This document shows positions 1 to 64,000 of a stretch of 64,000 nucleotides of DNA, piece after piece. The first letter of the stretch is position 1; each line of letters begins with the position of its first letter. The DNA lies in the NCBI RefSeq assembly GCF_900101165.1, contig NZ_FNFK01000007.1:1-64000 (forward strand). Direction: 5' to 3'. This DNA comes from Alkalibacterium thalassium. GTDB lineage: Bacteria > Bacillota > Bacilli > Lactobacillales > Carnobacteriaceae_A. The notes below the pieces were generated by a model, which was given only the letters and a program-made list of their open reading frames with translations, had not been told where the DNA came from and made no database searches. The translations under genes and the position numbers were made by a program.

Positions 1-173
1 GAATACATTTGATCAGTCACCTGGCGAAAGGAGTGGAAGTACACCCTCTGTTCGCTTTCAGTCAATGTTTCAAAATAACGTAACATCCAGTTTGGATAAA
101 CGCGTTCTGTATGCATGTCTCTAAAGATTGAGAAACCAAGGGTTTCTAGGCTATTAAAATCCTTCTTATTCAT
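1..173 (-). CDS. hypothetical protein, N-terminal part (runs off window)
   Basis: The minus-strand frame opens MNKKDFNSLETLGFSIFRDM and continues to the window edge without a stop. I do not recognise the family. No good Shine-Dalgarno precedes the ATG at 173. The same frame is open upstream to about 287, where a strong AGGAGG sits four bases before an ATA-ATA pair. The true start may therefore be a non-standard codon near 233, or an original ATG there may have been lost. The gene lies downstream of ecfT in the place often held by truA, so it may be newly arrived DNA. Confidence 0.4.
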   Translation of the reverse strand, partial: MNKKDFNSLETLGFSIFRDMHTERVYPNWMLRYFETLTESEQRVYFHSFRQVTDQMY

Positions 174-228
174 TTTTTTGTTGGATAATCCCCACCCAAA
201 ATCTAAGTATTGATCCAGGCTTAAACGT

Positions 229-271
229 ATTATCGCTCCTCCTATGACGTTATCATAGAAGGAGCGATAAT
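229..271. repeat. 19-bp inverted repeat with 5-nt loop
   Basis: The arms ATTATCGCTCCTCCTATGA (229-247) and TCATAGAAGGAGCGATAAT (253-271) pair except for one position, which is a G-U wobble in RNA. On the minus strand the 3' arm contains the AGGAGG that would serve the partial gene at the left edge, so folding would hide that ribosome-binding site. A TATAAT hexamer lies at 274-279 on the minus strand. There is no T-run directly after the arm, so it does not look like an ordinary terminator. It could also be the end of a mobile element. Confidence 0.7.
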
Positions 272-292
272 AAATTATAAGGGGTTTTTATC

Positions 293-320
293 AAACTGTC
301 CTTGACATGGGGTCCAGTTT
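293..320. repeat. short inverted repeat resembling an insertion-sequence end
   Basis: AAACTG at one side and CAGTTT at the other enclose a TCCTTGACATGGGGTC core. TCAAGGA-type words recur nearby in the minus reading. The overall look recalls ends of IS3-group elements, but no transposase is visible in the window, so this may only be a remnant. Confidence 0.25.
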
Positions 321-408
321 AAAAAATGATCCTTGATTTGACGGTGTTTTTAATTACTCAGATTTATAAATTATTACTAAAAGGTGACTTTTTTCCCATC
401 CCCGTTGA

Positions 409-1206
409 TTAAGTTCTCAGTACCAATAATGCGGCCGACAGAAGGCCAAATGCCACCATTATCATGGTATCTCTGCTAACCCATTCCAGCTGGCGGTACT
501 TGGTACGCCCTTCTCCACCTTTATAACCACGTGCTTCCATAGCCGTAGCCAGTTCTTCAGCCCGGTTGAATGAACTGACAAACAGAGGAATCAGAAGTGG
601 GACGATAGCTTTCATCTGCTGGTAAACATTTCCTTCACCAAAATCGATGCCTCGCGCACGCTGGGCATTCATGATTTTCTCCGTTTCATCCATTAACGTT
701 GGAACAAAACGTAAGGCGATCGACAGCATCAGAGCAATTTCGTGAACGGGAACTTTTACTGCTGCAAGCGGACGCAGCAGGTACTCGATAGCATCTGTCA
801 GAGACAGTGGCATCGTCGTCAATGTCAGGATCGTCGACATGAAAATGATCAGGACGAATCGCATGAAGATGAATACCCCATTCAGGAGCCCTTCCTGTGA
901 AATAACGATCGGCCCAAGTCTGAACCAGATCGTCGATCCGCTCGTAAACAGGATCTGCAGGATTACAGTAAAGAGAATCAGCCAGATCAGGGGCTTCACA
1001 CCATTAATGAAGAATTTCGGGCTGATCTCAGACAGCTTGACAGCCGTCAGAACAAAAACGGTCAGGAGAACATAGGTCAGCCAGTTATTCGCAAGAAAGA
1101 TGATGATAATGAACCAGATGGCTCCCATCAGCTTCGCACGAGGATCCAACCGGTGAATAAATGAGTCACCCGGGATATAGCGTCCGAATATCAGTTTTTC
1201 CATCAT
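409..1206 (-). CDS. ecfT: energy-coupling factor transporter transmembrane protein EcfT
   Basis: EcfT is the membrane scaffold of group II ECF vitamin importers. It couples the ATPases EcfA1/EcfA2 to interchangeable substrate-binding S components. The 265-aa protein has hydrophobic segments in its N-terminal half and ends with another. The two Ala-Arg-Gly coupling motifs are visible as QRARGIDFG and MEARGYKGG in the cytosolic part. The start overlaps the ecfA2 stop (ATGA at 1206-1203), which implies translational coupling. No S-component gene is nearby, as expected for the shared module. A second ATG three bases downstream is an equally good start. Confidence 0.95.
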   Translation of the reverse strand: MMEKLIFGRYIPGDSFIHRLDPRAKLMGAIWFIIIIFLANNWLTYVLLTVFVLTAVKLSEISPKFFINGVKPLIWLILFTVILQILFTSGSTIWFRLGPIVISQEGLLNGVFIFMRFVLIIFMSTILTLTTMPLSLTDAIEYLLRPLAAVKVPVHEIALMLSIALRFVPTLMDETEKIMNAQRARGIDFGEGNVYQQMKAIVPLLIPLFVSSFNRAEELATAMEARGYKGGEGRTKYRQLEWVSRDTMIMVAFGLLSAALLVLRT

Positions 1207-2078
1207 AATCCTTCACCTGCTTTGCTCGCTAACTTATCTTTCATCTGCTGGGCCAGCTCATCTGTAGTCAGAGGCAGCGGATCAAATATCCACTCAAACT
1301 TTTCTTCCAGCTCATGAGCAAAGCGCACAGTTGACGGCACGCCCAGTTGCATACTGGACAACCAGCCGGCTTCCTTGAACAGCTCTCTCGGGTGTCCTTC
1401 TTTCATGACTGTTCCTTTTTCAAGAACGATCATGTGATCAGCGTATGTCGCCACATCATCCATCTGGTGCGTGACCAGTACAACAGTCAGTCCCTGTTCC
1501 TTGTAGAGAGTGTAGAACATGTCCATAATTTCCTTACGTCCCTGAGGATCCAGACCAGCTGTCGGCTCATCTAGAACCAGAACTTCCGGTTCGAGAGCCA
1601 GCACTCCAGCTATAGCCACGCGGCGCATCTGGCCCCCGGACAAGTCAAAAGGTGACCGTTCCATAAAGGATTCGTCCAGTCCAACGAGCGGCAGGAGTTC
1701 TCTGGCTTTCTCGAGGCCTTCTTCTTCGGACAGGCCGAAGTTCTTCGGTCCGAATGCAATATCTTTTCCAACCGTCTCTTCAAACAGCTGAGCTTCCGGG
1801 AACTGGAAAACGATTCCCACTTTTTTACGTAGAGACTTGAGTCCTTTATTCTCAGAAAAATTTGTGATGACACGGTCGCCGATAGTAACCTGACCACTCG
1901 TCGGCTTTTTCAGCGCATTCAGATGCTGAAGTACAGTCGACTTTCCACTTCCGGTATGTCCGACGATGGCAGTAAAGGAACTGTCTTTGATCGTCAGATT
2001 GATATCATGAAGCGCTCTACTCTGAAAAGGTGTGCCCGGCTGATAGGTGTAGCCTACTTCTTCGAAACGTATGTCCAT
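1203..2078 (-). CDS. ecfA2: energy-coupling factor transporter ATPase EcfA2
   Basis: This is one of the two ABC ATPases that power the ECF module. The 291-aa protein carries Walker A GHTGSGKST near residue 40, signature LSGGQMRR, Walker B VLVLDEPTAGLDPQG and switch histidine in LVTHQMDD. The C-terminal extension beyond the ABC core is typical of EcfA proteins. It overlaps ecfA1 by 25 nt and ecfT by 4 nt, so the three are surely one operon. The Shine-Dalgarno is weak and distant, which fits translation coupled to ecfA1. Confidence 0.95.
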   Translation of the reverse strand: MDIRFEEVGYTYQPGTPFQSRALHDINLTIKDSSFTAIVGHTGSGKSTVLQHLNALKKPTSGQVTIGDRVITNFSENKGLKSLRKKVGIVFQFPEAQLFEETVGKDIAFGPKNFGLSEEEGLEKARELLPLVGLDESFMERSPFDLSGGQMRRVAIAGVLALEPEVLVLDEPTAGLDPQGRKEIMDMFYTLYKEQGLTVVLVTHQMDDVATYADHMIVLEKGTVMKEGHPRELFKEAGWLSSMQLGVPSTVRFAHELEEKFEWIFDPLPLTTDELAQQMKDKLASKAGEGL

Positions 2079-2893
2079 AGCCAGTCAACCATCCCTTCTT
2101 CAGTCAGATAATCCTTGGGCACATCGATGCCCTCTTTTTTTAGTGATGCCTTCAGTCTTTCAGGAAAAGGCAGATCCAGTCCCATTTCGACAAGTTTTTC
2201 TCCATATGAAAAGATCGTTTCCGGAGTTCCTTCCTGGATCATCTGGCCGTCTCTCATGACCAGTACCCGGTTGGCAGCTGCCGCTTCGTCAATATCATGA
2301 GTGATGGACAGGACAGATAAATTCTCCTGCTCCTTCACTTCCTTGACTGTACGCAGAACTTCTTCTCTTCCCTGAGGATCCAGCATACTGGTTGCTTCAT
2401 CAAGGATCATGATGTCCGGTCTCAGTGCAACGATTCCTGCAATAGCTACACGCTGCTTCTGACCTCCGGATAGACGGGCTGGTTCACGTTCAGCAAACTC
2501 GAGCATGTTCACTTTTTCCAGAGCTGTTCGGACCCGTTCAAGCATCTCTTCTCTGGGAATTCCCAGATTCTCGAGTCCAAAGGCTACATCGTCCTGCACA
2601 GTCGATCCGACAAACTGGTTATCAGGGTTCTGAAAGACCATGCCGACCATTTCACGAATGGACCATACATTCTTTTCATTCAGCTCAAGACCGCCGACAG
2701 CGACTTCTCCACTATCGGGTTCGATCAGCCCGTTGACCGTCTTGGCCAAAGTGGACTTACCAGAGCCGTTGGGTCCGATGATTGCAACCCATTCGCCTTT
2801 ATTGATCGAAAAAGATACACCCTTCAGAGCCGGACGCTGATCTTCATCATCATATGTGTAAGTGACGTTTTTAACGTTTATAATTTCAGACAT
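2054..2893 (-). CDS. ecfA1: energy-coupling factor transporter ATPase EcfA1
   Basis: This is the partner ATPase of EcfA2 in the cytoplasmic heterodimer. The 279-aa protein has Walker A GPNGSGKST near residue 40, LSGGQKQRVAIAG, Walker B DIMILDEATSMLDPQG and the H-loop in SITHDIDEA. It is the first gene of the ecf operon, following the r-protein alpha operon after a 399-bp spacer with a large hairpin and a possible promoter. A modest GAGG ribosome-binding site precedes the ATG. Confidence 0.95.
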   Translation of the reverse strand: MSEIINVKNVTYTYDDEDQRPALKGVSFSINKGEWVAIIGPNGSGKSTLAKTVNGLIEPDSGEVAVGGLELNEKNVWSIREMVGMVFQNPDNQFVGSTVQDDVAFGLENLGIPREEMLERVRTALEKVNMLEFAEREPARLSGGQKQRVAIAGIVALRPDIMILDEATSMLDPQGREEVLRTVKEVKEQENLSVLSITHDIDEAAAANRVLVMRDGQMIQEGTPETIFSYGEKLVEMGLDLPFPERLKASLKKEGIDVPKDYLTEEGMVDWLWTYVSKK

Positions 2894-2966
2894 GATTTAC
2901 CTCAACTTTTTGATTCAGTCTTTAAGTGCAGCGTCTTAGGTGTCAAGACAGCAACTCAACATTACA

Positions 2967-3047
2967 AGATTACCAAAAACAGTCTGAGATAACAATAGCC
3001 AAAGCCTTATGTATCCCTTTACATTACAGGCTTTTAAGGTTATCTCA
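2967..3047 (-). promoter_or_regulatory. structured leader and possible promoter of the ecf operon
   Basis: TGAGATAAC (2985-2993) pairs with GTTATCTCA (3039-3047), and inside them AAAGCCT (3001-3007) pairs with AGGCTTT (3028-3034), giving a two-tier stem with internal loops. A weak promoter overlaps it on the minus strand: TTGTTA (2990-2995), 17 bp, TAATCT (2967-2972), with a TG extension. The role is unknown. The remainder of the 2894-3292 spacer shows no gene. Confidence 0.45.
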
Positions 3048-3147
3048 CTGCCATTCTCGCTATGCTGGGGAACGATTCTTTACGCAGAAATTCCTGCTAA
3101 AGGTATGCTCACGAAACTAGATTAAGCCATTCACTATTTAAACATAT

Positions 3148-3199
3148 AAAAAAACACTTTGCGATATATGGTGCTCCCCCCGAAGGAATCCTCCGGGGG
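3148..3199 (-). terminator. candidate terminator after rplQ
   Basis: CCCCCGGAGG and CCTTCGGGGG form a GC-rich stem at 3176-3199 on the minus strand. A T-run follows only about 20 nt later (3148-3154), so the arrangement is unusual for an intrinsic terminator. It sits just after the alpha operon and before the ecf operon. Confidence 0.45.
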
Positions 3200-3292
3200 A
3201 AACTGAGCTAGACACTTGGAAACTAGTCCATCATCGTAACGCTCATCATACATCCAAAAGTGATTTGGTCAAATCATTATATCGATTACTGA

Positions 3293-3709
3293 TTACTCAG
3301 CATCTTCGTCAGCAGAAGCTGCAGATCCTTCAACAAGCTCAAGTACAGCCATTGGTGCACCGTCTCCGCGACGAGGTTCTGTTTTCAGTACGCGTGTGTA
3401 TCCACCGTTACGCTCAGCGAAACGAGGTGCGATATCATCAAACAGTTTTTGAAGTACAGTTTGTACTACGATTTCGTCTTCAGTTTCTGATACAGTTGCC
3501 AGTTCGTTACGAACAAATGCAGCAGCTTGACGACGAGCGTGCAAGTCTCCACGCTTACCTAATGTGATCATTTTATCGGCAAGTTTAGATACTTCTTTCG
3601 CACGAGTCACAGTAGTTACAATACGCTCGTTGATGAAAAGATCTGATGTCAGATCACGAAGCATTGCTTTACGCTGTGAACTAGTACGTCCTAATTTACG
3701 ATAACCCAT
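3293..3709 (-). CDS. rplQ: 50S ribosomal protein L17
   Basis: L17 is a large-subunit assembly and structural protein. The 138-aa sequence starts [20 protein letters not shown], which is the family signature, and has an acidic C-terminal tail. It is the last r-protein gene of the alpha operon, 107 nt after rpoA. An AGGGAGG site precedes the ATG. The likely end of the superoperon transcript is the GC-rich hairpin near 3190. Confidence 0.97.
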
Positions 3710-3816
3710 TCGTCGAAATCCTCCCTTAACTACAAGATTACAATTCCGTCATGTCAGACATGCCGGTCAGTTTTTTTATAACATACCTGTTTAGGTATAT
3801 CAGTTAGTATGAGTAA

Positions 3817-4761
3817 TTACTCTTCATCACGCAGGCCCAGATCGAGCTCGCCTAATTTAAGTTTAACTTCTTCCAGTGATTTACGTCCTAAGTTACGGAC
3901 TTTCATCATTTCTGGTTCAGTTTTATTTGTCAGTTCCTGTACAGTGTTTATTCCAGCTCGCTTCAGACAGTTGTAAGAACGTACAGACAGATCAAGCTCT
4001 TCGATAGTCATCTCAAGCATTTTTTCCATTTGTGTTTCTTCTTTTTCAACCATGATTTCAGCTTCGCGGGCTTCTTCTGTCAAGTTGACAAATATATTCA
4101 GGTGTTCGGTCATGATTTTAGCTGCTAAACTTACTCCGTCTTCAGGAGAGATCGAACCATCTGTCCATACATCAAGCGTCAGCTTGTCGTACTGTTCTTT
4201 TTCTCCAACACGCGTATTTTCGACATGGTAGTTCACTCGGCTGATTGGGGTATAAATCGAATCAACCGGCAATACACCAATCGGCATATCATCGTGTTTG
4301 TTGTGTTCAGCGCGTACATACCCTCTGCCTTTTTGTGCTTCCATGCGGGCGTGTAAGTGTCCACCCTCAGAGACTGTACAAATATATAGATCCGGGTTCA
4401 TTATTTCAACATCACTGTCAAAAATAATATCAGCAGCTGTGACAGTTGCCGGTCCCTCGACATCTATTTCAATTGTTTTAGTTTCATCAGAATACAACTT
4501 AAGCGCGAGTTTTTTTAAGTTTAAAATGATGGCAGTAACATCTTCTACTACTCCATCGATCGCAGTGAATTCATGCAAAACGCCATCAATTTGAATATTT
4601 GTGACGGCAGCACCTGGCAAAGATGATAGTAAGATTCGACGCAGGGAGTTACCCAGAGTAGTTCCGTATCCTCGCTCAAGCGGTTCAACGACAAACTTGC
4701 CGAATTTTCCATCTTCACTGATCTCAACTGTATCTATTACCGGTTTCTCAATTTCGATCAT
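3817..4761 (-). CDS. rpoA: DNA-directed RNA polymerase subunit alpha
   Basis: RpoA dimerises to start assembly of core RNA polymerase. The 314-aa protein has the N-terminal assembly domain ([20 protein letters not shown] near residues 32-51) and a C-terminal helix-hairpin-helix domain from about residue 245 ([25 protein letters not shown]) that contacts UP elements and activators. The length is normal. The gene lies between rpsK and rplQ, the standard alpha-operon order, although rpsD is absent as usual in Firmicutes. Confidence 0.98.
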
Positions 4762-4821
4762 ATAGTCCGTTTACCCCTTTCAAAACGTTTAGTCCACGCT
4801 ATCCTAAAACGACATCTATTA

Positions 4822-5220
4822 TTAAACGCGACGACGTTTTGGAGGACGGCATCCGTTATGTGGTACCGGTGTTACGTCACGAATTGCAGTTACTTCCAAA
4901 CCAGTTGCTTGTAGAGAACGGATTGCCGCTTCACGGCCTGATCCAGGTCCTTTAACAGTAACCTCGACAGACTTCATGCCATTTTCCATTCCGCCTTTTG
5001 CAGCAGCTTCAGCAGCCATTTGAGCAGCAAACGGTGTTGATTTACGAGAACCTCTGAATCCTAATGATCCAGCAGATGACCATGAAATCGCGTTTCCATG
5101 TACATCAGTTATCATTACAATAGTGTTGTTGAATGTTGAACGGATATGTGCTACTCCGTGTTCAATATTCTTTTTCACTCGACGTTTACGATTACGAGCG
5201 GGTCTTTTTGCTTTAGCCAT
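4822..5220 (-). CDS. rpsK: 30S ribosomal protein S11
   Basis: S11 lies on the platform of the 30S subunit near the E site. The 132-aa protein has a basic N terminus, the core [17 protein letters not shown] and the conserved C-terminal end [13 protein letters not shown]. It follows rpsM by 28 nt and has an AGGAGG site before the ATG. Confidence 0.98.
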
Positions 5221-5248
5221 TCGTAGATTGACCTCCTAACTTAGGTGA

Positions 5249-5614
5249 TTATTTTTTCTTGCCGGCAATAGCGATTGCTCTGCCTTTACGCGTACGCGCA
5301 TTGTTTTTAGTGTTCTGACCACGTACTGGAAGACCACGACGGTGACGAATGCCACGGTATGATCCGATTTCGATTAAACGTTTGATGTTCTGGTTCACTT
5401 CACGACGAAGATCTCCTTCAACTTTCAGTTTATCGACTTCAGCACGGATTGCATCTAATTGATCGTTTGTCAGTTCACGTACACGAGTTTCCTCTGGTAC
5501 GCCTGCAGCTTCAAGAATCTTCTGAGCTGTTGTCTTACCGATACCATAGATATATGTTAATGAAATTACCACATGTTTGTCACGTGGAATATCTACACCT
5601 GCTACACGAGCCAT
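5249..5614 (-). CDS. rpsM: 30S ribosomal protein S13
   Basis: S13 sits in the 30S head and makes the intersubunit bridges with L5. The 121-aa protein begins [20 protein letters not shown] and has the helix-two-turn-helix motif around [14 protein letters not shown]. The basic tail [16 protein letters not shown] contacts P-site tRNA. It lies 24 nt after rpmJ, with an AGGAGGTG site. Confidence 0.98.
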
Positions 5615-5638
5615 GTATGAGCACCTCCTGTTATTATA

Positions 5639-5752
5639 TTATCCTTGACGTTGTTTGTGCTTAGGATTTTCGCAAATAACCATTACACGGCCGTTACGAC
5701 GAATCACTTTACACTTGTCACATATTTTTTTGACTGATGGTCTTACTTTCAT
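5639..5752 (-). CDS. rpmJ: 50S ribosomal protein L36 (zinc-binding form)
   Basis: This 37-aa gene translates as [20 protein letters not shown] and continues to a GKQ-rich basic end. It carries the four zinc ligands of the C-plus form (CDKC, then Cys and His). It lies between infA and rpsM, the invariant place in Firmicutes, and has an AGGGAGG site. Such C-plus forms are commonly replaced by zinc-free paralogues under zinc starvation, but no paralogue lies in this window. Confidence 0.97.
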
Positions 5753-5787
5753 GAACTTTCCCTCCTTGAGTCTTCGGAGTCCTAAGT

Positions 5788-6006
5788 TTATTTAAATCGA
5801 TACGTAATGCGTCCACGAGTTAAATCATATGGAGACATTTCTACCGTTACCTTATCCCCAGGCAGAATCCGGATGTAATTCATACGAATTTTGCCAGAAA
5901 CGTGTGCTAGAATTTCGTGCCCGTTCTCCAATTCAACTTTGAACATTGCATTAGGCAAAGTTTCTAGGACGGTTCCTTCAATCTCTATAACATCATCTTT
6001 TGCCAC
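5788..6006 (-). CDS. infA: translation initiation factor IF-1
   Basis: IF-1 blocks the A site during initiation. I choose the GTG start at 6006 because it gives the standard 72-aa protein [20 protein letters not shown] and has AAAGGAGG eight bases upstream. A longer frame to 6072 would run into the leader hairpin. The OB fold is recognisable from [18 protein letters not shown] strong promoter lies in the spacer behind adk, so infA-rpmJ-rpsM-rpsK-rpoA-rplQ can be expressed apart from the spc operon. Confidence 0.97.
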
Positions 6007-6050
6007 GCCTGGTTTCCTCCTTTGATATCTCACTTCTGTACACATGAAAT

Positions 6051-6073
6051 AGTGAGAACAAAGTATTCTCACT
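6051..6073 (-). other. hairpin in the infA leader
   Basis: AGTGAGAA (6051-6058) and TTCTCACT (6066-6073) form a perfect 8-bp stem with a 7-nt loop, between the promoter and the infA ribosome-binding site. It has no T-run. It may stabilise the transcript or act in regulation. Confidence 0.5.
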
Positions 6074-6123
6074 TGATTATCTACTATAATAATGTAAAAC
6101 GCCAGCTTTTTGACGCTCGTACT

Positions 6124-6152
6124 ATTATATCATGCGCACACAATCATTGCAA
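6124..6152 (-). promoter_or_regulatory. promoter of infA-rpmJ-rpsM-rpsK-rpoA-rplQ
   Basis: On the minus strand TTGCAA (-35) and TATAAT (-10) are spaced by 17 bp, with a TGA extension directly before the -10. It is one of the best sigma-A matches in the window and gives a leader of roughly 110 nt. Confidence 0.85.
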
Positions 6153-6178
6153 GGATTCATTATAAAACATCGGACTTC

Positions 6179-6835
<657 letters not shown>

Positions 6836-6944
6836 TTAAGTTGGTAAGAATTTCTTCAGCATTAACCGAAAAAAGACCGATTCACCCTCTACTGGCAAGC
6901 AGTAAAGACTAAGGGGCAAATCGTCTATTTTCAATGGGCTACCA

Positions 6945-8243
6945 TTATGAGCGCTGAATGAAACCTTGGTAACTCTTCTTGCTCAGCAATCCTTCAAGCT
7001 GACGCATGGAGTCAAGTGCCACACCGACAACGATGAGCAGGCTTGTTCCTCCTAAAGCAATCGAACTGGGTAGATTGAACAAAGCAGAAGCCACAATCGG
7101 AAGCAATGAGATCGTTCCTAGATAAATCGCTCCAACTGTGCTTAAACGAATAAGCATATAGCCAATGTATTCTTCTGTAGCTCGTCCAGGTCTGACACTA
7201 GGTATATATCCATTTTGTTTCTGCAGGTTTTCCGCGGCTTTTTCAGGGTTGACCTGAATAAAGGCGTAGAAGTACGTGAAGAGAACAATCAGGATCGTGT
7301 ACAGAGCTGCTCCAAGCGGTTCCTGAAGATTGAAAATGTTATTCAATGTCTGGAACCATGCAGCATTCTGATTACCTTGAGCAAAGTAACCTAAAATGAT
7401 CTGCGGAGTCATAAGAAACGAACTGGCGAAGATAACTGGAATAACTCCAGCTGAGTTAACTTTAAGTGGCAATACAGCACTGTCCTTGGACGTGCTAGCA
7501 CGTTTTGAATAACGGACAGGTATATTACGTTTTGCATTTTCCATAAACGTTACGAGAATAACGAGCAGAATGAAAACGACGATGATTCCTGCAGCTAATG
7601 CCCAGGCACTGACGATTTCATCTCCTGCATTACGGATCTCAGTGTTATAGAACTGCTGTACATCTTGTGGAATACGAGCAATAATCCCTGAGAAGATGAT
7701 GAATGATGTTCCGTTACCGAATCCGTGAACGGTGATCATTTCACCTAACCACATAACAAGCATCGTTCCTGCTGTAAGGATGATTGCGATCGTAACATAC
7801 GTCGCCGGTCCAGGATTTCTTACGAGTCCCAGTCCAGTCAGCGCATTAAATCCATAAGAGATACCAATCGCCTGGAAGAATGCCAGAACGATTGTTAAAT
7901 AGCGCGTGGCCTGGTTCAGCTTTTTACGTCCCACTTCACCCTGTTCGGACCATTCCTTGAACTTAGGAAGGACGTCCATCTGCAGGAGCTGTACGACGAT
8001 CGATGCCGTAATGTATGGAGATACACCTAGAGCGAAAACTGAGTAACTCCCCAGGGCTCCACCACCAAAGGTATCGAGCAAGTTGAACAAGCCGGTATCT
8101 GATAATTCTGTTAATGCCTGTGCATTTACACCTGGTACCGTAATATGCGTTCCGAGACGGAACACAATCAGGATACCTAAGGTGAATAATACACGAGTAC
8201 GAACATCTTTTTCTTTGATAGCGCCCTTTATCAGTTCGATCAT
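6945..8243 (-). CDS. secY: protein translocase subunit SecY
   Basis: SecY forms the protein-conducting channel with SecE (58-aa gene at 51.5 kb) and SecG. The 432-aa protein has ten predicted membrane segments. The plug region follows FRLGTHITVPGVN, and the cytosolic loop RRIPVRY-type sequence appears as KRNIPVRYSKRA. Its ATG overlaps the rplO stop as TAATG, implying coupled translation. Confidence 0.98.
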   Translation of the reverse strand: MIELIKGAIKEKDVRTRVLFTLGILIVFRLGTHITVPGVNAQALTELSDTGLFNLLDTFGGGALGSYSVFALGVSPYITASIVVQLLQMDVLPKFKEWSEQGEVGRKKLNQATRYLTIVLAFFQAIGISYGFNALTGLGLVRNPGPATYVTIAIILTAGTMLVMWLGEMITVHGFGNGTSFIIFSGIIARIPQDVQQFYNTEIRNAGDEIVSAWALAAGIIVVFILLVILVTFMENAKRNIPVRYSKRASTSKDSAVLPLKVNSAGVIPVIFASSFLMTPQIILGYFAQGNQNAAWFQTLNNIFNLQEPLGAALYTILIVLFTYFYAFIQVNPEKAAENLQKQNGYIPSVRPGRATEEYIGYMLIRLSTVGAIYLGTISLLPIVASALFNLPSSIALGGTSLLIVVGVALDSMRQLEGLLSKKSYQGFIQRS

Positions 8244-8683
8244 TAGATCACCTCTACTGATCCACCGGCAGCTTCGATCGCTTCTTTAGCAGAAGCAGAA
8301 AACTTGTGTGCTTTCACAGTTAGTTTGTGATCGACGTTTCCTTTCGCCAAAACTTTCACACCGGATTTTTCGTTTTTGATTACTCCTGTTTCTACAAGTA
8401 GTTCTGGAGTAACTTCTGTACCTTCTTCGAATCGGTTAAGTGTGTCTAAGTTAACAATAGCAAATTCTTTACGGTTGTAGTTAGTAAATCCGCGTTTTGG
8501 TAGAGTCTGGAACAATGGTGTCTGTCCACCCTCAAAACCTAAACGTGTTCCTCCGCCTGAACGAGCTTTCTGCCCTTTTTGTCCACGGCCGGATGTTTTT
8601 CCGTTACCAGAAGATGATCCGCGACCTACACGGTTACGTGTTTTACGAGATCCTTCTGCAGGTTTTAATTCATGAAGTTTCAT
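8243..8683 (-). CDS. rplO: 50S ribosomal protein L15
   Basis: L15 is a late-assembly protein of the 50S subunit. The start at 8683 gives a 146-aa protein opening [20 protein letters not shown], with AGGAGG ten bases upstream. An upstream in-frame GTG would overlap that ribosome-binding site. The glycine-rich extension [19 protein letters not shown] is typical. The stop is shared with the secY start. Confidence 0.97.
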
Positions 8684-8720
8684 AAATTCTGGCACCTCCT
8701 TTAGTTAGTCTCTGTACTCA

Positions 8721-8900
8721 TTAGGCTTCTTTAACATCGACTAAATGAGCGATATGTTTGATTGCTCCTCGAACATATTCATTGTCAGGTCTTACCACTG
8801 TGTGGTTTGGCTTTCTAAGACCTAAAGTCTGAACTGCCTGGATCTGTTTCTGAGAACGACCAATCAAACTGCGTTTTAAAGTAATTTCCAAGTTTGCCAT
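8721..8900 (-). CDS. rpmD: 50S ribosomal protein L30
   Basis: This 59-aa gene translates as [20 protein letters not shown], then a ferredoxin-like core ending [11 protein letters not shown]. Size, sequence and position between rpsE and rplO identify L30. An AGGAGAGA-type site precedes the ATG, and rpsE ends 14 nt... upstream in transcription. Confidence 0.97.
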
Positions 8901-8914
8901 TGAGTCATCTCTCC

Positions 8915-9418
8915 TTATCCAAGTAATTCTTCTACGGATTTTCCGCGTAGTTTAGCTACATCTTCAGCACGTTTCAAGTTGCTGATTCCGTCAATTGTTG
9001 CACGGATCATGTTGATTGGCGAGCTGGATCCAACTGATTTAGAAGATACGTCTTGTACTCCAGCCAATTCCAGTACCGCACGTACAGGTCCACCAGCAGA
9101 TACTCCAGAACCGGCAACAGCTGGTTTAAGAATAATCTTACCGCCACCATGGCGTCCGATAATCTGGTGTGGAAGAGTAGTTCCAACCATAGGTACTTCC
9201 ACAAGATTGTTTTTAGCGTCATCGATCGCTTTACGGATCGCTTCAGGTACTTCCTGAGCTTTACCGGTACCAAAACCGACATGTCCGTTTCTGTCTCCAA
9301 CAACGACTAAAGCAGCGAAACGCATACGACGTCCACCTTTAACAACTTTAGTAACACGGTTGATTTCTACTACGCGATCTTCAATATCTAATTTAGATGC
9401 ATCAATATGAGTTGTCAT
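8915..9418 (-). CDS. rpsE: 30S ribosomal protein S5
   Basis: S5 lines the mRNA entry channel and influences decoding accuracy. I start it at 9418 ([20 protein letters not shown], 167 aa) because AAGGAGGAG lies just upstream. The longer frame to 9463 would overlap rplR. The double-stranded-RNA-binding fold is seen around [18 protein letters not shown], and the nucleotide-contact loop in [15 protein letters not shown]. Confidence 0.97.
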
Positions 9419-9440
9419 GTACTGTAACTCCTCCTTTTCT

Positions 9441-9797
9441 TTAGAATTTAAGTCCGTTTTCACGTGCTGCGTCAGCTAGTGCTTGTACGCGTCCGTGGTA
9501 TTGATATCCTCCACGATCAAAGACTACTTCAGTAATGTCTTTGTCTACTGCGCGTTTAGCAACTAGTGCGCCTACTGCAGCAGCTTCTTCAACTTTTGAA
9601 TCACCTGAAACATCAGTATCCAAGGAAGATGCACTTGCGAGCGTTACACCCTCTACATCATCAATTACTTGAGCGTAGATGTTTTTATTCGAACGGAAAA
9701 TGTTCAAACGTGGGCGCTCAGCAGTACCAGAAAGGTTTCTGCGAATACGTTTTTGTCTTTTCTTGCGTAATTTGTTTTTATCTGGTTTTGAAATCAC
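9441..9797 (-). CDS. rplR: 50S ribosomal protein L18
   Basis: L18 binds 5S rRNA with L5 and L25. The GTG at 9797 gives the usual 118-aa protein ([20 protein letters not shown]). AGAGGTGA is seven bases before it, and that sequence overlaps the alternative upstream GTG. The basic N terminus and the core [20 protein letters not shown] are typical. rpsE follows after 22 nt. Confidence 0.95.
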
Positions 9798-9907
9798 AAT
9801 TGTCACCTCTTTATATAGAATTCTCCTGTTACAGAGATCGTCCGGTCAACTGGCAAATAGAGAAGCAGAACACGATACGCTGATGGATCAGGTTCCACTT
9901 ATACTTA

Positions 9908-10444
9908 TTATTTACCTGTTTTACCTTCTTTACGACGTACGTGTTCGCCTCTGTAGCGAATTCCTTTACCTTTGTATGGCTCAGGTGGACGTACAGCGCG
10001 GATGTTAGCAGCTAATGCGCCAACTTTTTCTTTGCTTGCACCTTTAACAGATATAACAGTATTAGATGGTACTTCAACTGTCAATCCTTCAACTTGTTCG
10101 AATTCAACTTGGTGAGAAAGACCTACGTTCAATACAAGTTTAGTTCCCTGCAACTGTGCACGGTAACCAACACCATTCAGTTCTAGAACTTTTTCGAATC
10201 CGACAGATACACCTTCTACCATGTTGTTCACGATAGCGCGAGTAGTTCCGTGGATCGTACGGTTAGCTTTAGAATCGTTTGGACGAGTGAACGTCATTTC
10301 ATTATCTTCGATTTTAATATCAATAACAGGGCTGACTTCACGGGATAATTCTCCGTTTTTCCCTTTAACTGTTACCACGTTTCCGTCGATGTTTACATCT
10401 ACACCTTCAGGAATAGTGATAGGCTTATTTCCGATACGGCTCAA
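9908..10444 (-). CDS. rplF: 50S ribosomal protein L6
   Basis: L6 sits near the L7/L12 stalk base and the sarcin-ricin loop. The 178-aa protein starts [15 protein letters not shown] and ends in the conserved [20 protein letters not shown]. Two repeated beta-alpha domains are expected. rpsH precedes it by 31 nt and AGGAGGTG lies before the ATG. Confidence 0.98.
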
Positions 10445-10475
10445 AGTCCGGCACCTCCTTCATCTTTCTTAATGA

Positions 10476-10874
10476 TTACCAAACGTATGCGAGGACTTCT
10501 CCCCCGATATTTTTAGCACGTGCTACTTTATCTGTAACGACGCCTTCTGAAGTCGATACTAGGGCGATACCCAGTCCGTTCAGTACTTTAGGCATGTCTT
10601 CTGCGTTAACATAAACGCGTAGGCCTGGTTTAGAGATACGTCTAACACCAGTGATTACACGTTCGTTGTTCTGACCATATTTTAAGAAAATGCGGACGAT
10701 TCCTTGTTTGTCATCTTCCACGAATTCAACATCCTTGACGAAACCTTCTGATTTCAGGATATCGGCCATAGCTCTTTTTAAGTTAGAAGCAGGAATTTCC
10801 ACTTTCGTATGACGCGCGTTGTTGGCGTTACGAATACGAGTTAAAAAGTCTGCGATTGGATCTGTCATGACCAT
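10476..10874 (-). CDS. rpsH: 30S ribosomal protein S8
   Basis: S8 nucleates the 30S central domain and in many bacteria represses the spc operon. The 132-aa protein begins [24 protein letters not shown] lies nine bases before the first ATG, so I keep that one over the ATG two codons later. The conserved end [20 protein letters not shown] is present. Confidence 0.97.
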
Positions 10875-11013
10875 TCGTTGTAGCCTCCTTTACGGCAAGT
10901 TTTCTAATTCAGTCCCGCTCGGCTGGCTCCATCATTTCTTATGTTCATGCAGTACTGATACCGAATGATCTGTTCAAAATGTGAAGTCCATTTACCGTGC
11001 TGTCCCTTGTTGT

Positions 11014-11199
11014 TTACCAGCTTGCTTTTTTCAAGCCAGGAATTTGACCTTTATATGCTAGCTCACGCAAGCAGATACGGCATAATTTGAATTTTTTGTA
11101 CACGGAGTGTGGGCGTCCGCAACGTTCACAGCGGGTATACTCACGAGTCGAAAACTTGGCTGGTTTTTTGTTTTTTTCGATCATTGCTTTTTTAGCCAT
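11014..11199 (-). CDS. rpsN: 30S ribosomal protein S14, type Z (zinc-binding)
   Basis: The 61-aa protein is the short zinc form of S14, with CERC and CRIC pairs (residues about 24-43) and the tail [11 protein letters not shown]. This form (also called rpsZ) is normal at this spot in Firmicutes, between rplE and rpsH. rpsH starts 139 nt further on, longer than other spacers here, and I see no clear promoter in it. Confidence 0.97.
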
Positions 11200-11232
11200 T
11201 TCTAATATTACCCTCCTAATAGGTAGTTTAGG

Positions 11233-11772
11233 TTATTTCTGGAACGGCATTCCCAATTGTCCGAGTAACTCACGAGCTTCTTCGTCTGTGTCAGCTGTTG
11301 TAACAATGACGATATCCATTCCGCGAACCTTATCTACATCATCGTAGTCGATTTCAGGGAAAATTAGTTGCTCTTTGATTCCCAGCGTGTAGTTACCACG
11401 GCCGTCAAATGCATTTTTGCTCACTCCACGGAAATCACGTACACGAGGTAATGAAACAGAAACTAATTTATCCAGGAAATCATACATGCGAGCTCCACGC
11501 AGGGTAACTTTCGTACCGATCGGCATACCTTCACGTAGACGGAAACCTGCGATAGATTTTTTCGCACGAGTGACAACTGGTTTTTGTCCAGAAATTTTTG
11601 TTAATTCTTCTACTGCTTTGTCTAAGTTTTTCGTGTTTGAAACAGCGTCACCTACACCCATGTTGATAACGATCTTGTCAACTTCTGGTGCCTGCATAAC
11701 AGAGCTGTATTCAAATTTTTCAACTAATGATGGACGTACATCATTGTTATATTTTTCTTTAAGGCGTGTCAT
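11233..11772 (-). CDS. rplE: 50S ribosomal protein L5
   Basis: L5 binds 5S rRNA and forms the bridge to S13. The 179-aa protein starts [20 protein letters not shown] and shows the conserved [14 protein letters not shown] and [20 protein letters not shown] blocks. It lies 29 nt after rplX and 33 nt before rpsN. Confidence 0.98.
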
Positions 11773-11801
11773 TTATGAATGCCCTCCTTTCCTACTTTTT
11801 A

Positions 11802-12107
11802 TTAAAGTGCTTCGCCAGATTTTTTAGCGTAACGAACTTTCTTGCCATCTTCGATCTTATAACCTACACGTGTAGATTCTCCTGTTTTAGGATCGATCAA
11901 CTGAACATTAGATACGTGAATTGGTGCTTCTGTTTCAACAATTCCGCCTTCTTGTCCCATACCTGTAGGACGGGTATGTTTTTTCATGATGTTGATCCCT
12001 TCAACGATCACTTTGTTCTGTTTAGGCATAGCAGATAGGACTGTTCCTTCTTTACCTTTGTCCTTACCAGCTAAAACTCTAACTTTATCTCCTGATTTAA
12101 CAAACAT
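11802..12107 (-). CDS. rplX: 50S ribosomal protein L24
   Basis: L24 is an assembly initiator at the 50S exit tunnel. The 101-aa protein has a KOW motif at the N terminus ([19 protein letters not shown]) and the conserved [12 protein letters not shown]. It follows rplN by 34 nt, with AGGAGGTGCG before the ATG. Confidence 0.98.
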
Positions 12108-12141
12108 TCTCTAGCGCACCTCCTTATGACGTTTATCGGAA

Positions 12142-12510
12142 TTATAGAACTTCCGGAGCTAACGAAACAATTCTCATAAAGTCATTCTCACGTAATTCAC
12201 GAGCAACTGGTCCGAAGATACGTGTTCCACGTGGTGCTTTGTCTTCACGAATAATTACACATGCATTTTCGTCAAATTTGATATATGAACCGTCTGGGCG
12301 TCTCGCACCAGATTTTGAGCGGACGATTACTGCACGAGCAACGTCTCCCTTTTTAACAACGCCGCCTGGTGTTGCCTGTTTAACAGTTACAACTACTTCA
12401 TCACCGATGTTAGCCGTTTTAGCGCCTGAGCCACCTAGAACTTTAATGACCAGCACTTCACGTGCACCAGAGTTGTCAGCGACTTTCATTCGACTTTCTG
12501 TTTGAATCAC
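12142..12510 (-). CDS. rplN: 50S ribosomal protein L14
   Basis: L14 contacts 16S helix 44 in the intersubunit face. The 122-aa sequence starts [20 protein letters not shown] and has the conserved [20 protein letters not shown]. It lies 82 nt after rpsQ with AAAGGAGG before the ATG. Confidence 0.98.
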
Positions 12511-12592
12511 GTTAGGATCCTCCTTTCAAACTCACGATAAAGCTTTATAGCTTTTCGTTGTGTACCTACCGCCTGGCGGTATTGTGTTCTGA

Positions 12593-12856
12593 TTAAAGAA
12601 CGATAGCCTCTTCTACCACTTCTAATAGACGGAATCTTTTGTCTTTAGACAATGGACGAGTTTCCATGATTGTAACAATGTCGCCAGTTTTAGCTGTGTT
12701 GTTTTCGTCATGAGCTTTGAATTTAGTTGAGTATTTCATTTGTTTTTTGTATTTAGGGTGTGACTTGCGAGTTGCGATTTCAACTACGATGGTTTTATCC
12801 ATCTTGTCAGAAACGACTCTTCCCTGATACACTTTACGGTCGTTACGTTCAGCCAT
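12593..12856 (-). CDS. rpsQ: 30S ribosomal protein S17
   Basis: S17 is an early-binding OB-fold protein of the 30S body. The 87-aa protein starts [20 protein letters not shown] and keeps the conserved KTIVVEI and [15 protein letters not shown] stretches. It lies 41 nt after rpmC with AAAGGAGG before the start. Confidence 0.98.
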
Positions 12857-12897
12857 TGTTTAGCCTCCTTTGATTAAGCTATTACACTCAGTATTAC

Positions 12898-13089
12898 TTA
12901 TACTGCTTCAGTCTGACGCAGAACAGTTTTTACACGAGCGATACTTTTACGGACCTCTTTAATGCGAGCGGTGTTTTCCAATTGTCCAGTAGCTAATTGA
13001 AAGCGTAAGTTGAATAGCTCTTCTTTAAATTCTGCTTCTTTTTCAATTAATTCAGTAGTGGATAAGCCTATTAATTCATTAGCCTTCAT
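12898..13089 (-). CDS. rpmC: 50S ribosomal protein L29
   Basis: L29 is a helical-hairpin protein next to L23 at the tunnel exit. I use the ATG at 13089, giving 63 aa opening [20 protein letters not shown], the family's normal start. An upstream GTG would extend it further into rplP. Even so the gene overlaps the rplP end by 11 nt, so translation is probably coupled. Confidence 0.95.
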
Positions 13090-13510
13090 TTGAGTCACCA
13101 CTTTCTTCACGAGTTACTATCCTAGTTTTCACAGGTAGTTTGTGTGAAGCTAAACGCAATGCTTCTCGAGCGACTTCGTCAGATACGCCACCGATTTCAA
13201 ACATGATTTTCCCACGTTTAACAGGTGCTACCCAGCTTTCAGGAGCTCCTTTACCAGAACCCATACGTACGCCGATTGCTTTAGCTGTCACTGGTTTGTG
13301 AGGGAAAATTTTAATCCATACTTTCCCACCACGTTTCATATAACGAGTCATCGCTATACGAGCTGATTCGATCTGTCTACTTGTGATCCATACTGAATCA
13401 ACAGCTTGCAGACCATATTGTCCATATGCTATTTCTTTACCACCTTTAGCTTCGCCTCTCATTTTCCCACGAAACTCACGACGGTGTTTCACACGTTTTG
13501 GTACTAACAT
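13079..13510 (-). CDS. rplP: 50S ribosomal protein L16
   Basis: L16 shapes the A-site tRNA and release-factor site. The 143-aa protein begins [20 protein letters not shown] and has the conserved [20 protein letters not shown] and [13 protein letters not shown]. Only 3 nt separate it from rpsC, and it overlaps rpmC. Confidence 0.98.
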
Positions 13511-13513
13511 TGA

Positions 13514-14170
13514 TTATTTCCCTCCTTTCTTGTCTTCGATTTTTTCAGGAAGAACTTCTCCTTTATAGATCCATACTTTAACACCTAGTTTACCGTAAGT
13601 AGTGTCAGCTTCTTCGTTAGCATAATCGATGTCTGCACGAAGTGTATGCAAAGGAACTGTCCCTTCTGAAAAGCTTTCGCTACGGGCAATATCTGCTCCG
13701 TTTAGTCGACCGGCTACCATTGTGCGGATACCTTTAGCTCCCATACGCATAGCACGTTGGATCGCCTGTTTCTGCGCACGACGGAATGAAATACGGTTTT
13801 CAAGCTGGTCAGCGATACTTTTAGCTACTAGTGTAGCATCAAGGTCTGCTTTTTTGATTTCCACGATGTTCACGTGTACTCTCTTGTTAGTCAAGTTGTT
13901 CAAGCCATTTCTCAATGCATCAACTTCTGATCCACCTTTACCAATGACCATTCCTGGTTTAGCAGTGTGAATCGATACATTGATTCTGTTTGCTGCACGT
14001 TCGATTTCTACGCGAGAAATGGAAGCATCGCTTAATTTCCTAGCAATGTACTCACGAACAGCAATATCTTCATGTAATTTATCTGCAAAATCTTTTTCTG
14101 CGTACCACTTAGCATCCCAATCTTTGATGACGCCAACACGCAGTCCATGAGGATTTACTTTTTGTCCCAT
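13514..14170 (-). CDS. rpsC: 30S ribosomal protein S3
   Basis: S3 lies at the mRNA entry tunnel and has mRNA helicase function with S4 and S5. The 218-aa protein starts [19 protein letters not shown]. It has a KH domain with [18 protein letters not shown] (GXXG loop) and a C-terminal domain with [15 protein letters not shown]. It lies 3 nt after rplV. Confidence 0.98.
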
Positions 14171-14173
14171 TGA

Positions 14174-14530
14174 TTACCCCTCCTTCTTCTCTGATACCAC
14201 TACTGTAATGTGGCTTGTTCTTTTGTTGATTCTTGAAGCTGCACCTTTTGCACGAGGGCGGAACCTTTTTAGGGTTGCTCCTTCATTGACATAGGCTTCA
14301 CTTACGACTAATTCTTCGATATCCATATCGTAGTTGTGTTCAGCATTTGCAATTGCTGACATCAAGACTTTTTCTACCGCTTCCGCTGCTCCTCTGTTAG
14401 TGAAGCGAAGGATAGAAATAGCTTCTGCAGCACTTTTTCCTCTAATGGTGTCAACGACCAGACGTGCTTTACGTGGTGCAATGCGTACCATGCGAGCTGT
14501 TGCTTTTGCTGCTGTTACTGTTTCTGCCAT
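14174..14530 (-). CDS. rplV: 50S ribosomal protein L22
   Basis: L22 lines the exit tunnel with L4. The 118-aa protein has the usual N terminus ([20 protein letters not shown]). The tunnel loop reads [20 protein letters not shown], with no insertion or deletion of the kind linked to macrolide resistance. It lies 21 nt after rpsS. Confidence 0.98.
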
Positions 14531-14551
14531 GAATGTATCCTCCCTTCGCTA

Positions 14552-14827
14552 TTAACGTTTAGTCGTGCGGTCGTCTTTTCCGTGTCCGCGGTACGTTCTT
14601 GTTGGTGCAAATTCACCTAGTTTGTGTCCTACCATGTCTTCTTGAACATAGACGGGCACGTGTTTTCTTCCATCATATACGGCAATGGTATGACCTACAA
14701 AGTTCGGAAAGATTGTTGAGCGACGTGACCATGTTTTAATGACACGTTTGTTATCGTCATCCATTTCGCGAACTTTTTTCATCAGATGATCATCGACGAA
14801 AGGTCCCTTTTTCAAACTACGGCTCAT
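14552..14827 (-). CDS. rpsS: 30S ribosomal protein S19
   Basis: S19 forms the 30S head complex with S13. The 91-aa protein starts [20 protein letters not shown] and has the conserved [20 protein letters not shown] and [12 protein letters not shown]. It follows rplB by 66 nt. Confidence 0.98.
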
Positions 14828-14893
14828 GTATTGCCCTCCTTTTGGGGTTCTTCCCCTTATAATCGTTGCGTTTTTCAGTCAGTCCGTTATCGT

Positions 14894-15730
14894 TTATTTT
14901 TTAGCTTTACGACGACGAACGATAAGTTTATCTGAACGGTTCTTACCTTTACGGGTTTTCTTACCAAGAGTAGGTTTACCCCAAGGTGACATTGGACTTG
15001 GACGTCCGATTGGTGCTTTACCTTCACCACCACCGTGTGGGTGATCGTTCGGGTTCATTACAGATCCACGGACAGTTGGGCGTTTGCCTAACCAGCGGCT
15101 GCGTCCAGCTTTACCAATGTTGATTAGTTCATGCTGTTCGTTTCCTACAGTACCGATTGTTGCACGGCAGCTTTGAAGGATCAGACGGCTTTCACCAGAG
15201 CTTAAACGAACCAGTGCGTATTTACCTTCTTTACCAAGAACTTGAGCAGAAGTACCAGCTGAACGAACAAGCTGTCCGCCTTTACCAGGTTTTAACTCAA
15301 CGTTGTGTACGAACGTACCAACAGGAATGTTTGCCAATGGCAGTGCATTACCTACTTGGATGTCTGCATCTACGCCAGAGTAGATGTCTGTTCCTACTTT
15401 AAGTCCTTTAGGTGCAAGAATGTATGTTTTTGTTCCATCCTCATATTGGATCAATGAGATGTTAGCAGAACGGTTTGGATCATATTCAATCGTTTTAACG
15501 ATACCGCGAACGCCATCTTTCTGACGTTTGAAGTCGATCACACGGTATTTATGCTTGTGGCCTCCGCCTTGATGACGGACAGTGATTTTACCAGCGTTGT
15601 TACGTCCAGCACGTTTTGGGTTTGGTCTCAGCAAGCTTTTTTCTGGTGTGCTTGTTGTGATTTCAGCAAAATCTGACCCAGTCATGTTACGACGTCCGTT
15701 TGTGGTTGGTTTATATTTCTTAATCGCCAC
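14894..15730 (-). CDS. rplB: 50S ribosomal protein L2
   Basis: L2 is needed for subunit association and peptidyl transfer. The 278-aa protein starts [20 protein letters not shown] and ends with the basic [17 protein letters not shown]. The conserved C-terminal [20 protein letters not shown] near the catalytic centre is intact. It lies 57 nt after rplW. Confidence 0.98.
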
Positions 15731-15787
15731 GTGATTCCCCTCCTTGTTAAACTAGTTTCGTGAATAGCATTTAAATTTCAATTATTA

Positions 15788-16078
15788 TTATTCTTCGTCT
15801 CCGAACAATGCAATGTCATTCGAATCAGCAGATAAGGTAACGATCGCTTTACGACGTTTTTTAGTATATCCTTCATAACGTCCCATGCGCTTAGGTTTAG
15901 GCGCAGTGTTTATTACGTTTACTTTATCAACTTTTACATCGAAAATTTCTTCAACAGCTTTTTTGATTGTTGGTTTTTTAGCACGAACATCAACTTCGAA
16001 GGTATACTTTTTTTCGTCCATAGCATACATAGAAGCTTCAGTGATGATCGGGCGTAAGATTACGTCACGTGCATTCAT
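15788..16078 (-). CDS. rplW: 50S ribosomal protein L23
   Basis: L23 sits at the tunnel exit and docks trigger factor and SRP. The 96-aa protein has the conserved [20 protein letters not shown] and ends GDEE. Its start overlaps the rplD stop as TAATG, so the two are translationally coupled. Confidence 0.97.
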
Positions 16079-16701
16079 TATTGAAGAGCCTCCTCTACTT
16101 TTTCCAGAGCAGCCTTCGTCAAGATGAGTTTGTCATGCGCAACAACATCTAGCACTGATACATTGTTAGGAGCTACAACTTTAACTCCTGGAATGTTGCG
16201 TGCAGAAAGTTTTGCGAATTCATTGTCATCCTCTAAGACAACCAGAGCTTTTCTGTTGACATCAAGGTTATTGAGTACCGCTCTGAACTCTTTTGTTTTT
16301 GGTGCATCGAAGTTCAGTCCGTCTACGATTACGATTTCTTCATCTATTACTTTAGTAGAAAGAACAGATTTGATCGCTAGGCGACGAACTTTCTTAGGTA
16401 GCTTGTAGCTGTATGAACGAGGTGTAGGTCCGAATACGGTACCTCCTCCACGCCATTGTGGTGAACGGATTGAGCCTTGACGAGCTCGTCCAGTCCCTTT
16501 CTGACGCCATGGTTTGCGTCCTCCGCCGCGCACTGCGCTACGGTTTTTTACTGCATGTGTTCCTTGTCTTAATGACGCACGCTGCATAGTGATCGCATCA
16601 AAAACGACACTTTCGTTTGGTTCGATACCAAAGATTGCATCATTTAATGTTACATCGCCATTTTGCGTTCCGTCTTGTTTAAATAACGTTACAGTTGGCA
16701 T
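16078..16701 (-). CDS. rplD: 50S ribosomal protein L4
   Basis: L4 lines the exit tunnel and in some bacteria represses the S10 operon. The 207-aa protein has the tunnel-loop block [20 protein letters not shown] and GGGTVFGP. The motif lacks obvious macrolide-type changes. It lies 24 nt after rplC. Confidence 0.98.
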
Positions 16702-16725
16702 TCTGCTAGTCCTCCCTTCCTGATA

Positions 16726-17361
16726 TTACTTGTCTGCTTTTTCTGCAGTTCTAATTTGTACAAGTGATTTTTTAGCTCCAGGTACATTACCTTTGATCAG
16801 TAAAACGTTGCGTTCAGTATCAACACGAACGATTTCCAGATTCTGTACAGTGACACGGTCGCCACCCATACGTCCAGCTAGTTTTTTGCCTTTGAATACT
16901 CTTGCAGGGTGAGTAGCCATACCCATTGATCCAGGACGACGGTGGTAACGAGAACCGTGCGTTTCAGGTCCGCGGCTTTGGCCGTGACGTTTGATAACAC
17001 CCTGGAATCCTTTACCTTTAGACGTTCCTGTTACATCGACGATATCGCCTTCTGCAAATGTGTCTACTAATACTTCGTTTCCAACTTCTACGTCACCTAG
17101 CTCTGCATCTCTGAATTCTCGAATGAAGCGCTTAGGAGCCGTGTTAGCTTTTTTAACATGACCTTGTGCCGGTTTGTTAGATAAAACTTCACGTTTATCT
17201 TCGATTCCTAACTGAACTGAGTTATAACCGTCTGTTTCAACAGTTTTAACCTGCAGTACAACGTTAGGTTTCACTTCAACAACTGTTACAGGTACTAATT
17301 CACCTGATTCGCTGAAGATTTGAGTCATTCCGACTTTTTTTCCTAAGATTCCCTTGGTCAT
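16726..17361 (-). CDS. rplC: 50S ribosomal protein L3
   Basis: L3 reaches the peptidyl-transferase centre with its central extension. The 211-aa protein starts [20 protein letters not shown] and has the conserved [20 protein letters not shown] and [20 protein letters not shown]. It lies 54 nt after rpsJ. Confidence 0.98.
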
Positions 17362-17415
17362 GAGTACACCTCCGTTATGTTAGTTTTTTATAGTTTAAGT
17401 TGTGTTGCTGATTAA

Positions 17416-17724
17416 TTATAATTTGATTTCGATGTCTACGCCTGACGGTAAGTCAAGTTTAGTCAACGCATCAACTGTCTTTGGTGTTGGATTCAAGATA
17501 TCCACAAGACGTTTGTGTGTACGCATTTCAAACTGCTCACGTGAATCTTTGTATTTATGTGGTGAACGGATGATTGTGTACAATTTACGTTCAGTTGGCA
17601 ATGGGATTGGACCAGATACGTTTGCCCCAGTTCTTTTTGCCGTTTCCACGATTTTGTCAGCTGATTGATCAAGTACTCGATGCTCGTAAGCTTTTAGACG
17701 AATACGAATTTTTTGATTTGCCAT
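17416..17724 (-). CDS. rpsJ: 30S ribosomal protein S10
   Basis: S10 is both a 30S head protein and, as NusE, a partner of NusB in antitermination. The 102-aa protein begins [20 protein letters not shown] and has the conserved [20 protein letters not shown]. It is the first gene of the S10-spc-alpha superoperon, behind a leader of about 200 nt and a clear promoter, with AAGGAGGG before the ATG. Confidence 0.98.
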
Positions 17725-17927
17725 GTTTTTCCCTCCTTCGCTTATTTAAGAAATAAACCTAGCTCCACGAAAATTTTCGGCCACCCTCCATGGCAATGCA
17801 TCCGGGTGTGTCGTAACCTCTCGCTTCCTAGCCGCGGTTCTATGATTGATGCCTACCAGCGATTTCTATTTATACACAGGTTCAATAGATCCCGCCGAAA
17901 TAAACGTCTCTCACAGACACCTATACA
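17725..17927 (-). promoter_or_regulatory. S10-operon leader
   Basis: The untranslated leader is about 200 nt, running from the promoter to rpsJ. It contains a self-complementary CGAAAATTTTCG and a stem TTTATTT/AAATAA near the ribosome-binding site. S10 leaders in other bacteria bind L4, and this one could do the same, but I cannot identify a specific L4 motif. Confidence 0.45.
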
Positions 17928-17956
17928 AGTATACAGACAACACGGACTAGAATCAA
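17928..17956 (-). promoter_or_regulatory. S10 superoperon promoter
   Basis: On the minus strand TTGATT (-35, 17951-17956) and TATACT (-10, 17928-17933) are spaced by exactly 17 bp. It is the best promoter in the 17.7-18.9 kb spacer and fits the gene order. Confidence 0.7.
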
Positions 17957-18578
17957 GTGTTTTCAAGCTTTTTATTGATTTATTCCCAGTTTTTTCAGTC
18001 TGTCCTGTATTAAACAACACTTCTTGTATTATAAGGGTTCCTGCCACTCCCTGCACCCTTTTTCACTCGCACATTTCAGCCTTTTTCATCAGGTTTCACT
18101 ATTCTGCCACATTTGAGCTGCATGCTGCTTCAAGCTAATGTTCTTCTTTTATTTCTTTCGCTTCTTATTTAGTATAGAGTGATCTTCGGTAGTTCTGGTG
18201 GGATTAGGATTTTAGAGAGGCTTGGCACTTTTAGAAAACCTCCGCAACGTTTAACTTAGATTCCCCTCACCAGACTTGAATCTTATATTGAAGAAACTGA
18301 TTTCTAATCATTTTTTTCAGTCCCCCCGCATCTCTCTGGTATATTCTTTGTTCTGGCCAGTACTGTATTGGTGATATTCAGTTGGAAGATATCGGCTAGT
18401 CTCTTTAAAACGATAGTGAAACAAGAATGGATCACTGTGGAACGTTCCTGCTCAGGCGTTCTTAACCTGTTCCGCTTCAAATTAAAATGGGAGCCCGGGC
18501 AGACGGTCGGCCTTTTCTTTAATTTATGAAGACTGTTTTCGCGGGACGAAAACATCCTCTATGAACAGTTATGATGAT
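17957..18578. other. non-coding spacer between S10 operon and tuf, distal half
   Basis: I see no credible gene here. Short frames on both strands lack ribosome-binding sites and family resemblance. A second TATAAT occurs near 18030 without a good -35. A perfect 7-bp hairpin (GTTTTCG, CGGGA loop, CGAAAAC) lies at 18535-18553. Confidence 0.5.
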
Positions 18579-18606
18579 AAAAGCCGATAATCTCGGCTTT
18601 TTCTTT
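18579..18606. terminator. intrinsic terminator, usable on plus strand
   Basis: AAAGCCGA and TCGGCTTT enclose a short loop and are followed on the plus strand by TTCTTTT. The minus reading also ends in several T residues. No gene clearly feeds it, so it may mark the end of a lost or unrecognised transcript. Confidence 0.6.
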
Positions 18607-18710
18607 TACATAATGCATGGTACTGCCTCGGTTCCAGCATTGTCCACCGGCTATTTCTTCCCGAGTGTCTGTCCTGGCTCGATTGCTCCTTAGCTCAGAT
18701 GCTTTTCCCG

Positions 18711-18863
18711 TTTGAGTTCCGGTTCTATCTCGATTGCTCCTTAACTCAGATCCATTTCACATTTGAGTTCCGGTTCTATCTCGATTGCTCCTTAACTCAG
18801 GTCCATTTTCCGTTTGAGTTCCGGTTCTATCTCATTTGCTCCGGAGCTCATCATGTTTGTCAT
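18711..18863. repeat. three 51-bp tandem repeats
   Basis: Units start at 18711, 18762 and 18813, each opening TTTGAGTTCCGGTTCTATCT. A degenerate half-unit precedes them at about 18671-18710. Each full unit contains TGAGTT and AACTCA about 24 nt apart, which could pair into a hairpin. The period equals 17 codons and one frame stays open, but that frame has no ribosome-binding site. Confidence 0.85.
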
Positions 18864-18932
18864 TTCGACCACCCGAGATTGCCTTAAAATCTGAACTTCT
18901 TTAACTATTTCTGCAATATAGTATTTAAAGGC

Positions 18933-18974
18933 AAAAAAAAGAGAGCTTAGAAGAAAAATCTTCTAAGCTCTCTT
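18933..18974 (-). terminator. tuf terminator
   Basis: AGAGAGCTTAGAAG and CTTCTAAGCTCTCT form a perfect 14-bp stem on the minus strand, followed by eight T residues. It ends the str operon 21 nt after the tuf stop. Confidence 0.95.
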
Positions 18975-18995
18975 GAACTAGCTCATTGAAAAATA

Positions 18996-20180
18996 TTATT
19001 CAACAATTTTAGTTACAACGCCAGCTCCAACAGTACGTCCACCTTCACGGATAGTGAATTTAGTACCATCTTCAACAGCGATTGGGGCGATTAGAGAAAC
19101 GCTCATGTTAGTGTTATCGCCAGGCATAACCATTTCAGTTCCTTCTGGAAGTTCAACAACACCAGTTACGTCTGTTGTACGGAAGAAGAACTGTGGGCGG
19201 TAGTTAGTGAAGAATGGAGTGTGACGTCCACCCTCTTCTTTTGAAAGAACATATACTTCTGCATCAAATTTAGTATGCGGAGTAATTGAACCAGGTTTAG
19301 CTAAAACTTGTCCACGCTCGATATCGTCACGTGACATACCACGTAGTAACGCACCGATGTTGTCTCCAGCTTCAGCGTAGTCTAGTAATTTACGGAACAT
19401 TTCAACACCTGTAACAGTTGTTTTAGCAGTGTCTTTAATTCCGATAACTTCAACTTCGTCACCGACGCGAACTTCACCAGTTTCAACACGACCAGTTGCA
19501 ACCGTACCACGACCAGTGATTGAGAATACGTCCTCAACTGGCATCATGAATGGTTTAGCAGAGTCACGTTCTGGAGCAGGGATGTAGTCATCTACAGCGT
19601 CCATAAGTTCAAGGATTTTCTCTTCGTAAGCTTCGTCGCCTTCAAGAGCTTTAAGAGCAGAACCAGCAACTACAGGAATGTCGTCGCCTGGGAAGTCGTA
19701 TTCGCTTAGTAGGTCACGAACTTCCATTTCTACTAATTCTAGTAATTCTTCATCGTCGACCATGTCAACTTTGTTCAGGAATACAACGATGTAAGGAACT
19801 CCAACCTGACGTGAAAGCAGAATGTGCTCACGAGTTTGAGGCATTGGTCCGTCAGCAGCAGAAACTACCAAGATAGCTCCGTCCATTTGAGCAGCACCAG
19901 TGATCATGTTTTTAACGTAGTCTGCGTGTCCTGGGCAGTCAACGTGTGCATAGTGACGAGTATCAGTTTCATACTCAACGTGAGAAGTAGAAATTGTGAT
20001 TCCACGTTCTTTTTCTTCTGCAGCACCATCAATTGAATCATATGCTTGAGCTTCTGCGTATCCTTTTTTAGATAGTACAGTAGTAATAGCAGCAGTTAGA
20101 GTTGTTTTACCGTGGTCAACGTGTCCGATTGTACCAATGTTCATGTGTTGCTTCGTACGGTCAAATTTTTGTTTAGCCAT
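18996..20180 (-). CDS. tuf: elongation factor Tu
   Basis: EF-Tu delivers aminoacyl-tRNA to the ribosome. I start it at 20180 ([20 protein letters not shown], 394 aa). AGGAGG is 11 bases before this ATG but only two bases before the alternative ATG at 20189. G-domain motifs are [17 protein letters not shown] and NKVDMVDD, and the effector region RGITIS is intact. It is the last gene of the str operon and also has its own promoter behind fusA. Confidence 0.98.
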
Positions 20181-20259
20181 TTTAAACATTTCCTCCTTAG
20201 GATTATCTTCTTTTTTTAAAATAGAAAATAGTATTTTCTTTTCCTATTTACTCTAGTTA

Positions 20260-20288
20260 ATTATACCGGTAGGCCGGTATAAAATCAA
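20260..20288 (-). promoter_or_regulatory. internal tuf promoter overlapped by a palindrome
   Basis: TTGATT (20283-20288) and TATAAT (20260-20265) are spaced by 17 bp on the minus strand. A perfect palindrome, TATACCGG-TAGG-CCGGTATA (20262-20281), covers the spacer and part of the -10. It could be an operator or an early-transcript hairpin. Confidence 0.7.
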
Positions 20289-20310
20289 TCGATTTGGCAG
20301 ATCAGACCTC

Positions 20311-20337
20311 CTGTCCAGTATTTACTTGACTGGATAG
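20311..20337 (-). other. hairpin between fusA and tuf
   Basis: CTGTCCAGT and ACTGGATAG pair over nine positions with one wobble and a 9-nt loop. No T-run follows, so it is more likely a processing or stability element than a terminator. Confidence 0.45.
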
Positions 20338-20362
20338 TAGCGTCTGTCTCAGAAAGAGCTGA

Positions 20363-22450
<2,088 letters not shown>

Positions 22451-22579
22451 TAATCATTACACCTCTCTTTAATAATTTTGGATCATTCTGACATGATCCT
22501 CGGATAACTGTCAATGAAGATACAGAGTTTTTCCGTCGCACGAATCGACTCCATGCGACCGAAGACTGCTCTGGTTATC

Positions 22580-23050
22580 TTACCAGCGGTAGTGAGCAAA
22601 CGCTTTGTTCGCTTCTGCCATACGGTGAGTTTCTTCACGTTTACGGACAGCAGCACCAGTGTTGTTTGCTGCATCCATGATTTCTTTAGCCAGTCTGTCT
22701 TCCATGGTGTTTTCTCCACGTAGACGAGCATAGTTTACTAACCATCGAAGTGCCAGAGTCGTACGACGATCAGGACGTACTTCTACAGGAACCTGGTAGT
22801 TAGACCCTCCTACACGACGAGCTTTAACTTCTAATACAGGCATGATATTTTTCAGTGCTTGTTCATACACTTCCATAGGATCATTTCCTGTTGTTTCTTT
22901 AATCTGATCAAATGCATCATACAAAATCGTTGATGCTTTTCCACGCTTACCGTCAACCATCAAACGGTTGATCAGACGGGAAACCAGTTTAGAGTTGTAC
23001 ATTGGATCTGGTAATACATCACGTTTTGCTACAGGACCTTTACGAGGCAT
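22580..23050 (-). CDS. rpsG: 30S ribosomal protein S7
   Basis: S7 nucleates the 30S head and in other bacteria represses the str operon. The 156-aa protein starts [20 protein letters not shown] and ends NKAFAHYRW, the canonical end. AAAGGAGG precedes it. The 410-bp spacer from rpsL is very long for this operon and is filled by a duplicated element. Confidence 0.98.
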
Positions 23051-23096
23051 TCAAATTCCTCCTTTCGGGAATATTAATTTCGAGTTATTTTATGAA

Positions 23097-23459
23097 GCTG
23101 AGCTTAACGCCTCACTCCACTTTTATTTATCCAGTTTCGTTCGGCAACTCCCCGTGCCATTCACCTTGAAAATTCGCTGTGCAGTCTTCGACTTGCTTGA
23201 CGAAGCTGTTTCGGCTTTAGCCGTTTACAGATTAGTTATGTCGATAAGCAAGGCTTATGCGACCTTCATCTATTGCTATTTTCTAGGTGGATGTCAGGCT
23301 GAGCTTAACGCCTCACTCCACTTTTATTTATCCAGTTTCGTTCGGCAGCTCTCCGCTCCATTCACCCAAAACATTCGCTGTGCAGCCTTTGGCTTGCTCG
23401 CTATAATATTTTGGGCGGATGTCGGGTAGACCTGTACGCCTCACTCCACTTTTATTTTA
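23097..23459. repeat. 201-bp direct duplication inside the str operon
   Basis: The block GCTGAGCTTAACGCCTCACT and about 100 bp after it occur at 23097 and again at 23298, with some divergence towards the ends. A third partial copy of ACGCCTCACTCCACTTTTAT starts at 23436. Between the first two copies lies a BOX-like hairpin. The element fills the rpsL-rpsG spacer and is therefore transcribed in the str mRNA. Confidence 0.85.
23206..23263. repeat. BOX-like structured repeat, copy 1
   Basis: CTGTTT-CGGC-TTTA-GCCG-TTTACAG (23206-23230) is followed by ATTAGT and then a second stem GTCG-ATAAGC/GCTTAT-CGAC (23240-23263). Related CTGT...ACAG hairpins with different inner stems occur near 32.8 and 47.6 kb. 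Confidence 0.65.
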
Positions 23460-23460
23460 C

Positions 23461-23871
23461 TTATTTAGGACGCTTAGTTCCGTATTTAGAACGACCTTGT
23501 TTACGGTCTGTTACTCCGGCAGTATCAAGCGCTCCACGAACGATGTGATAACGTACACCCGGTAAGTCTTTTACTCGACCTCCACGGATAAGTACCACGC
23601 TGTGTTCCTGAAGGTTGTGACCTTCACCTGGGATGTATGCTGTTACTTCGATCATGTTAGATAGACGTACACGAGCATATTTACGTAAAGCTGAGTTAGG
23701 TTTTTTAGGAGTCATTGTTCCCACACGAGTACAAACACCACGTTTTTGTGGAGAGTATACTGTCGTCTGTTTGCGTTTTTGAGTGTTGTACCCTCTATTC
23801 AACGCAGGTGACTCTGATTTACTTGTTTTAGATTTACGAGGCTTACGGATCAGTTGATTCATTGTAGGCAT
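23461..23871 (-). CDS. rpsL: 30S ribosomal protein S12
   Basis: S12 monitors codon-anticodon pairing in the decoding centre. The 136-aa protein has the conserved [19 protein letters not shown] and [20 protein letters not shown]. The two lysines whose change gives streptomycin resistance are both present, so the sequence looks wild type. It is the first gene of the str operon, 238 nt after a strong promoter. Confidence 0.98.
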
Positions 23872-24108
23872 ATTGTGTTTCCTCCTTCCATTTTTACTGT
23901 GTTATACTTGCTTTTCTAGGTCCACACATCCAGGCGGTTCCTTTTTGGGCAAAAAAGAATAATCGCTTAATGCGACGGCCTTCCATTGCCAGAAACCTTC
24001 TTGATATATGGCTTGTTTTTGTCTCTTGCGTACCAGTCAGCACGACTGTTAACTCAATCAGGCCAGATCACTCCAGCACAAGAATCGGAACACAAAAGCA
24101 CCTATAGC

Positions 24109-24137
24109 ATAGTACCACGCAGGGGCGGTTATGTCAA
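24109..24137 (-). promoter_or_regulatory. str operon promoter
   Basis: TTGACA (24132-24137) is a perfect -35. It is followed after 17 bp by TACTAT (24109-24114), with a TGG extension. It lies in the 346-bp spacer after rpoC. The same spacer holds a weak GCAGC/GCTGC hairpin (about 24184-24200) after rpoC, but no convincing terminator. Confidence 0.8.
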
Positions 24138-24217
24138 CAACCTGTTGGAAATTAATTTATTTACCCAAAAGGTATATCAGAGCAGCCCGAAGCTGCCCCG
24201 ACTTCCTTCCGGTTTAA

Positions 24218-27200
24218 TTACTCTGTTGTAGTCTGATCTGCAGGTTGAACGTCTTCATTAATGCTATAGACATTTTCGCTGACGACGCCTACTTCTTTAG
24301 GTTTCATGTCGTTGTAAACCTTCATACCTGTTCCGGCTGGAATAGATTTACCAATGATGACATTTTCCTTCAGACCAATCAATTTATCGTTCTTACCTCT
24401 TATAGCAGCATCGGTCAGGACACGCGTTGTTTCCTGGAATGATGCAGCAGATAAGAAACTGTTTGTTTCAAGTGACGCTTTGGTGATACCCAGAAGAACT
24501 GGGCGTGCTGTTGCTGGAAGTCCACCAGATAATAAGGTTGATCTGTTGGCTTCCTTGAAGTCCGCTACATCTACCAGGCTACCTGGCAGGATGCTTGTAT
24601 CACCTGGATCCATCACTCTAACTTTCTGAAGCATCTGTCTAACCATTACCTCGATGTGCTTATCACCGATTTCAACCCCTTGACTGCGGTAAGCGTACTG
24701 TACTTCTTTAAGCATGTAGTTCTGAAGCTTAATGACGTTACTTACTGCAAGGAGCTGTTTAGGTTCGATTGATCCTTCACTCAATGCATCCCCACGTTCG
24801 ATGAAGCTGCCGACTTTCACTCGGAGGCGGGCATTGATAGCCAGAGTGTAGCTGCGGGTATCTGTTGCACCCTTAACCGTCACTTCTTTAGTTCTTTCGC
24901 TAGGGTTTTCTTCTATAGACACGACTTCCCCAGTTACTTCAGTGATTGTTGCAAGACCTTTAGGGTTTCTTGCTTCAAAGATTTCCTGAACACGAGGGAG
25001 ACCCTGAGTGATATCGTCTCCGGCAACACCACCTGTGTGGAACGTACGCATGGTCAGCTGAGTACCCGGTTCACCGATAGATTGAGCAGCAATTGTACCA
25101 ACTGCTTCTCCTACTTCGACTTCACGGCCAGTTGCCAGGTTGCGTCCGTAACATTTCTTACATACCCCATGATTAGTGTTACATGTAAAGACGGAACGGA
25201 TTGTTACTTTTTCAATTCCTGATTCGATGATTACTTTAGCGATATCTTCAGTGATCAGATCATTTTCTTTAACGAGTACGGCATCTGTTTCCGGATGTCT
25301 CACTGTCTTACGTGCATAACGTCCGATGATACGTTCTTCAAGCGGCTCGATTTCTTCGTTGCCGTCTTTCAGTGTTTCAGCGTCCAATCCACGTTTCGTG
25401 CCACAGTCTTCTTCACGGATAATGACGTCTTGAGCTACATCTACCAGACGACGAGTCAGGTAACCGGAGTCAGCTGTCTTAAGCGCCGTATCGGTCATTC
25501 CTTTACGGGCACCGTGTGTAGAGATGAACATCTCGAGAACGGACAGCCCTTCACGGAAGTTTGATGTGATTGGCAGTTCCATGATACGACCACTCGGAGC
25601 CGCCATCAGTCCACGCATTCCAGCAAGCTGGGTAAAGTTGGAGATGTTACCACGGGCACCGGAATCACTCATCATGAAGATGTTGTTGTGGTTATCCAAT
25701 GAGCGCATCAAGTGTTCCTGGATGGTATCTTTTGTTTTCGTCCAGACATCGATGACTGCAGTATAGCGCTCTTCTTCAGTTATCAGACCACGACGGTGAG
25801 ACGCGTTGATGCGGTCCACCTGTTTGTGTGCCTGATCCAGGATCTCACCTTTTTCTTCCAGGTGAGAAATGTCGGCGATTCCGACAGTGATTCCTGATTT
25901 AGTTGAGTGTTTGTAGCCAAGGTTCTTCATTTTATCCAGCATTTTTGATGTTTCAGTGACCTGGAATCGTTTGAAGACTTCAGCAATGACGTTACTTAAG
26001 TTTTTCTTCTTGAACGGTGACACGAGTTCAGCATTCTTGATGTGCTCTCTGATGTCCGTTCCATAAGGGACAAAGTATTTATCCGGAGTCTGTTTCTCCA
26101 GGTTGTCCTGAGAAGGTTCATTCAAGTACGGGAACTCTTTCGGCATGATTTCATTGAAAATCAGTTTTCCGACTGTTGTAACCAAGTACTTGTCCTTTTG
26201 CCATTCAGTAAACGGCTTTTCAGGCAGCGCAGATGCATGGATCGCTACTCTTGAATGAAGATGAACATAGCCGGTCTGGTATGCTTGAATTGCTTCAGAC
26301 TGACTTGAGAAGATCATGCCTTCTCCAATTTTACCCGCATCTTCCATAGTCAGGTAGTAGTTACCCAGTACCATATCCTGTGAAGGTGTTACAACGGGTT
26401 TCCCATCTTTAGGGTTCAGGATGTTTTGAGCACCAAGCATCAGAATACGGGCTTCAGCCTGGGCTTCGTCACTTAATGGAACGTGAACAGCCATCTGGTC
26501 TCCATCGAAGTCGGCGTTGTATGCTTCACACACTAATGGGTGAAGACGAATTGCTTTTCCTTCAACAAGTACAGGTTCGAAAGCCTGGATACCCAGACGG
26601 TGAAGCGTAGGCGCCCGGTTAAGAAGAACAGGGTGTTCTCTGATGACATCTTCAAGTACAGCCCAGACTTCTTCGTCCATGCGTTCAACTTTACGTTTCG
26701 CATTCTTGATGTTGTTTGCAATTTCTCTTGCGACCAGCTCTCTCATAACAAAAGGCTTGAACAGCTCAATTGCCATTTCTTTAGGCAGGCCACACTGGTA
26801 CATTTTCAGACTTGGTCCAACAACGATAACGGAACGACCAGAATAGTCGACACGTTTACCCAGCAAGTTCTGACGGAAACGGCCCTGTTTCCCTTTCAGC
26901 ATATGAGAAAGAGATTTAAGTGGGCGGTTACCCGGTCCAGTTACTGCACGTCCGCGACGGCCGTTGTCAACTAGTGCATCGACAGCTTCCTGAAGCATAC
27001 GTTTCTCATTCTGAACGATGATATGCGGAGCATTCAGGTCCAGAAGGCGTTTCAGACGGTTGTTACGGTTGATGACACGACGGTACAAGTCGTTCAAGTC
27101 ACTTGTTGCAAACCGTCCACCTTCTAGCTGAACCATCGGACGCAGTTCAGGTGGAATGACTGGTACAACGTTCATGACCATCCATGCCGGATCGTTTCCT

Positions 27201-27856
27201 GAATTTCTGAAAGCTTCCAGAATATCCAGACGACGGATCGCACGAGTACGTTTTTGTCCTGTAGCCGTCTGAAGCAGTTCTTTCAGCTCTTCGACTTCTT
27301 CCACAAGATTTACGTCGTTCAATAATGTCTTGATCGCTTCCGCACCGATTTCAGCCTGGAAACTGTTTCCGTACTGTGCACGGCGTTCGCGGTATTCGCG
27401 TTCAGTCATCAGCTGTTTCTTCTCAAGTGGTGTGTCACCGGCATCAGTGACAACATATGAAGCGAAATAAATGATTTCTTCAAGCGCACGTGGCGACATA
27501 TCCAGTACAAGTCCCATACGACTCGGGATTCCTTTAAAGTACCAGATATGTGTGACCGGTGCTGCCAGTTCAAGGTGACCCATACGTTCACGGCGAACTT
27601 TAGATTTAGTGACTTCTACGCCACAACGGTCACAGACGATCCCTTTATAATGGACACGTTTGTATTTCCCGCATGAACATTCATAATCTTTTGACGGTCC
27701 AAATATTCTTTCACAGAACAGTCCGTCTTTTTCAGGTTTCAGTGTGCGGTAATTGATTGTTTCAGGTTTCTTAACTTCTCCGTAAGACCAGCTGCGGATC
27801 TTGTCCGGCGAAGCCAGACCTATTTGTATACTTTCAAATTTATTTACATCGATCAA
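24218..27856 (-). CDS. rpoC: DNA-directed RNA polymerase subunit beta'
   Basis: The beta' subunit carries the catalytic magnesium site. The 1212-aa protein has the N-terminal zinc finger ([20 protein letters not shown], near residues 60-79), the absolutely conserved [12 protein letters not shown] near residue 450, a second zinc cluster around CGTKRG and [14 protein letters not shown], and the trigger-loop region further on. Length is normal for Firmicutes, without large lineage insertions. It lies 131 nt after rpoB. Confidence 0.98.
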
Positions 27857-27987
27857 AGGGGCTACCTCCCTTTAGTAGATTATAGAGCTGCCCTAGTGCT
27901 CCTCTTACATGCGAAAAGATGAAGGAGAGGAAAGAATGCTGTATCATCTTCTGTCCTCTCACTTCTATCTTTTAATGTGTTTCTGAC

Positions 27988-30900
27988 TTACTCCTGCTCC
28001 TGCTCTTGTGACTCAGCAAGGGCTTTTTCCTGTTCTTTCAGTCTTGCTTCTTCAGCACGCTTTTCGTCCTGCTCTTTTTTCATCTTTTCAAGCGAATCGA
28101 CATTTCCGAATTCATCGTCTTCATCCGAATCCTGAAGGTCGATGGCTTCTTCGTTGATGTCCAGCACTTTAAGATCCAGTCCTAATGACTGAAGCTCTTT
28201 GACTAGTACTCGGAATGATTCCGGTACACCAGGTTTTGGAATGGTTTCGCCTTTAACGATGGCTTCGTACGTTTTCACACGTCCGACAACATCATCTGAT
28301 TTGTATGTCAAGATTTCCTGAAGGGTATAAGCCGCACCGTATGCTTCCAGTGCCCATACCTCCATCTCTCCGAAACGCTGTCCACCGAACTGGGCTTTAC
28401 CACCAAGCGGCTGCTGCGTAACTAAAGAGTATGGTCCAGTTGAACGGGCATGCAGTTTGTCGTCGACCATGTGGGCCAACTTGACGAAGTACATGACTCC
28501 GACAGAGACCTTGTTGTCGAACGGCTCACCAGTACGTCCATCGATCAGTACCGTTTTGGCATCGTCATCCATACCGGCTTCTTTGATCGTTTCCCAGACT
28601 TCATCTTCATTCGCTCCGTCAAATACCGGCGTTGCAATGTGAATGCCCATCTTGCGTGCGGCCATTCCCATGTGCAGTTCGATGACCTGACCGATGTTCA
28701 TACGTGATGGTACCCCAAGCGGGTTAAGCATGATATCGACAGGTGTCCCGTCCGGCATGAACGGCATGTCTTCTTCTGGAAGGATCAGGGATACAACACC
28801 CTTGTTTCCGTGACGACCGGCCATTTTATCTCCGACGTTGATCTTACGTTTCTGAACGATAAAGACACGGACAAGATAGTTGACGCCAGGAGATAGTTCG
28901 TCTCCAGCTTCACGGGTAAAGATCTTCACGTCGTGAACGATCCCTCCGCCACCGTGAGGCACTCTTAGTGATGTATCTCTTACTTCACGTGCTTTTTCTC
29001 CAAAGATCGCATGTAACAGTTTTTCTTCCGCAGATAACTCAGATACCCCTTTTGGTGTGACTTTACCTACAAGGATGTCTCCATCATGGACTTCTGCACC
29101 AATTCTGATGATTCCACGATCATCAAGATTTTTCAGTGCGTCGTCGCCAACGTTAGGCAGTTCACGCGTGATTTCTTCAGGGCCTAGTTTCGTATCGCGG
29201 GCTTCAGATTCATACTCTTCAATATGGATCGATGTATAGACGTCATCTTTGACCAGGCGCTCACTCATGATGACCGCATCCTCAAAGTTATAGCCGTCGA
29301 ATGTCGTGAAGGCAATCAGCGGATTGCGTCCAAGCGCCATTTCACCATTTTCCATAGAAGGTCCGTCCGCAAGAATATCTCCTTTGTCAACCTGTTCACC
29401 ATGACGTACCAGTGAACGTTGGTTGTAGGATGTTCCTGCATTAGAACGTTTAAATTTAGCTACATAATAGTTATCCAGTGCACCATCTTCACGTCTGACA
29501 CGAATCTGCTTCGCATCAACGTATTCAACAGTACCTGAATGTCTTGCAATGACTGCTGCTCCAGAGTCACGCGCTGCTATGTGCTCGATTCCTGTTCCGA
29601 CAAGCGGTGCTTCCGGATCGATCAGAGGCACAGCCTGACGCTGCATGTTTGCACCCATCAGGGCACGGTTGGAGTCATCGTTTTCAAGGAATGGAATACT
29701 TGCTGTCGCAACAGAGACAACCTGCTTAGGTGAAACGTCCATGTAGTCGACAAGAGAAGCTTCCAGTTCTTCGTTGTTATTCTTCGTACGAGCCAGAACC
29801 AGATCGTTGACGAATGATCCGTCGTCGTTAAGCGGCGCATTGGCCTGAGCAACAACATAAAGATCCTCTTCGTCTGCAGTAAGATAGTCGATTTCATCAG
29901 TTACGCGTCCAGTTTCTTTATCCACTCGACGGTAAGGTGTTTCGATAAATCCGAACTCGTTGATCTTAGCGTATGTGGACAAGCTGTTGATCAGCCCGAT
30001 GTTTGGTCCCTCAGGTGTTTCGATCGGGCACATACGTCCATAGTGGGAGTAGTGAACATCTCGGACTTCATATCCGGCACGGTCACGCGTCAGTCCACCA
30101 GGTCCTAACGCAGACAGACGTCTTTTGTGTGTCAGCTCGCCAAGCGGGTTCGTCTGATCCATGAACTGAGACAGCTGTGAAGATCCGAAGAACTCTTTGA
30201 TGGACGCTACAACCGGACGAATGTTGACCAGTTGCTGTGGTGTTGTCGTAGATGTGTCCTGAATGGACATACGCTCACGAACCACACGTTCCATACGAGA
30301 CAGACCGATACGGAACTGATTCTGAAGCAGTTCACCAACTGAACGGATACGTCTATTTCCTAGGTGATCGATGTCGTCTGTTTCACCGATACCTTCCTGT
30401 AAGTTGAAGAAGTAACTCATGGATGCAATCATGTCCGCCGGAAGAATGTATTTCACTTCACGGTCAGGATTCGCATTTCCTATGACATTGACAACACGGT
30501 CATTGTCATTCGGAGAGTAGACTTTAACGATCTGAAGATCGATCGGTTCAGGCACGACACCTTCATCGGATGGATAAAGCGTCACTACGTTCAGTCCGTT
30601 ATCCAGATGTGGTCCGAGCTGGTTCATAACTTCACGGTTGATCAGTGTACCTTCTTTAGCCAGCAGTTCGCCTGTTTCACTGTCAACCAGTGATTCAGCC
30701 AATGTCAGACCCATCAGGCGGATTTTAAGATCCAGTTTCTTGTTCATTTTATAGCGTCCGACGCGCGCAAGGTCATAACGCTTAGGATCGAAGAAGCGTG
30801 TAGTCAGAAGACTTCTTGAAGAGTCAGCCGTTTTAGGCTCGCCCGGACGTAGACGTTCGTAAACATCTTTCAGTGCTTCTTCCACTCGGGAATCCGCAGT

Positions 30901-31593
30901 GTTTTTGTGAATATCTTTTTCTAGAGTAGCTACCAGACTTTCGTTCGAGCCGAAAATATCCAGAATTTCATCATCCGATCCGAATCCCAGTGCACGAACA
31001 AGTACACTTAGAGGGATTTTACGGGTACGGTCGATACGGACATTGGACAAGCCTTTAGAATCCGTTTCATACTCTAGCCATGCGCCACGGTTAGGAATGA
31101 CAGTAGATCCGAATCCTTCCATGCCGTTCTTTTCAACTTTAGGGCTGAAATAAACGCCAGGTGAACGGACTAGCTGAGAAACGATAACACGTTCCGCTCC
31201 GTTGATGATGAATGTTCCCTGTTGGGTCATCAGTGGGAAGTCTCCGAAGAATACTTCCTGCTCTTTTACTTCGCCTGTTTCTTTATTGATCAGGCGCAGC
31301 TTGACGTACAGTGGTGCTGAATAGTTAGAATCATGCTGTCTCGCTTCATCTACTGAATATTTAGGTTCCTGCAACTGATAGTCTGTAAATTCAAGTGACA
31401 GATTACCTGAAAAGTCTTCAATAGGAGAAATGTCCTTGAACATGTCTCTCAATCCTTCTTCAAGAAACCAGTCATAAGAGTTTGTCTGAATTTCGATTAG
31501 GTTCGGTAATTCCAATACTTCTTTAATTCGTGAGTAACTTCTACGTGTACGGTGCTTGCCGTATTTCACATCTTGGCCTGCCAACCTCTTCAC
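27988..31593 (-). CDS. rpoB: DNA-directed RNA polymerase subunit beta
   Basis: The beta subunit forms one wall of the active-site cleft. The 1201-aa protein shows the rifampicin region [20 protein letters not shown] with [13 protein letters not shown], all positions as in sensitive enzymes. Also present are [15 protein letters not shown] and the C-terminal [20 protein letters not shown]. An acidic, Glu/Gln-rich tail follows (about the last 45 residues). The promoter is at 31870-31898. Confidence 0.98.
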
Positions 31594-31869
31594 CCCTCAT
31601 AATTAATCACTAGTCGTCATAATCAGGAACAATTATTCAGCCCTTAAAATCCAGGTTCAGCCCTCACATTTTCATATTACAGTTTCGTTACAATTGTTAA
31701 CGATCCTTTAAAAAGCAAGTGTTTTTCCTGTTTTAGACCAAAAAAAATACAAAAGAGTCGTGAAAGAATCATCCTGAATCATCACACATTCTTTTGTTTT
31801 GCTCCAAAAACCGCGTCCGGACAATATTTCGTACGGGTTTTATTTTCATACTTTGTTTAGCGTCTATTA

Positions 31870-31898
31870 AGTTTACACAAAAAGCAAGAGTAAGTCAA
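31870..31898 (-). promoter_or_regulatory. rpoBC promoter
   Basis: TTGACT (31893-31898) and TAAACT (31870-31875) are spaced by 17 bp on the minus strand. The leader to rpoB is about 270 nt. It contains a near-palindrome CGTTAACAATTGTAACG but no clear protein gene. Confidence 0.7.
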
Positions 31899-31900
31899 GT

Positions 31901-31940
31901 TTTTTCTAAAGAAACAGCCCATCCAGTAATTGGATAGGCT
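31901..31940 (-). terminator. terminator after the RsmC-like gene
   Basis: AGCCTATCCA and TGGATGGGCT form a 10-bp stem with one wobble and a 5-nt loop, followed by GTTTCTTT. It lies 24 nt after the methyltransferase stop and immediately before the rpoB promoter, so rpoBC is largely an independent unit. Confidence 0.7.
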
Positions 31941-31963
31941 TGTTATTATTTATGGTCTCCCTG

Positions 31964-32572
31964 TCAGTCCGTTTTGATGGACTGAAGGACCCAGTATCCT
32001 TTGTCGAGTCCGATACGAGTCACATTCCCGTATGTCTCTTCCATGACTTTCTTTGCGCTCGGCGCACCCTGCTTCTTCTGAATAACGATGATCAGCACTC
32101 CGTTGTCCGCCAGATGTTCCTTGGCATCCGTGATGATCTTGTGCACCGTTTGTTTCCCGGCACGGATCGGCGGATTAGAAATGACAGCACCATAGGTCTG
32201 TTTCTCGACCTGCTCATATATGGGAGAAAGAAAAATAGAGACATTGGAAACCCCGTTCAGTTCGGCATTCTTCTTAGCCAGCTCGAGGGCCCGTTCGTTT
32301 ACGTCAATCATATCGATGTGAAGTGCCGGATTAGCCTTGGCTAAAGACAGCCCGACCGGCCCGTACCCACATCCGACATCCAGGACCTCCCCCGTGGAAA
32401 ATGCCCGCTCGTCAATTGCTTCGATCATAACCTTAGACCCGAAGTCCACACGGTCTCTCGAAAAGACTCCAGCATCTGTCGTAAAGGTCATCTGCTGCCC
32501 CTTAAGTCTGGCTTCAATTTTCTTCTCGTTTTTATCAGCACTCGGCTTCGATGTAAAATAATGATCAGTCAT
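31964..32572 (-). CDS. class I SAM-dependent methyltransferase, RsmC/YbxB-like
   Basis: This is probably a 16S rRNA guanine-N2 methyltransferase. The 202-aa protein has SAM motif I LDVGCGYGPVGLSLA (about residues 64-78), acidic motif II MIDVNERAL and catalytic motif IV ISNPPIRAGK. It is the single-domain form, matching Bacillus YbxB, which also lies just upstream of rpoB. A promoter lies at 32611-32639 and a terminator follows, so it is likely monocistronic. The exact target base is inferred from family membership. Confidence 0.85.
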   Translation of the reverse strand: MTDHYFTSKPSADKNEKKIEARLKGQQMTFTTDAGVFSRDRVDFGSKVMIEAIDERAFSTGEVLDVGCGYGPVGLSLAKANPALHIDMIDVNERALELAKKNAELNGVSNVSIFLSPIYEQVEKQTYGAVISNPPIRAGKQTVHKIITDAKEHLADNGVLIIVIQKKQGAPSAKKVMEETYGNVTRIGLDKGYWVLQSIKTD

Positions 32573-32610
32573 CTGATACTCCTCTTTTGCTTTGTAGTCA
32601 GTGTGCTTTA

Positions 32611-32639
32611 AGTATACTATTCAACCGGCCGGACTACAA
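32611..32639 (-). promoter_or_regulatory. promoter of the RsmC-like gene
   Basis: TATACT (32611-32616) is preceded by TTGTAG (32634-32639) with a 17-bp spacer that contains the palindrome CCGGCCGG. The -35 is weak. Confidence 0.5.
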
Positions 32640-32751
32640 TCCTTGTTCATTTTAGACTAGTTTTCTCCCTCTGACTGATATAGGTAAACTTTAATGATAT
32701 TGATTATTGCTATATTTCATCTAGAAGGCAGCCTACTTACAGTTTAGCTCC

Positions 32752-32820
32752 CTGTTAAACCTTGGAACTCCAGCGACAAGGTTTCTAGTTACAGATTAGT
32801 CTGAAACGCGGTCGCGTTTC
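32752..32820. repeat. BOX-like structured repeat, copy 2
   Basis: CTGT and TACAG bracket a perfect 8-bp stem (AAACCTTG 32757-32764, CAAGGTTT 32777-32784). Then comes ATTAGT and a second perfect stem GAAACGCG/CGCGTTTC (32803-32820). The order hairpin-ACAGATTAGT-hairpin matches the copy at 23.2 kb although the stems differ. The rest of the 32640-33041 spacer has short GTCGCTAGA/CCGCTAGA-type repeats and no gene. Confidence 0.6.
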
Positions 32821-33041
32821 TTCTACTAGAGTCTGTCTAACGGAAGAACTGGATTAATTATTGATCCGAACTGTCGCTAGATGTCTTCTAACAGCATCTT
32901 TAGAAAATTTTAAAAGCTGAACTACCGCTAGACGCGTTTTAACGACATAATCGACTTGATGAAAGCTAACGAACTACAATTAAAGACGGAATAGAGCGCG
33001 TCACCATCAAGAGTCAGTCGTTTCATCGATACAGAACTGCT

Positions 33042-33074
33042 CAAAAAAGAAAACAGAGGCGCCAGGCCTCTGTT
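33042..33074 (-). terminator. terminator of the fumC-containing locus
   Basis: AACAGAGGC and GCCTCTGTT form a perfect 9-bp stem, followed on the minus strand by TTCTTTTTT. It closes the transcription unit 57 nt after the fumC stop. Confidence 0.9.
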
Positions 33075-33131
33075 CGATTTAAAAAGCTGGTATCAGAATC
33101 TCATTTTCTAAATGAATTGCATCCAGTCACA

Positions 33132-34493
33132 CTACACCATGTCAGCCGGATCGATATACTTCTCGAATTCTTCTTCTGTAAGTATCCCCAGGTCAACAGC
33201 TGCTTCTTTTAGAGTCGACTGGTCTTCGTGGGCTTTTTTGGCAATCTGACTGGCTTTATCGTAGCCAATCTTCGGGGCGAGAGCGGTCACCAGCATCAGC
33301 GACTGGTCTACCAGTTCGCTCATCTCTTCTTCCACCACTTGTATGCCTTTCAGACACTTGCTGTTAAATAAAGCGAGGCTGTCTCCCAGCAAAGTAATGC
33401 TCTGAATCATATTGTAAGCAATAACTGGCATATAAACGTTCAGCTCGAAATTTCCCTGTGAAGCTGCGACACCGATTGCCGTGTCATTCCCCAAAACCTG
33501 TACGGAGACCATTGTTAGTGCTTCTGCCTGAGTAGGATTTACTTTTCCAGGCATGATGGAGCTGCCTGCTTCATTGGCGGGAATCGTTATTTCTCCCAGC
33601 CCACTTCTTGGTCCACTGGATAGCCACCTGACATCATTCGCCATCTTCAATGCATTTGCCGCCAGAGCCTTCAGCGCACCATGAGCAAAGACGAAGGCAT
33701 CTTTACTCGTCAGGCCGTGAAACTTATTCGGATTCTCCTTAAATTCGATGCCGGATGCCTGACTGATTCGTCGGATAGTCTTCTCTGCAAAGTCCGGATG
33801 GGTATTTAATCCGGTACCTACAGCTGTTCCACCGAGTGGCAGTCGTTTCAATGGAATTAATGCGGCTTGGATCATTTCAGCATTCTGAACCATCATTTCC
33901 TTCCAGCCGCTGACTTCCTGACCGAACGTGACAGGCGTTGCATCCTGAAGGTGAGTCCGTCCGATTTTTATCGTATCTTTATACCTGGTTTCCAACTCTT
34001 CCAGTGTGTGCTCAAGCTCCCCCAGCACTGGCAGCAGATGATCAGTAAGCAGCCGGACAGAAGCAATGTGCATCGATGTAGGAAAGGTATCGTTGGTACT
34101 CTGCCCTTTATTAACGTCATCATTTGGATGTATGTCCAGTCCACTTTCACCTTTTGCCAGGTGAGCTATGACCTCGTTGACATTCATATTGGTCTGTGTG
34201 CCGCTGCCTGTCTGCCAGACGGATAGAGGAAATTCACTGTCCCAGTGTCCTTTAATGATCGCATCACAGACTGAAGCTATGGCGTCTGCTTTCTGGGGTT
34301 CGAGTAACCCCAGCTCGGCATTTGTTTCTGCCGCTTCTTTCTTGACGCGTGCATACGCATGGATCAGCTCCAGAGGCATCGTCTCGTTTCCAATAGAGAA
34401 GTTCTGCAGACTGCTCTGAGTCTGAGGTCCCCATTTACAATCCTCGGGTATTCCGATTTGTCCAAATCCATCTTGTTCCAGTCTTTTTATCAT
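33132..34493 (-). CDS. fumC: fumarate hydratase class II
   Basis: FumC hydrates fumarate to malate reversibly. The 453-aa protein has TGSGTQTNMNVNE (residues 95-107), HPNDDVNKGQSTND, GRTHLQDATPVTFGQE and the superfamily signature GSSIMPGKVNPTQ, all typical of class II, iron-free enzymes. It lies only 13 nt after the PRD regulator gene, hence in the same transcript, and a terminator follows. In Lactobacillales a lone fumarase often serves fumarate/malate exchange rather than a full TCA cycle. Here its neighbours suggest it may use fumarate freed by the lyase at 37.0-38.4 kb. Confidence 0.95.
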   Translation of the reverse strand: MIKRLEQDGFGQIGIPEDCKWGPQTQSSLQNFSIGNETMPLELIHAYARVKKEAAETNAELGLLEPQKADAIASVCDAIIKGHWDSEFPLSVWQTGSGTQTNMNVNEVIAHLAKGESGLDIHPNDDVNKGQSTNDTFPTSMHIASVRLLTDHLLPVLGELEHTLEELETRYKDTIKIGRTHLQDATPVTFGQEVSGWKEMMVQNAEMIQAALIPLKRLPLGGTAVGTGLNTHPDFAEKTIRRISQASGIEFKENPNKFHGLTSKDAFVFAHGALKALAANALKMANDVRWLSSGPRSGLGEITIPANEAGSSIMPGKVNPTQAEALTMVSVQVLGNDTAIGVAASQGNFELNVYMPVIAYNMIQSITLLGDSLALFNSKCLKGIQVVEEEMSELVDQSLMLVTALAPKIGYDKASQIAKKAHEDQSTLKEAAVDLGILTEEEFEKYIDPADMV

Positions 34494-34506
34494 AATGCTC
34501 CCCTTT

Positions 34507-36072
34507 TTAAATCATAATATCCGGAAAAGCTGTCTGCAGATAAGTGGTTCTGTCCATAGTATCCGATCTTGTTTCCAACTGTCTGACAACCTCTTCTGCG
34601 AGAAGTTTCTTATTACGGCTGCTTGTAAACCCATGATCGAGCAGCCGCTTGATGTCATCACTTGTCAGATAGAAATTTATCTTGATACTTTCCCATCCTA
34701 ATTCAGATAGCAGAACCGTGATCCTGTTTGAAAAAGTCAAGATTGCATCGAATTTCATTTCTTCAAGTCTGTATAACTCGTTGATTGTCAGATAAGAGAC
34801 CATCTCGTAATTGACATGCTGGCTTAATACTTCCAGAAAAAATGAAACTTTCTCGACAGAAGAATTTGTGATGATGACGACCCGCCTGTTATTCTGGCCG
34901 GCAACTCTGTTCTTTATAATGAACCGTTCAAGAATCAGACAGACCACGGAGATCTGATGATCGGTCAGCTCACAGCCGTCATCTGTCTCCCACGTACTGA
35001 CTGTCCGCTTTACTTGTTCATACAGTTTCGGAAAGACAGTCTTGGTATTATCCAGCTTGTCATCGTAAAAATAGTAGGCCAGCTTGTTTTTGATCAGACA
35101 CTTATAGAAATAGGCATACAGCTCATTATATATACTATCATACGTATAGAACTGAACCTGATTTTTTTCTTCTATAACATTGATCAGCTCTTCGGTCAGC
35201 CTCTTGAGCTGACTATTGAATGGAAAGTGTAACGGTTCCTTGTAGTTCAACGAGGCAATCAGGTAATCCAGATAATCACTGTCTTCCTGGACTGGAAGAA
35301 GATAATTCGAAGCCACTTCAGGCATATCTTCAATAATCTCTTTAATGGTATAGCCTTTTTCAATACGTATGAGACTGATCATCATATGGAGGTAGATAAA
35401 TTTCTTTGATGGATAATCGACTAATCGGGCATCCGGACCAAAGAAGTCACAGAGCTTGTCTTTCACTTTGTCGTGGTAAGCTGTCAGGTAATGCTCCACC
35501 AGTTCGTAAAGGAGAGTCTGTACAGGCGTATTGGCCTGCCGAGGAACATAGTCATCATTCTTTTTCAACTCGATGACAGACAACAGATTCCTTGCTGCAA
35601 TCATTCTGAGAAACCGCTCGTTCCCTTCAAAACTGACCCCTTTCCTATGCCTGTTTACTACTTCAATGCCATTTTGTTGAAGGAGAAAGCCCAGTTCTTT
35701 CCTGTCTTTCTTCTTCGTGGACAAACTGAGGTTCAACCTGGCATACAGTTCGGTCATATTGACAATGCCGTCAAGCAGCCCGAAGCACACAATCAGACTG
35801 AGTCGCTCTTCCAGTGACGGGGAATAGTCATTCATATCTAGCCGCTGACAGAGAGCCGAGAAGTCAGCATAAGTCATATTCGTTCTGATCTCATGATGAC
35901 TGATGCTGAACCTCAGGTGATCGGGAATGTATTCATTCAACGTATAAATGCTCCGCTTAAGCGTCGACTCACTTTTTCCGAACAGTTCTTCACAGGCTTT
36001 AAAGTCAATTTTACCTTTATCCTGAACATAATTAGCCAACTTCAGGTCAAACTGGGTCACGACCACGCTCAT
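34507..36072 (-). CDS. PRD-type transcriptional regulator with helix-turn-helix domains
   Basis: This 521-aa protein looks like a BglG/Mga-class regulator. An N-terminal winged-helix stretch includes a STLKRSIYTLNEY helix, and a second helix-turn-helix follows near LSTKKKDRKELGFLLQQNGI. Helical PRD-like regions carry conserved histidines. The C-terminal part (RRVVIITNSSVEKVSFFLEV) resembles a PTS EIIB-like domain. Such proteins activate adjacent PTS operons in response to phosphorylation. AAGGAG is only one base before the ATG, so a GTG two codons later (7-nt spacing) may be the true start. The assignment to a particular subfamily is inferred. Confidence 0.75.
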   Translation of the reverse strand: MSVVVTQFDLKLANYVQDKGKIDFKACEELFGKSESTLKRSIYTLNEYIPDHLRFSISHHEIRTNMTYADFSALCQRLDMNDYSPSLEERLSLIVCFGLLDGIVNMTELYARLNLSLSTKKKDRKELGFLLQQNGIEVVNRHRKGVSFEGNERFLRMIAARNLLSVIELKKNDDYVPRQANTPVQTLLYELVEHYLTAYHDKVKDKLCDFFGPDARLVDYPSKKFIYLHMMISLIRIEKGYTIKEIIEDMPEVASNYLLPVQEDSDYLDYLIASLNYKEPLHFPFNSQLKRLTEELINVIEEKNQVQFYTYDSIYNELYAYFYKCLIKNKLAYYFYDDKLDNTKTVFPKLYEQVKRTVSTWETDDGCELTDHQISVVCLILERFIIKNRVAGQNNRRVVIITNSSVEKVSFFLEVLSQHVNYEMVSYLTINELYRLEEMKFDAILTFSNRITVLLSELGWESIKINFYLTSDDIKRLLDHGFTSSRNKKLLAEEVVRQLETRSDTMDRTTYLQTAFPDIMI

Positions 36073-36087
36073 TCTCCTTATCTCTTT

Positions 36088-36103
36088 TTGTTAACGTTAT
36101 CAA
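36088..36103. promoter_or_regulatory. cre-like or LacI-type palindromic operator before the regulator gene
   Basis: TTGTTAACGTTATCAA is nearly palindromic around a central CG, as in CcpA cre boxes and LacI-family operators. One core cre position differs from consensus. It lies just upstream of the PRD regulator's ribosome-binding site. Confidence 0.45.
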
Positions 36104-36151
36104 AGCAGTTCTAAAAAGTAAAGATGATTCCTGACTCTTTATCACTCTGTA

Positions 36152-36934
36152 TTATAGTGTTCCATAGTGGCTTAAGTCGTAGCCGTATGACTGAAGCATC
36201 TGACTGAATGCCTGAGTGCACAGAACTTCCACTTCCCTCATTCTAGGCAGATGGAATGAGGACTGATAGTACACCTCTGTATCAACGAAGCCCGGATGAC
36301 AGCTTGCTTCAACTGTTCCATATCCGTTAAATTTTTCAGCGTTTTCTTTGAATACATCAAACAGCGTGTCTTGAACTTCGGAAAAGGACCGGGACATGTC
36401 CTTGAACGCCGGAAAGTTGAACAGATTCCAGAAGGCTTCCGTGACATAACAATCTGGATAAGCTGAACGCTCAAGTACATCTCCATAGACTCTGATGGGC
36501 AGGTGATATTCCTTACTCAACTGCTCCGTCACTTTTGCATGTTCCCCCATTATGTGTACATAGTGATGCGAATCGATGTGAGTCAATTTTACGCCCAGAT
36601 TCAGAAGCTTGTCTATCTGTGCTTTCCATTCTATATACAGTTGATCCAGATCAGCAGATTCAGTCTGGTAGAAGGCTCTTTTCTTGAACAGGCCATTCTC
36701 ATCAACTAAATTATCTGTCCCGTCGCTGACCGGTTTGCCCATTGTCAAAGCCAGATGAACGCCAATACCTAAATTAGGTACTGAGGGGATCAGCTTAAGT
36801 GCATGATCAAGTCCGGGCATATTCGCCATCATAGTCGTTGATGTCACTGCTCCTGATAAATGGGATTCAACGATCCCGTAGTTGATACCTTTAGAATAGC
36901 CGAAATCATCGGCATTGATTATCAGTTTAGTCAT
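36152..36934 (-). CDS. YdjC/ChbG-family carbohydrate deacetylase
   Basis: Members of this family remove acetyl groups from N-acetylated oligosaccharides such as diacetylchitobiose 6-phosphate. The 260-aa protein has the metal-site residues in NADDFG (residues 7-12), GVHLAL (His60) and HIDSHHYVH (119-127). The C-terminal CHPGFVD block is also typical. It is preceded by an intrinsic terminator that would reduce read-through from the lyase gene. No chitobiose-type EIIA/B/C genes are present, so the substrate is probably not chitobiose itself. Confidence 0.8.
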   Translation of the reverse strand: MTKLIINADDFGYSKGINYGIVESHLSGAVTSTTMMANMPGLDHALKLIPSVPNLGIGVHLALTMGKPVSDGTDNLVDENGLFKKRAFYQTESADLDQLYIEWKAQIDKLLNLGVKLTHIDSHHYVHIMGEHAKVTEQLSKEYHLPIRVYGDVLERSAYPDCYVTEAFWNLFNFPAFKDMSRSFSEVQDTLFDVFKENAEKFNGYGTVEASCHPGFVDTEVYYQSSFHLPRMREVEVLCTQAFSQMLQSYGYDLSHYGTL

Positions 36935-36960
36935 ACGTCACCTCTTAATTAATATAAAGC

Positions 36961-36985
36961 AAAAAAACTGCCTGTCCAGACAGTC
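36961..36985 (-). terminator. intrinsic terminator inside the PTS locus
   Basis: ACTGTCT and AGGCAGT pair around a GGAC tetraloop, followed by seven T residues on the minus strand. It lies 16 nt after the lyase stop and before the ChbG-like gene. It probably lowers expression of the downstream half or acts as an attenuator. Confidence 0.8.
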
Positions 36986-37000
36986 TTTCTGCACTTATGG

Positions 37001-38362
37001 TTACAGTAACTCTTCAGAAAGCTTTTCTGCTCTCTTTGATGCTTCTTTAGCCAACTGCGAAGCCAGGCCTGTATAGCTTCTTGGATCGATCAGGTCTTTT
37101 AGTTCCTTATCGTCGTATTTTTCATCGATCAGATCATTTGCCTTCAGGTTTGTATAAAAGTCTTCCCCATAAGCAGCTGTCTTGATTGCTATATCATAAA
37201 CTAGAGAATGGGCATTGTCTTTCCCAAGTTTCTTCGCCATTTCCATCATGACATATTCACTGTTGTCGAGTCCTTTATTTCTCAGAGCATTTTCCAGCAT
37301 ACGCTCCTTATTGATCTGGAGGGTTCTGGTCAGCTCCTCAGCACGTAAAAGAATTTCTGTCATCAGCTGAAGCGCTTCTTCCATTAACCCATCAAAGAGC
37401 ATGTACTGGCTGCTGTCCCCTTCATATGGTCTGACAGCTGAGTAAGACCCCACTCCGGGAAGAGAATACAGTTTCTGGGAATTGGCAATAATGCCTTTTG
37501 CCAGTTTCGGATTGATCTTGTGCGGCATCGTGCTGCTTCCAACGGTCCCTTCCTTGAAGCCTTCTGCTACTTCTGCTATTTCTTCAAGACTGGTCTGGTA
37601 GACTTCCTCTGCCATCTTATGACAGACATTTCCCAGCAGCGACAGGTTCATCATGTACTCGAGCTTGTGAGTATTGATGCTTCGGGACGGCACGTCCATC
37701 GGATACATACCAAGCAGTTCCGCAACACGCGCCTGGACTTTAGGTCCTACTTCAGGCATCGTACTGAATGTTCCAACGGCGCCGCCCATCATTACTCGGA
37801 ATACCCGTTTTTCGGATTCTCTCAATCGTTCGATGCTGTCAATGAACTCACTGATCCAGGCAGATACTTTATAGCCGTATGTGATAGGTGTCGCATGTCG
37901 CCCATGTGTCCTGCCAGGCATAACAGTGTCTGCATGCTCGGCAGCCAGTTTGGACAAGTTTTTGAGAATCTGTCCTGACAGCAGCATAAACTTATCATGA
38001 ATCTGTTTCATGACATAAAGCTGTCCACTCTGCTGCACATTCTGAGTCGTAATGCCGTAATGGACGTACTTGCCACTGTCTTCTGGACAGGCTTTGACCA
38101 GCACTTTAAGGAAAGGCACAAAGCCATGCCCAATTTCTCTGTAAATGCGGTCCATTTCTTCAAAATCGATATTTTCAACTTTCGCTGACTGTTCAATGTC
38201 TAAAGCCGCCTGCTCAGGAATAAATCCTGCTTCTGCTTGAGCCTTTGCCAGAGCTGCCTCTATTTTCAGCCACGCTTTGTATTTTGTCTGTTCTTCAAAA
38301 AGCTCCCGGATCCCCCGGTCATCTATTGTCTTACTTTTGGAGTCATAAAATGCTCTCATCAT
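37001..38362 (-). CDS. fumarase/adenylosuccinate-lyase superfamily lyase of unknown substrate
   Basis: The 453-aa protein belongs to the superfamily whose members break C-N or C-O bonds beta to a carboxylate, usually releasing fumarate. Visible are HYGITTQN (101-108), RTHGRHATPITYGYKVSAW (151-169, nearer to 3-carboxymuconate cycloisomerases than to PurB) and the signature GSSTMPHKINP (275-285). It is called adenylosuccinate lyase by general resemblance. However, its place between a PTS permease and a deacetylase, away from pur genes, argues for a catabolic role on a conjugate. The first two codons are both ATG and either may start. Confidence 0.7.
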   Translation of the reverse strand: MMRAFYDSKSKTIDDRGIRELFEEQTKYKAWLKIEAALAKAQAEAGFIPEQAALDIEQSAKVENIDFEEMDRIYREIGHGFVPFLKVLVKACPEDSGKYVHYGITTQNVQQSGQLYVMKQIHDKFMLLSGQILKNLSKLAAEHADTVMPGRTHGRHATPITYGYKVSAWISEFIDSIERLRESEKRVFRVMMGGAVGTFSTMPEVGPKVQARVAELLGMYPMDVPSRSINTHKLEYMMNLSLLGNVCHKMAEEVYQTSLEEIAEVAEGFKEGTVGSSTMPHKINPKLAKGIIANSQKLYSLPGVGSYSAVRPYEGDSSQYMLFDGLMEEALQLMTEILLRAEELTRTLQINKERMLENALRNKGLDNSEYVMMEMAKKLGKDNAHSLVYDIAIKTAAYGEDFYTNLKANDLIDEKYDDKELKDLIDPRSYTGLASQLAKEASKRAEKLSEELL

Positions 38363-38388
38363 CGGTCTTCCTTTCTAAGGTTAAGCTT

Positions 38389-39948
38389 CTATTTCCCTGC
38401 CATGTAGTCGTCTACTTCGTTGCGGACGAACTCGACATGCGGACCGAATACAACATGGACGTGATTCTTTTTAGGGAAGAATATTCCGGATGCTCCGGCT
38501 TCTTTCAGCTTATCGGCATTAACGACTTTCTGATCTTTCAGATCAATACGCAGACGAGAGACACAGTTATCAACTTGAGCCACATTCTCTTTTCCACCTA
38601 ATCCTTCGATAACCAGTTGAGCAATATCGCCATAACGTTTTTCGTTAAGCAGCGTCACATTACGGTTCACATCTTCACGTCCCGGTGTCTTGGCATCCAG
38701 TTTCACGATCAAGTAACGGAACACGAAGTAGAAAATCACAAAGTTGGCGATCCCTACGAGTACCAGATTGATCCACCCAGTATTTTCGTAAAGCAGACCG
38801 AAGATGACAAAGTCGAAAATCGTTCCACGTATATAACCGATACTGACGTTCATCATCGCTAGAGGAATAACGGTGATACCGGCCAGAATGATATACACAA
38901 TATAAAGGATAGGAGATATGAACATGAATGAGAATTCCATTGGTTCAGTAATGTTCCCCAGGAAGGCTGTCAGGACAACAGTAAGAATGATCCCTTTTGC
39001 CAGCTTCTTGTTTTCTTTATAAGCAGTGTGATACATTGCCAGTCCAATAGCTGGAATACGGAATAAAGTAGTCAGCATCTGACCGGAAGCCAAATACGGG
39101 CTGATTTGAGGCATGATGCGTCCCCATGCTTCATGAGAAGGCCCCAGTTCGAACAGGACTTCGTTCATGGCATTTAATATCCCTACATAATATTCTCCTT
39201 CGATCACCCAAGTTCCACCTGCTTCAGTAAATCGTACAACAGCGGCCAGAACGTGGTGCAGACCAAAAGGAATAAGCGCACGGTTAAGCAGTGCATAGAT
39301 TCCGGCACCGAACGGCTGGTTCATTAGTATTGGAGACATGCCTATCAGCATGCGGGTAAAAATGCCCCAGATGAACGGCAGGACCAGTCCAATTGGAACA
39401 GTGAACAGGAATGAAAGAATCAGGACTGACTTTTTACCTGAGAAGAAGGCAAAGGCAAGCGGCAGCTGTACTCTGTAAAACTTGTCTGTCAGCTTGGCAG
39501 CCAACAGCCCCGAAATGATCCCTCCGGCTGCATCAACACGGATCGTCTGAATACCAAGTACCATGCCTTGACCCAGTTCGTTCATGACTTCAGGATCTGC
39601 CAGATTCCCTGTTGCGTTTAAGTAGACATTCATCGTTGTTATAAGAACTAGATAACTGATGATCGATGAAAATACTGCAATTCCTTTTTCGTTCTTAGCC
39701 ATTCCGTACGCCACACCCATGGCGAACAGGACCGGAATGTTACTAAAAATGATACTGGATATCTGTTGAGTACTGCTTAGAACAGTCTGTAGTGTTTCAT
39801 TCCCAAGAATCGGAAACTGTTCGATCATGTAACTTTGCGTGAACGCCCCCATCAATCCCATCAGCATACCTACTGGCGCCATTATCCCGATAGGCAGAAG
39901 CAGTGACCGTCCAAATACTTGGATCTGATCTTTAAATTTATCCCACAT
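38389..39948 (-). CDS. PTS transporter subunit EIICB, glucose/N-acetylglucosamine family
   Basis: This permease imports and phosphorylates a sugar. The 519-aa protein has an EIIC domain (about residues 1-400) with roughly ten membrane segments and the family motif GNITEPMEFSFMFISP. A C-terminal EIIB domain carries the phosphoryl-accepting cysteine in VDNCVSRLRIDL (Cys462). No EIIA domain is attached, so EIIA must come from elsewhere. It lies 17 nt after the NagA-like gene and 26 nt before the lyase gene. An amino sugar or a conjugate is the likely substrate, judged from its neighbours. Confidence 0.85.
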   Translation of the reverse strand: MWDKFKDQIQVFGRSLLLPIGIMAPVGMLMGLMGAFTQSYMIEQFPILGNETLQTVLSSTQQISSIIFSNIPVLFAMGVAYGMAKNEKGIAVFSSIISYLVLITTMNVYLNATGNLADPEVMNELGQGMVLGIQTIRVDAAGGIISGLLAAKLTDKFYRVQLPLAFAFFSGKKSVLILSFLFTVPIGLVLPFIWGIFTRMLIGMSPILMNQPFGAGIYALLNRALIPFGLHHVLAAVVRFTEAGGTWVIEGEYYVGILNAMNEVLFELGPSHEAWGRIMPQISPYLASGQMLTTLFRIPAIGLAMYHTAYKENKKLAKGIILTVVLTAFLGNITEPMEFSFMFISPILYIVYIILAGITVIPLAMMNVSIGYIRGTIFDFVIFGLLYENTGWINLVLVGIANFVIFYFVFRYLIVKLDAKTPGREDVNRNVTLLNEKRYGDIAQLVIEGLGGKENVAQVDNCVSRLRIDLKDQKVVNADKLKEAGASGIFFPKKNHVHVVFGPHVEFVRNEVDDYMAGK

Positions 39949-39965
39949 AATTTTTTCCTCCTTGT

Positions 39966-41165
39966 TTACTTTTCAATTTTTTGTTTAATTCCTTTAACAT
40001 ACGTGTCGTACAGGTTGAACTCTCCATCTATTACTAAAAAGTCGGCATCTTTTCCTTTTTCAAGGCGCCCTTTCCTGTCAGATACACCTATGTAGGCAGC
40101 AGGATTCTCAGAAGCCATTTTCACGATGTCTCCAATGGATGCATCGACATTTTTGACAACATTTCTGACTGAAGGAAGAAAGCCCAATTCAATGTCTTTC
40201 ACACTGGAATAGTCAGTCTTGTCCAGGAGCTCAGTCTTGCCATCATCTCCAGTCACCCGTACTAGCTTATCGCTTTCAGGTTCGAACGTCGCTTCGCGAA
40301 TGTAATGGTATGTTTTTTCACTGACTTGAGCTAGTCCCGTGCAGTCTGTGGTGAGCGTGATTCTGTCAGGCCCTTTTATTTTGTACACGATTGCAAAAGC
40401 TTCCGGCCTGACTGTCAGTCCAGTCTGCTTACCGAACTCCGCATACATATCATCGAAGTACATAGCTGCTCCGGCCACTCCGAGACGGCGATGGTGCATT
40501 CCCCTCATTCCGCTGAACGTATGGGTGAAGCCTCCAAGGCCTAAATCTTTCAATTCCTTGATCTCTTCAAATTCCGCTGCACTGTGTCCGACTGAGATCT
40601 GGATGCCTTTCTGGTTAAGATAAGTGATCACTTCAGCTGCTCCCGGCAGTTCCGGCGCTAGAGTCATCAGTTTTACGAGGCCGTCACTGACCGGGTTCAA
40701 CAAGTCATCGACTGTTTCAACCGTCGGCGGCAGACAGTACTCGGCTTTCTGCATCCCCTTGTACTTTTCATTTATGAAGGGGCCTTCCAGGTGCACGCCG
40801 ATAAGATCAGCCCCCATATCAGGGGTCCACTCTTTCCCAAATCGGTCTGCTGCTATCACTTGACTTTTTAAGTTGTCTAAATGATCAGTTGCTGTTGTCG
40901 CCAGATACGAGGTCACACCCATATTGACCAGATCTTTCGACATTCTGGCCAGAGACTGCTCGTCTCCCTGATGGATAAACGATCCTGTTGCCCAGCCATG
41001 TATATGGACATCTATAAATCCTGGAATGATAATCTTGTCTCCGTAATCGATATACTCCTCCTTTTCGATAGTATCGTGGATACCTTCAATCTTCCCATCT
41101 TCCACTTCAAGATAACCGGATTGATATCCACTCGGTGTATAGATTTTTTCTGAATAAATGAACAT
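39966..41165 (-). CDS. NagA-like amidohydrolase (N-acetyl-sugar-phosphate deacetylase family)
   Basis: The 399-aa protein is an amidohydrolase-fold enzyme. It has DVHIHG (52-57), HLEGPF (125-130), VGHSAAEF (192-199), THTFSGM (214-220) and TTDCTG (272-277). These keep the metal ligands and catalytic Asp of N-acetylglucosamine-6-phosphate deacetylase. The usual HLFNAM and VTDA substrate-site motifs are altered, so the substrate may differ from GlcNAc-6-P. It is the first gene of the locus, behind a promoter with an adjoining inverted repeat. A Shine-Dalgarno AGGAGTG precedes the ATG. Confidence 0.75.
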   Translation of the reverse strand: MFIYSEKIYTPSGYQSGYLEVEDGKIEGIHDTIEKEEYIDYGDKIIIPGFIDVHIHGWATGSFIHQGDEQSLARMSKDLVNMGVTSYLATTATDHLDNLKSQVIAADRFGKEWTPDMGADLIGVHLEGPFINEKYKGMQKAEYCLPPTVETVDDLLNPVSDGLVKLMTLAPELPGAAEVITYLNQKGIQISVGHSAAEFEEIKELKDLGLGGFTHTFSGMRGMHHRRLGVAGAAMYFDDMYAEFGKQTGLTVRPEAFAIVYKIKGPDRITLTTDCTGLAQVSEKTYHYIREATFEPESDKLVRVTGDDGKTELLDKTDYSSVKDIELGFLPSVRNVVKNVDASIGDIVKMASENPAAYIGVSDRKGRLEKGKDADFLVIDGEFNLYDTYVKGIKQKIEK

Positions 41166-41239
41166 GTCTTCACTCCTTCCTGTTGTTCTGATGAATGAGT
41201 TAACAACACAACAAAAGACTTCTGCGTCTTACAGCTATA

Positions 41240-41268
41240 TAATAGGTTTATTTTATAGTGTATACAAG
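41240..41268 (-). promoter_or_regulatory. promoter of the NagA-like/PTS/lyase locus
   Basis: TATTAT (41240-41245) is preceded by TTGTAT (41263-41268) with a 17-bp spacer. The weak -35 and neighbouring inverted repeat fit an activator-dependent promoter. Confidence 0.6.
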
Positions 41269-41306
41269 GTCATTACATTATATTATTACAGGTCACATAA
41301 TGACCC
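41269..41306. promoter_or_regulatory. inverted-repeat operator candidate abutting the -35
   Basis: GGTCATTA (41269-41276) and TAATGACC (41299-41306) are exact inverted copies 22 bp apart. A third GGTCA lies at 41292-41296. Placement directly upstream of the -35 is typical of activator sites, and the locus's PRD regulator is the natural candidate. Confidence 0.5.
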
Positions 41307-41323
41307 ATTAAACTCAAAAAAAT

Positions 41324-41376
41324 ATAAAACACCTGCCTTCCGTTCCTTTTCTACTAAAGGAACGGAAGGCAGGTGC
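41324..41376 (-). terminator. uraA terminator
   Basis: A perfect 20-bp stem (41331-41350 with 41357-41376) around a 6-nt loop is followed on the minus strand by TTTTATATTTTTTTG. It separates uraA from the PTS locus. The 41379-41561 stretch between it and uraA shows no convincing gene. Confidence 0.93.
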
Positions 41377-41561
41377 ACTTTCGTTTGATGGAATAATTAA
41401 ATTAATAAATCGAGTCATCATATTTAGTTACACGCATATTCTCTTTAACCGTTTTTTCAGAGTCATCTTCCATCCAATCCCCATCAGAAGATAGAAGCTG
41501 CCGAGTGTATCATTCCAGTTTAAGAATACGTTCCTGGATCTGGTTTACTGACTGCTGTTCA

Positions 41562-42857
41562 TTACACTTCCGGATCATATTCTGCTTCCTGTTTAGGTAG
41601 GATGATGTTTAAGATGATGCCGACAATCGCACTCAAGGCTGTTCCGGAAAGAGTGACGAACCCGGCAATGTCGAACACTGCTCCGCCTAGACCAACCACG
41701 AGCATCGAGCTGGCAATAATCAGGTTTCTTGACTGGTTGAAGTCGACCTTGTCTTCAATCATGACTTTCAGACCGTTACTTGCAATGACACCGTATAACA
41801 GGATGGACATGCCTCCCAGAACTGCGTCTGGAATAGTCGAGATCAATGCTGTGAATTTGCCCATGAAGCTCAGGAAGATGGCGATCAGCGCAGCATTTCT
41901 GATGACGGATACTGAAGCAATTCTTGTCATACCGATTACACCGGTGTTCTCCCCATAAGTGGTGTTAGCCGGCCCGCCGAAGAATCCTGAGACAGCCGTT
42001 GCCACTCCATCACCGATCAATGTTCGTTTTAATCCAGGATCTTTTAGGAATTCCCGGTCACATATCTTTCCAAGGACTGAATGATCTCCAATATGTTCTG
42101 CAACCGTTACTAAAACGATTGGAACCAGTGCCCATGACTCAGGTCCGAAGTAGAATGAATAACTGTTAAATGTAGTGGTTTCAAATGGCAGATACAACTG
42201 AGGTAATGCAAACCAGTTTGCTTCTATTACCGGAGTGAAATCGACTACTCCTAGCAGCACTGCGATAATATATCCACCAGCAATCCCTATCAGGAAAGGA
42301 ATGATTTTAAAGAATCCTTTACCTTGAGTATTAACGAATGCGGTGATCAGAAACGTTGAGATGGCTACGAAAATGGTACGCCAGTCAGAATCCATCACGA
42401 GTCCGGCACTTGTCACTGCATTTCCTGCTAATCCAAGTCCGATGACTATGATCATGGGGCCGATAACGATTGGGGGAAGCACTTTATCCACCCATGCTGT
42501 TCCTGTATAGTTAATGATAGCTGCAATAACAACGTATAATAATCCGACCATAATGACGCCTGTCTGAGCAGCACTAACGTCGCCACCCATCTGATCTATC
42601 GCAATTTGCATTGCTGCAATATAGGCAAATGATGATCCCAGATATACCGGGACTTTTGCTTTTGTCGCGATCTGATAAATAATCGTTCCGACTCCACTCG
42701 CCAAGAGGGCAACGGATACGGGCATGTCAAGTAATATCGGTACTAAAATAGTTGCTCCAAACATTGCGAACACATGCTGAAGACTTAAAAGTAATCCTTT
42801 CAGCGGTGCAGGTCTTGCCTCCACATCTAAAATCAATGGTCTTTGTTGTATTGCCAT
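41562..42857 (-). CDS. uraA: uracil permease (UraA/PyrP, NCS2 family)
   Basis: UraA is a proton-coupled uracil importer in the membrane. The 431-aa protein is highly hydrophobic, with about 14 segments, and has LSLQHVFAMFGATILVPILL, GSSFAYIAAM and FGGPANTTYGENTGVIGMT, which are NCS2 uracil-permease hallmarks. The PyrR-type attenuator in its leader supports a pyrimidine rather than a purine substrate. The gene is monocistronic and divergent from the MFS gene. Confidence 0.93.
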   Translation of the reverse strand: MAIQQRPLILDVEARPAPLKGLLLSLQHVFAMFGATILVPILLDMPVSVALLASGVGTIIYQIATKAKVPVYLGSSFAYIAAMQIAIDQMGGDVSAAQTGVIMVGLLYVVIAAIINYTGTAWVDKVLPPIVIGPMIIVIGLGLAGNAVTSAGLVMDSDWRTIFVAISTFLITAFVNTQGKGFFKIIPFLIGIAGGYIIAVLLGVVDFTPVIEANWFALPQLYLPFETTTFNSYSFYFGPESWALVPIVLVTVAEHIGDHSVLGKICDREFLKDPGLKRTLIGDGVATAVSGFFGGPANTTYGENTGVIGMTRIASVSVIRNAALIAIFLSFMGKFTALISTIPDAVLGGMSILLYGVIASNGLKVMIEDKVDFNQSRNLIIASSMLVVGLGGAVFDIAGFVTLSGTALSAIVGIILNIILPKQEAEYDPEV

Positions 42858-42891
42858 AACTTATCGTCCCTTTCTTCTTGTTTTTGGGCAT

Positions 42892-43050
42892 AAAAAAATG
42901 CCCTTTACATAATGCAAAAGGACCTTTAGATAAGATGGAACCCATGTGTTTCCTGAACAGTTCTCTCACCAGACCTGGCTATTGAGTGTCCTCCGGAAAC
43001 GGCTGGATATATAAGTTTTTCCATCCTTTTCTACCTCTCTGGATAGAGTT
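42892..43050 (-). promoter_or_regulatory. PyrR-binding attenuator leader of uraA
   Basis: On the minus strand the leader has a TCCAGAGAGGTAGA box (about 43034-43046), matching the PyrR RNA consensus. Further down GTCCTTT/AAAGGGC (42900-42923) forms a terminator stem followed by ATTTTTTT. By analogy with Bacillus pyr leaders, PyrR with UMP or UTP would favour termination. Confidence 0.85.
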
Positions 43051-43070
43051 AAAGGAGCTTTGCTTTAAAT

Positions 43071-43099
43071 AGTGTACCAGTACACAAATGGAATTGCAA
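43071..43099 (-). promoter_or_regulatory. uraA promoter overlapped by a 14-bp palindrome
   Basis: TTGCAA (43094-43099) and TACACT (43071-43076) are spaced by 17 bp, with a TGG extension. The palindrome GTGTAC-CA-GTACAC (43072-43085) covers the -10, so a repressor may bind here. Confidence 0.75.
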
Positions 43100-43134
43100 C
43101 TCTTTTTTTCATATCTGCCATAGCCGCTGGACCT

Positions 43135-43163
43135 TTGCTTTACTTACTCAAAATCAGTATACT
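43135..43163 (+). promoter_or_regulatory. promoter of the MFS gene
   Basis: TTGCTT (43135-43140), 17 bp, TATACT (43158-43163). The start site implied near 43170 rules out the longer frame from 43072 and supports the ATG at 43201. Confidence 0.65.
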
Positions 43164-43200
43164 AAACCTTAAGACTGATTTGAAAAGAGGAACGATACAT

Positions 43201-44439
43201 ATGACGAAACCGTCTGAATCTTTAAAGCACTGGCTCGTCCTAGCTGTAAGCTGCGGCTTGTCTGCCAGCGCGATCGGCATCAATTTAAACGTAATCGGGG
43301 TATTTTACACACCTGTATCTGAAAGCCTTAATATTTATCGCGGAACATTTGCTATGCATGCTACCCTTTCGTCTCTCGCTCTAGCTTTTATTTCTTTATA
43401 CTTTGCTCCCTTACTCAACCAGTTCGGATGGAAACCCCTTTTGACCGGAGCTGTTACCCTGGCTTCGATATCCACTATCCTCATGGCCTTCACACAAACG
43501 ATGTGGGTGTTTTACGTTCTTGGTATCCTGCGAGGAATCGGAGCCGGTCTGTATGCTATGGTTCCATTGTCCCTTATTGTAAATAACTGGTTCGAGAAGA
43601 AAAAAGGACTTGCTATGAGTCTGTCCTTCGGTTTCAGCGGCATTGCCGGAGCTATATTTTCTCCCATATTCACGTCACTGATTCAGACTATAGGCTGGGA
43701 AAACAGCTTCATCATTATGGGCCTGCTGATGTTCGTTCTGGCTCTTCCTGCCATCATCTACCGGTACTCGCTGAACCCTAGAGATGATGGCTACCTTCCT
43801 TACGGATATGACACTGAAGGAGAGGAGCAGAAGAAAGTGATCAAGAAAGCCGACTGGAGTACCTTTTCCTTTACACAGTCTTCTTTCCTGCTTGTCCTGA
43901 TTATAGGTCTTCTGCATACATCTATTACCGGGGTGTCTCAGCACCTGCCTGGTTTTGCAGAGACAAATCTCCTGTCCTCACAAGTGGGAGGGATCATGCT
44001 TTCAGCTGTGATGGTTGGAAACATCTCATTCAAGCTGATTATCGGAGCAGTCAGCGATGTTTTAGGCATCGTCAGATCCACTATTCTTATGATCGCCATC
44101 AACATCGTCGGTATCCTGATACTTTTATTATTCACTCATCCCGCTGCTCAGATTTTCGGGTCTTTTGTGTTCGGTTCGGTTTTCTCCGTACCGGCTGTTG
44201 CCTTGCCTCTACTGACTATTGAATTTTTCGGAAGAGAGCTTTATGTACGGATCTATACGATCCTATCCTTCGTTTCAGGGATCGGCGGAGCTTTATCCAT
44301 GGCTGTCGTAGGATACGTCTTCGACTTTACCGGTTCATACGCCCCAGCCTTCTACACAGCCTTGCTTTTTCATGGACTCAACATCGCCTTCCTTCTGACC
44401 GCTCGTCAAATGACTCTCAAAGAGAGCCATGCATCGTAG
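43201..44439 (+). CDS. MFS transporter, OFA/monocarboxylate-like
   Basis: The 412-aa protein has about 12 membrane segments in two halves, with a cytosolic middle loop (DDGYLPYGYDTEGEEQKKVI). The pattern NPRDDGYLPYG after segment six is common in oxalate/formate-antiporter and monocarboxylate-type MFS proteins. I start it at the ATG at 43201 because AGAGGAACG precedes it and the promoter lies between this ATG and the longer frame. It is one of only two plus-strand genes here. The substrate is unknown, and an organic acid is a guess. Confidence 0.8.
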   Translation: MTKPSESLKHWLVLAVSCGLSASAIGINLNVIGVFYTPVSESLNIYRGTFAMHATLSSLALAFISLYFAPLLNQFGWKPLLTGAVTLASISTILMAFTQTMWVFYVLGILRGIGAGLYAMVPLSLIVNNWFEKKKGLAMSLSFGFSGIAGAIFSPIFTSLIQTIGWENSFIIMGLLMFVLALPAIIYRYSLNPRDDGYLPYGYDTEGEEQKKVIKKADWSTFSFTQSSFLLVLIIGLLHTSITGVSQHLPGFAETNLLSSQVGGIMLSAVMVGNISFKLIIGAVSDVLGIVRSTILMIAINIVGILILLLFTHPAAQIFGSFVFGSVFSVPAVALPLLTIEFFGRELYVRIYTILSFVSGIGGALSMAVVGYVFDFTGSYAPAFYTALLFHGLNIAFLLTARQMTLKESHAS

Positions 44440-44484
44440 ACACCCTTAGTTTACCGATTTGAAGCTTAATTAAAACTAAAAAAC

Positions 44485-44538
44485 CTGTGAAGAGCTGACC
44501 GGATTCTTTATAATCCGTTAGCTCTTCACAGTTTTTTT
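44485..44538. terminator. bidirectional terminator between MFS and LURP genes
   Basis: CTGTGAAGAGCT...CCGGATT pairs with AATCCG...AGCTCTTCACAG (44485-44531). T-runs occur on both strands, so it serves the converging MFS and rodA-ftsW-LURP transcripts. Confidence 0.93.
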
Positions 44539-44543
44539 ATAAT

Positions 44544-45029
44544 TCAAGAGGAACTGTTTGCTCTAGCTGCCGATATTACACAGTCGATAACGATGACGAC
44601 ACCCAGCAGAATCTCCAGGTCTTGTTCTTCATAAAGATTAATCTCATAAGCGTCTTCCCAAGAGAGCCATTTCTTATTGATATCCGCAACCACACGGTTC
44701 TTTTTTTTAATGACATAGTCATGTGCAGTCACTGACCCTTCAATGTGCCAGTCCTGTCCGATGATCGAATAGTTATTGCGGAAAAAGGCCCATTCTTTTT
44801 TTACTGTAGCCACTTTTTCATTGTTCATGAACAGATCAAATTCAGGAAGAAAATTCCAGAGTTTCTGTTCAATATACACTACCTCATTATTATTTTCATC
44901 GTAGATCCGGAGCTTTTTAGCAAAACTGAGAAATTCTCCCTCGACAAAATAACGATCTCTTCCATCTTCATCCTTGACATAAAACCGGTCTTTCAGTGAC
45001 ATGACTTGCTGCTTAATGAAGAAACGCAC
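44544..45029 (-). CDS. LURP-one-related/YxjI-like protein
   Basis: The 161-aa protein starts at a GTG with AGAGGG nine bases upstream (MRFFIKQQVMSLKDRFYVKD). It has the tubby-like beta-barrel pattern, with repeated segments such as RDRYFVEGEFLSFAKKLRIY and YSIIGQDWHIEGSVTAHDYV. The molecular function of bacterial family members is not established. It follows ftsW by 18 nt and ends the rodA-ftsW unit. Confidence 0.8.
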   Translation of the reverse strand: MRFFIKQQVMSLKDRFYVKDEDGRDRYFVEGEFLSFAKKLRIYDENNNEVVYIEQKLWNFLPEFDLFMNNEKVATVKKEWAFFRNNYSIIGQDWHIEGSVTAHDYVIKKKNRVVADINKKWLSWEDAYEINLYEEQDLEILLGVVIVIDCVISAARANSSS

Positions 45030-45047
45030 GGAATCCAGCCCTCTCGT

Positions 45048-46211
45048 TTATGACTTATTAGCTTTATCCTTATTGTAATTGATTCGTACAGAGACATTGG
45101 CAACTACACCGATCGATGCAGACAGAACAACCATGCTCGATCCGCCATAACTGACGAACGGAAAAGTCAGCCCAGTGATAGGCATTACCCCGATTACTCC
45201 ACCGAGGTTTATGAAGGCCTGTACCATAAACATAGTTGCTATTCCTAAACATAAAAGAGATTCAAAAGTCTGCTTGGACCGTATGGCTGTCAGAAAAAGA
45301 CGTGACGCCATCAAGGTGAACGTTAAAAGCAGTACGAGGATTCCAACTAGGCCAAATTCTTCCCCTATAATTGCCACAATAAAATCAGTATAAGGAAACG
45401 GAAGGAAACCTGTCTTCTGCACGCTGTCTCCAAATCCGACGCCCAGTAGACCTCCACGACCCAAGGCATAATAGGAGTGAACCAGCTGCATGCCGGCTCC
45501 TTCAGCCAGTGTGAAGGGATCCCAGAAACCCAGGAAACGATTGTAGCGGTATTCGTTAAGGAAAAATAGTCTTGTACCGTACTGTCGGATCAGCCGGGAC
45601 AAGCCAAGCAGACCCGCTACTCCGATGAGGCCAAAGCCAAAGCCCAGTTTTGGTGAGACACCACTGGCAAAAATCATAATCGCTCCAATGAGTACAATAA
45701 TGAACGACGACCCTGTATCGGGTTGAATGTAAATAAACAGCACGATGAGGGAAATCAGTATCAGCGGCGCCACAATAGCGCTAAAGAAATCTTCTGCTAT
45801 TTTCCGCTGTTTTTTTGACAGAATATAAGCCAGATACCAGATCACCATAAACTGGGCAAATTGTGCAGGCTGAATATTGAAGAAGGGCGTTTCGATCCAC
45901 CGTCTGGCTCCATTTATCTCCCTCCCGAAAATAAGAAGGATAAAAAGGGAGGTGGCTGTAATGACAATTCCCCAGATGACTAACTTCTTGTTTTTCAGCC
46001 ATTTGATTGGAAAAAAGAATGCTATTAAAAAAACGACATAGCCGATTACGACAAACAGCGTCTGCCTAGGCAGATAATGATGAGGATTGCCGAAATTGGA
46101 TAATGCACTGTAACTGCTGGCACTGTAAACCATAACGATACTGAACAGCGTCAAGGTCAGGTACGGTATAACTATTAGCTTATCTACATATTTGATTCTA
46201 TCGCGTAACAT
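45048..46211 (-). CDS. ftsW: SEDS-family peptidoglycan glycosyltransferase FtsW
   Basis: SEDS proteins polymerise glycan strands with a partner penicillin-binding protein. FtsW does so at the division septum. I start it at the ATG at 46211 (387 aa, MLRDRIKYVDKL), with AAAGGG nine bases upstream; a GTG three codons earlier overlaps that site. About ten membrane segments are present, with the large loop FWDPFTLAEGAGMQLVHSYY and the signature MPITGLTFPFVSYGGSS. The assignment to FtsW over RodA rests on this signature and is fairly secure. Confidence 0.85.
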   Translation of the reverse strand: MLRDRIKYVDKLIVIPYLTLTLFSIVMVYSASSYSALSNFGNPHHYLPRQTLFVVIGYVVFLIAFFFPIKWLKNKKLVIWGIVITATSLFILLIFGREINGARRWIETPFFNIQPAQFAQFMVIWYLAYILSKKQRKIAEDFFSAIVAPLILISLIVLFIYIQPDTGSSFIIVLIGAIMIFASGVSPKLGFGFGLIGVAGLLGLSRLIRQYGTRLFFLNEYRYNRFLGFWDPFTLAEGAGMQLVHSYYALGRGGLLGVGFGDSVQKTGFLPFPYTDFIVAIIGEEFGLVGILVLLLTFTLMASRLFLTAIRSKQTFESLLCLGIATMFMVQAFINLGGVIGVMPITGLTFPFVSYGGSSMVVLSASIGVVANVSVRINYNKDKANKS

Positions 46212-46240
46212 GTTGTCCACCCTTTCCTGCTCTCAAGTTA

Positions 46241-47434
46241 TTATGATCCCGGATGGAACTCTTCTCCTTCTCCGGAGAAGAAGTAAGATTTATGATGGTA
46301 GCGCATGGACAAGATTAGTCCGATCCCCATCATATTACCGAGGAGTGCTGACCCACCTTGAGAGACAAACGGAAGCGGGATTCCTGTCACCGGCAGAAGT
46401 CCGATGTTCATTCCTATGTTTTGAAGCGTGTGGAATACGATCATCATAATGACCCCTGTCGCAATATAAGCGTAGAACTCATTTTTCGTATCATATACGA
46501 CTCTAATCATATGATAGACCAGGATGAAGTAAATGAAGATCAGAAATGCACCGCCGGCAAAACCGAAGTTTTCTCCAATCGTTGCAAAAATCATATCGGA
46601 TTCTCTTACAGGAACATACACTTCACTCACGCCAAATCCTTTTCCGAATACGCCACCCGATCCTATCGCTTTAAAGGCCTGGATAATCTGATATGAGGTA
46701 TCGTTGGCTCCCTGATGAGGATTCAGCCACGTATCGATACGGGCAAACTGATAAGGTCTGAAAAGTCCCGTATTCAAGAGGAATTCTCTATTATAAACAA
46801 CCAATAGGATCAAGGTAATCCCCACAATAGATATCAGTAGAAAGACTGGAAGCAGAATCTGCCATTTTATTCCAGATAAAAGCACAACACCGATCAGAAT
46901 GGCCAGATAAACAAGTGCAGTTCCCAAGTCGTTCTGCATGAATACGAGCACGACAGGTATAAGACCGATGACTGACAGCTTTCCGATCAGGATCAAATCT
47001 GTCTGGTATTCACGAACGCGGTAGACACTGTTATGTTTGGTGATTACTTTGGCTAGCATGAGAATGTGGGGGATCTTAACAAATTCGGACGGCTGTACTG
47101 TCCCTAAAGGTCCTAATGTGACCCAGCTGTTCCCACCAGTCTGAGCAGCAATCTCTCTATCATAAAAGACTAAAGTCAGAAGTAAAATAATGAGACCGGC
47201 AATGTAGAGATAGGTGGTCATTTTCCATAGCTGTTCTGAATCAAACTGCATAATGACGAGAACAGCGATCGTTCCGATTCCGTACCAGGCGATCTGCCTG
47301 ACGGTCATTCCGATGGATCCACCCTGAATCAGGACCGTAGTCGAATAGAGGGATAAGATACTGATGATGGCCAGCAACATGACCGACAAGATCACGCCAT
47401 AATCTATACGCTGAGGATATTTTTCATTGTTCAT
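46241..47434 (-). CDS. rodA: SEDS-family peptidoglycan glycosyltransferase RodA
   Basis: RodA drives side-wall peptidoglycan synthesis. The ATG at 47434 (MNNEKYPQRIDYG, 397 aa) has AAAGGACG at proper spacing, while the ATG at 47452 has no site. The signature LPVTGIPLPFVSQGGSALLG and the PHQGANDTSYQIIQAFKAIG loop are RodA-like. It is first in a rodA-ftsW-LURP operon (29 nt to ftsW), behind a repeat-rich spacer in which I find no clear promoter. Confidence 0.85.
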   Translation of the reverse strand: MNNEKYPQRIDYGVILSVMLLAIISILSLYSTTVLIQGGSIGMTVRQIAWYGIGTIAVLVIMQFDSEQLWKMTTYLYIAGLIILLLTLVFYDREIAAQTGGNSWVTLGPLGTVQPSEFVKIPHILMLAKVITKHNSVYRVREYQTDLILIGKLSVIGLIPVVLVFMQNDLGTALVYLAILIGVVLLSGIKWQILLPVFLLISIVGITLILLVVYNREFLLNTGLFRPYQFARIDTWLNPHQGANDTSYQIIQAFKAIGSGGVFGKGFGVSEVYVPVRESDMIFATIGENFGFAGGAFLIFIYFILVYHMIRVVYDTKNEFYAYIATGVIMMIVFHTLQNIGMNIGLLPVTGIPLPFVSQGGSALLGNMMGIGLILSMRYHHKSYFFSGEGEEFHPGS

Positions 47435-47610
47435 AAGTTGCGTCCTTTCCATATTTTAAGTCGAAGTCTGATAAGTAATTGTTTCATCTGTTCAAAGACA
47501 CATTTTATCAAATATACTTGCTTATTCCTATACAAACTTGAAAATGACACAAAATAGTAGAAACAGAAAAGTTTCACGTGCCGTTTAGCCTTGACAAGAA
47601 AACACCTTAG

Positions 47611-47640
47611 TATCTGTTTGAGCTTTAGCTCTTACAGATA
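47611..47640. repeat. BOX-like structured repeat, copy 3
   Basis: TATCTGT, TT, GAGC, TTTA loop, GCTC, TT, ACAGATA form a hairpin with the same TTTA loop and CTGT...ACAG frame as the copy at 23.2 kb, but another inner stem. Confidence 0.65.
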
Positions 47641-47645
47641 TACTT

Positions 47646-47820
47646 GAGATCGACCGAGCTGAAGCGAGTAGACCTTACAAGTTGTAGTGCTTTAGCACGT
47701 ACAACTATTGTTGAGATCGACCGAGCTGAAGCGAGTAGACCTTACAAGTTGTAGTGCTTTAGCACGTACAACTATTGTTGAGATCGACCGAGCGATAGTG
47801 AGTAGAGGAAATTTTCCCCG
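47646..47820. repeat. 67-bp tandem repeats with covarying hairpins
   Basis: Units start at 47646, 47713 and 47780 (the last diverges after about 40 bp), each opening GAGATCGACCGAGC. The first two contain a hairpin AGTTGTA-GTGC-TTTA-GCAC-G-TACAACT (47680-47706, 47747-47773). The hairpin at 47611-47640 has a different stem but the same loop. Confidence 0.85.
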
Positions 47821-47955
47821 AATTGCTGTGACTCTAGCATTTTCAATGCGTAGAGACAGAGTATGCGGCAGAAGAGCATACTGCGCAATGGGTAAATTTA
47901 TCTTTTTCTCGAAAGGCTGGCACGTTAAACTAGACAACACTTTAATAGTAGAAAC

Positions 47956-48000
47956 AGAAAAACCCCTTCGTCATAAACTAGTTACAACTAAAGGGGTTCT
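47956..48000 (-). terminator. rplJL terminator
   Basis: AACCCCTT and AAGGGGTT close a 23-nt loop, followed on the minus strand by TTTTTCTG. It lies 31 nt after the rplL stop. Confidence 0.85.
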
Positions 48001-48031
48001 GAACTGATTATTTAATTTTGTAGAGAGTTAA

Positions 48032-48397
48032 TTACTTAAGTTCTACAGAAGCTCCAGCTTCTTCAAGCTTAGCTTTAAGTTCTTCAGCTTCGTCTTTAGA
48101 TACGCCTTCTTTAACTGCTGAAGGAGCTCCGTCTACTAATGCTTTAGCTTCTTTCAAGCCAAGACCAGTAGCTTCACGAACTGCTTTGATTACTTTGATT
48201 TTAGCTGAACCAGCTGATGCTAATTCTACTGTGAATTCAGTTTGTTCTGCTGCTCCACCGTCAGCTGCTCCCGCTGCTGCTACTGGTGCTGCTGCTTCAA
48301 CGCCGAATTCTTCTTCGATCGCGCTTACTAAGTCGTTTAATTCTACGACAGTTGACTCTTTCAAGTCAGCAATGATTTTTTCAATATCTAATGCCAT
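48032..48397 (-). CDS. rplL: 50S ribosomal protein L7/L12
   Basis: L7/L12 forms the flexible stalk that recruits translational GTPases. The 121-aa protein has an N-terminal dimerisation domain, an alanine/glycine hinge (near [20 protein letters not shown]) and the C-terminal domain [20 protein letters not shown]. It follows rplJ by 94 nt, with AATGGAGGAAAAC before the ATG. Confidence 0.98.
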
Positions 48398-48491
48398 TTT
48401 TGTTTTCCTCCATTTTAATTATATTAGTTGGTTTGCTTGTCAGCATACTATACCAAGGTATAGGTTAAAACAATTTGAATCGACTGCGTGT

Positions 48492-49001
48492 TTATGCAGC
48501 TTCTTCTTCTGCTTTTTTCTCTGCAACTGCTTTGACAGCCAATGCAGTGTTTCGCATAGGTGCTTGTAGTACAGATAGTAGCATTGAAAGTAGGCCTTCG
48601 CGACTTGGTAGTTTTGCGATTTTATTGATTTGATCAACGTCAGCAACTTTACCTTCCAGGACGCCACCTTTAATTTCAAGCGCTTCTGCATCTTTAGCAA
48701 ATTCAGCGATGATTTTCGCAGGTGCTACGACTTCTTCGTTACTGAATGCTACAGCTGTAGGTCCTTTGAAGACATCTTCCATTCCTTCCAGGCCAGCAGC
48801 TTCAGCCGCACGACGAAGCATAGTGTTTTTCAGTACGCGCATTTCGATTCCTGCGTCACGTAATTGCTTACGTAGTTCAGTAACCTGGCCTACTGTCAAT
48901 CCACGGTAGTCTACTACGACTACTGCTTGTGCATCTTCGAATTTCTTAGTCAGTTCATTAACTAATTCTTCTTTTTTTGCAATGACACTTGCTTTACTCA
49001 T
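48492..49001 (-). CDS. rplJ: 50S ribosomal protein L10
   Basis: L10 anchors L7/L12 dimers to the stalk base. I start it at 49001 ([20 protein letters not shown], 169 aa) because CAGGAGGTG lies just upstream. The longer frame to 49076 crosses the leader terminator. [20 protein letters not shown] and the helical C terminus that binds L7/L12 are typical. Confidence 0.97.
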
Positions 49002-49074
49002 TGATGTTTCACCTCCTGATCGATTGAAATGAGGATTGTTTTTTACTTTCCATCCTTTAAGGAACGAAGCGTAC

Positions 49075-49107
49075 AAAAAAACCCCATGTCACCGTAGACA
49101 TAGAGGG
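49075..49107 (-). promoter_or_regulatory. terminator of the L10-type leader upstream of rplJ
   Basis: CTCTATGTC and GACATGGGG form a stem with wobbles, followed by seven T residues on the minus strand (49075-49081). It lies in the 270-nt leader between the rplJ promoter and gene, where L10(L12)4 binding leaders are known in Firmicutes. It probably acts as an attenuator. The exact L10 contact fold was not modelled. Confidence 0.7.
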
Positions 49108-49266
49108 AGTGTAAATTGACTGTTCATCACTTTATCCTCGGTATGATATTAAGGCCAGAGCCACATACTGTCTTCGGTATTATCCAGTCATTCAGCCTGC
49201 CGTTTAGACAAAGGACTGCCTGACTTTCATTCATCAATGCATATTCAATTAAGTTTAATTCCTTAA

Positions 49267-49303
49267 CCTGCATAAGTATAGCAAGCTATGTTATGCAGGT
49301 CAA
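49267..49303 (-). promoter_or_regulatory. rplJL promoter embedded in a 33-bp palindrome
   Basis: TTGACC (49298-49303) and TATACT (49275-49280) have a 17-bp spacer and a TGC extension. CCTGCATAA and TTATGCAGG, with ATAGC/GCTAT inside, make a palindrome (49267-49299) that covers the promoter and lies right after the rplA stop. Confidence 0.8.
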
Positions 49304-49319
49304 GAGAATTCAACAATTT

Positions 49320-50015
49320 TTATTTAAGAACTGTACTGTTGTCCACTTTGACACCAGGACCGAACGTGCTTGCTACTGCCATGTTCTTGATGTAGACACC
49401 TTTAGAGCTTGCAGGTTTAGCTTTTACGATCACGTCGTGAAGTGCTGCCAAGTTTTCTTTCAGCTTGTCAGTATCGAATGACACTTTTCCGATTGGAACG
49501 TGTACATTTGACTGACGGTCAACACGGTAAGTGACTTGTCCAGCTTTGATGTCGTTAACAGCTTTAGCAACATCTGGTGTTACTGTTCCTGTTTTAGGAT
49601 TAGGCATTAAACCTTTAGGTCCTAAGACACGTCCAAGTTTACCTACTTCAGCCATCATGTCAGGTGCAGCAACGACAACGTCGAAGTCTAACCATCCACC
49701 TTGTACTTTTTCAACTAGATCGCTGTCACCTACGAAGTCTGCTCCTGCTTCTTCAGCAGCTTTAGCAGCGTCTCCTTTAGCGAATACGATCACAGTTTGA
49801 GTTTTACCAGTACCGTGCGGCAATACCATTGCGCCACGGATCTGCTGGTCAGCTTGTTTAGGGTCGACACCTAGTCTGTAAGCTACTTCGATAGTAGCGT
49901 CGAATCCAGCGTAGTCGATTTCTTTAACTAATTCTAATGCTTCAGTTGCATCATATTGTTTCTCACGGTCTACTTTTTCCAAAGCAGCTACGTATTTTTT
50001 GCTCTTTTTAGCCAT
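49320..50015 (-). CDS. rplA: 50S ribosomal protein L1
   Basis: L1 forms the mobile stalk at the E site and represses its own mRNA. The 231-aa protein has [37 protein letters not shown] and a two-domain size. It follows rplK after 144 nt that contain a structured RNA element and an L1-type binding site directly before its AAGGAGG. Confidence 0.98.
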
Positions 50016-50034
50016 TATATTTTTCCTCCTTGTT

Positions 50035-50061
50035 GTGGTATTAGCGGTTTAACCTCCCACT
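50035..50061 (-). promoter_or_regulatory. L1-type binding site before rplA
   Basis: On the minus strand GTGG, GA, GGTT-A-AACC, GCTAATA, CCAC gives two stems separated by an asymmetric internal loop, right before the ribosome-binding site. It has the same architecture as the rplK leader site and matches the known L1 target design. Confidence 0.7.
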
Positions 50062-50066
50062 TGATC

Positions 50067-50135
50067 TCCGCAAAAGCAATGAGTTATTATCTCATGCACT
50101 TAGTTGAAAAGCTGGGCTTTTCTCAGGTTGCGGAG
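50067..50135 (-). other. candidate three-way-junction RNA between rplK and rplA
   Basis: CTCCGCAA (50067-50074) pairs with TTGCGGAG (50128-50135), enclosing two hairpins: TGAG/CTCA (50081-50095) and GAAAAGC-TGG-GCTTTTC (50106-50122). No T-run follows. The fold may control the rplA/rplK ratio. Confidence 0.5.
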
Positions 50136-50159
50136 GCAGCAAGCAATGGGGTGAATTCA

Positions 50160-50585
50160 TTATCCTTCGACAGTGAATCCCATGCTACGTGCTGTACCTT
50201 CGACCATGCGCATAGCTGCTTCAACGTTAGCTGCGTTTAGGTCTTCCATTTTTGTTTCAGCGATCTCTTGTACTTGAGCGCGTGTTACAGATGCCACTTT
50301 TTTAGTGTTTGGTTCACCAGAACCAGACTCTACTCCAGCTGCTTTTTTAAGCAATACTGCTGCAGGTGGTGTTTTAGTGATAAATGTAAATGAACGGTCT
50401 TCATATACAGAAATAACTACAGGGATGATCATTCCTGCCTGGTCAGCTGTACGAGCGTTGAACTCTTTACAGAATCCCATGATGTTTACTTGCGCTTGTC
50501 CCAATGCTGGTCCTACTGGGGGAGCCGGATTAGCTTTCCCTGCAGGAATCTGCAGTTTCACGACGTTTACTACTTTCTTTGCCAC
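50160..50585 (-). CDS. rplK: 50S ribosomal protein L11
   Basis: L11 forms the GTPase-associated centre with 23S rRNA. The 141-aa protein starts [20 protein letters not shown] and has [20 protein letters not shown] plus the RNA-binding C-terminal domain. A leader with an L1-type site and a promoter at 50691-50719 precede it. Confidence 0.98.
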
Positions 50586-50614
50586 GAGACATACCTCCTT
50601 GATTTTGTCCGTGA

Positions 50615-50648
50615 GTGGTTAAATGAGGTTATAATTTTCCTCTCCCAC
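50615..50648 (-). promoter_or_regulatory. L1-type binding site in the rplK leader
   Basis: GTGG, GA, GAGG stem closed by CCTC over a 10-nt loop, ATTTAA, CCAC: the same two-stem asymmetric design as before rplA with different stem bases. This is likely the operator for L1 autoregulation. Confidence 0.75.
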
Positions 50649-50690
50649 TTCTGAGCATGCAAAATACACGTGTATAAGGCACACTGAAAT

Positions 50691-50719
50691 AGTTTACCAC
50701 TACTGTTCAGTTATTGCAA
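50691..50719 (-). promoter_or_regulatory. rplKA promoter
   Basis: TTGCAA (50714-50719) and TAAACT (50691-50696) with a 17-bp spacer and a TGG extension, immediately after the nusG stop. Confidence 0.75.
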
Positions 50720-50727
50720 CTGTTATT

Positions 50728-51282
50728 TTAATCATCCAGTTTGGAAATCTGGTTGTAGTCCAGTTCCGCATTGGTTTCACGTCCGAACATTTCAACAGAA
50801 GCTTTGATTTTTCCTTTTTCTGTTTCAAGCTCTGTAACGGTTCCTTCCATGCCGGCAAATGCTCCGCCAACAATCTTGATGCGTTCACCCAGCTCGACGT
50901 CCATTTCGATTTTACGTGGATTGATACCCATGCTGCGAAGGATCTGGTCGATTTCTTCCGGTAGAAGCGGTGACGGTTTACTTCCTGCTCCGTGCGACCC
51001 AACGAACCCGGTCACACCAGGTGTATTACGGACAACGTACCAGGCATCATCAGACATGATCATTTCAACCAGGACATATCCAGGGAATATCTTTTCTTTT
51101 TCCATTTTGGTCTTGCCGTCTTTCTCAGTAGTTGTTTCCTCTTCTGGAATAATGACTTGGAGAATACGTTCTTCCATGTTCATGCTTTTCGCACGGGATT
51201 CAAGGTTCTGTTTGACTTTGTTTTCATAACCGGAATACGTATGAAGCACGTACCAGGCTTTTGCACTTTCTAATTCGTTCAT
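50728..51282 (-). CDS. nusG: transcription termination/antitermination protein NusG
   Basis: NusG binds the RNA polymerase clamp and controls pausing and coupling to the ribosome. The 184-aa protein has an NGN domain (AKAWYVLHTYSGYENKVKQN at the N terminus, FPGYVLVEM) and a KOW domain (GERIKIVGGAFAGMEGTVTE). It is separated from secE by a terminator-like hairpin, so its expression may be uncoupled from secE. Confidence 0.97.
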   Translation of the reverse strand: MNELESAKAWYVLHTYSGYENKVKQNLESRAKSMNMEERILQVIIPEEETTTEKDGKTKMEKEKIFPGYVLVEMIMSDDAWYVVRNTPGVTGFVGSHGAGSKPSPLLPEEIDQILRSMGINPRKIEMDVELGERIKIVGGAFAGMEGTVTELETEKGKIKASVEMFGRETNAELDYNQISKLDD

Positions 51283-51317
51283 TGTAGACTCCTTTAGTTT
51301 ATCTTTTATTTGTCATA

Positions 51318-51357
51318 CTAAAAAAACCTTCTTCACTTTATGGAAGAAAGGTTTTTC
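51318..51357 (-). terminator. terminator or attenuator between secE and nusG
   Basis: AAACCTTTCTTC and GAAGAAGGTTT form a stem with a T-run (TTTTTTTAG) on the minus strand. An extended -10 (TGC-TATACT, about 51378-51383) lies upstream of it. A TTGACG-16-TAAAGT promoter overlaps the hairpin. Confidence 0.8.
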
Positions 51358-51419
51358 GTCAACTCTCGATACGTAGTATAGCATGCAGATAGTGAAAATG
51401 CTACTATCTTAAGCTGTTG

Positions 51420-51596
51420 TCAAATTATATTCAATAAAAAGCTGATGGCTGCATCTGCCGCATAAAAGAATACGCCGAAAAATGCCATAACGCCGAAAAC
51501 AGTTGCTGTATTTTTTTTCATCTCATCTTTTTTAGGCCATGTCGTCTCTTTCAGTTCATGTTTTACTTCACCAAAAAATGTTTTAACTTTGTTCAT
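51420..51596 (-). CDS. secE: preprotein translocase subunit SecE
   Basis: This 58-aa protein (MNKVKTFFGEVKHELKETTW, then PKKDEM and one hydrophobic segment) is the short Gram-positive SecE with a single membrane anchor. ELKETTWPKK is the conserved amphipathic motif that clamps SecY. It lies 55 nt after rpmG, the usual order, and AAGGAGTCC-type bases precede the ATG. Confidence 0.95.
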   Translation of the reverse strand: MNKVKTFFGEVKHELKETTWPKKDEMKKNTATVFGVMAFFGVFFYAADAAISFLLNII

Positions 51597-51651
51597 GAAG
51601 GACTCCTTCCACCTGAATCTTCCGGTTAGTTCGTATCAGTGCTCTGTTTCT

Positions 51652-51801
51652 TTATTTTGTTTCTCTGTGTAGTGTGTGCTTTTTACAGTAACGGCAGTAT
51701 TTTTTAATCTCAAGGCGCTCAGTACGTACTTTGGTTCCTACTTCCTTCGAATAGTTTCGGGATCCGCATTCAGTACAAGCCAATGCCAGTTTCTTTTTCA
51801 T
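51652..51801 (-). CDS. rpmG: 50S ribosomal protein L33 (zinc-binding form)
   Basis: The 49-aa protein [20 protein letters not shown] continues to [14 protein letters not shown]. The two CxxC pairs mark the zinc-containing L33. It precedes secE as in other Firmicutes. In Bacillus sigH lies directly upstream, but here apbE and the Gx-transporter gene lie between. Confidence 0.95.
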
Positions 51802-51887
51802 AGATTTATTTCCTCACTTCAAGGACTTATGTTTTAATTCATAGTCTTCTATACTTTACCATGCAGCAAAAAGCCTGTCAAATCGGC

Positions 51888-52946
51888 TTAGTTCATCATT
51901 TCAAAGTCATTGTCCCTGATTTCAATCTGATCATTGATGCCCTCGGAGGCATATATTTCCATCTCGTTAGTAATGTAGATCACTTCTACATCTTCAAGCC
52001 CATTGATGTAATCCAGTCCGTCTTCTACACCAAGGGAAAACGCAATGTTAACCAGCGCATCTGCATCCATAGCATTATCCGCAATGATGCTGATACCGGA
52101 GATGTTGTTGTCGATCGGAAAGCCAGTTTCCGGATCCATCAGATGATGATATTCGTCATCCCCGTCTCTGACAAGACGCTCATAGATTCCAGAAGTGACG
52201 ATCGCTCGGTCTGAAACGGGAACGATACCTAGTATTTCTCCGCGTTCCCCATAAGGATTCTGAATCCCGACGTTCCAGGGTTGATCTTCCCCTCGTGTGC
52301 TGTTACCAACAACCACGATGTCGCCACCCAGATCGACGATAGCCGTATTGACTCCTTCTTCCACTAATACACGTGCCGCTTCATCTGTAATGTATCCTTT
52401 TGCGATGGCTCCCAGGTCAAGGACCATGCCTTCTTCCTGAAGGTAGATCGTCTGTTCTGCTTCGTTCAGTTCCACCTTCTGATAATCGACCAGTGCAACT
52501 GCCTCAGCCAGTTCATTCGCTTCAGGTACTGCTGCATCGTCCTGTCCGATCCTCCACAAGCTAGTGACGGCACCGATGGTCGGATCAAAACTACCACCTG
52601 ATTCTTCTGCATAATACAGAGCACGTTCCATCACGTGGAACACTTCCTCTGAGACTTCAACCGGCTCGATTCCAGCCTGACGATTCACTTCAGAAATTTC
52701 AGATTCCGGGTTCTGCATCGCAAACAATTCATCCAACTCCTGCACGCGCTCGAACGCTTTGTCCAACGCCTCTTCCTGACCTTCATTATAAACTTTTATA
52801 TTTGCCACGGTCCCAAGTAGAAATTCTGTTCGATCATAGGGCTGATCAGCCAGTCCTCTAGGATCTTCTTCCTGACATCCCAGTAGTCCAAGAGACAGGA
52901 CAGGAACCATCAGCAGCACTTTCATTGTTTTAATTCTGGTATACAT
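51888..52946 (-). CDS. apbE: FAD:protein FMN transferase (ApbE lipoprotein)
   Basis: ApbE attaches FMN covalently to Thr residues of extracytoplasmic flavoproteins. The ATG at 52946 (352 aa) has AAGGA at good spacing. A lipobox LSLGLLGC gives lipidated Cys24, so it acts outside the membrane. GGSFDPTIGAVTSLWRIGQD, DLGAIAKGYITDEAA and the C-terminal NAMDADALVNIAFSLG are ApbE motifs. It is divergent from the Gx-transporter gene, a pairing seen in flavin-based electron-transfer loci. Its target flavoprotein is not in this window. Confidence 0.9.
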   Translation of the reverse strand: MYTRIKTMKVLLMVPVLSLGLLGCQEEDPRGLADQPYDRTEFLLGTVANIKVYNEGQEEALDKAFERVQELDELFAMQNPESEISEVNRQAGIEPVEVSEEVFHVMERALYYAEESGGSFDPTIGAVTSLWRIGQDDAAVPEANELAEAVALVDYQKVELNEAEQTIYLQEEGMVLDLGAIAKGYITDEAARVLVEEGVNTAIVDLGGDIVVVGNSTRGEDQPWNVGIQNPYGERGEILGIVPVSDRAIVTSGIYERLVRDGDDEYHHLMDPETGFPIDNNISGISIIADNAMDADALVNIAFSLGVEDGLDYINGLEDVEVIYITNEMEIYASEGINDQIEIRDNDFEMMN

Positions 52947-53016
52947 GTACATTGTCCTTCCATTCTTTTTCTCTGTACATCTTACATTAAAAGTATTACT
53001 CTGTCTATGTTTTCAC

Positions 53017-53054
53017 AAGATTAGATTGACATAATTTTGTTCTAATCTTTATGG
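53017..53054 (+). promoter_or_regulatory. promoter/operator region of the Gx-transporter gene
   Basis: A perfect TTGACA (53026-53031) is followed by weak TTATGG/TATGGC -10 candidates. AAGATTAGA (53017-53025) and TCTAATCTT (53041-53049) are exact inverted repeats that flank the -35, so regulator binding is likely. Confidence 0.5.
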
Positions 53055-53137
53055 CATGTGACAGGTATTTTGTGCGACAATAACAGGAGTAAAACCACAC
53101 ACTTGTGAACATAATGAACAAGAAAAGAAGGATAACC

Positions 53138-53710
53138 ATGACTCGAACTCAAAAAATGATATATATTTCACTTCTCTCGGCTCAAGCTGTGATTCTGGGA
53201 ATTGTTGAACGTAGCATCCCTTTCCCGTTTGCCTTTGCACCGGGAGCGAAACTGGGCGTTGCGAACCTGATCATCATTGTTGCCATCTATACGCTTCCCT
53301 TTAAAGACAGCATGAAAGTCGTCTGGATGCGTCTTTTAATGACGACCCTGCTTGGCGGAACGATTTCTACCTTTATGTACAGTACAGCTGGAGCGCTTCT
53401 CAGCTATGCCGGCATGCTCCTCGTAAAATTTATCGGTGGCAAGCGTGTCAGTATCATCGGGGTCAGTGCAACTGGCGGTATCCTGCACAATCTGGGGCAG
53501 CTGCTCGTTGCCAGTACCATTGCCCAGACCTGGACTGTGCTCCTGTATCTGCCGGTGCTCTCCTTTATGGGTATCCTGTCAGGAATCGCCATAGGAATCG
53601 CGGCCAACTTCCTGATGGAACATGTCACCACCATCCAGCGTTTCAAGAAGGCGCATGAAGAAAAAAAAAGTGACCGACGCAAGCAGAAAATGGCTGAGAC
53701 ACTGGCATAA
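53138..53710 (+). CDS. Gx transporter family protein (EetB/HepS-like)
   Basis: The 190-aa protein has five to six hydrophobic segments and the family's N-terminal block SIPFPFAFAPGAKLGVANLI, with GGILHNLGQLLVA further on. These proteins are annotated as heptaprenyl-diphosphate-synthase component I or, in Listeria, EetB, with links to demethylmenaquinone and extracellular electron transfer. I start it at 53138, where GAAGGATAACC precedes the ATG. A terminator lies 75 nt after the stop. Confidence 0.8.
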   Translation: MTRTQKMIYISLLSAQAVILGIVERSIPFPFAFAPGAKLGVANLIIIVAIYTLPFKDSMKVVWMRLLMTTLLGGTISTFMYSTAGALLSYAGMLLVKFIGGKRVSIIGVSATGGILHNLGQLLVASTIAQTWTVLLYLPVLSFMGILSGIAIGIAANFLMEHVTTIQRFKKAHEEKKSDRRKQKMAETLA

Positions 53711-53784
53711 GTTGTGTATCACAACAGGCTATCTAAATCATATGCAAAATAACTGCTACCTAATGTGGTTGAAATGTCTGTGAC

Positions 53785-53820
53785 GAACCCAGAGTATGAT
53801 TTAATCTGGGTTCTTTTTTA
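53785..53820 (+). terminator. terminator of the Gx-transporter gene
   Basis: AACCCAGA and TCTGGGTT form an 8-bp stem, followed by CTTTTTT on the plus strand. Confidence 0.85.
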
Positions 53821-53943
53821 TGTCTTCATTGCATTGATGACAGCAAGCTTAATCTTTTCACTAACAATCTATTCAACGCCATTAAACTTAGCTAGATAAG
53901 CTCTTCACTTTTATCATGTGCTTAATATTGATTGTAACAGGTC

Positions 53944-53990
53944 GAAAAAGGCGTTAATCTACAAACGAGTGTGAAGATTAATGCCTTTTC
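53944..53990. terminator. hairpin after sigH, probably bidirectional
   Basis: AAAAGGCGTTAATCT and AGATTAATGCCTTTT form a 15-bp stem with one wobble and a 14-nt loop. T residues follow on both strands. It lies about 140 nt after the sigma-gene stop. The rest of the 53711-54127 spacer shows no gene. Confidence 0.65.
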
Positions 53991-54127
53991 TAGAATGATT
54001 AAGTTTAGACTGAAAAAATACTTCTCCTGCCCCAAACTTATTAAACTATGAAGCTGAAAAACCCTACCTCGTTTCTGAAACTATTTCAAAGAACCTACTA
54101 TTACATAAGCGCCTGTCCTATTATTTC

Positions 54128-54751
54128 CTAAAGAAATAACTTCCTAAATTTTTCGGTACAGCGATGTTTAGCATTTACTACTTTTTTCCGACTACATTTC
54201 AATTCTTCGGCAATACTGTCATAGGTATGTCCTTTATAGCACAACACACACACTTCTCTCTCAAACGGGGACAAATATACCAGATAATTCTCTACGGTTT
54301 CTTCAATGATCGGCCAATCTTCAGGTCCCGGACTGCTAAAGGACTCTGAAAGCTGAAGGCCGGATTCTTCAATCATGCCATCTAGTGACAAGGCATCACG
54401 AATGGATTGTCTTTTTAACGCATTATTCCACCTAATCAGCCGGTTGAAGTGATTATCCATACAAAGGCAGATGTACTGGTTGAACGTCATCCCTTTATTG
54501 AATTCATATTTCTGAGAAGATTCGACAAGGACAAGGCACGCCTCCTGATAAAGATCATCTCGATCGTAACCTTTTATGTACCGTCTGACTATCGCTCTAT
54601 TGATTAATATTTGACATCTGTCTAGCAGAACAGGAAAGGCACTGTGGTCACCCGACTGTATCTGATAGATCAAAGAATCATTGATCGGATCAATGATGTC
54701 TCTATATGGCTTTTTTTTACTCGGTGTGTTAGTCACTGGGTTAGTCTGCAT
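54128..54751 (-). CDS. sigH: RNA polymerase sigma factor, SigH/ComX-like
   Basis: The 207-aa protein is a small sigma-70-type factor. It has a region 2 (DDLYQEACLVLVESSQKYEF, MTFNQYICLCM) and a region 4 helix-turn-helix (LSPFEREVCVLCYKGHTYDS and IAEELKCSRKKVVNAKHRC). Position after rae1 and before rpmG-secE-nusG matches Bacillus sigH. In Lactobacillales the orthologue drives competence genes. I start it at 54751 because AGAAGGAG is eight bases upstream; the longer frame begins with TTG. A cre box overlaps its start site of transcription. Confidence 0.85.
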   Translation of the reverse strand: MQTNPVTNTPSKKKPYRDIIDPINDSLIYQIQSGDHSAFPVLLDRCQILINRAIVRRYIKGYDRDDLYQEACLVLVESSQKYEFNKGMTFNQYICLCMDNHFNRLIRWNNALKRQSIRDALSLDGMIEESGLQLSESFSSPGPEDWPIIEETVENYLVYLSPFEREVCVLCYKGHTYDSIAEELKCSRKKVVNAKHRCTEKFRKLFL

Positions 54752-54821
54752 CCATTTTTCTCCTTCTGTAGATTGTTTGGTCAATTACAGAATAGGACAT
54801 TTTCAAGTAGTAGTCTGTTTC

Positions 54822-54869
54822 ATTGAAAGCGTTTCAATTATTATACTATCCAAATGTTAATATAGTCAT
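54822..54869 (-). promoter_or_regulatory. sigH promoter with CcpA-type cre box
   Basis: TATAAT (54840-54845) and ATGACT (54864-54869) are spaced by 18 bp on the minus strand. TGAAAGCGTTTCA (54824-54836), a full cre match and palindrome, begins just after the -10 and covers the expected start site, a classic repression position. Confidence 0.8.
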
Positions 54870-54922
54870 TAAAGTTATTGAGATTGTGAGACATTTCTCA
54901 TGAAAAGCGACTGAAAAATAAA

Positions 54923-54963
54923 CCTTATACCTAAAGATGTCATATTCGATCAATAGTATAAGG
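54923..54963 (-). terminator. terminator after rae1
   Basis: CCTTATAC and GTATAAGG pair across a 25-nt loop, followed by TTTATTTTTC on the minus strand. It separates rae1 from the sigH promoter. Confidence 0.65.
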
Positions 54964-54975
54964 CTTACTTTATGA

Positions 54976-55515
54976 TTATTTTTCATCTAAAGACCTTGCA
55001 ATCATCTGCTGATACAAGCTCTCCAATTGCTTCTTGTCTTTATCTTTAAGGGGAGAATTACGCGAGCGGTTCTGCATCCGGTAGACGGCACTGTCGATGG
55101 CGATCTTTTTCTTCGCGCTCTGGACATCTTTATAGAGCTCATTAGCTGACTTGCGGGTCGCGCCTTTCTGGAAGATGATCCACTGTTCGGCAAGATCGGA
55201 CGTGGCGACCTGTACATGGGTGATCAGAAGATTTTCTTCTCCGACTGCTTTTTCAATGAAACTGTCAGCTGTCTCGCCTTCGCTTGTGAAGATGACCGTC
55301 ACTTCATACTTATCGTAACGTTGTGCTATGCCAGGAACCAGCTGAGCATCAAAGACCATCCTGACTTCGATGCCTTCGTATTTAGCGTAGTTGCTCAACT
55401 CATTAAGCAGGTAGTCTCTGGCATCCGCCATCTTGTCCTGTCGCTTCAGCTTAGCCAGATCCGGCCAGGCTCCGATCATATTGTACCCGTCTACATACAG
55501 CAGTTCCTTCTTCAC
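54976..55515 (-). CDS. rae1: NYN-domain ribosome-associated endoribonuclease Rae1 (YacP)
   Basis: In Bacillus Rae1 cleaves mRNA in the ribosomal A site. The 179-aa protein has the PIN-like NYN core: YVDGYNMIGAWPDL (Asp9), RMVFDAQLVPG, TADSFIEKAVG and VATSDLAEQWI, the acidic residues of the catalytic pocket. It follows rlmB by 50 nt, as in Bacillus. Confidence 0.9.
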   Translation of the reverse strand: MKKELLYVDGYNMIGAWPDLAKLKRQDKMADARDYLLNELSNYAKYEGIEVRMVFDAQLVPGIAQRYDKYEVTVIFTSEGETADSFIEKAVGEENLLITHVQVATSDLAEQWIIFQKGATRKSANELYKDVQSAKKKIAIDSAVYRMQNRSRNSPLKDKDKKQLESLYQQMIARSLDEK

Positions 55516-55565
55516 GTCACTCTACTCCTCTCGTTATTAATAGATTTTACTCATTAGACTTATTC

Positions 55566-56399
55566 TTAAAGGGCATGTCTTTTCCGGTAAACTTCATACA
55601 TTAATAGTCCTGAAGCGACACCGGCATTTAAACTCTGGACATGTCCTACCATCGGGATAGACAGGGTCTCGTCTACTTTGTCTTTGACCAGTCTGGAGAT
55701 TCCTTTTCCTTCGTTCCCGATGACCAAACCAACTGGAGATGACACGTCCCAGTGACGGTAGTCTTTGCCTTTCATGTCCGTTCCGAAAATCCACAAGCCA
55801 CGATCCTTCAGCTCGTCGATGGTCGTCGCCATGTTCGTGACGCGTGCCACAAGCACATGTTCGATTGCTCCAGCTGAAGCTTTCGCAACGGTCGATGTCA
55901 AACCGACAGCTCGTCTTTTGGGAATGATGACGCCGTGTACCCCGCTGGCATCGGCAGTTCTCAAGATAGACCCCAAATTATGCGGGTCTTCGATCCCGTC
56001 CAGCAGCAGGAAGAAAGGCTGTTCATTTTTCTTTTCTGCCAGTTCAAATAGTTCATCGATCGAGGCGTAGTTCACCGGACTAGTCGCTAAGACCAGACCC
56101 TGGTGATTGCCTCCATCGGACAAGGTATCCAGTTTAGATTTAGGCACAAAAGACAGCTGTACTTTTCTTTTCTTAGCTTCAGAAAGAATACTGCTGATCT
56201 TGCCGCCTTCCAGACCGTCCTGAACAAAGAGTTTGTTGACATCACGGTCGGACTTCAATGTTTCCAGAACCGGGTTTCTGCCGTAGACCATCTCGTCTGA
56301 CTCCACTGCTTCGCTGCTTTCCTGCGGCTTTCTGGCCTGTGGTTTGTTCGTGTGTAAACCCCCTTTGCCTGTTCGTTTATGATTCGGTTTTTTTGGCAT
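55566..56399 (-). CDS. rlmB: 23S rRNA (guanosine-2'-O-)-methyltransferase RlmB
   Basis: RlmB methylates the ribose of a P-loop guanosine in 23S rRNA. The 277-aa protein (start at 56399, AAGGAG eight bases upstream) has a basic leader of about 40 residues and a substrate-binding domain from VYGRNPVLETL. Its SPOUT-fold domain has LDGIEDPHNLGSILRTADAS, IGNEGKGIS and IPMVGHVQSLNAGVASGLLM. It lies 18 nt after mrnC. Confidence 0.93.
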   Translation of the reverse strand: MPKKPNHKRTGKGGLHTNKPQARKPQESSEAVESDEMVYGRNPVLETLKSDRDVNKLFVQDGLEGGKISSILSEAKKRKVQLSFVPKSKLDTLSDGGNHQGLVLATSPVNYASIDELFELAEKKNEQPFFLLLDGIEDPHNLGSILRTADASGVHGVIIPKRRAVGLTSTVAKASAGAIEHVLVARVTNMATTIDELKDRGLWIFGTDMKGKDYRHWDVSSPVGLVIGNEGKGISRLVKDKVDETLSIPMVGHVQSLNAGVASGLLMYEVYRKRHAL

Positions 56400-56417
56400 G
56401 TGCACCGCTCCTTTCCT

Positions 56418-56816
56418 TTATCTTTCCTCTATTGCCTGGATGCACCAGTTTGTCAGTTCATTCAGACGGTCGGACTGCTCCGTTAAATGGAGGTAGCCCA
56501 TGACTGCCTCAAAGCCCGTCGAATAGCTGTAGGTCTGTGCATCCGTATTTTTAGCTTTTGTATAGCTTTTTGCATTACGTCCTCGTTTGAAATAATCAAT
56601 TTCTTCCTGAGTCAGCTGGTCCGCTTCCATCAGTGCCTGAATCAGATAAGCCTGAGCTTTAGCTGAGACATAAGTCGTGGCCTTTGTATGCAGCACATTT
56701 GGCTTAGTCTGACCTTGAGCAATCAGATGCTCTCTAATTCTGAGTTCATAAATGGCATCTCCCAGATAAGCGAGTGCCAGCCCATTCAGCAGACGCGGGT
56801 CCGCTGCTTTACTCAT
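56418..56816 (-). CDS. mrnC: mini-ribonuclease III
   Basis: Mini-III matures 23S rRNA ends and is an RNase III domain without the dsRNA-binding domain. The 132-aa protein starts inside the end of cysS (8-nt overlap), with AAAGGGGAAG upstream. The catalytic helix [15 protein letters not shown] (Asp20, Glu24), [13 protein letters not shown] and FKRGRNAK are present. Confidence 0.93.
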
Positions 56817-58227
56817 GGCCGCTTCCCCTTTTCCATCTGACTCCTTGAGCAGTGTCTTCAAGAATGATGTTCTGATCTTTAAGCTGATCCCTGATCTCAT
56901 CCGCACGATGGAAGTTCCGGTCTTTCCTGGCTTGTTCTCTCTCTTCTATCAGCGCTTCGATATCTGAATCCAACAAGTCTTCTTCAACAGACAAGCTGAT
57001 TCCAAAGATGCTCATCAGCTCTTCAAGAATATTGAGACTTGCTTCCAGCACTTGTCCGGAAACATCCTCTTCTTCCACGTAACGGTTGATAAATCGGACC
57101 AGATCATATACAACAGTGATGCCGTTCTGCGTCTGGAAGTCATCATCCATCTGTTTAATGAACTGATTTCTGAACTGATCAATCTGATCCATCAGGGATT
57201 GCTCATCGTCAGTCTGTTCAGCTGCCTGATCCAGTCTATGGCTCGCATTGAAGTAAGCGGTCTGGATGCGGTTGAGATTCGTCTTCGCTTCCTCGATTGC
57301 ATCCAGGGAGTAGTTGATCGGTCGTCTGTAATGAGCCGTAGACATGAAGAAACGCAAGGCTTTAGGATCATGCTGCGCTCTCAGGTCTTTCAGAAGCACA
57401 AAGTTCCCTAAAGATTTACTCATTTTTTCATCGTCCATTGTAACAAATCCGTTATGGATCCAGTAATTGGCAAAGGTCTTGTGCGTCTTGGCTTCTGTCT
57501 GAGCAATTTCATTCTCATGATGCGGGAAAGTCAGATCCTGACCGCCGGCATGAATGTCGATCGTATCTCCGAGATATTTTGTAGCCATGACTGAGCATTC
57601 GATATGCCAGCCCGGTCGACCTTGCCCCCAAGGAGACTCCCAGCTGATTTCGCCTTCTTTCGCTGCTTTCCATAAAGCAAAGTCGAGAGGATCCTCTTTC
57701 TTGGATGTTTCATCACCAAGCCTGTTGCTCGCTCCGGACTCCAGTTCATCTAATGAAATGCGGCTCAGCTGGCCATATTTTTCAAATTTACGTGTTCTGT
57801 AATAGACATCTCCGTCAGACGAATAGGCAAAGTCATTGTCAATCAAAGCTTCGATAAACGTGATGATGTCGGGAATAGACTCCATTACACGTGGCGTATG
57901 ATTCGGTTTCTGAACCTCTAGCGCTTCTGTGTCATCAAAGAATGCGTCAATAAAAGTCTCAGCTACTTCCGGAGCCGTCTTGCCCAATTCAGCAGCTGCT
58001 CGAATGATTTTGTCATCAACATCCGTGAAGTTGGAGACATAATCGACATCGTAGCCTCTGTAGGTGAAGTATCGGCGGATGGTGTCGAACGCGACGGTAC
58101 TTCTAGCATTGCCTATATGAATGTAATTGTATACCGTTGGTCCGCAGACATACATCTTGACCTTTCCTTCTTCTAAAGGTGTAAATTTCTCTTTCTGACG
58201 AGTCAATGTATTGTACAGTTGAATCAT
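56809..58227 (-). CDS. cysS: cysteine--tRNA ligase
   Basis: CysS charges tRNA-Cys. The ATG at 58227 (472 aa, [15 protein letters not shown]) has AAGGAG upstream and restores the family's N terminus. Cys28 and later Cys/His ligate zinc. HIGH is HIGNARS (37-43) and KMSKS is KMSKSLGNF. The usual cysE neighbour between gltX and cysS is missing. A gltX terminator lies in front. Confidence 0.96.
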
Positions 58228-58312
58228 GCATCCTGACTCCTTTCTCTTTTCATTTAGTCTCATTATACAAGAATCAGACTCGACTTGCTTCTGATTCCTT
58301 TTTCAGTCAATG

Positions 58313-58359
58313 GAAAAGCCACGCAAGCCGTTTGAAAAACAGTCCGGCTGCATGGCTTT
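58313..58359 (-). terminator. gltX terminator
   Basis: AAAGCCATGCAGCCG pairs with CGGCTTGCGTGGCTTT with small mismatches, followed by TTCC on the minus strand. It lies 30 nt after the gltX stop. Confidence 0.75.
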
Positions 58360-58388
58360 ATCCTGCCTTACTTATCTCTGATCAGTTT

Positions 58389-59864
58389 TCAGGCTTCGAT
58401 GATCTCTTTTGCTTTTTCAAAATTGCTCAAGACCTTATCTCTTCCAAGAAGTTCGATCGCATCATTCAGCTGAGGTCCGTGCTGCTGACCGGTCACGGCC
58501 ACACGGATCGGCATGAACAAGTTCTTGCCTTTTACGCCAGTTTCCTTCTGTACAGCTTTGATCGCTTTCTTGATCGTATCTGCTTCAAACGGTTCAACAC
58601 TTCTGATCTGTTCGCTGAAGGCATCCAGAACAGCTGGAACGTCGTCGCCTTGAAGGACCTCTTTCGCTTCAGCTGACCATTCGATAGAGTCCTCGAAGAA
58701 TAAAGTCGCCAGTTCAGTGATCTGAGCGGCATAGCTCATCTGATCCTGGTAAAGAGCCACCAGTTTTCTGATCCATTCGCTTTTTTCTTCAGACGGATTG
58801 CTTTCGATGTATCCTGCTTTTACAAGGTGAGGGACAGCTTTAAGTGTCAGTTCACCCAGGTCCATCTCTTTCATATACTGGTTGCTGATCCATTCCAGTT
58901 TCTTGGCATCAAAGGCCGCTGGTGAAGTTCCCAGACGCTTGTGATCGAACATCTCGATAAACTGCTCTTTAGAGAAGAGCTCGTCTTCTCCGACTGGTGA
59001 CCAGCCAAGCAGTGTAATAAAGTTGAACAAGGCTTCCGGCAGATAACCAAGCTCACGATACTGCTCAATAAACTGAAGAATCGTTTCATCACGTTTACTT
59101 AGTTTCTTACCTGTTTCGCTGTTAATGATCAGTGTCATATGTCCGAACTGAGGCATCTTCCATTCAAAGGCTTCATATATCATCATCTGTTTAGGTGTGT
59201 TGGCAATGTGGTCATCTCCACGAAGCACGTGGGTGATTTTCATGTAATGATCATCGACCGCTACTGCAAAGTTATAGGTCGGCATGCCGTCGCGTTTTCT
59301 GATGACCCAGTCGCCACCTACAGAATCAGATTCGAATGTGATCATTCCTTTGACCATATCTTCAAATGTGTAGGTGCTGCCTTTAGGTACTCGGATACGG
59401 ATAACAGGCGTAATGCCTTCCGCTTCTTTTTCCCTCTGTTCAGATGCTGTTAAATGCGCACATTTTCCGCTGTAATGCGGCATTTCTCCGCGTGCACGCT
59501 GCGCTTCACGTTCAGCTTCCAGTTCTTCAGTTATGCAGTAGCACCTGTAGGCACGGTTGCTCGCCAGCAGCTGATCGACCAGCGGATCATAGAAATCCAG
59601 ACGCTCAGACTGACGGTACGGCCCATACTCTCCTCCGACATCCGCACTCTCGTCCCAGTCGATTCCCAGCCATTTTAAATTATCCAGCTGGCTCTGCTCT
59701 CCTGTTTCAACGTGTCGTTTACGGTCAGTATCCTCGATACGAATAATAAAATCGCCACCATGGTGACGGGCATATAAATAGTTGAATAATGCTGTACGTG
59801 CATTTCCAATGTGTAGGTGTCCAGTTGGACTCGGTGCATAGCGCACACGGACTTTTTCTGTCAT
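58389..59864 (-). CDS. gltX: glutamate--tRNA ligase
   Basis: GltX charges tRNA-Glu and, in Gram-positives, usually also tRNA-Gln before amidation. The 491-aa protein has HIGH as HLHIGNART (16-24), KMSKS as KLSKRDE and a C-terminal anticodon-binding domain. It follows ispD by 83 nt. Confidence 0.96.
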
Positions 59865-59947
59865 GAGTATACTCTCCTTTTTGGTTTCCCTTACTATTAA
59901 CTTAACATTATTTCCTGTTTTCTTCCATACATTGAAGCCTTGCTGCC

Positions 59948-60658
59948 TTAACTAAGCTGCCCTTTTTCCACCAGCAGTCGCGCAAAAGCATAGTCTAGAG
60001 GTGTGGTGATTTTCAGATTCTCTTCCAGCCCATCAATCATTTTCACTTCTATTCCCAGTCTTTCGACCAGCTCGCCTTCTTCGTTGCCGTAATAGTTATC
60101 GGCATCGGCTTGATTCAAGGCTTCGATCAGACAAGTTGTCTCAAATCCCTGAGAGGTCTGAACGTGTCTGACTTCTGGACGATACAAGGACTGTATCACC
60201 TTATCTCCCTTGACCAGTTTCATCGAATCTTTGGCCGGAATCCCTGGAATGACAGCTGAAAATCCTTTTAGCCCCTCCAGCAGATGATTTACTAGATCAG
60301 TATGAATGAAGGGCCGAGCTGCATCGTGAACAAGTGTGTATGGGGCTGGATTATCCGCCAATGCTTTCAGCGCCTGAGCGACACTGTCCTGCCGTTCGCT
60401 CCCACCAATTACTAAGGTGACTTGTTCAGGCTGTTCACCATAAAGATCCTGCATCGCCGCAATCAACGCTTGTCTGTCTCTCTGACGAATGACAAGCCAA
60501 ATCTTACGACATGACTCGTCTTCCAGAAAGAGACTTAACGAATAGTCAAACACTGGCCGGCCACCTAAAGGCAGCATTATCTTGTTCACCTCAGGCTGAT
60601 CATTGAACCGTCTGGCTGATCCAGCTGCCAGAATGATCACATCGTAAATCCGCTTCAT
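59948..60658 (-). CDS. ispD: IspD-family cytidylyltransferase
   Basis: IspD makes CDP-methylerythritol in the non-mevalonate isoprenoid pathway. The 236-aa protein has the nucleotide-binding [25 protein letters not shown] and the C-terminal [11 protein letters not shown]. It overlaps yacL by 4 nt. The usual partner ispF is absent here, and many Lactobacillales use the mevalonate pathway. A role as ribitol-5-phosphate cytidylyltransferase (TarI-like) is therefore an alternative, though IspD is the better sequence match. Confidence 0.8.
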
Positions 60659-61767
60659 CCCTGATCTGTCCTGTCGTCGATTGCTTTCTGGTCATTTAAA
60701 AGTTTAGCGAAAATCATGCGTCCGGCATTGGTCTGAAGTGAACTTGTCACGACCACATCCACTCTGTCGTTCATGTGATGTCGTCCCTCTTCCACTACGA
60801 CCATCGTTCCGTCGTCCAGATAGGCCACGCCCTGCGCTCGTTCTGTTCCGTTCTTGACGATCATGACCTGCATCTCTTCCCCAGGTATGACGACCGGTTT
60901 GACGGCATTCGCCAGCTGATTGATATTCAGGACCGGAACGTTCTGAAATTCCGCTACTTTGTTTAAATTATAGTCATTGGTCACAATCATCCCGTCCAGT
61001 TTCTTGGACAAATGGACTAGTTTAAGATCGACTTCTTCCGCTTCCGGGATGTCACTGTCATCCATTTCAAGAGAAATCCCTTCCTCTTTCTGGAGAGCAT
61101 TCAATATGTCCAGCCCTCTCCGTCCTCTGACCCGTTTCAGACTGTCAGAGGAATCTGCGATATACTGCAGCTCTTTCAGAACATAATGCGAAACAACGAA
61201 CGACCCTTCAAGAAAACCGGTTTTCACCACATCCAGAATACGGCCATCTATGATCGCGCTAGTGTCCAGCACTTTGTACTTGCGGAACGAATCGCCACTT
61301 TTCCGTTCCAGCACGTCTTCATTCTCATTTTTTTCCGTCTTCGGACTGAACAGACGTCTGATTTCTTCCCGACGAGATGTCCCCAGCTGGAATCCCACGC
61401 TGGCCAATATCACTGTTAGGATAAGAGGAATCACATCACTTATTATGATCATATTCAGATTACCTAAAATAATACTGATCAATACAGAAAGAATAAGTCC
61501 AATAATTGCACCTAGGCTTCCGAACATTAAATAAGCGACACTAAATCTGTTGAATGATTTTTCAATTTTCTTGATTCCTTTTTCAATCGGTCTGACAGCC
61601 AGAAACGACAGCATGTAAAAAACACCTGCTCCAATTATCATACCGACGATTGGATTCAGCAGCCACCTAGGAATGATGTCAAAATTATCGATCATTTCCA
61701 GGGACAGATTGTATCCGAGACTTCCTCCTACAAGGATTAAAGTCAATATAATCAGTTTCGATATCAT
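60655..61767 (-). CDS. yacL: PIN/TRAM-domain membrane protein (YacL)
   Basis: The 370-aa protein has about four N-terminal membrane segments (residues 1-125), then a PIN nuclease-like domain starting VLDTSAIIDGRILDVVKTGF and including GMIVTNDYNLNKVAEF. A TRAM RNA-binding domain (YLDDGTMVVVEEGRHHMNDR) is at the end. Its place between radA and ispD is conserved in Firmicutes. The cellular substrate is not established. Confidence 0.9.
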   Translation of the reverse strand: MISKLIILTLILVGGSLGYNLSLEMIDNFDIIPRWLLNPIVGMIIGAGVFYMLSFLAVRPIEKGIKKIEKSFNRFSVAYLMFGSLGAIIGLILSVLISIILGNLNMIIISDVIPLILTVILASVGFQLGTSRREEIRRLFSPKTEKNENEDVLERKSGDSFRKYKVLDTSAIIDGRILDVVKTGFLEGSFVVSHYVLKELQYIADSSDSLKRVRGRRGLDILNALQKEEGISLEMDDSDIPEAEEVDLKLVHLSKKLDGMIVTNDYNLNKVAEFQNVPVLNINQLANAVKPVVIPGEEMQVMIVKNGTERAQGVAYLDDGTMVVVEEGRHHMNDRVDVVVTSSLQTNAGRMIFAKLLNDQKAIDDRTDQG

Positions 61768-61849
61768 TTCTTCCCTCCTTCTTTTATTTTGCCTATTAGT
61801 CTAGTATAACAGCTAATCAGCTGAAACTGACGCATGGCGCTTTTTCAAT

Positions 61850-63220
61850 TTAAGAAAAAGCGCGTCTGATTGCATCAGCAAGTGTCGTACATCCTATAAT
61901 TTCTATATTTTCAGGGAAGTCCCAGCCGTCCATATTATTTTTCGGTAGAAGAACCCGTTTGAACCCAAGCTTGGCAGCCTCATTCACCCGCTGATCAATT
62001 TTAGAGACCCGACGGATTTCTCCGGTCAGCCCAATTTCTCCAATGAAGCAGTCGGTCGGACGCGTCTCTTTTTCCTTGTAGCTTGACGCGATACTGATGG
62101 CAATGGACAGATCGATTGCCGGTTCGTCCAGTTTAACGCCACCTGCCGCTTTAAGGTAGGCATCCTGATTCTGAAGAAGCAGACCTGCACGCTTTTCCAG
62201 TACAGCCATGATCAGCGACACACGTGAATAATCCAGCCCGCTTGCCGTTCGTTTAGCATTACCGAATACTGTCGGAGAAATCAGAGACTGAATCTCGACC
62301 AGGATCGGCCGGGTCCCTTCCATCGCAGCTACAACCGCCGACCCAGTTGCTCCGGACAGTCTTTCTTCCAAGAAGAGCTGGGACGGATTGAGCACTTCTT
62401 CCAGTCCGCCATTTTTCATTTCAAATATCCCTATTTCATTGGTCGATCCGAAACGGTTCTTGACCGCACGTAAGATACGGAAGGTATGATGCCGTTCGCC
62501 TTCAAAGTAAAGCACCGTATCCACCATATGCTCGAGCATACGTGGACCGGCGATCGCCCCTTCCTTGGTCACGTGTCCCACAATGAAAATCGCAATGTCA
62601 TTCATCTTGGCGATCTGCATTAAAGTCGACGTCGACTCCCTGACCTGTGACACACTTCCGGACGCACTGTCAATTCCGGCATGATGCATGGTCTGGATCG
62701 AGTCAATGACCACATAATCCGGCTTCAATTCTTCAATCGTCTCCTGAATGGCACTCACTTCCGTTTCAGCATACAGATAAAAGTCTGAACCTCGTAGCTC
62801 AAGCCGTTCAGCCCGCATCTTAATCTGAGAGGCACTTTCCTCTCCTGATACATACAAAACTTTCCCGCCATTCTGGTTCAACTGAGCAGAAACCTGAAGC
62901 AGCAAAGTCGATTTTCCGATTCCCGGATCTCCACCGATCAGCACGAGTGATCCTGGAACGACTCCACCGCCTAAGACTCTGTTGAATTCTGTCAGGTCAG
63001 TCTTGACCCGTTCTTCCTTTTCGATTGTAATGTCAGTGATCGGCTCAGCCTTAGAAGTTTTTCCACTAATAGTCACTCTGCTTCGGCTGTCAGTTTTATC
63101 CGGCAGCTTCTCTTCGACCATCTGATTCCATGAGCCGCAGCTGGGACACTTCCCTAGATACTTGGGTGATTCATATCCGCAGTTCTGACATACAAATACT
63201 GTTGCTTTCTTCTTTGCCAA
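61850..63220 (-). CDS. radA: DNA repair protein RadA
   Basis: RadA is a hexameric DNA helicase that processes recombination branches. The 456-aa protein has an N-terminal zinc finger (Cys11, Cys14, Cys25, Cys28), Walker [11 protein letters not shown] (96-105), the RadA-specific KNRFG motif and a C-terminal Lon-like domain. It lies 24 nt after dut. disA, next to radA in Bacillus, is absent. Confidence 0.96.
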
Positions 63221-63244
63221 TCTATTAACTCCTTCAGCCTGAAA

Positions 63245-63739
63245 TTATCTTCCGCTTGATCCAAATCCGCCTGTACGTACTGAAAAGTCATCTGTTTCCT
63301 GATCTGCTGTTTCGTATTGAGTGAAAATCCCCTGAGCAATTCGTTCACCTTTTTTGATCTCTACATCTTCAAGGCCATAATTAATGACCTGAACAAAAAT
63401 TTCGCCTTCATTGCCTTCGTTATTGTAATAGTCCGAATCGATGACCCCAATGCCATTAGGCACAGCCAGCTGCCGCTTCATCGGATTGCTCGACCGGTTC
63501 GCCAGAAGCAGGTACTCATTTTCAGGCATATACGCCTTGACACCTGTCGGAATAAGTGTGGAACCAACCGGGTTTCCTTCAAAATTTCCTGTCTGCATAG
63601 CCTTAAATACTGACGGAATGACAATATCCTGAGAAGCCGTCAAATCATACCCTGCAGATCCTTTTGTTGCCCGTTTAGGTAGGCTCAGCTCCTGATCTTT
63701 ATATTTATCTACAATTTCAAATCCTCTAATTCTAGTCAT
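63245..63739 (-). CDS. dut: dUTP diphosphatase
   Basis: Dut hydrolyses dUTP to dUMP. The 164-aa protein is the trimeric form: motif 1 GSAGYDLTA (27-35), motif 2 LLANRSS, motif 3 GVIDSDYYNNEGNEG and motif 5 RTGGFGSSGR at the C terminus. AGGAGATATT precedes the ATG, and a promoter lies at 63820-63848. It forms a unit with radA. Confidence 0.93.
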   Translation of the reverse strand: MTRIRGFEIVDKYKDQELSLPKRATKGSAGYDLTASQDIVIPSVFKAMQTGNFEGNPVGSTLIPTGVKAYMPENEYLLLANRSSNPMKRQLAVPNGIGVIDSDYYNNEGNEGEIFVQVINYGLEDVEIKKGERIAQGIFTQYETADQETDDFSVRTGGFGSSGR

Positions 63740-63819
63740 AATATCTCCTGTTTCTTCAATTAAACTGAAACAGATTGCAGACCCCTTTCCATACTCTGAG
63801 ATGATAGTGTAATAAGTCT

Positions 63820-63848
63820 ATTTTACACTAAATTCGCTGCTTTATAAA
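63820..63848 (-). promoter_or_regulatory. dut-radA promoter
   Basis: TTTATA (63843-63848), 17 bp, TAAAAT (63820-63825) on the minus strand, with an 80-nt leader to dut. Confidence 0.6.
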
Positions 63849-63863
63849 CGACCAGTTTATATA

Positions 63864-63914
63864 CAAAAAAACCTCTCTGATTACACATTATATGTAATTC
63901 AGAGAGGAAAAAAG
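63864..63914. terminator. terminator after the msmK-like gene
   Basis: CCTCTCTGA and TCAGAGAGG, with ATTACA/TGTAAT inside, form a long stem. Runs of T follow on the minus strand and runs of A precede it, so it could work in both directions. Confidence 0.85.
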
Positions 63915-63947
63915 GGGGTGTATTTAATTGACCAACCTTACCTCGTC

Positions 63948-64000
63948 TTAACGGATAACGTTAGTAGTTTCTGGATCGAAGAAGTGTGATTTACCCATAT
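63948..64000 (-). CDS. sugar ABC transporter ATPase (MsmK/UgpC-like), C-terminal end
   Basis: Only the last 17 codons are present, reading MGKSHFFDPETTNVIR before the stop. The HFFDPET ending is typical of MsmK/UgpC/MsmX ATPases, which energise several sugar importers. The rest of the gene is outside the window, so the call rests on this short stretch and the terminator just after it. Confidence 0.55.
   Translation of the reverse strand, partial: MGKSHFFDPETTNVIR

Follow-up and report, generated by a model that had tools for sequence, protein, structure and literature searches.

What would a cell gain by encoding a PTS permease, two deacetylase-like enzymes, a fumarate-type lyase, a regulator and a fumarase side by side? 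We addressed this question for a six-gene locus of Alkalibacterium thalassium, located in a stretch of 64,000 nucleotides that was analysed as a whole (hereafter the window). The ORF read-out of the locus found all six genes on the reverse strand, tightly packed with gaps of 17, 26, 66, 79 and 13 nt, in line with the co-directional arrangement described in a first-pass annotation, whose distance of 13 nt between the regulator gene and fumC is exact. Pfam and NCBIfam profile searches confirmed the family assignments of the six genes (Table 1).

Table 1. Genes and sequence signals of the locus, in window coordinates
Feature	Position	Strand	Evidence
NagA-like amidohydrolase	39966..41165	-	ORF, Pfam, NCBIfam TIGR00221, active-site alignment
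PTS EIICB, glucose/NagE/MalX superfamily	38389..39948	-	PF02378, PF00367
ADSL/fumarase-superfamily lyase, non-PurB	37001..38362	-	Pfam, NCBIfam, motifs, PTS adjacency
Terminator-like hairpin with T run, between lyase and ydjC	36959..36992	-	hairpin scan, by eye
YdjC/ChbG-family carbohydrate deacetylase	36152..36934	-	Pfam, NF002559, motifs
cre-like palindrome upstream of regulator gene	36089..36102	.	pattern match
PRD/Mga-type transcriptional regulator	34507..36072	-	ORF, Pfam
Class II fumarate hydratase fumC	33132..34493	-	Pfam, TIGR00979
Intrinsic-terminator-like hairpin downstream of fumC	33051..33075	-	hairpin scan

The hairpin downstream of fumC coincides with the terminator placed near 33.04 kb by the first-pass annotation. 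The promoter that it placed at 41.24 kb is less clear: a TTGTAT-17-TATTAT pair can be recognized there by eye, plausible but weak, and is absent from the calls of a promoter scan that returned 15 promoter-like sites in the window, fewer than the mean of 18.0 found in shuffled sequence. A further hairpin, between the lyase gene and ydjC, had been omitted from that annotation. It is possibly an attenuator or the end of a first transcript and, as a promoter-like match overlaps it, the cluster may form two transcription units. The cre-like palindrome upstream of the regulator gene is a possible CcpA site. The strict palindrome matches once in the window for 0.39 expected, which alone is not significant, and a broad CcpA-site pattern matches twice for 2.45 expected, with no match inside the cluster. 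Since these counts are near chance, the case for this site comes from its position and not from statistics.

The lyase exceeds the cut-off of the Lyase_1 domain (PF00206, 117.4 for a cut-off of 27). It shares with PurB the superfamily, the catalytic motifs and the ADSL_C domain detected by Pfam, but PurB itself is ruled out: the protein reaches 251.1 bits with the PurB model TIGR00928, whose cut-off is 326.2, the PurB motifs are replaced, and a second gene of the same genome (G000:C62), whose product is 32% identical to the lyase by BLAST, bears these motifs. Thus, the outcome that the first-pass annotation had considered fatal to its proposal, a lyase proving to be the cell's only PurB, did not occur. 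Residues S276, S277, K282, N284, H79 and H153 are invariant in the 13 sequences aligned. The closest solved structure by sequence is 3c8t, named only Fumarate lyase, followed by trans-aconitate decarboxylase 1, CMLE and PurB. The two enzymes that come right after 3c8t lend something to the idea of a cycloisomerase- or decarboxylase-type reaction in which no fumarate is made, but we judge it quite improbable, because the full GSSxMPHKxNP loop and both catalytic His positions are retained and because the lyase gene is linked to fumC and malic-enzyme genes, as described below.

We then compared lyase loci between genomes, as the first-pass annotation had recommended for the whole gene set. In named genomes of Bacillota and gammaproteobacteria, a PTS EIICB gene lies directly upstream of the lyase gene in 37/37 loci, and an RpiR-type regulator is found near it in 32 of them, with a SIS domain in both regulators tested (2/2). 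As read from these neighbourhoods, the recurring core, present in lactic acid bacteria, bacilli and Morganellaceae, is the PTS and the lyase, usually with a regulator, to which deacetylases and fumC may or may not be added. For instance, the cluster of A. subtropicum comprises the PTS, lyase, PRD regulator and fumC genes and neither deacetylase gene, and a YdjC gene is linked to the lyase in 5 of the 21 other lyase-bearing Lactobacillales genomes. The NagA-like subfamily occurs in 5 of 395 Lactobacillales genomes, all five with the lyase (split at contig ends in genome G017). Within the available flanks, short for some, of the 28 gammaproteobacterial loci, neither a deacetylase gene nor a malic-enzyme gene nor a fumC on the same strand is linked to the lyase, and complete genomes of E. 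coli gave no DNA match to the lyase gene of Klebsiella sp. BIGb0407 at E 1e-20. Alphaproteobacterial relatives about 46% identical to the lyase include one encoded beside peptide-type ABC transporter genes, a non-PTS setting.

How does fumC come to lie next to these genes? The window FumC carries the C-terminal FumaraseC_C domain (Pfam) and scores 658.0 with TIGR00979, 7 bits under the cut-off of 664.75, which its Atopococcus orthologue clears (686.1); despite this miss, we keep the claim that it would work like FumC. We read the surroundings of fumC in seven genomes of the family that lack the lyase. First, uraA and fumC have no intervening ORF of at least 80 aa in five of them, and one ORF of 522-541 aa in the remaining two. 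Second, a methyltransferase gene comes after fumC in all seven, then rpoB in six. Third, the window FumC is 96% identical to FumC encoded at the same site in the lyase-less genome G004. From its gene context, fumC here occupies an old site next to uraA, common to relatives without the other five genes, so that its adjacency to them may be inherited. For the window locus we thus reject an arrival of fumC together with the other five genes.

The same context and the same 96% identity favour an explanation in which fumC is a mere resident neighbour, the five-gene block lying upstream of an existing fumC by uraA, and in which the lyase does not have to yield fumarate. We consider this unlikely, since other families link different FumC lineages to the lyase, in different gene orders, and since a malic-enzyme gene is linked to it in 8 of the 21 other lyase-bearing Lactobacillales genomes, where gene orders vary as well. 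Linkage of fumC and lyase is seen in 12 of the 22 sampled Lactobacillales genomes that bear the lyase (11/21 plus the window), often accompanied by malic enzyme, and the two are unlinked in 6 of the 18 genomes carrying both. The pairing is therefore found well outside the window, and the idea that fumC is never linked to the lyase, by which the first-pass annotation would have been refuted, is rejected. Moreover, a single lineage of lyase-linked FumCs is rejected (AU p 2e-60), from which it follows that the pairing arose more than once; this repeated origin supports fumarate as the product of the lyase.

The NagA-like enzyme gives a hint about the substrate. The available part of PMC6016474 describes the metal ligands of NagA as His, His, Glu, His, His and Asp, and places one His in contact with the free anomeric OH of GlcNAc6P. 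All six ligands are invariant in the NagA-like enzyme (H54, H56, E127, H194, H215 and D274). The anomeric-OH His is replaced by Thr (T251 here) in 6/6 lyase-linked copies, whereas the position is His in the genome's own second NagA, encoded on contig C76 side by side with a nagB-like gene, and in 5 solved NagAs among the matches listed. With the ligands kept and this His lost, a C1-substituted N-acetylamino-sugar phosphate fits best, and we propose that the enzyme may deacetylate a C1-substituted N-acetylamino-sugar 6-phosphate. In the predicted structure, pLDDT is below 50 over residues 214-278, the stretch that contains T251. The protein still scores just above the NagA cut-off (226.0 for 225.65 with TIGR00221), which counts against a C1-substituted substrate.

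The YdjC-family deacetylase passes the YdjC Pfam model (184.3 for 29.7). It is like ChbG of the chitobiose operon in family and in its conserved Asp and His motifs, but it falls narrowly under the ChbG cut-off (219.6 for 227 with NF002559) and the six genes include neither a chitobiose-type PTS nor a 6-phospho-glucosidase. The PTS protein has both an EIIC and an EIIB domain, is related to NagE among others by NCBIfam, and reaches no whole-transporter NCBIfam cut-off; there is no EIIA gene within the cluster. In the regulator, the Mga HTH (26.3 for 21.1) and PRD (24.1 for 23) matches are both above cut-off and both weak.

Comparison between genomes shows the PTS-lyase unit, the recurrent linkage with fumC and malic enzyme and the altered NagA site; every reaction of the following model, and its substrate, we infer. 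In our opinion the cluster is probably an operon for the catabolism of a sugar conjugate bearing a C4-dicarboxylate. EIICB would import the conjugate and phosphorylate its C6, and the NagA-like and YdjC enzymes would remove the N-acetyl group. The lyase would eliminate fumarate from the phosphorylated conjugate, leaving an amino-sugar 6-phosphate (GlcN6P or GlcNAc6P) that would pass to the cell's own NagA/NagB. FumC would hydrate fumarate to malate, and a malic enzyme encoded elsewhere in the genome, where a malic-enzyme domain is found on contig C39, could convert malate to pyruvate. Several of the observations above weigh against this model: the old site of fumC here, the gammaproteobacterial flanks without accessory genes, the genomes in which lyase and fumC lie apart, the lack of deacetylase genes in the A. 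subtropicum cluster and the ABC transporter setting of an alphaproteobacterial relative. The proposal of the first-pass annotation, import of an amino-sugar conjugate, release of fumarate and its use by FumC, thus stands as to the PTS-coupled lyase, its likely fumarate and a FumC/malic-enzyme consumer, several FumC lineages being linked, but not as to a fixed set, fumC sitting at an old site here and the deacetylases and fumC optional. If fumarate is the product, the C4 acid and the sugar would both be harvested from one PTS substrate, which defines a testable substrate class.

This model resembles the NagE-NagA-NagB catabolism of GlcNAc in its glucose-superfamily EIICB, its NagA-type deacetylase and its expected entry as GlcN6P. 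It differs by the fumarate-type lyase and fumC, by a NagA-like enzyme without the anomeric-OH His, and by the location of the other NagA and nagB-like genes elsewhere. In the MurP-MurQ system, N-acetylmuramic acid is imported and 6-phosphorylated by a PTS before its acid side chain is eliminated from the amino-sugar phosphate. The working principle would be the same here, and MurR/RpiR-type regulators are found in many relatives of the cluster, but the lyase is of the ADSL/fumarase superfamily instead of a SIS-domain etherase, and the acid released would be fumarate in place of lactate.

Given the active site of the NagA-like enzyme, the likeliest class of substrate is a GlcN(Ac) whose C1 carries a malyl group, of the GlcNAc-malate type. 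This site adds support to the N-acetylated amino-sugar suggested by the first-pass annotation; its example, GlcNAc-malate, is still a guess. GlcNAc-malate is the sugar half of bacillithiol, and we regard GlcN(Ac)-malate itself as a possible, tentative candidate. The full route would comprise its PTS uptake as a 6-phosphate, its deacetylation, with C1 occupied, by a dedicated NagA relative and an ADSL-superfamily beta-elimination at the malyl C-O giving fumarate and GlcN6P, by which non-producers would feed on the thiol cofactor of others; we put it forward as conceivable though doubtful. BshA is over its cut-off in 0/27 genomes of the family compared to 3/14 controls, and the weaker matches present in all 27 are probably other glycosyltransferases. 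GlcNAc-malate would thus be scavenged, and recycling of the cell's own bacillithiol is judged unlikely. The proposed substrate is such a C1-substituted sugar-malate unit as GlcNAc-Mal and GlcN-Mal, the bacillithiol intermediates that, according to the available part of PMC4101496, the known enzymes BshA, BshB and Bca make or free, whereas the cluster would degrade it. Our literature search, of titles and abstract openings, found no degradation route for either compound, and the cluster would provide one for part of bacillithiol if GlcN(Ac)-malate is the substrate.

Two other adducts would also yield fumarate. C-N elimination to fumarate is the classic chemistry of ADSL and ASL, to which a Heyns-type substrate would be closest: the PTS would import glucosamine with an N-linked 1,2-dicarboxyethyl (aspartate-derived) group, and the lyase would release fumarate and GlcN6P. 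Such a substrate agrees with the kinship of EIICB to NagE and accounts for a minimal PTS, lyase and RpiR unit, GlcN6P being a housekeeping metabolite. We nevertheless find it rather unlikely, as it gives the NagA-like and YdjC deacetylases no role and leaves the lost anomeric-OH contact unexplained. Fructosyl-aspartate, an Amadori compound, would be split after PTS import into fumarate and 1-amino-1-deoxyfructose 6-phosphate, to our knowledge not a housekeeping metabolite. This product outside housekeeping metabolism, the lack of a recognized deglycase among the cluster genes read and the deacetylases left without explanation make this substrate very improbable, even though bacteria are known to feed on glycated amino acids, as stated in the available part of PMC5270733.

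Returning to the C1-malyl amino-sugar model, the first-pass annotation knew of no described pathway with this exact set, and titles and abstract openings, searched outside most subscription journals and preprints, contained no published account of it either. The PTS EIICB and lyase pair would be a widespread and apparently undescribed sugar-catabolic unit. Annotated plasmid copies name the lyase just 'adenylosuccinate lyase family protein'.

The six minus-strand ORFs of the cluster, separated by gaps of 17, 26, 66, 79 and 13 nt, were assigned with Pfam and NCBIfam to, in order, a NagA-like amidohydrolase, a PTS EIICB, an ADSL/fumarase-superfamily lyase, a YdjC deacetylase, an Mga/PRD regulator and a class II fumarase. 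The terminator that the first-pass annotation had placed at 33.04 kb was recovered as a terminator-like hairpin, whereas the promoter claimed at 41.24 kb was not called by a promoter scan, although a TTGTAT-17-TATTAT pair is visible there by eye. Since a hairpin with T residues also lies between the lyase gene and ydjC, the cluster may be split there into two transcription units.

Features of the cluster and its surroundings in the window
Feature	Positions	Strand	Remark
Inverted repeat, 20 pairs, then T residues	41329-41376		between uraA and the operon; likely a terminator
Six ORFs	41165 down to 33132	-	
NagA-like gene	39966-41165	-	T251 at the anomeric-OH position
Lyase gene	37001-38362	-	
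Terminator-like hairpin and T run	36959-36992	-	overlapped by a 10-of-12 promoter-like match
Perfect cre-like palindrome	36089-36102		upstream of the PRD gene; chance alone would give 0.39 matches of this kind in the window
Terminator-like hairpin	33075-33051		ends the cluster

In an alignment with the adenylosuccinate lyase (PurB) of the same genome, the catalytic loop (GSSTMPHKINP) and the two His positions are conserved in the lyase. Where PurB has TSTDVVDT and HERDISHSS, the lyase has TTQNVQQS and YEGDSSQYM, and the N-terminal MIERY of PurB has no counterpart; the replaced stretches of PurB are nucleotide contacts. The reading of the lyase as PurB itself was rejected, as it scores below the PurB cut-off (251.1 vs 326.2) and PurB motifs are found in a separate gene of the genome (contig C62), 32% identical to the lyase.

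By scanning named bacterial and archaeal genomes with peptides of the window lyase, which therefore favours near relatives, we found 37 lyase loci, 28 gammaproteobacterial (mostly Proteus, Morganella and Providencia) and 9 from Bacillota. In all 37, the same strand carries an EIICB gene less than 400 bases from the lyase; it lies upstream in the loci listed, and in at least three it is only a fragment (L030 and L045, where the contig ends, and L015, where it is truncated). An RpiR-type regulator is nearby in 32, and both of the two tested carry HTH_6 and SIS domains. In excerpts of PMC5484520, the RpiR-family regulator PMI2974 of Proteus mirabilis is named among kidney-specific fitness factors.

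Among 395 sampled Lactobacillales genomes, 22 carry the lyase (E up to 1e-80); G017 is not counted, since its lyase gene is split between two contig ends. A class sample yielded three carriers in 398 genomes, two of which are also in the order sample. The third is G708, where the arrangement is PTS-lyase-malic enzyme and no fumC was found in 19 kb around the lyase. Leaving the window's genome aside, EIICB adjoins the lyase in 19 of 21 order carriers (same strand in 18), the exceptions being G028, with a shortened lyase ORF, and G301, with a plasmid copy by an alpha-glucoside PTS. The G028 copy (L121 8809-9795), accompanied by a partial PRD gene and with no PTS found, is probably decaying. On Companilactobacillus pabuli plasmid pLNT-1 (L008 12004-13386), a 53% identical lyase ends an alpha-glucoside PTS and alpha-glucosidase cluster, the usual PTS partner being absent. 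The conjugative plasmid pC9_001 of Klebsiella aerogenes (L007 4121-8860) carries a PRD-PTS-lyase unit, and in Bacillus kwashiorkori (L015 6284-9948) the unit looks disrupted, with transposase-like ORFs (IS66 type by eye) upstream of the truncated PTS gene.

fumC (E up to 1e-110) is present in 181 of the 395 order genomes and in 18 of the 22 lyase carriers. Its linkage to the lyase, noted at this locus by the first-pass annotation, recurs in 11 of the 21 other genomes (same strand, <5.5 kb), that is 12/22 with the window. Six genomes have an unlinked fumC, as judged by coordinates (G176, G261, G275, G301, G386) or by absence from the 19-kb neighbourhood (G302). A malic enzyme of ~390 aa is linked in 8/21; the Vagococcus lutrae copy was verified by its Pfam domains, and the rest were recognized by BLAST to it. 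Gene orders differ: PTS-lyase-malic enzyme-fumC-RpiR, PTS-lyase-ydjC-RpiR-malic enzyme-fumC, PTS-lyase-ydjC-malic enzyme-fumC, PTS-lyase-PRD-fumC, and lyase-fumC with a divergent PTS.

In a tree of 41 FumCs (14 linked, and 27 unlinked that were hand-picked), one clade of linked FumCs was rejected (AU p 2.4e-60), and well-supported branches force at least five linked/unlinked label changes, which may be gains or losses; the linked L. daqingensis sequence sits on a long branch and is unusual in composition. Both well-supported halves of the tree contain linked FumCs, which indicates that the pairing with the lyase arose more than once. This repeated pairing is the best evidence that the lyase product would be fumarate. 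On a Cereibacter sphaeroides plasmid (L010 4117-6914), another ADSL-family lyase has a class II fumarase gene immediately after it and TRAP transporter genes before it; a lyase-fumarase pairing thus recurs with a different uptake system. In Morganella loci, a gene of the fumarase superfamily that shares 36-37% identity with FumC lies ~6 kb off on the opposite strand.

We also read the fumC surroundings in seven lyase-less genomes of the family. No ORF of at least 80 aa lies between uraA and fumC in five (G004, G006, G009, G024, G025); in G003 and G010 a single ORF of 522-541 aa does, corresponding by length and position to a malic/malolactic-type gene of Alkalibacterium subtropicum. A methyltransferase gene follows fumC in all seven, then rpoB in six (not G003). 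The PTS-lyase block lies between uraA and fumC in the window, in Atopococcus tabaci (L012) and in A. subtropicum (L013), there together with the malic/malolactic-type gene. As the uraA-fumC site is common to lyase-less relatives, the window fumC need not have arrived with the other cluster genes: the block would have been put upstream of an existing fumC, or lost elsewhere.

The NagA-like protein, which exceeds the NagA cut-off by 0.35 bits, is the genome's second NagA; the other (contig C76) adjoins a nagB-like gene scoring slightly below cut-off (231.6 vs 236.9). All metal ligands are retained in the alignment. According to excerpts of PMC6016474, one His bonds the anomeric OH of GlcNAc6P in a NagA-substrate structure. 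This His is present in the genome's other NagA and in the five solved NagAs displayed, and is Thr in 6/6 lyase-linked NagA-like proteins (motif KQ[TS]G[LMI]TV); the Asn given the phosphate-bonding role in the same excerpts is also altered, to Ser in five and Gly in one. With this His replaced, a free anomeric OH is probably not what the enzyme sees, which argues for a C1-substituted sugar. A profile built on the six lyase-linked sequences found this subfamily in 5/395 order genomes, all lyase carriers once G017 with its split gene is counted. As all five contributed to the profile, the informative result is its absence from every lyase-less genome at E 1e-95. The YdjC protein falls slightly below the ChbG cut-off, and ydjC is linked to the lyase in 5/21 order genomes.

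For every reaction of the pathway, we infer the following. EIICB would import and 6-phosphorylate a C1-substituted N-acetylamino sugar, the NagA-like and YdjC enzymes would deacetylate it, the lyase would eliminate fumarate and FumC would convert this to malate. GlcN6P would go to NagB, and a malic enzyme, for which one domain match lies in a 291-aa open frame on contig C39, could convert malate to pyruvate. Where a cluster has no deacetylases, its substrate would be the compound without the acetyl group, or GlcNAc6P would pass to the housekeeping NagA. MurNAc catabolism, in which a PTS is followed by elimination of the acid side chain, is alike in logic but distinct in parts.

GlcNAc-malate, in which the sugar is alpha-linked to malate, fits, being a GlcNAc with a substituent at C1 whose elimination would yield fumarate. 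It is described as a bacillithiol precursor in excerpts of PMC4101496, which writes 'maleate'. BshA was above cut-off in none of the family's 27 genomes, so that GlcNAc-malate would be scavenged. A literature search, with most subscription journals outside its scope, found no title or abstract start describing either this combination of genes or the degradation of GlcNAc-malate. In Cytobacillus firmus (L016 11490-13081), nagB adjoins the PTS-lyase-RpiR unit in convergent orientation, as would suit a pathway that yields GlcN6P.
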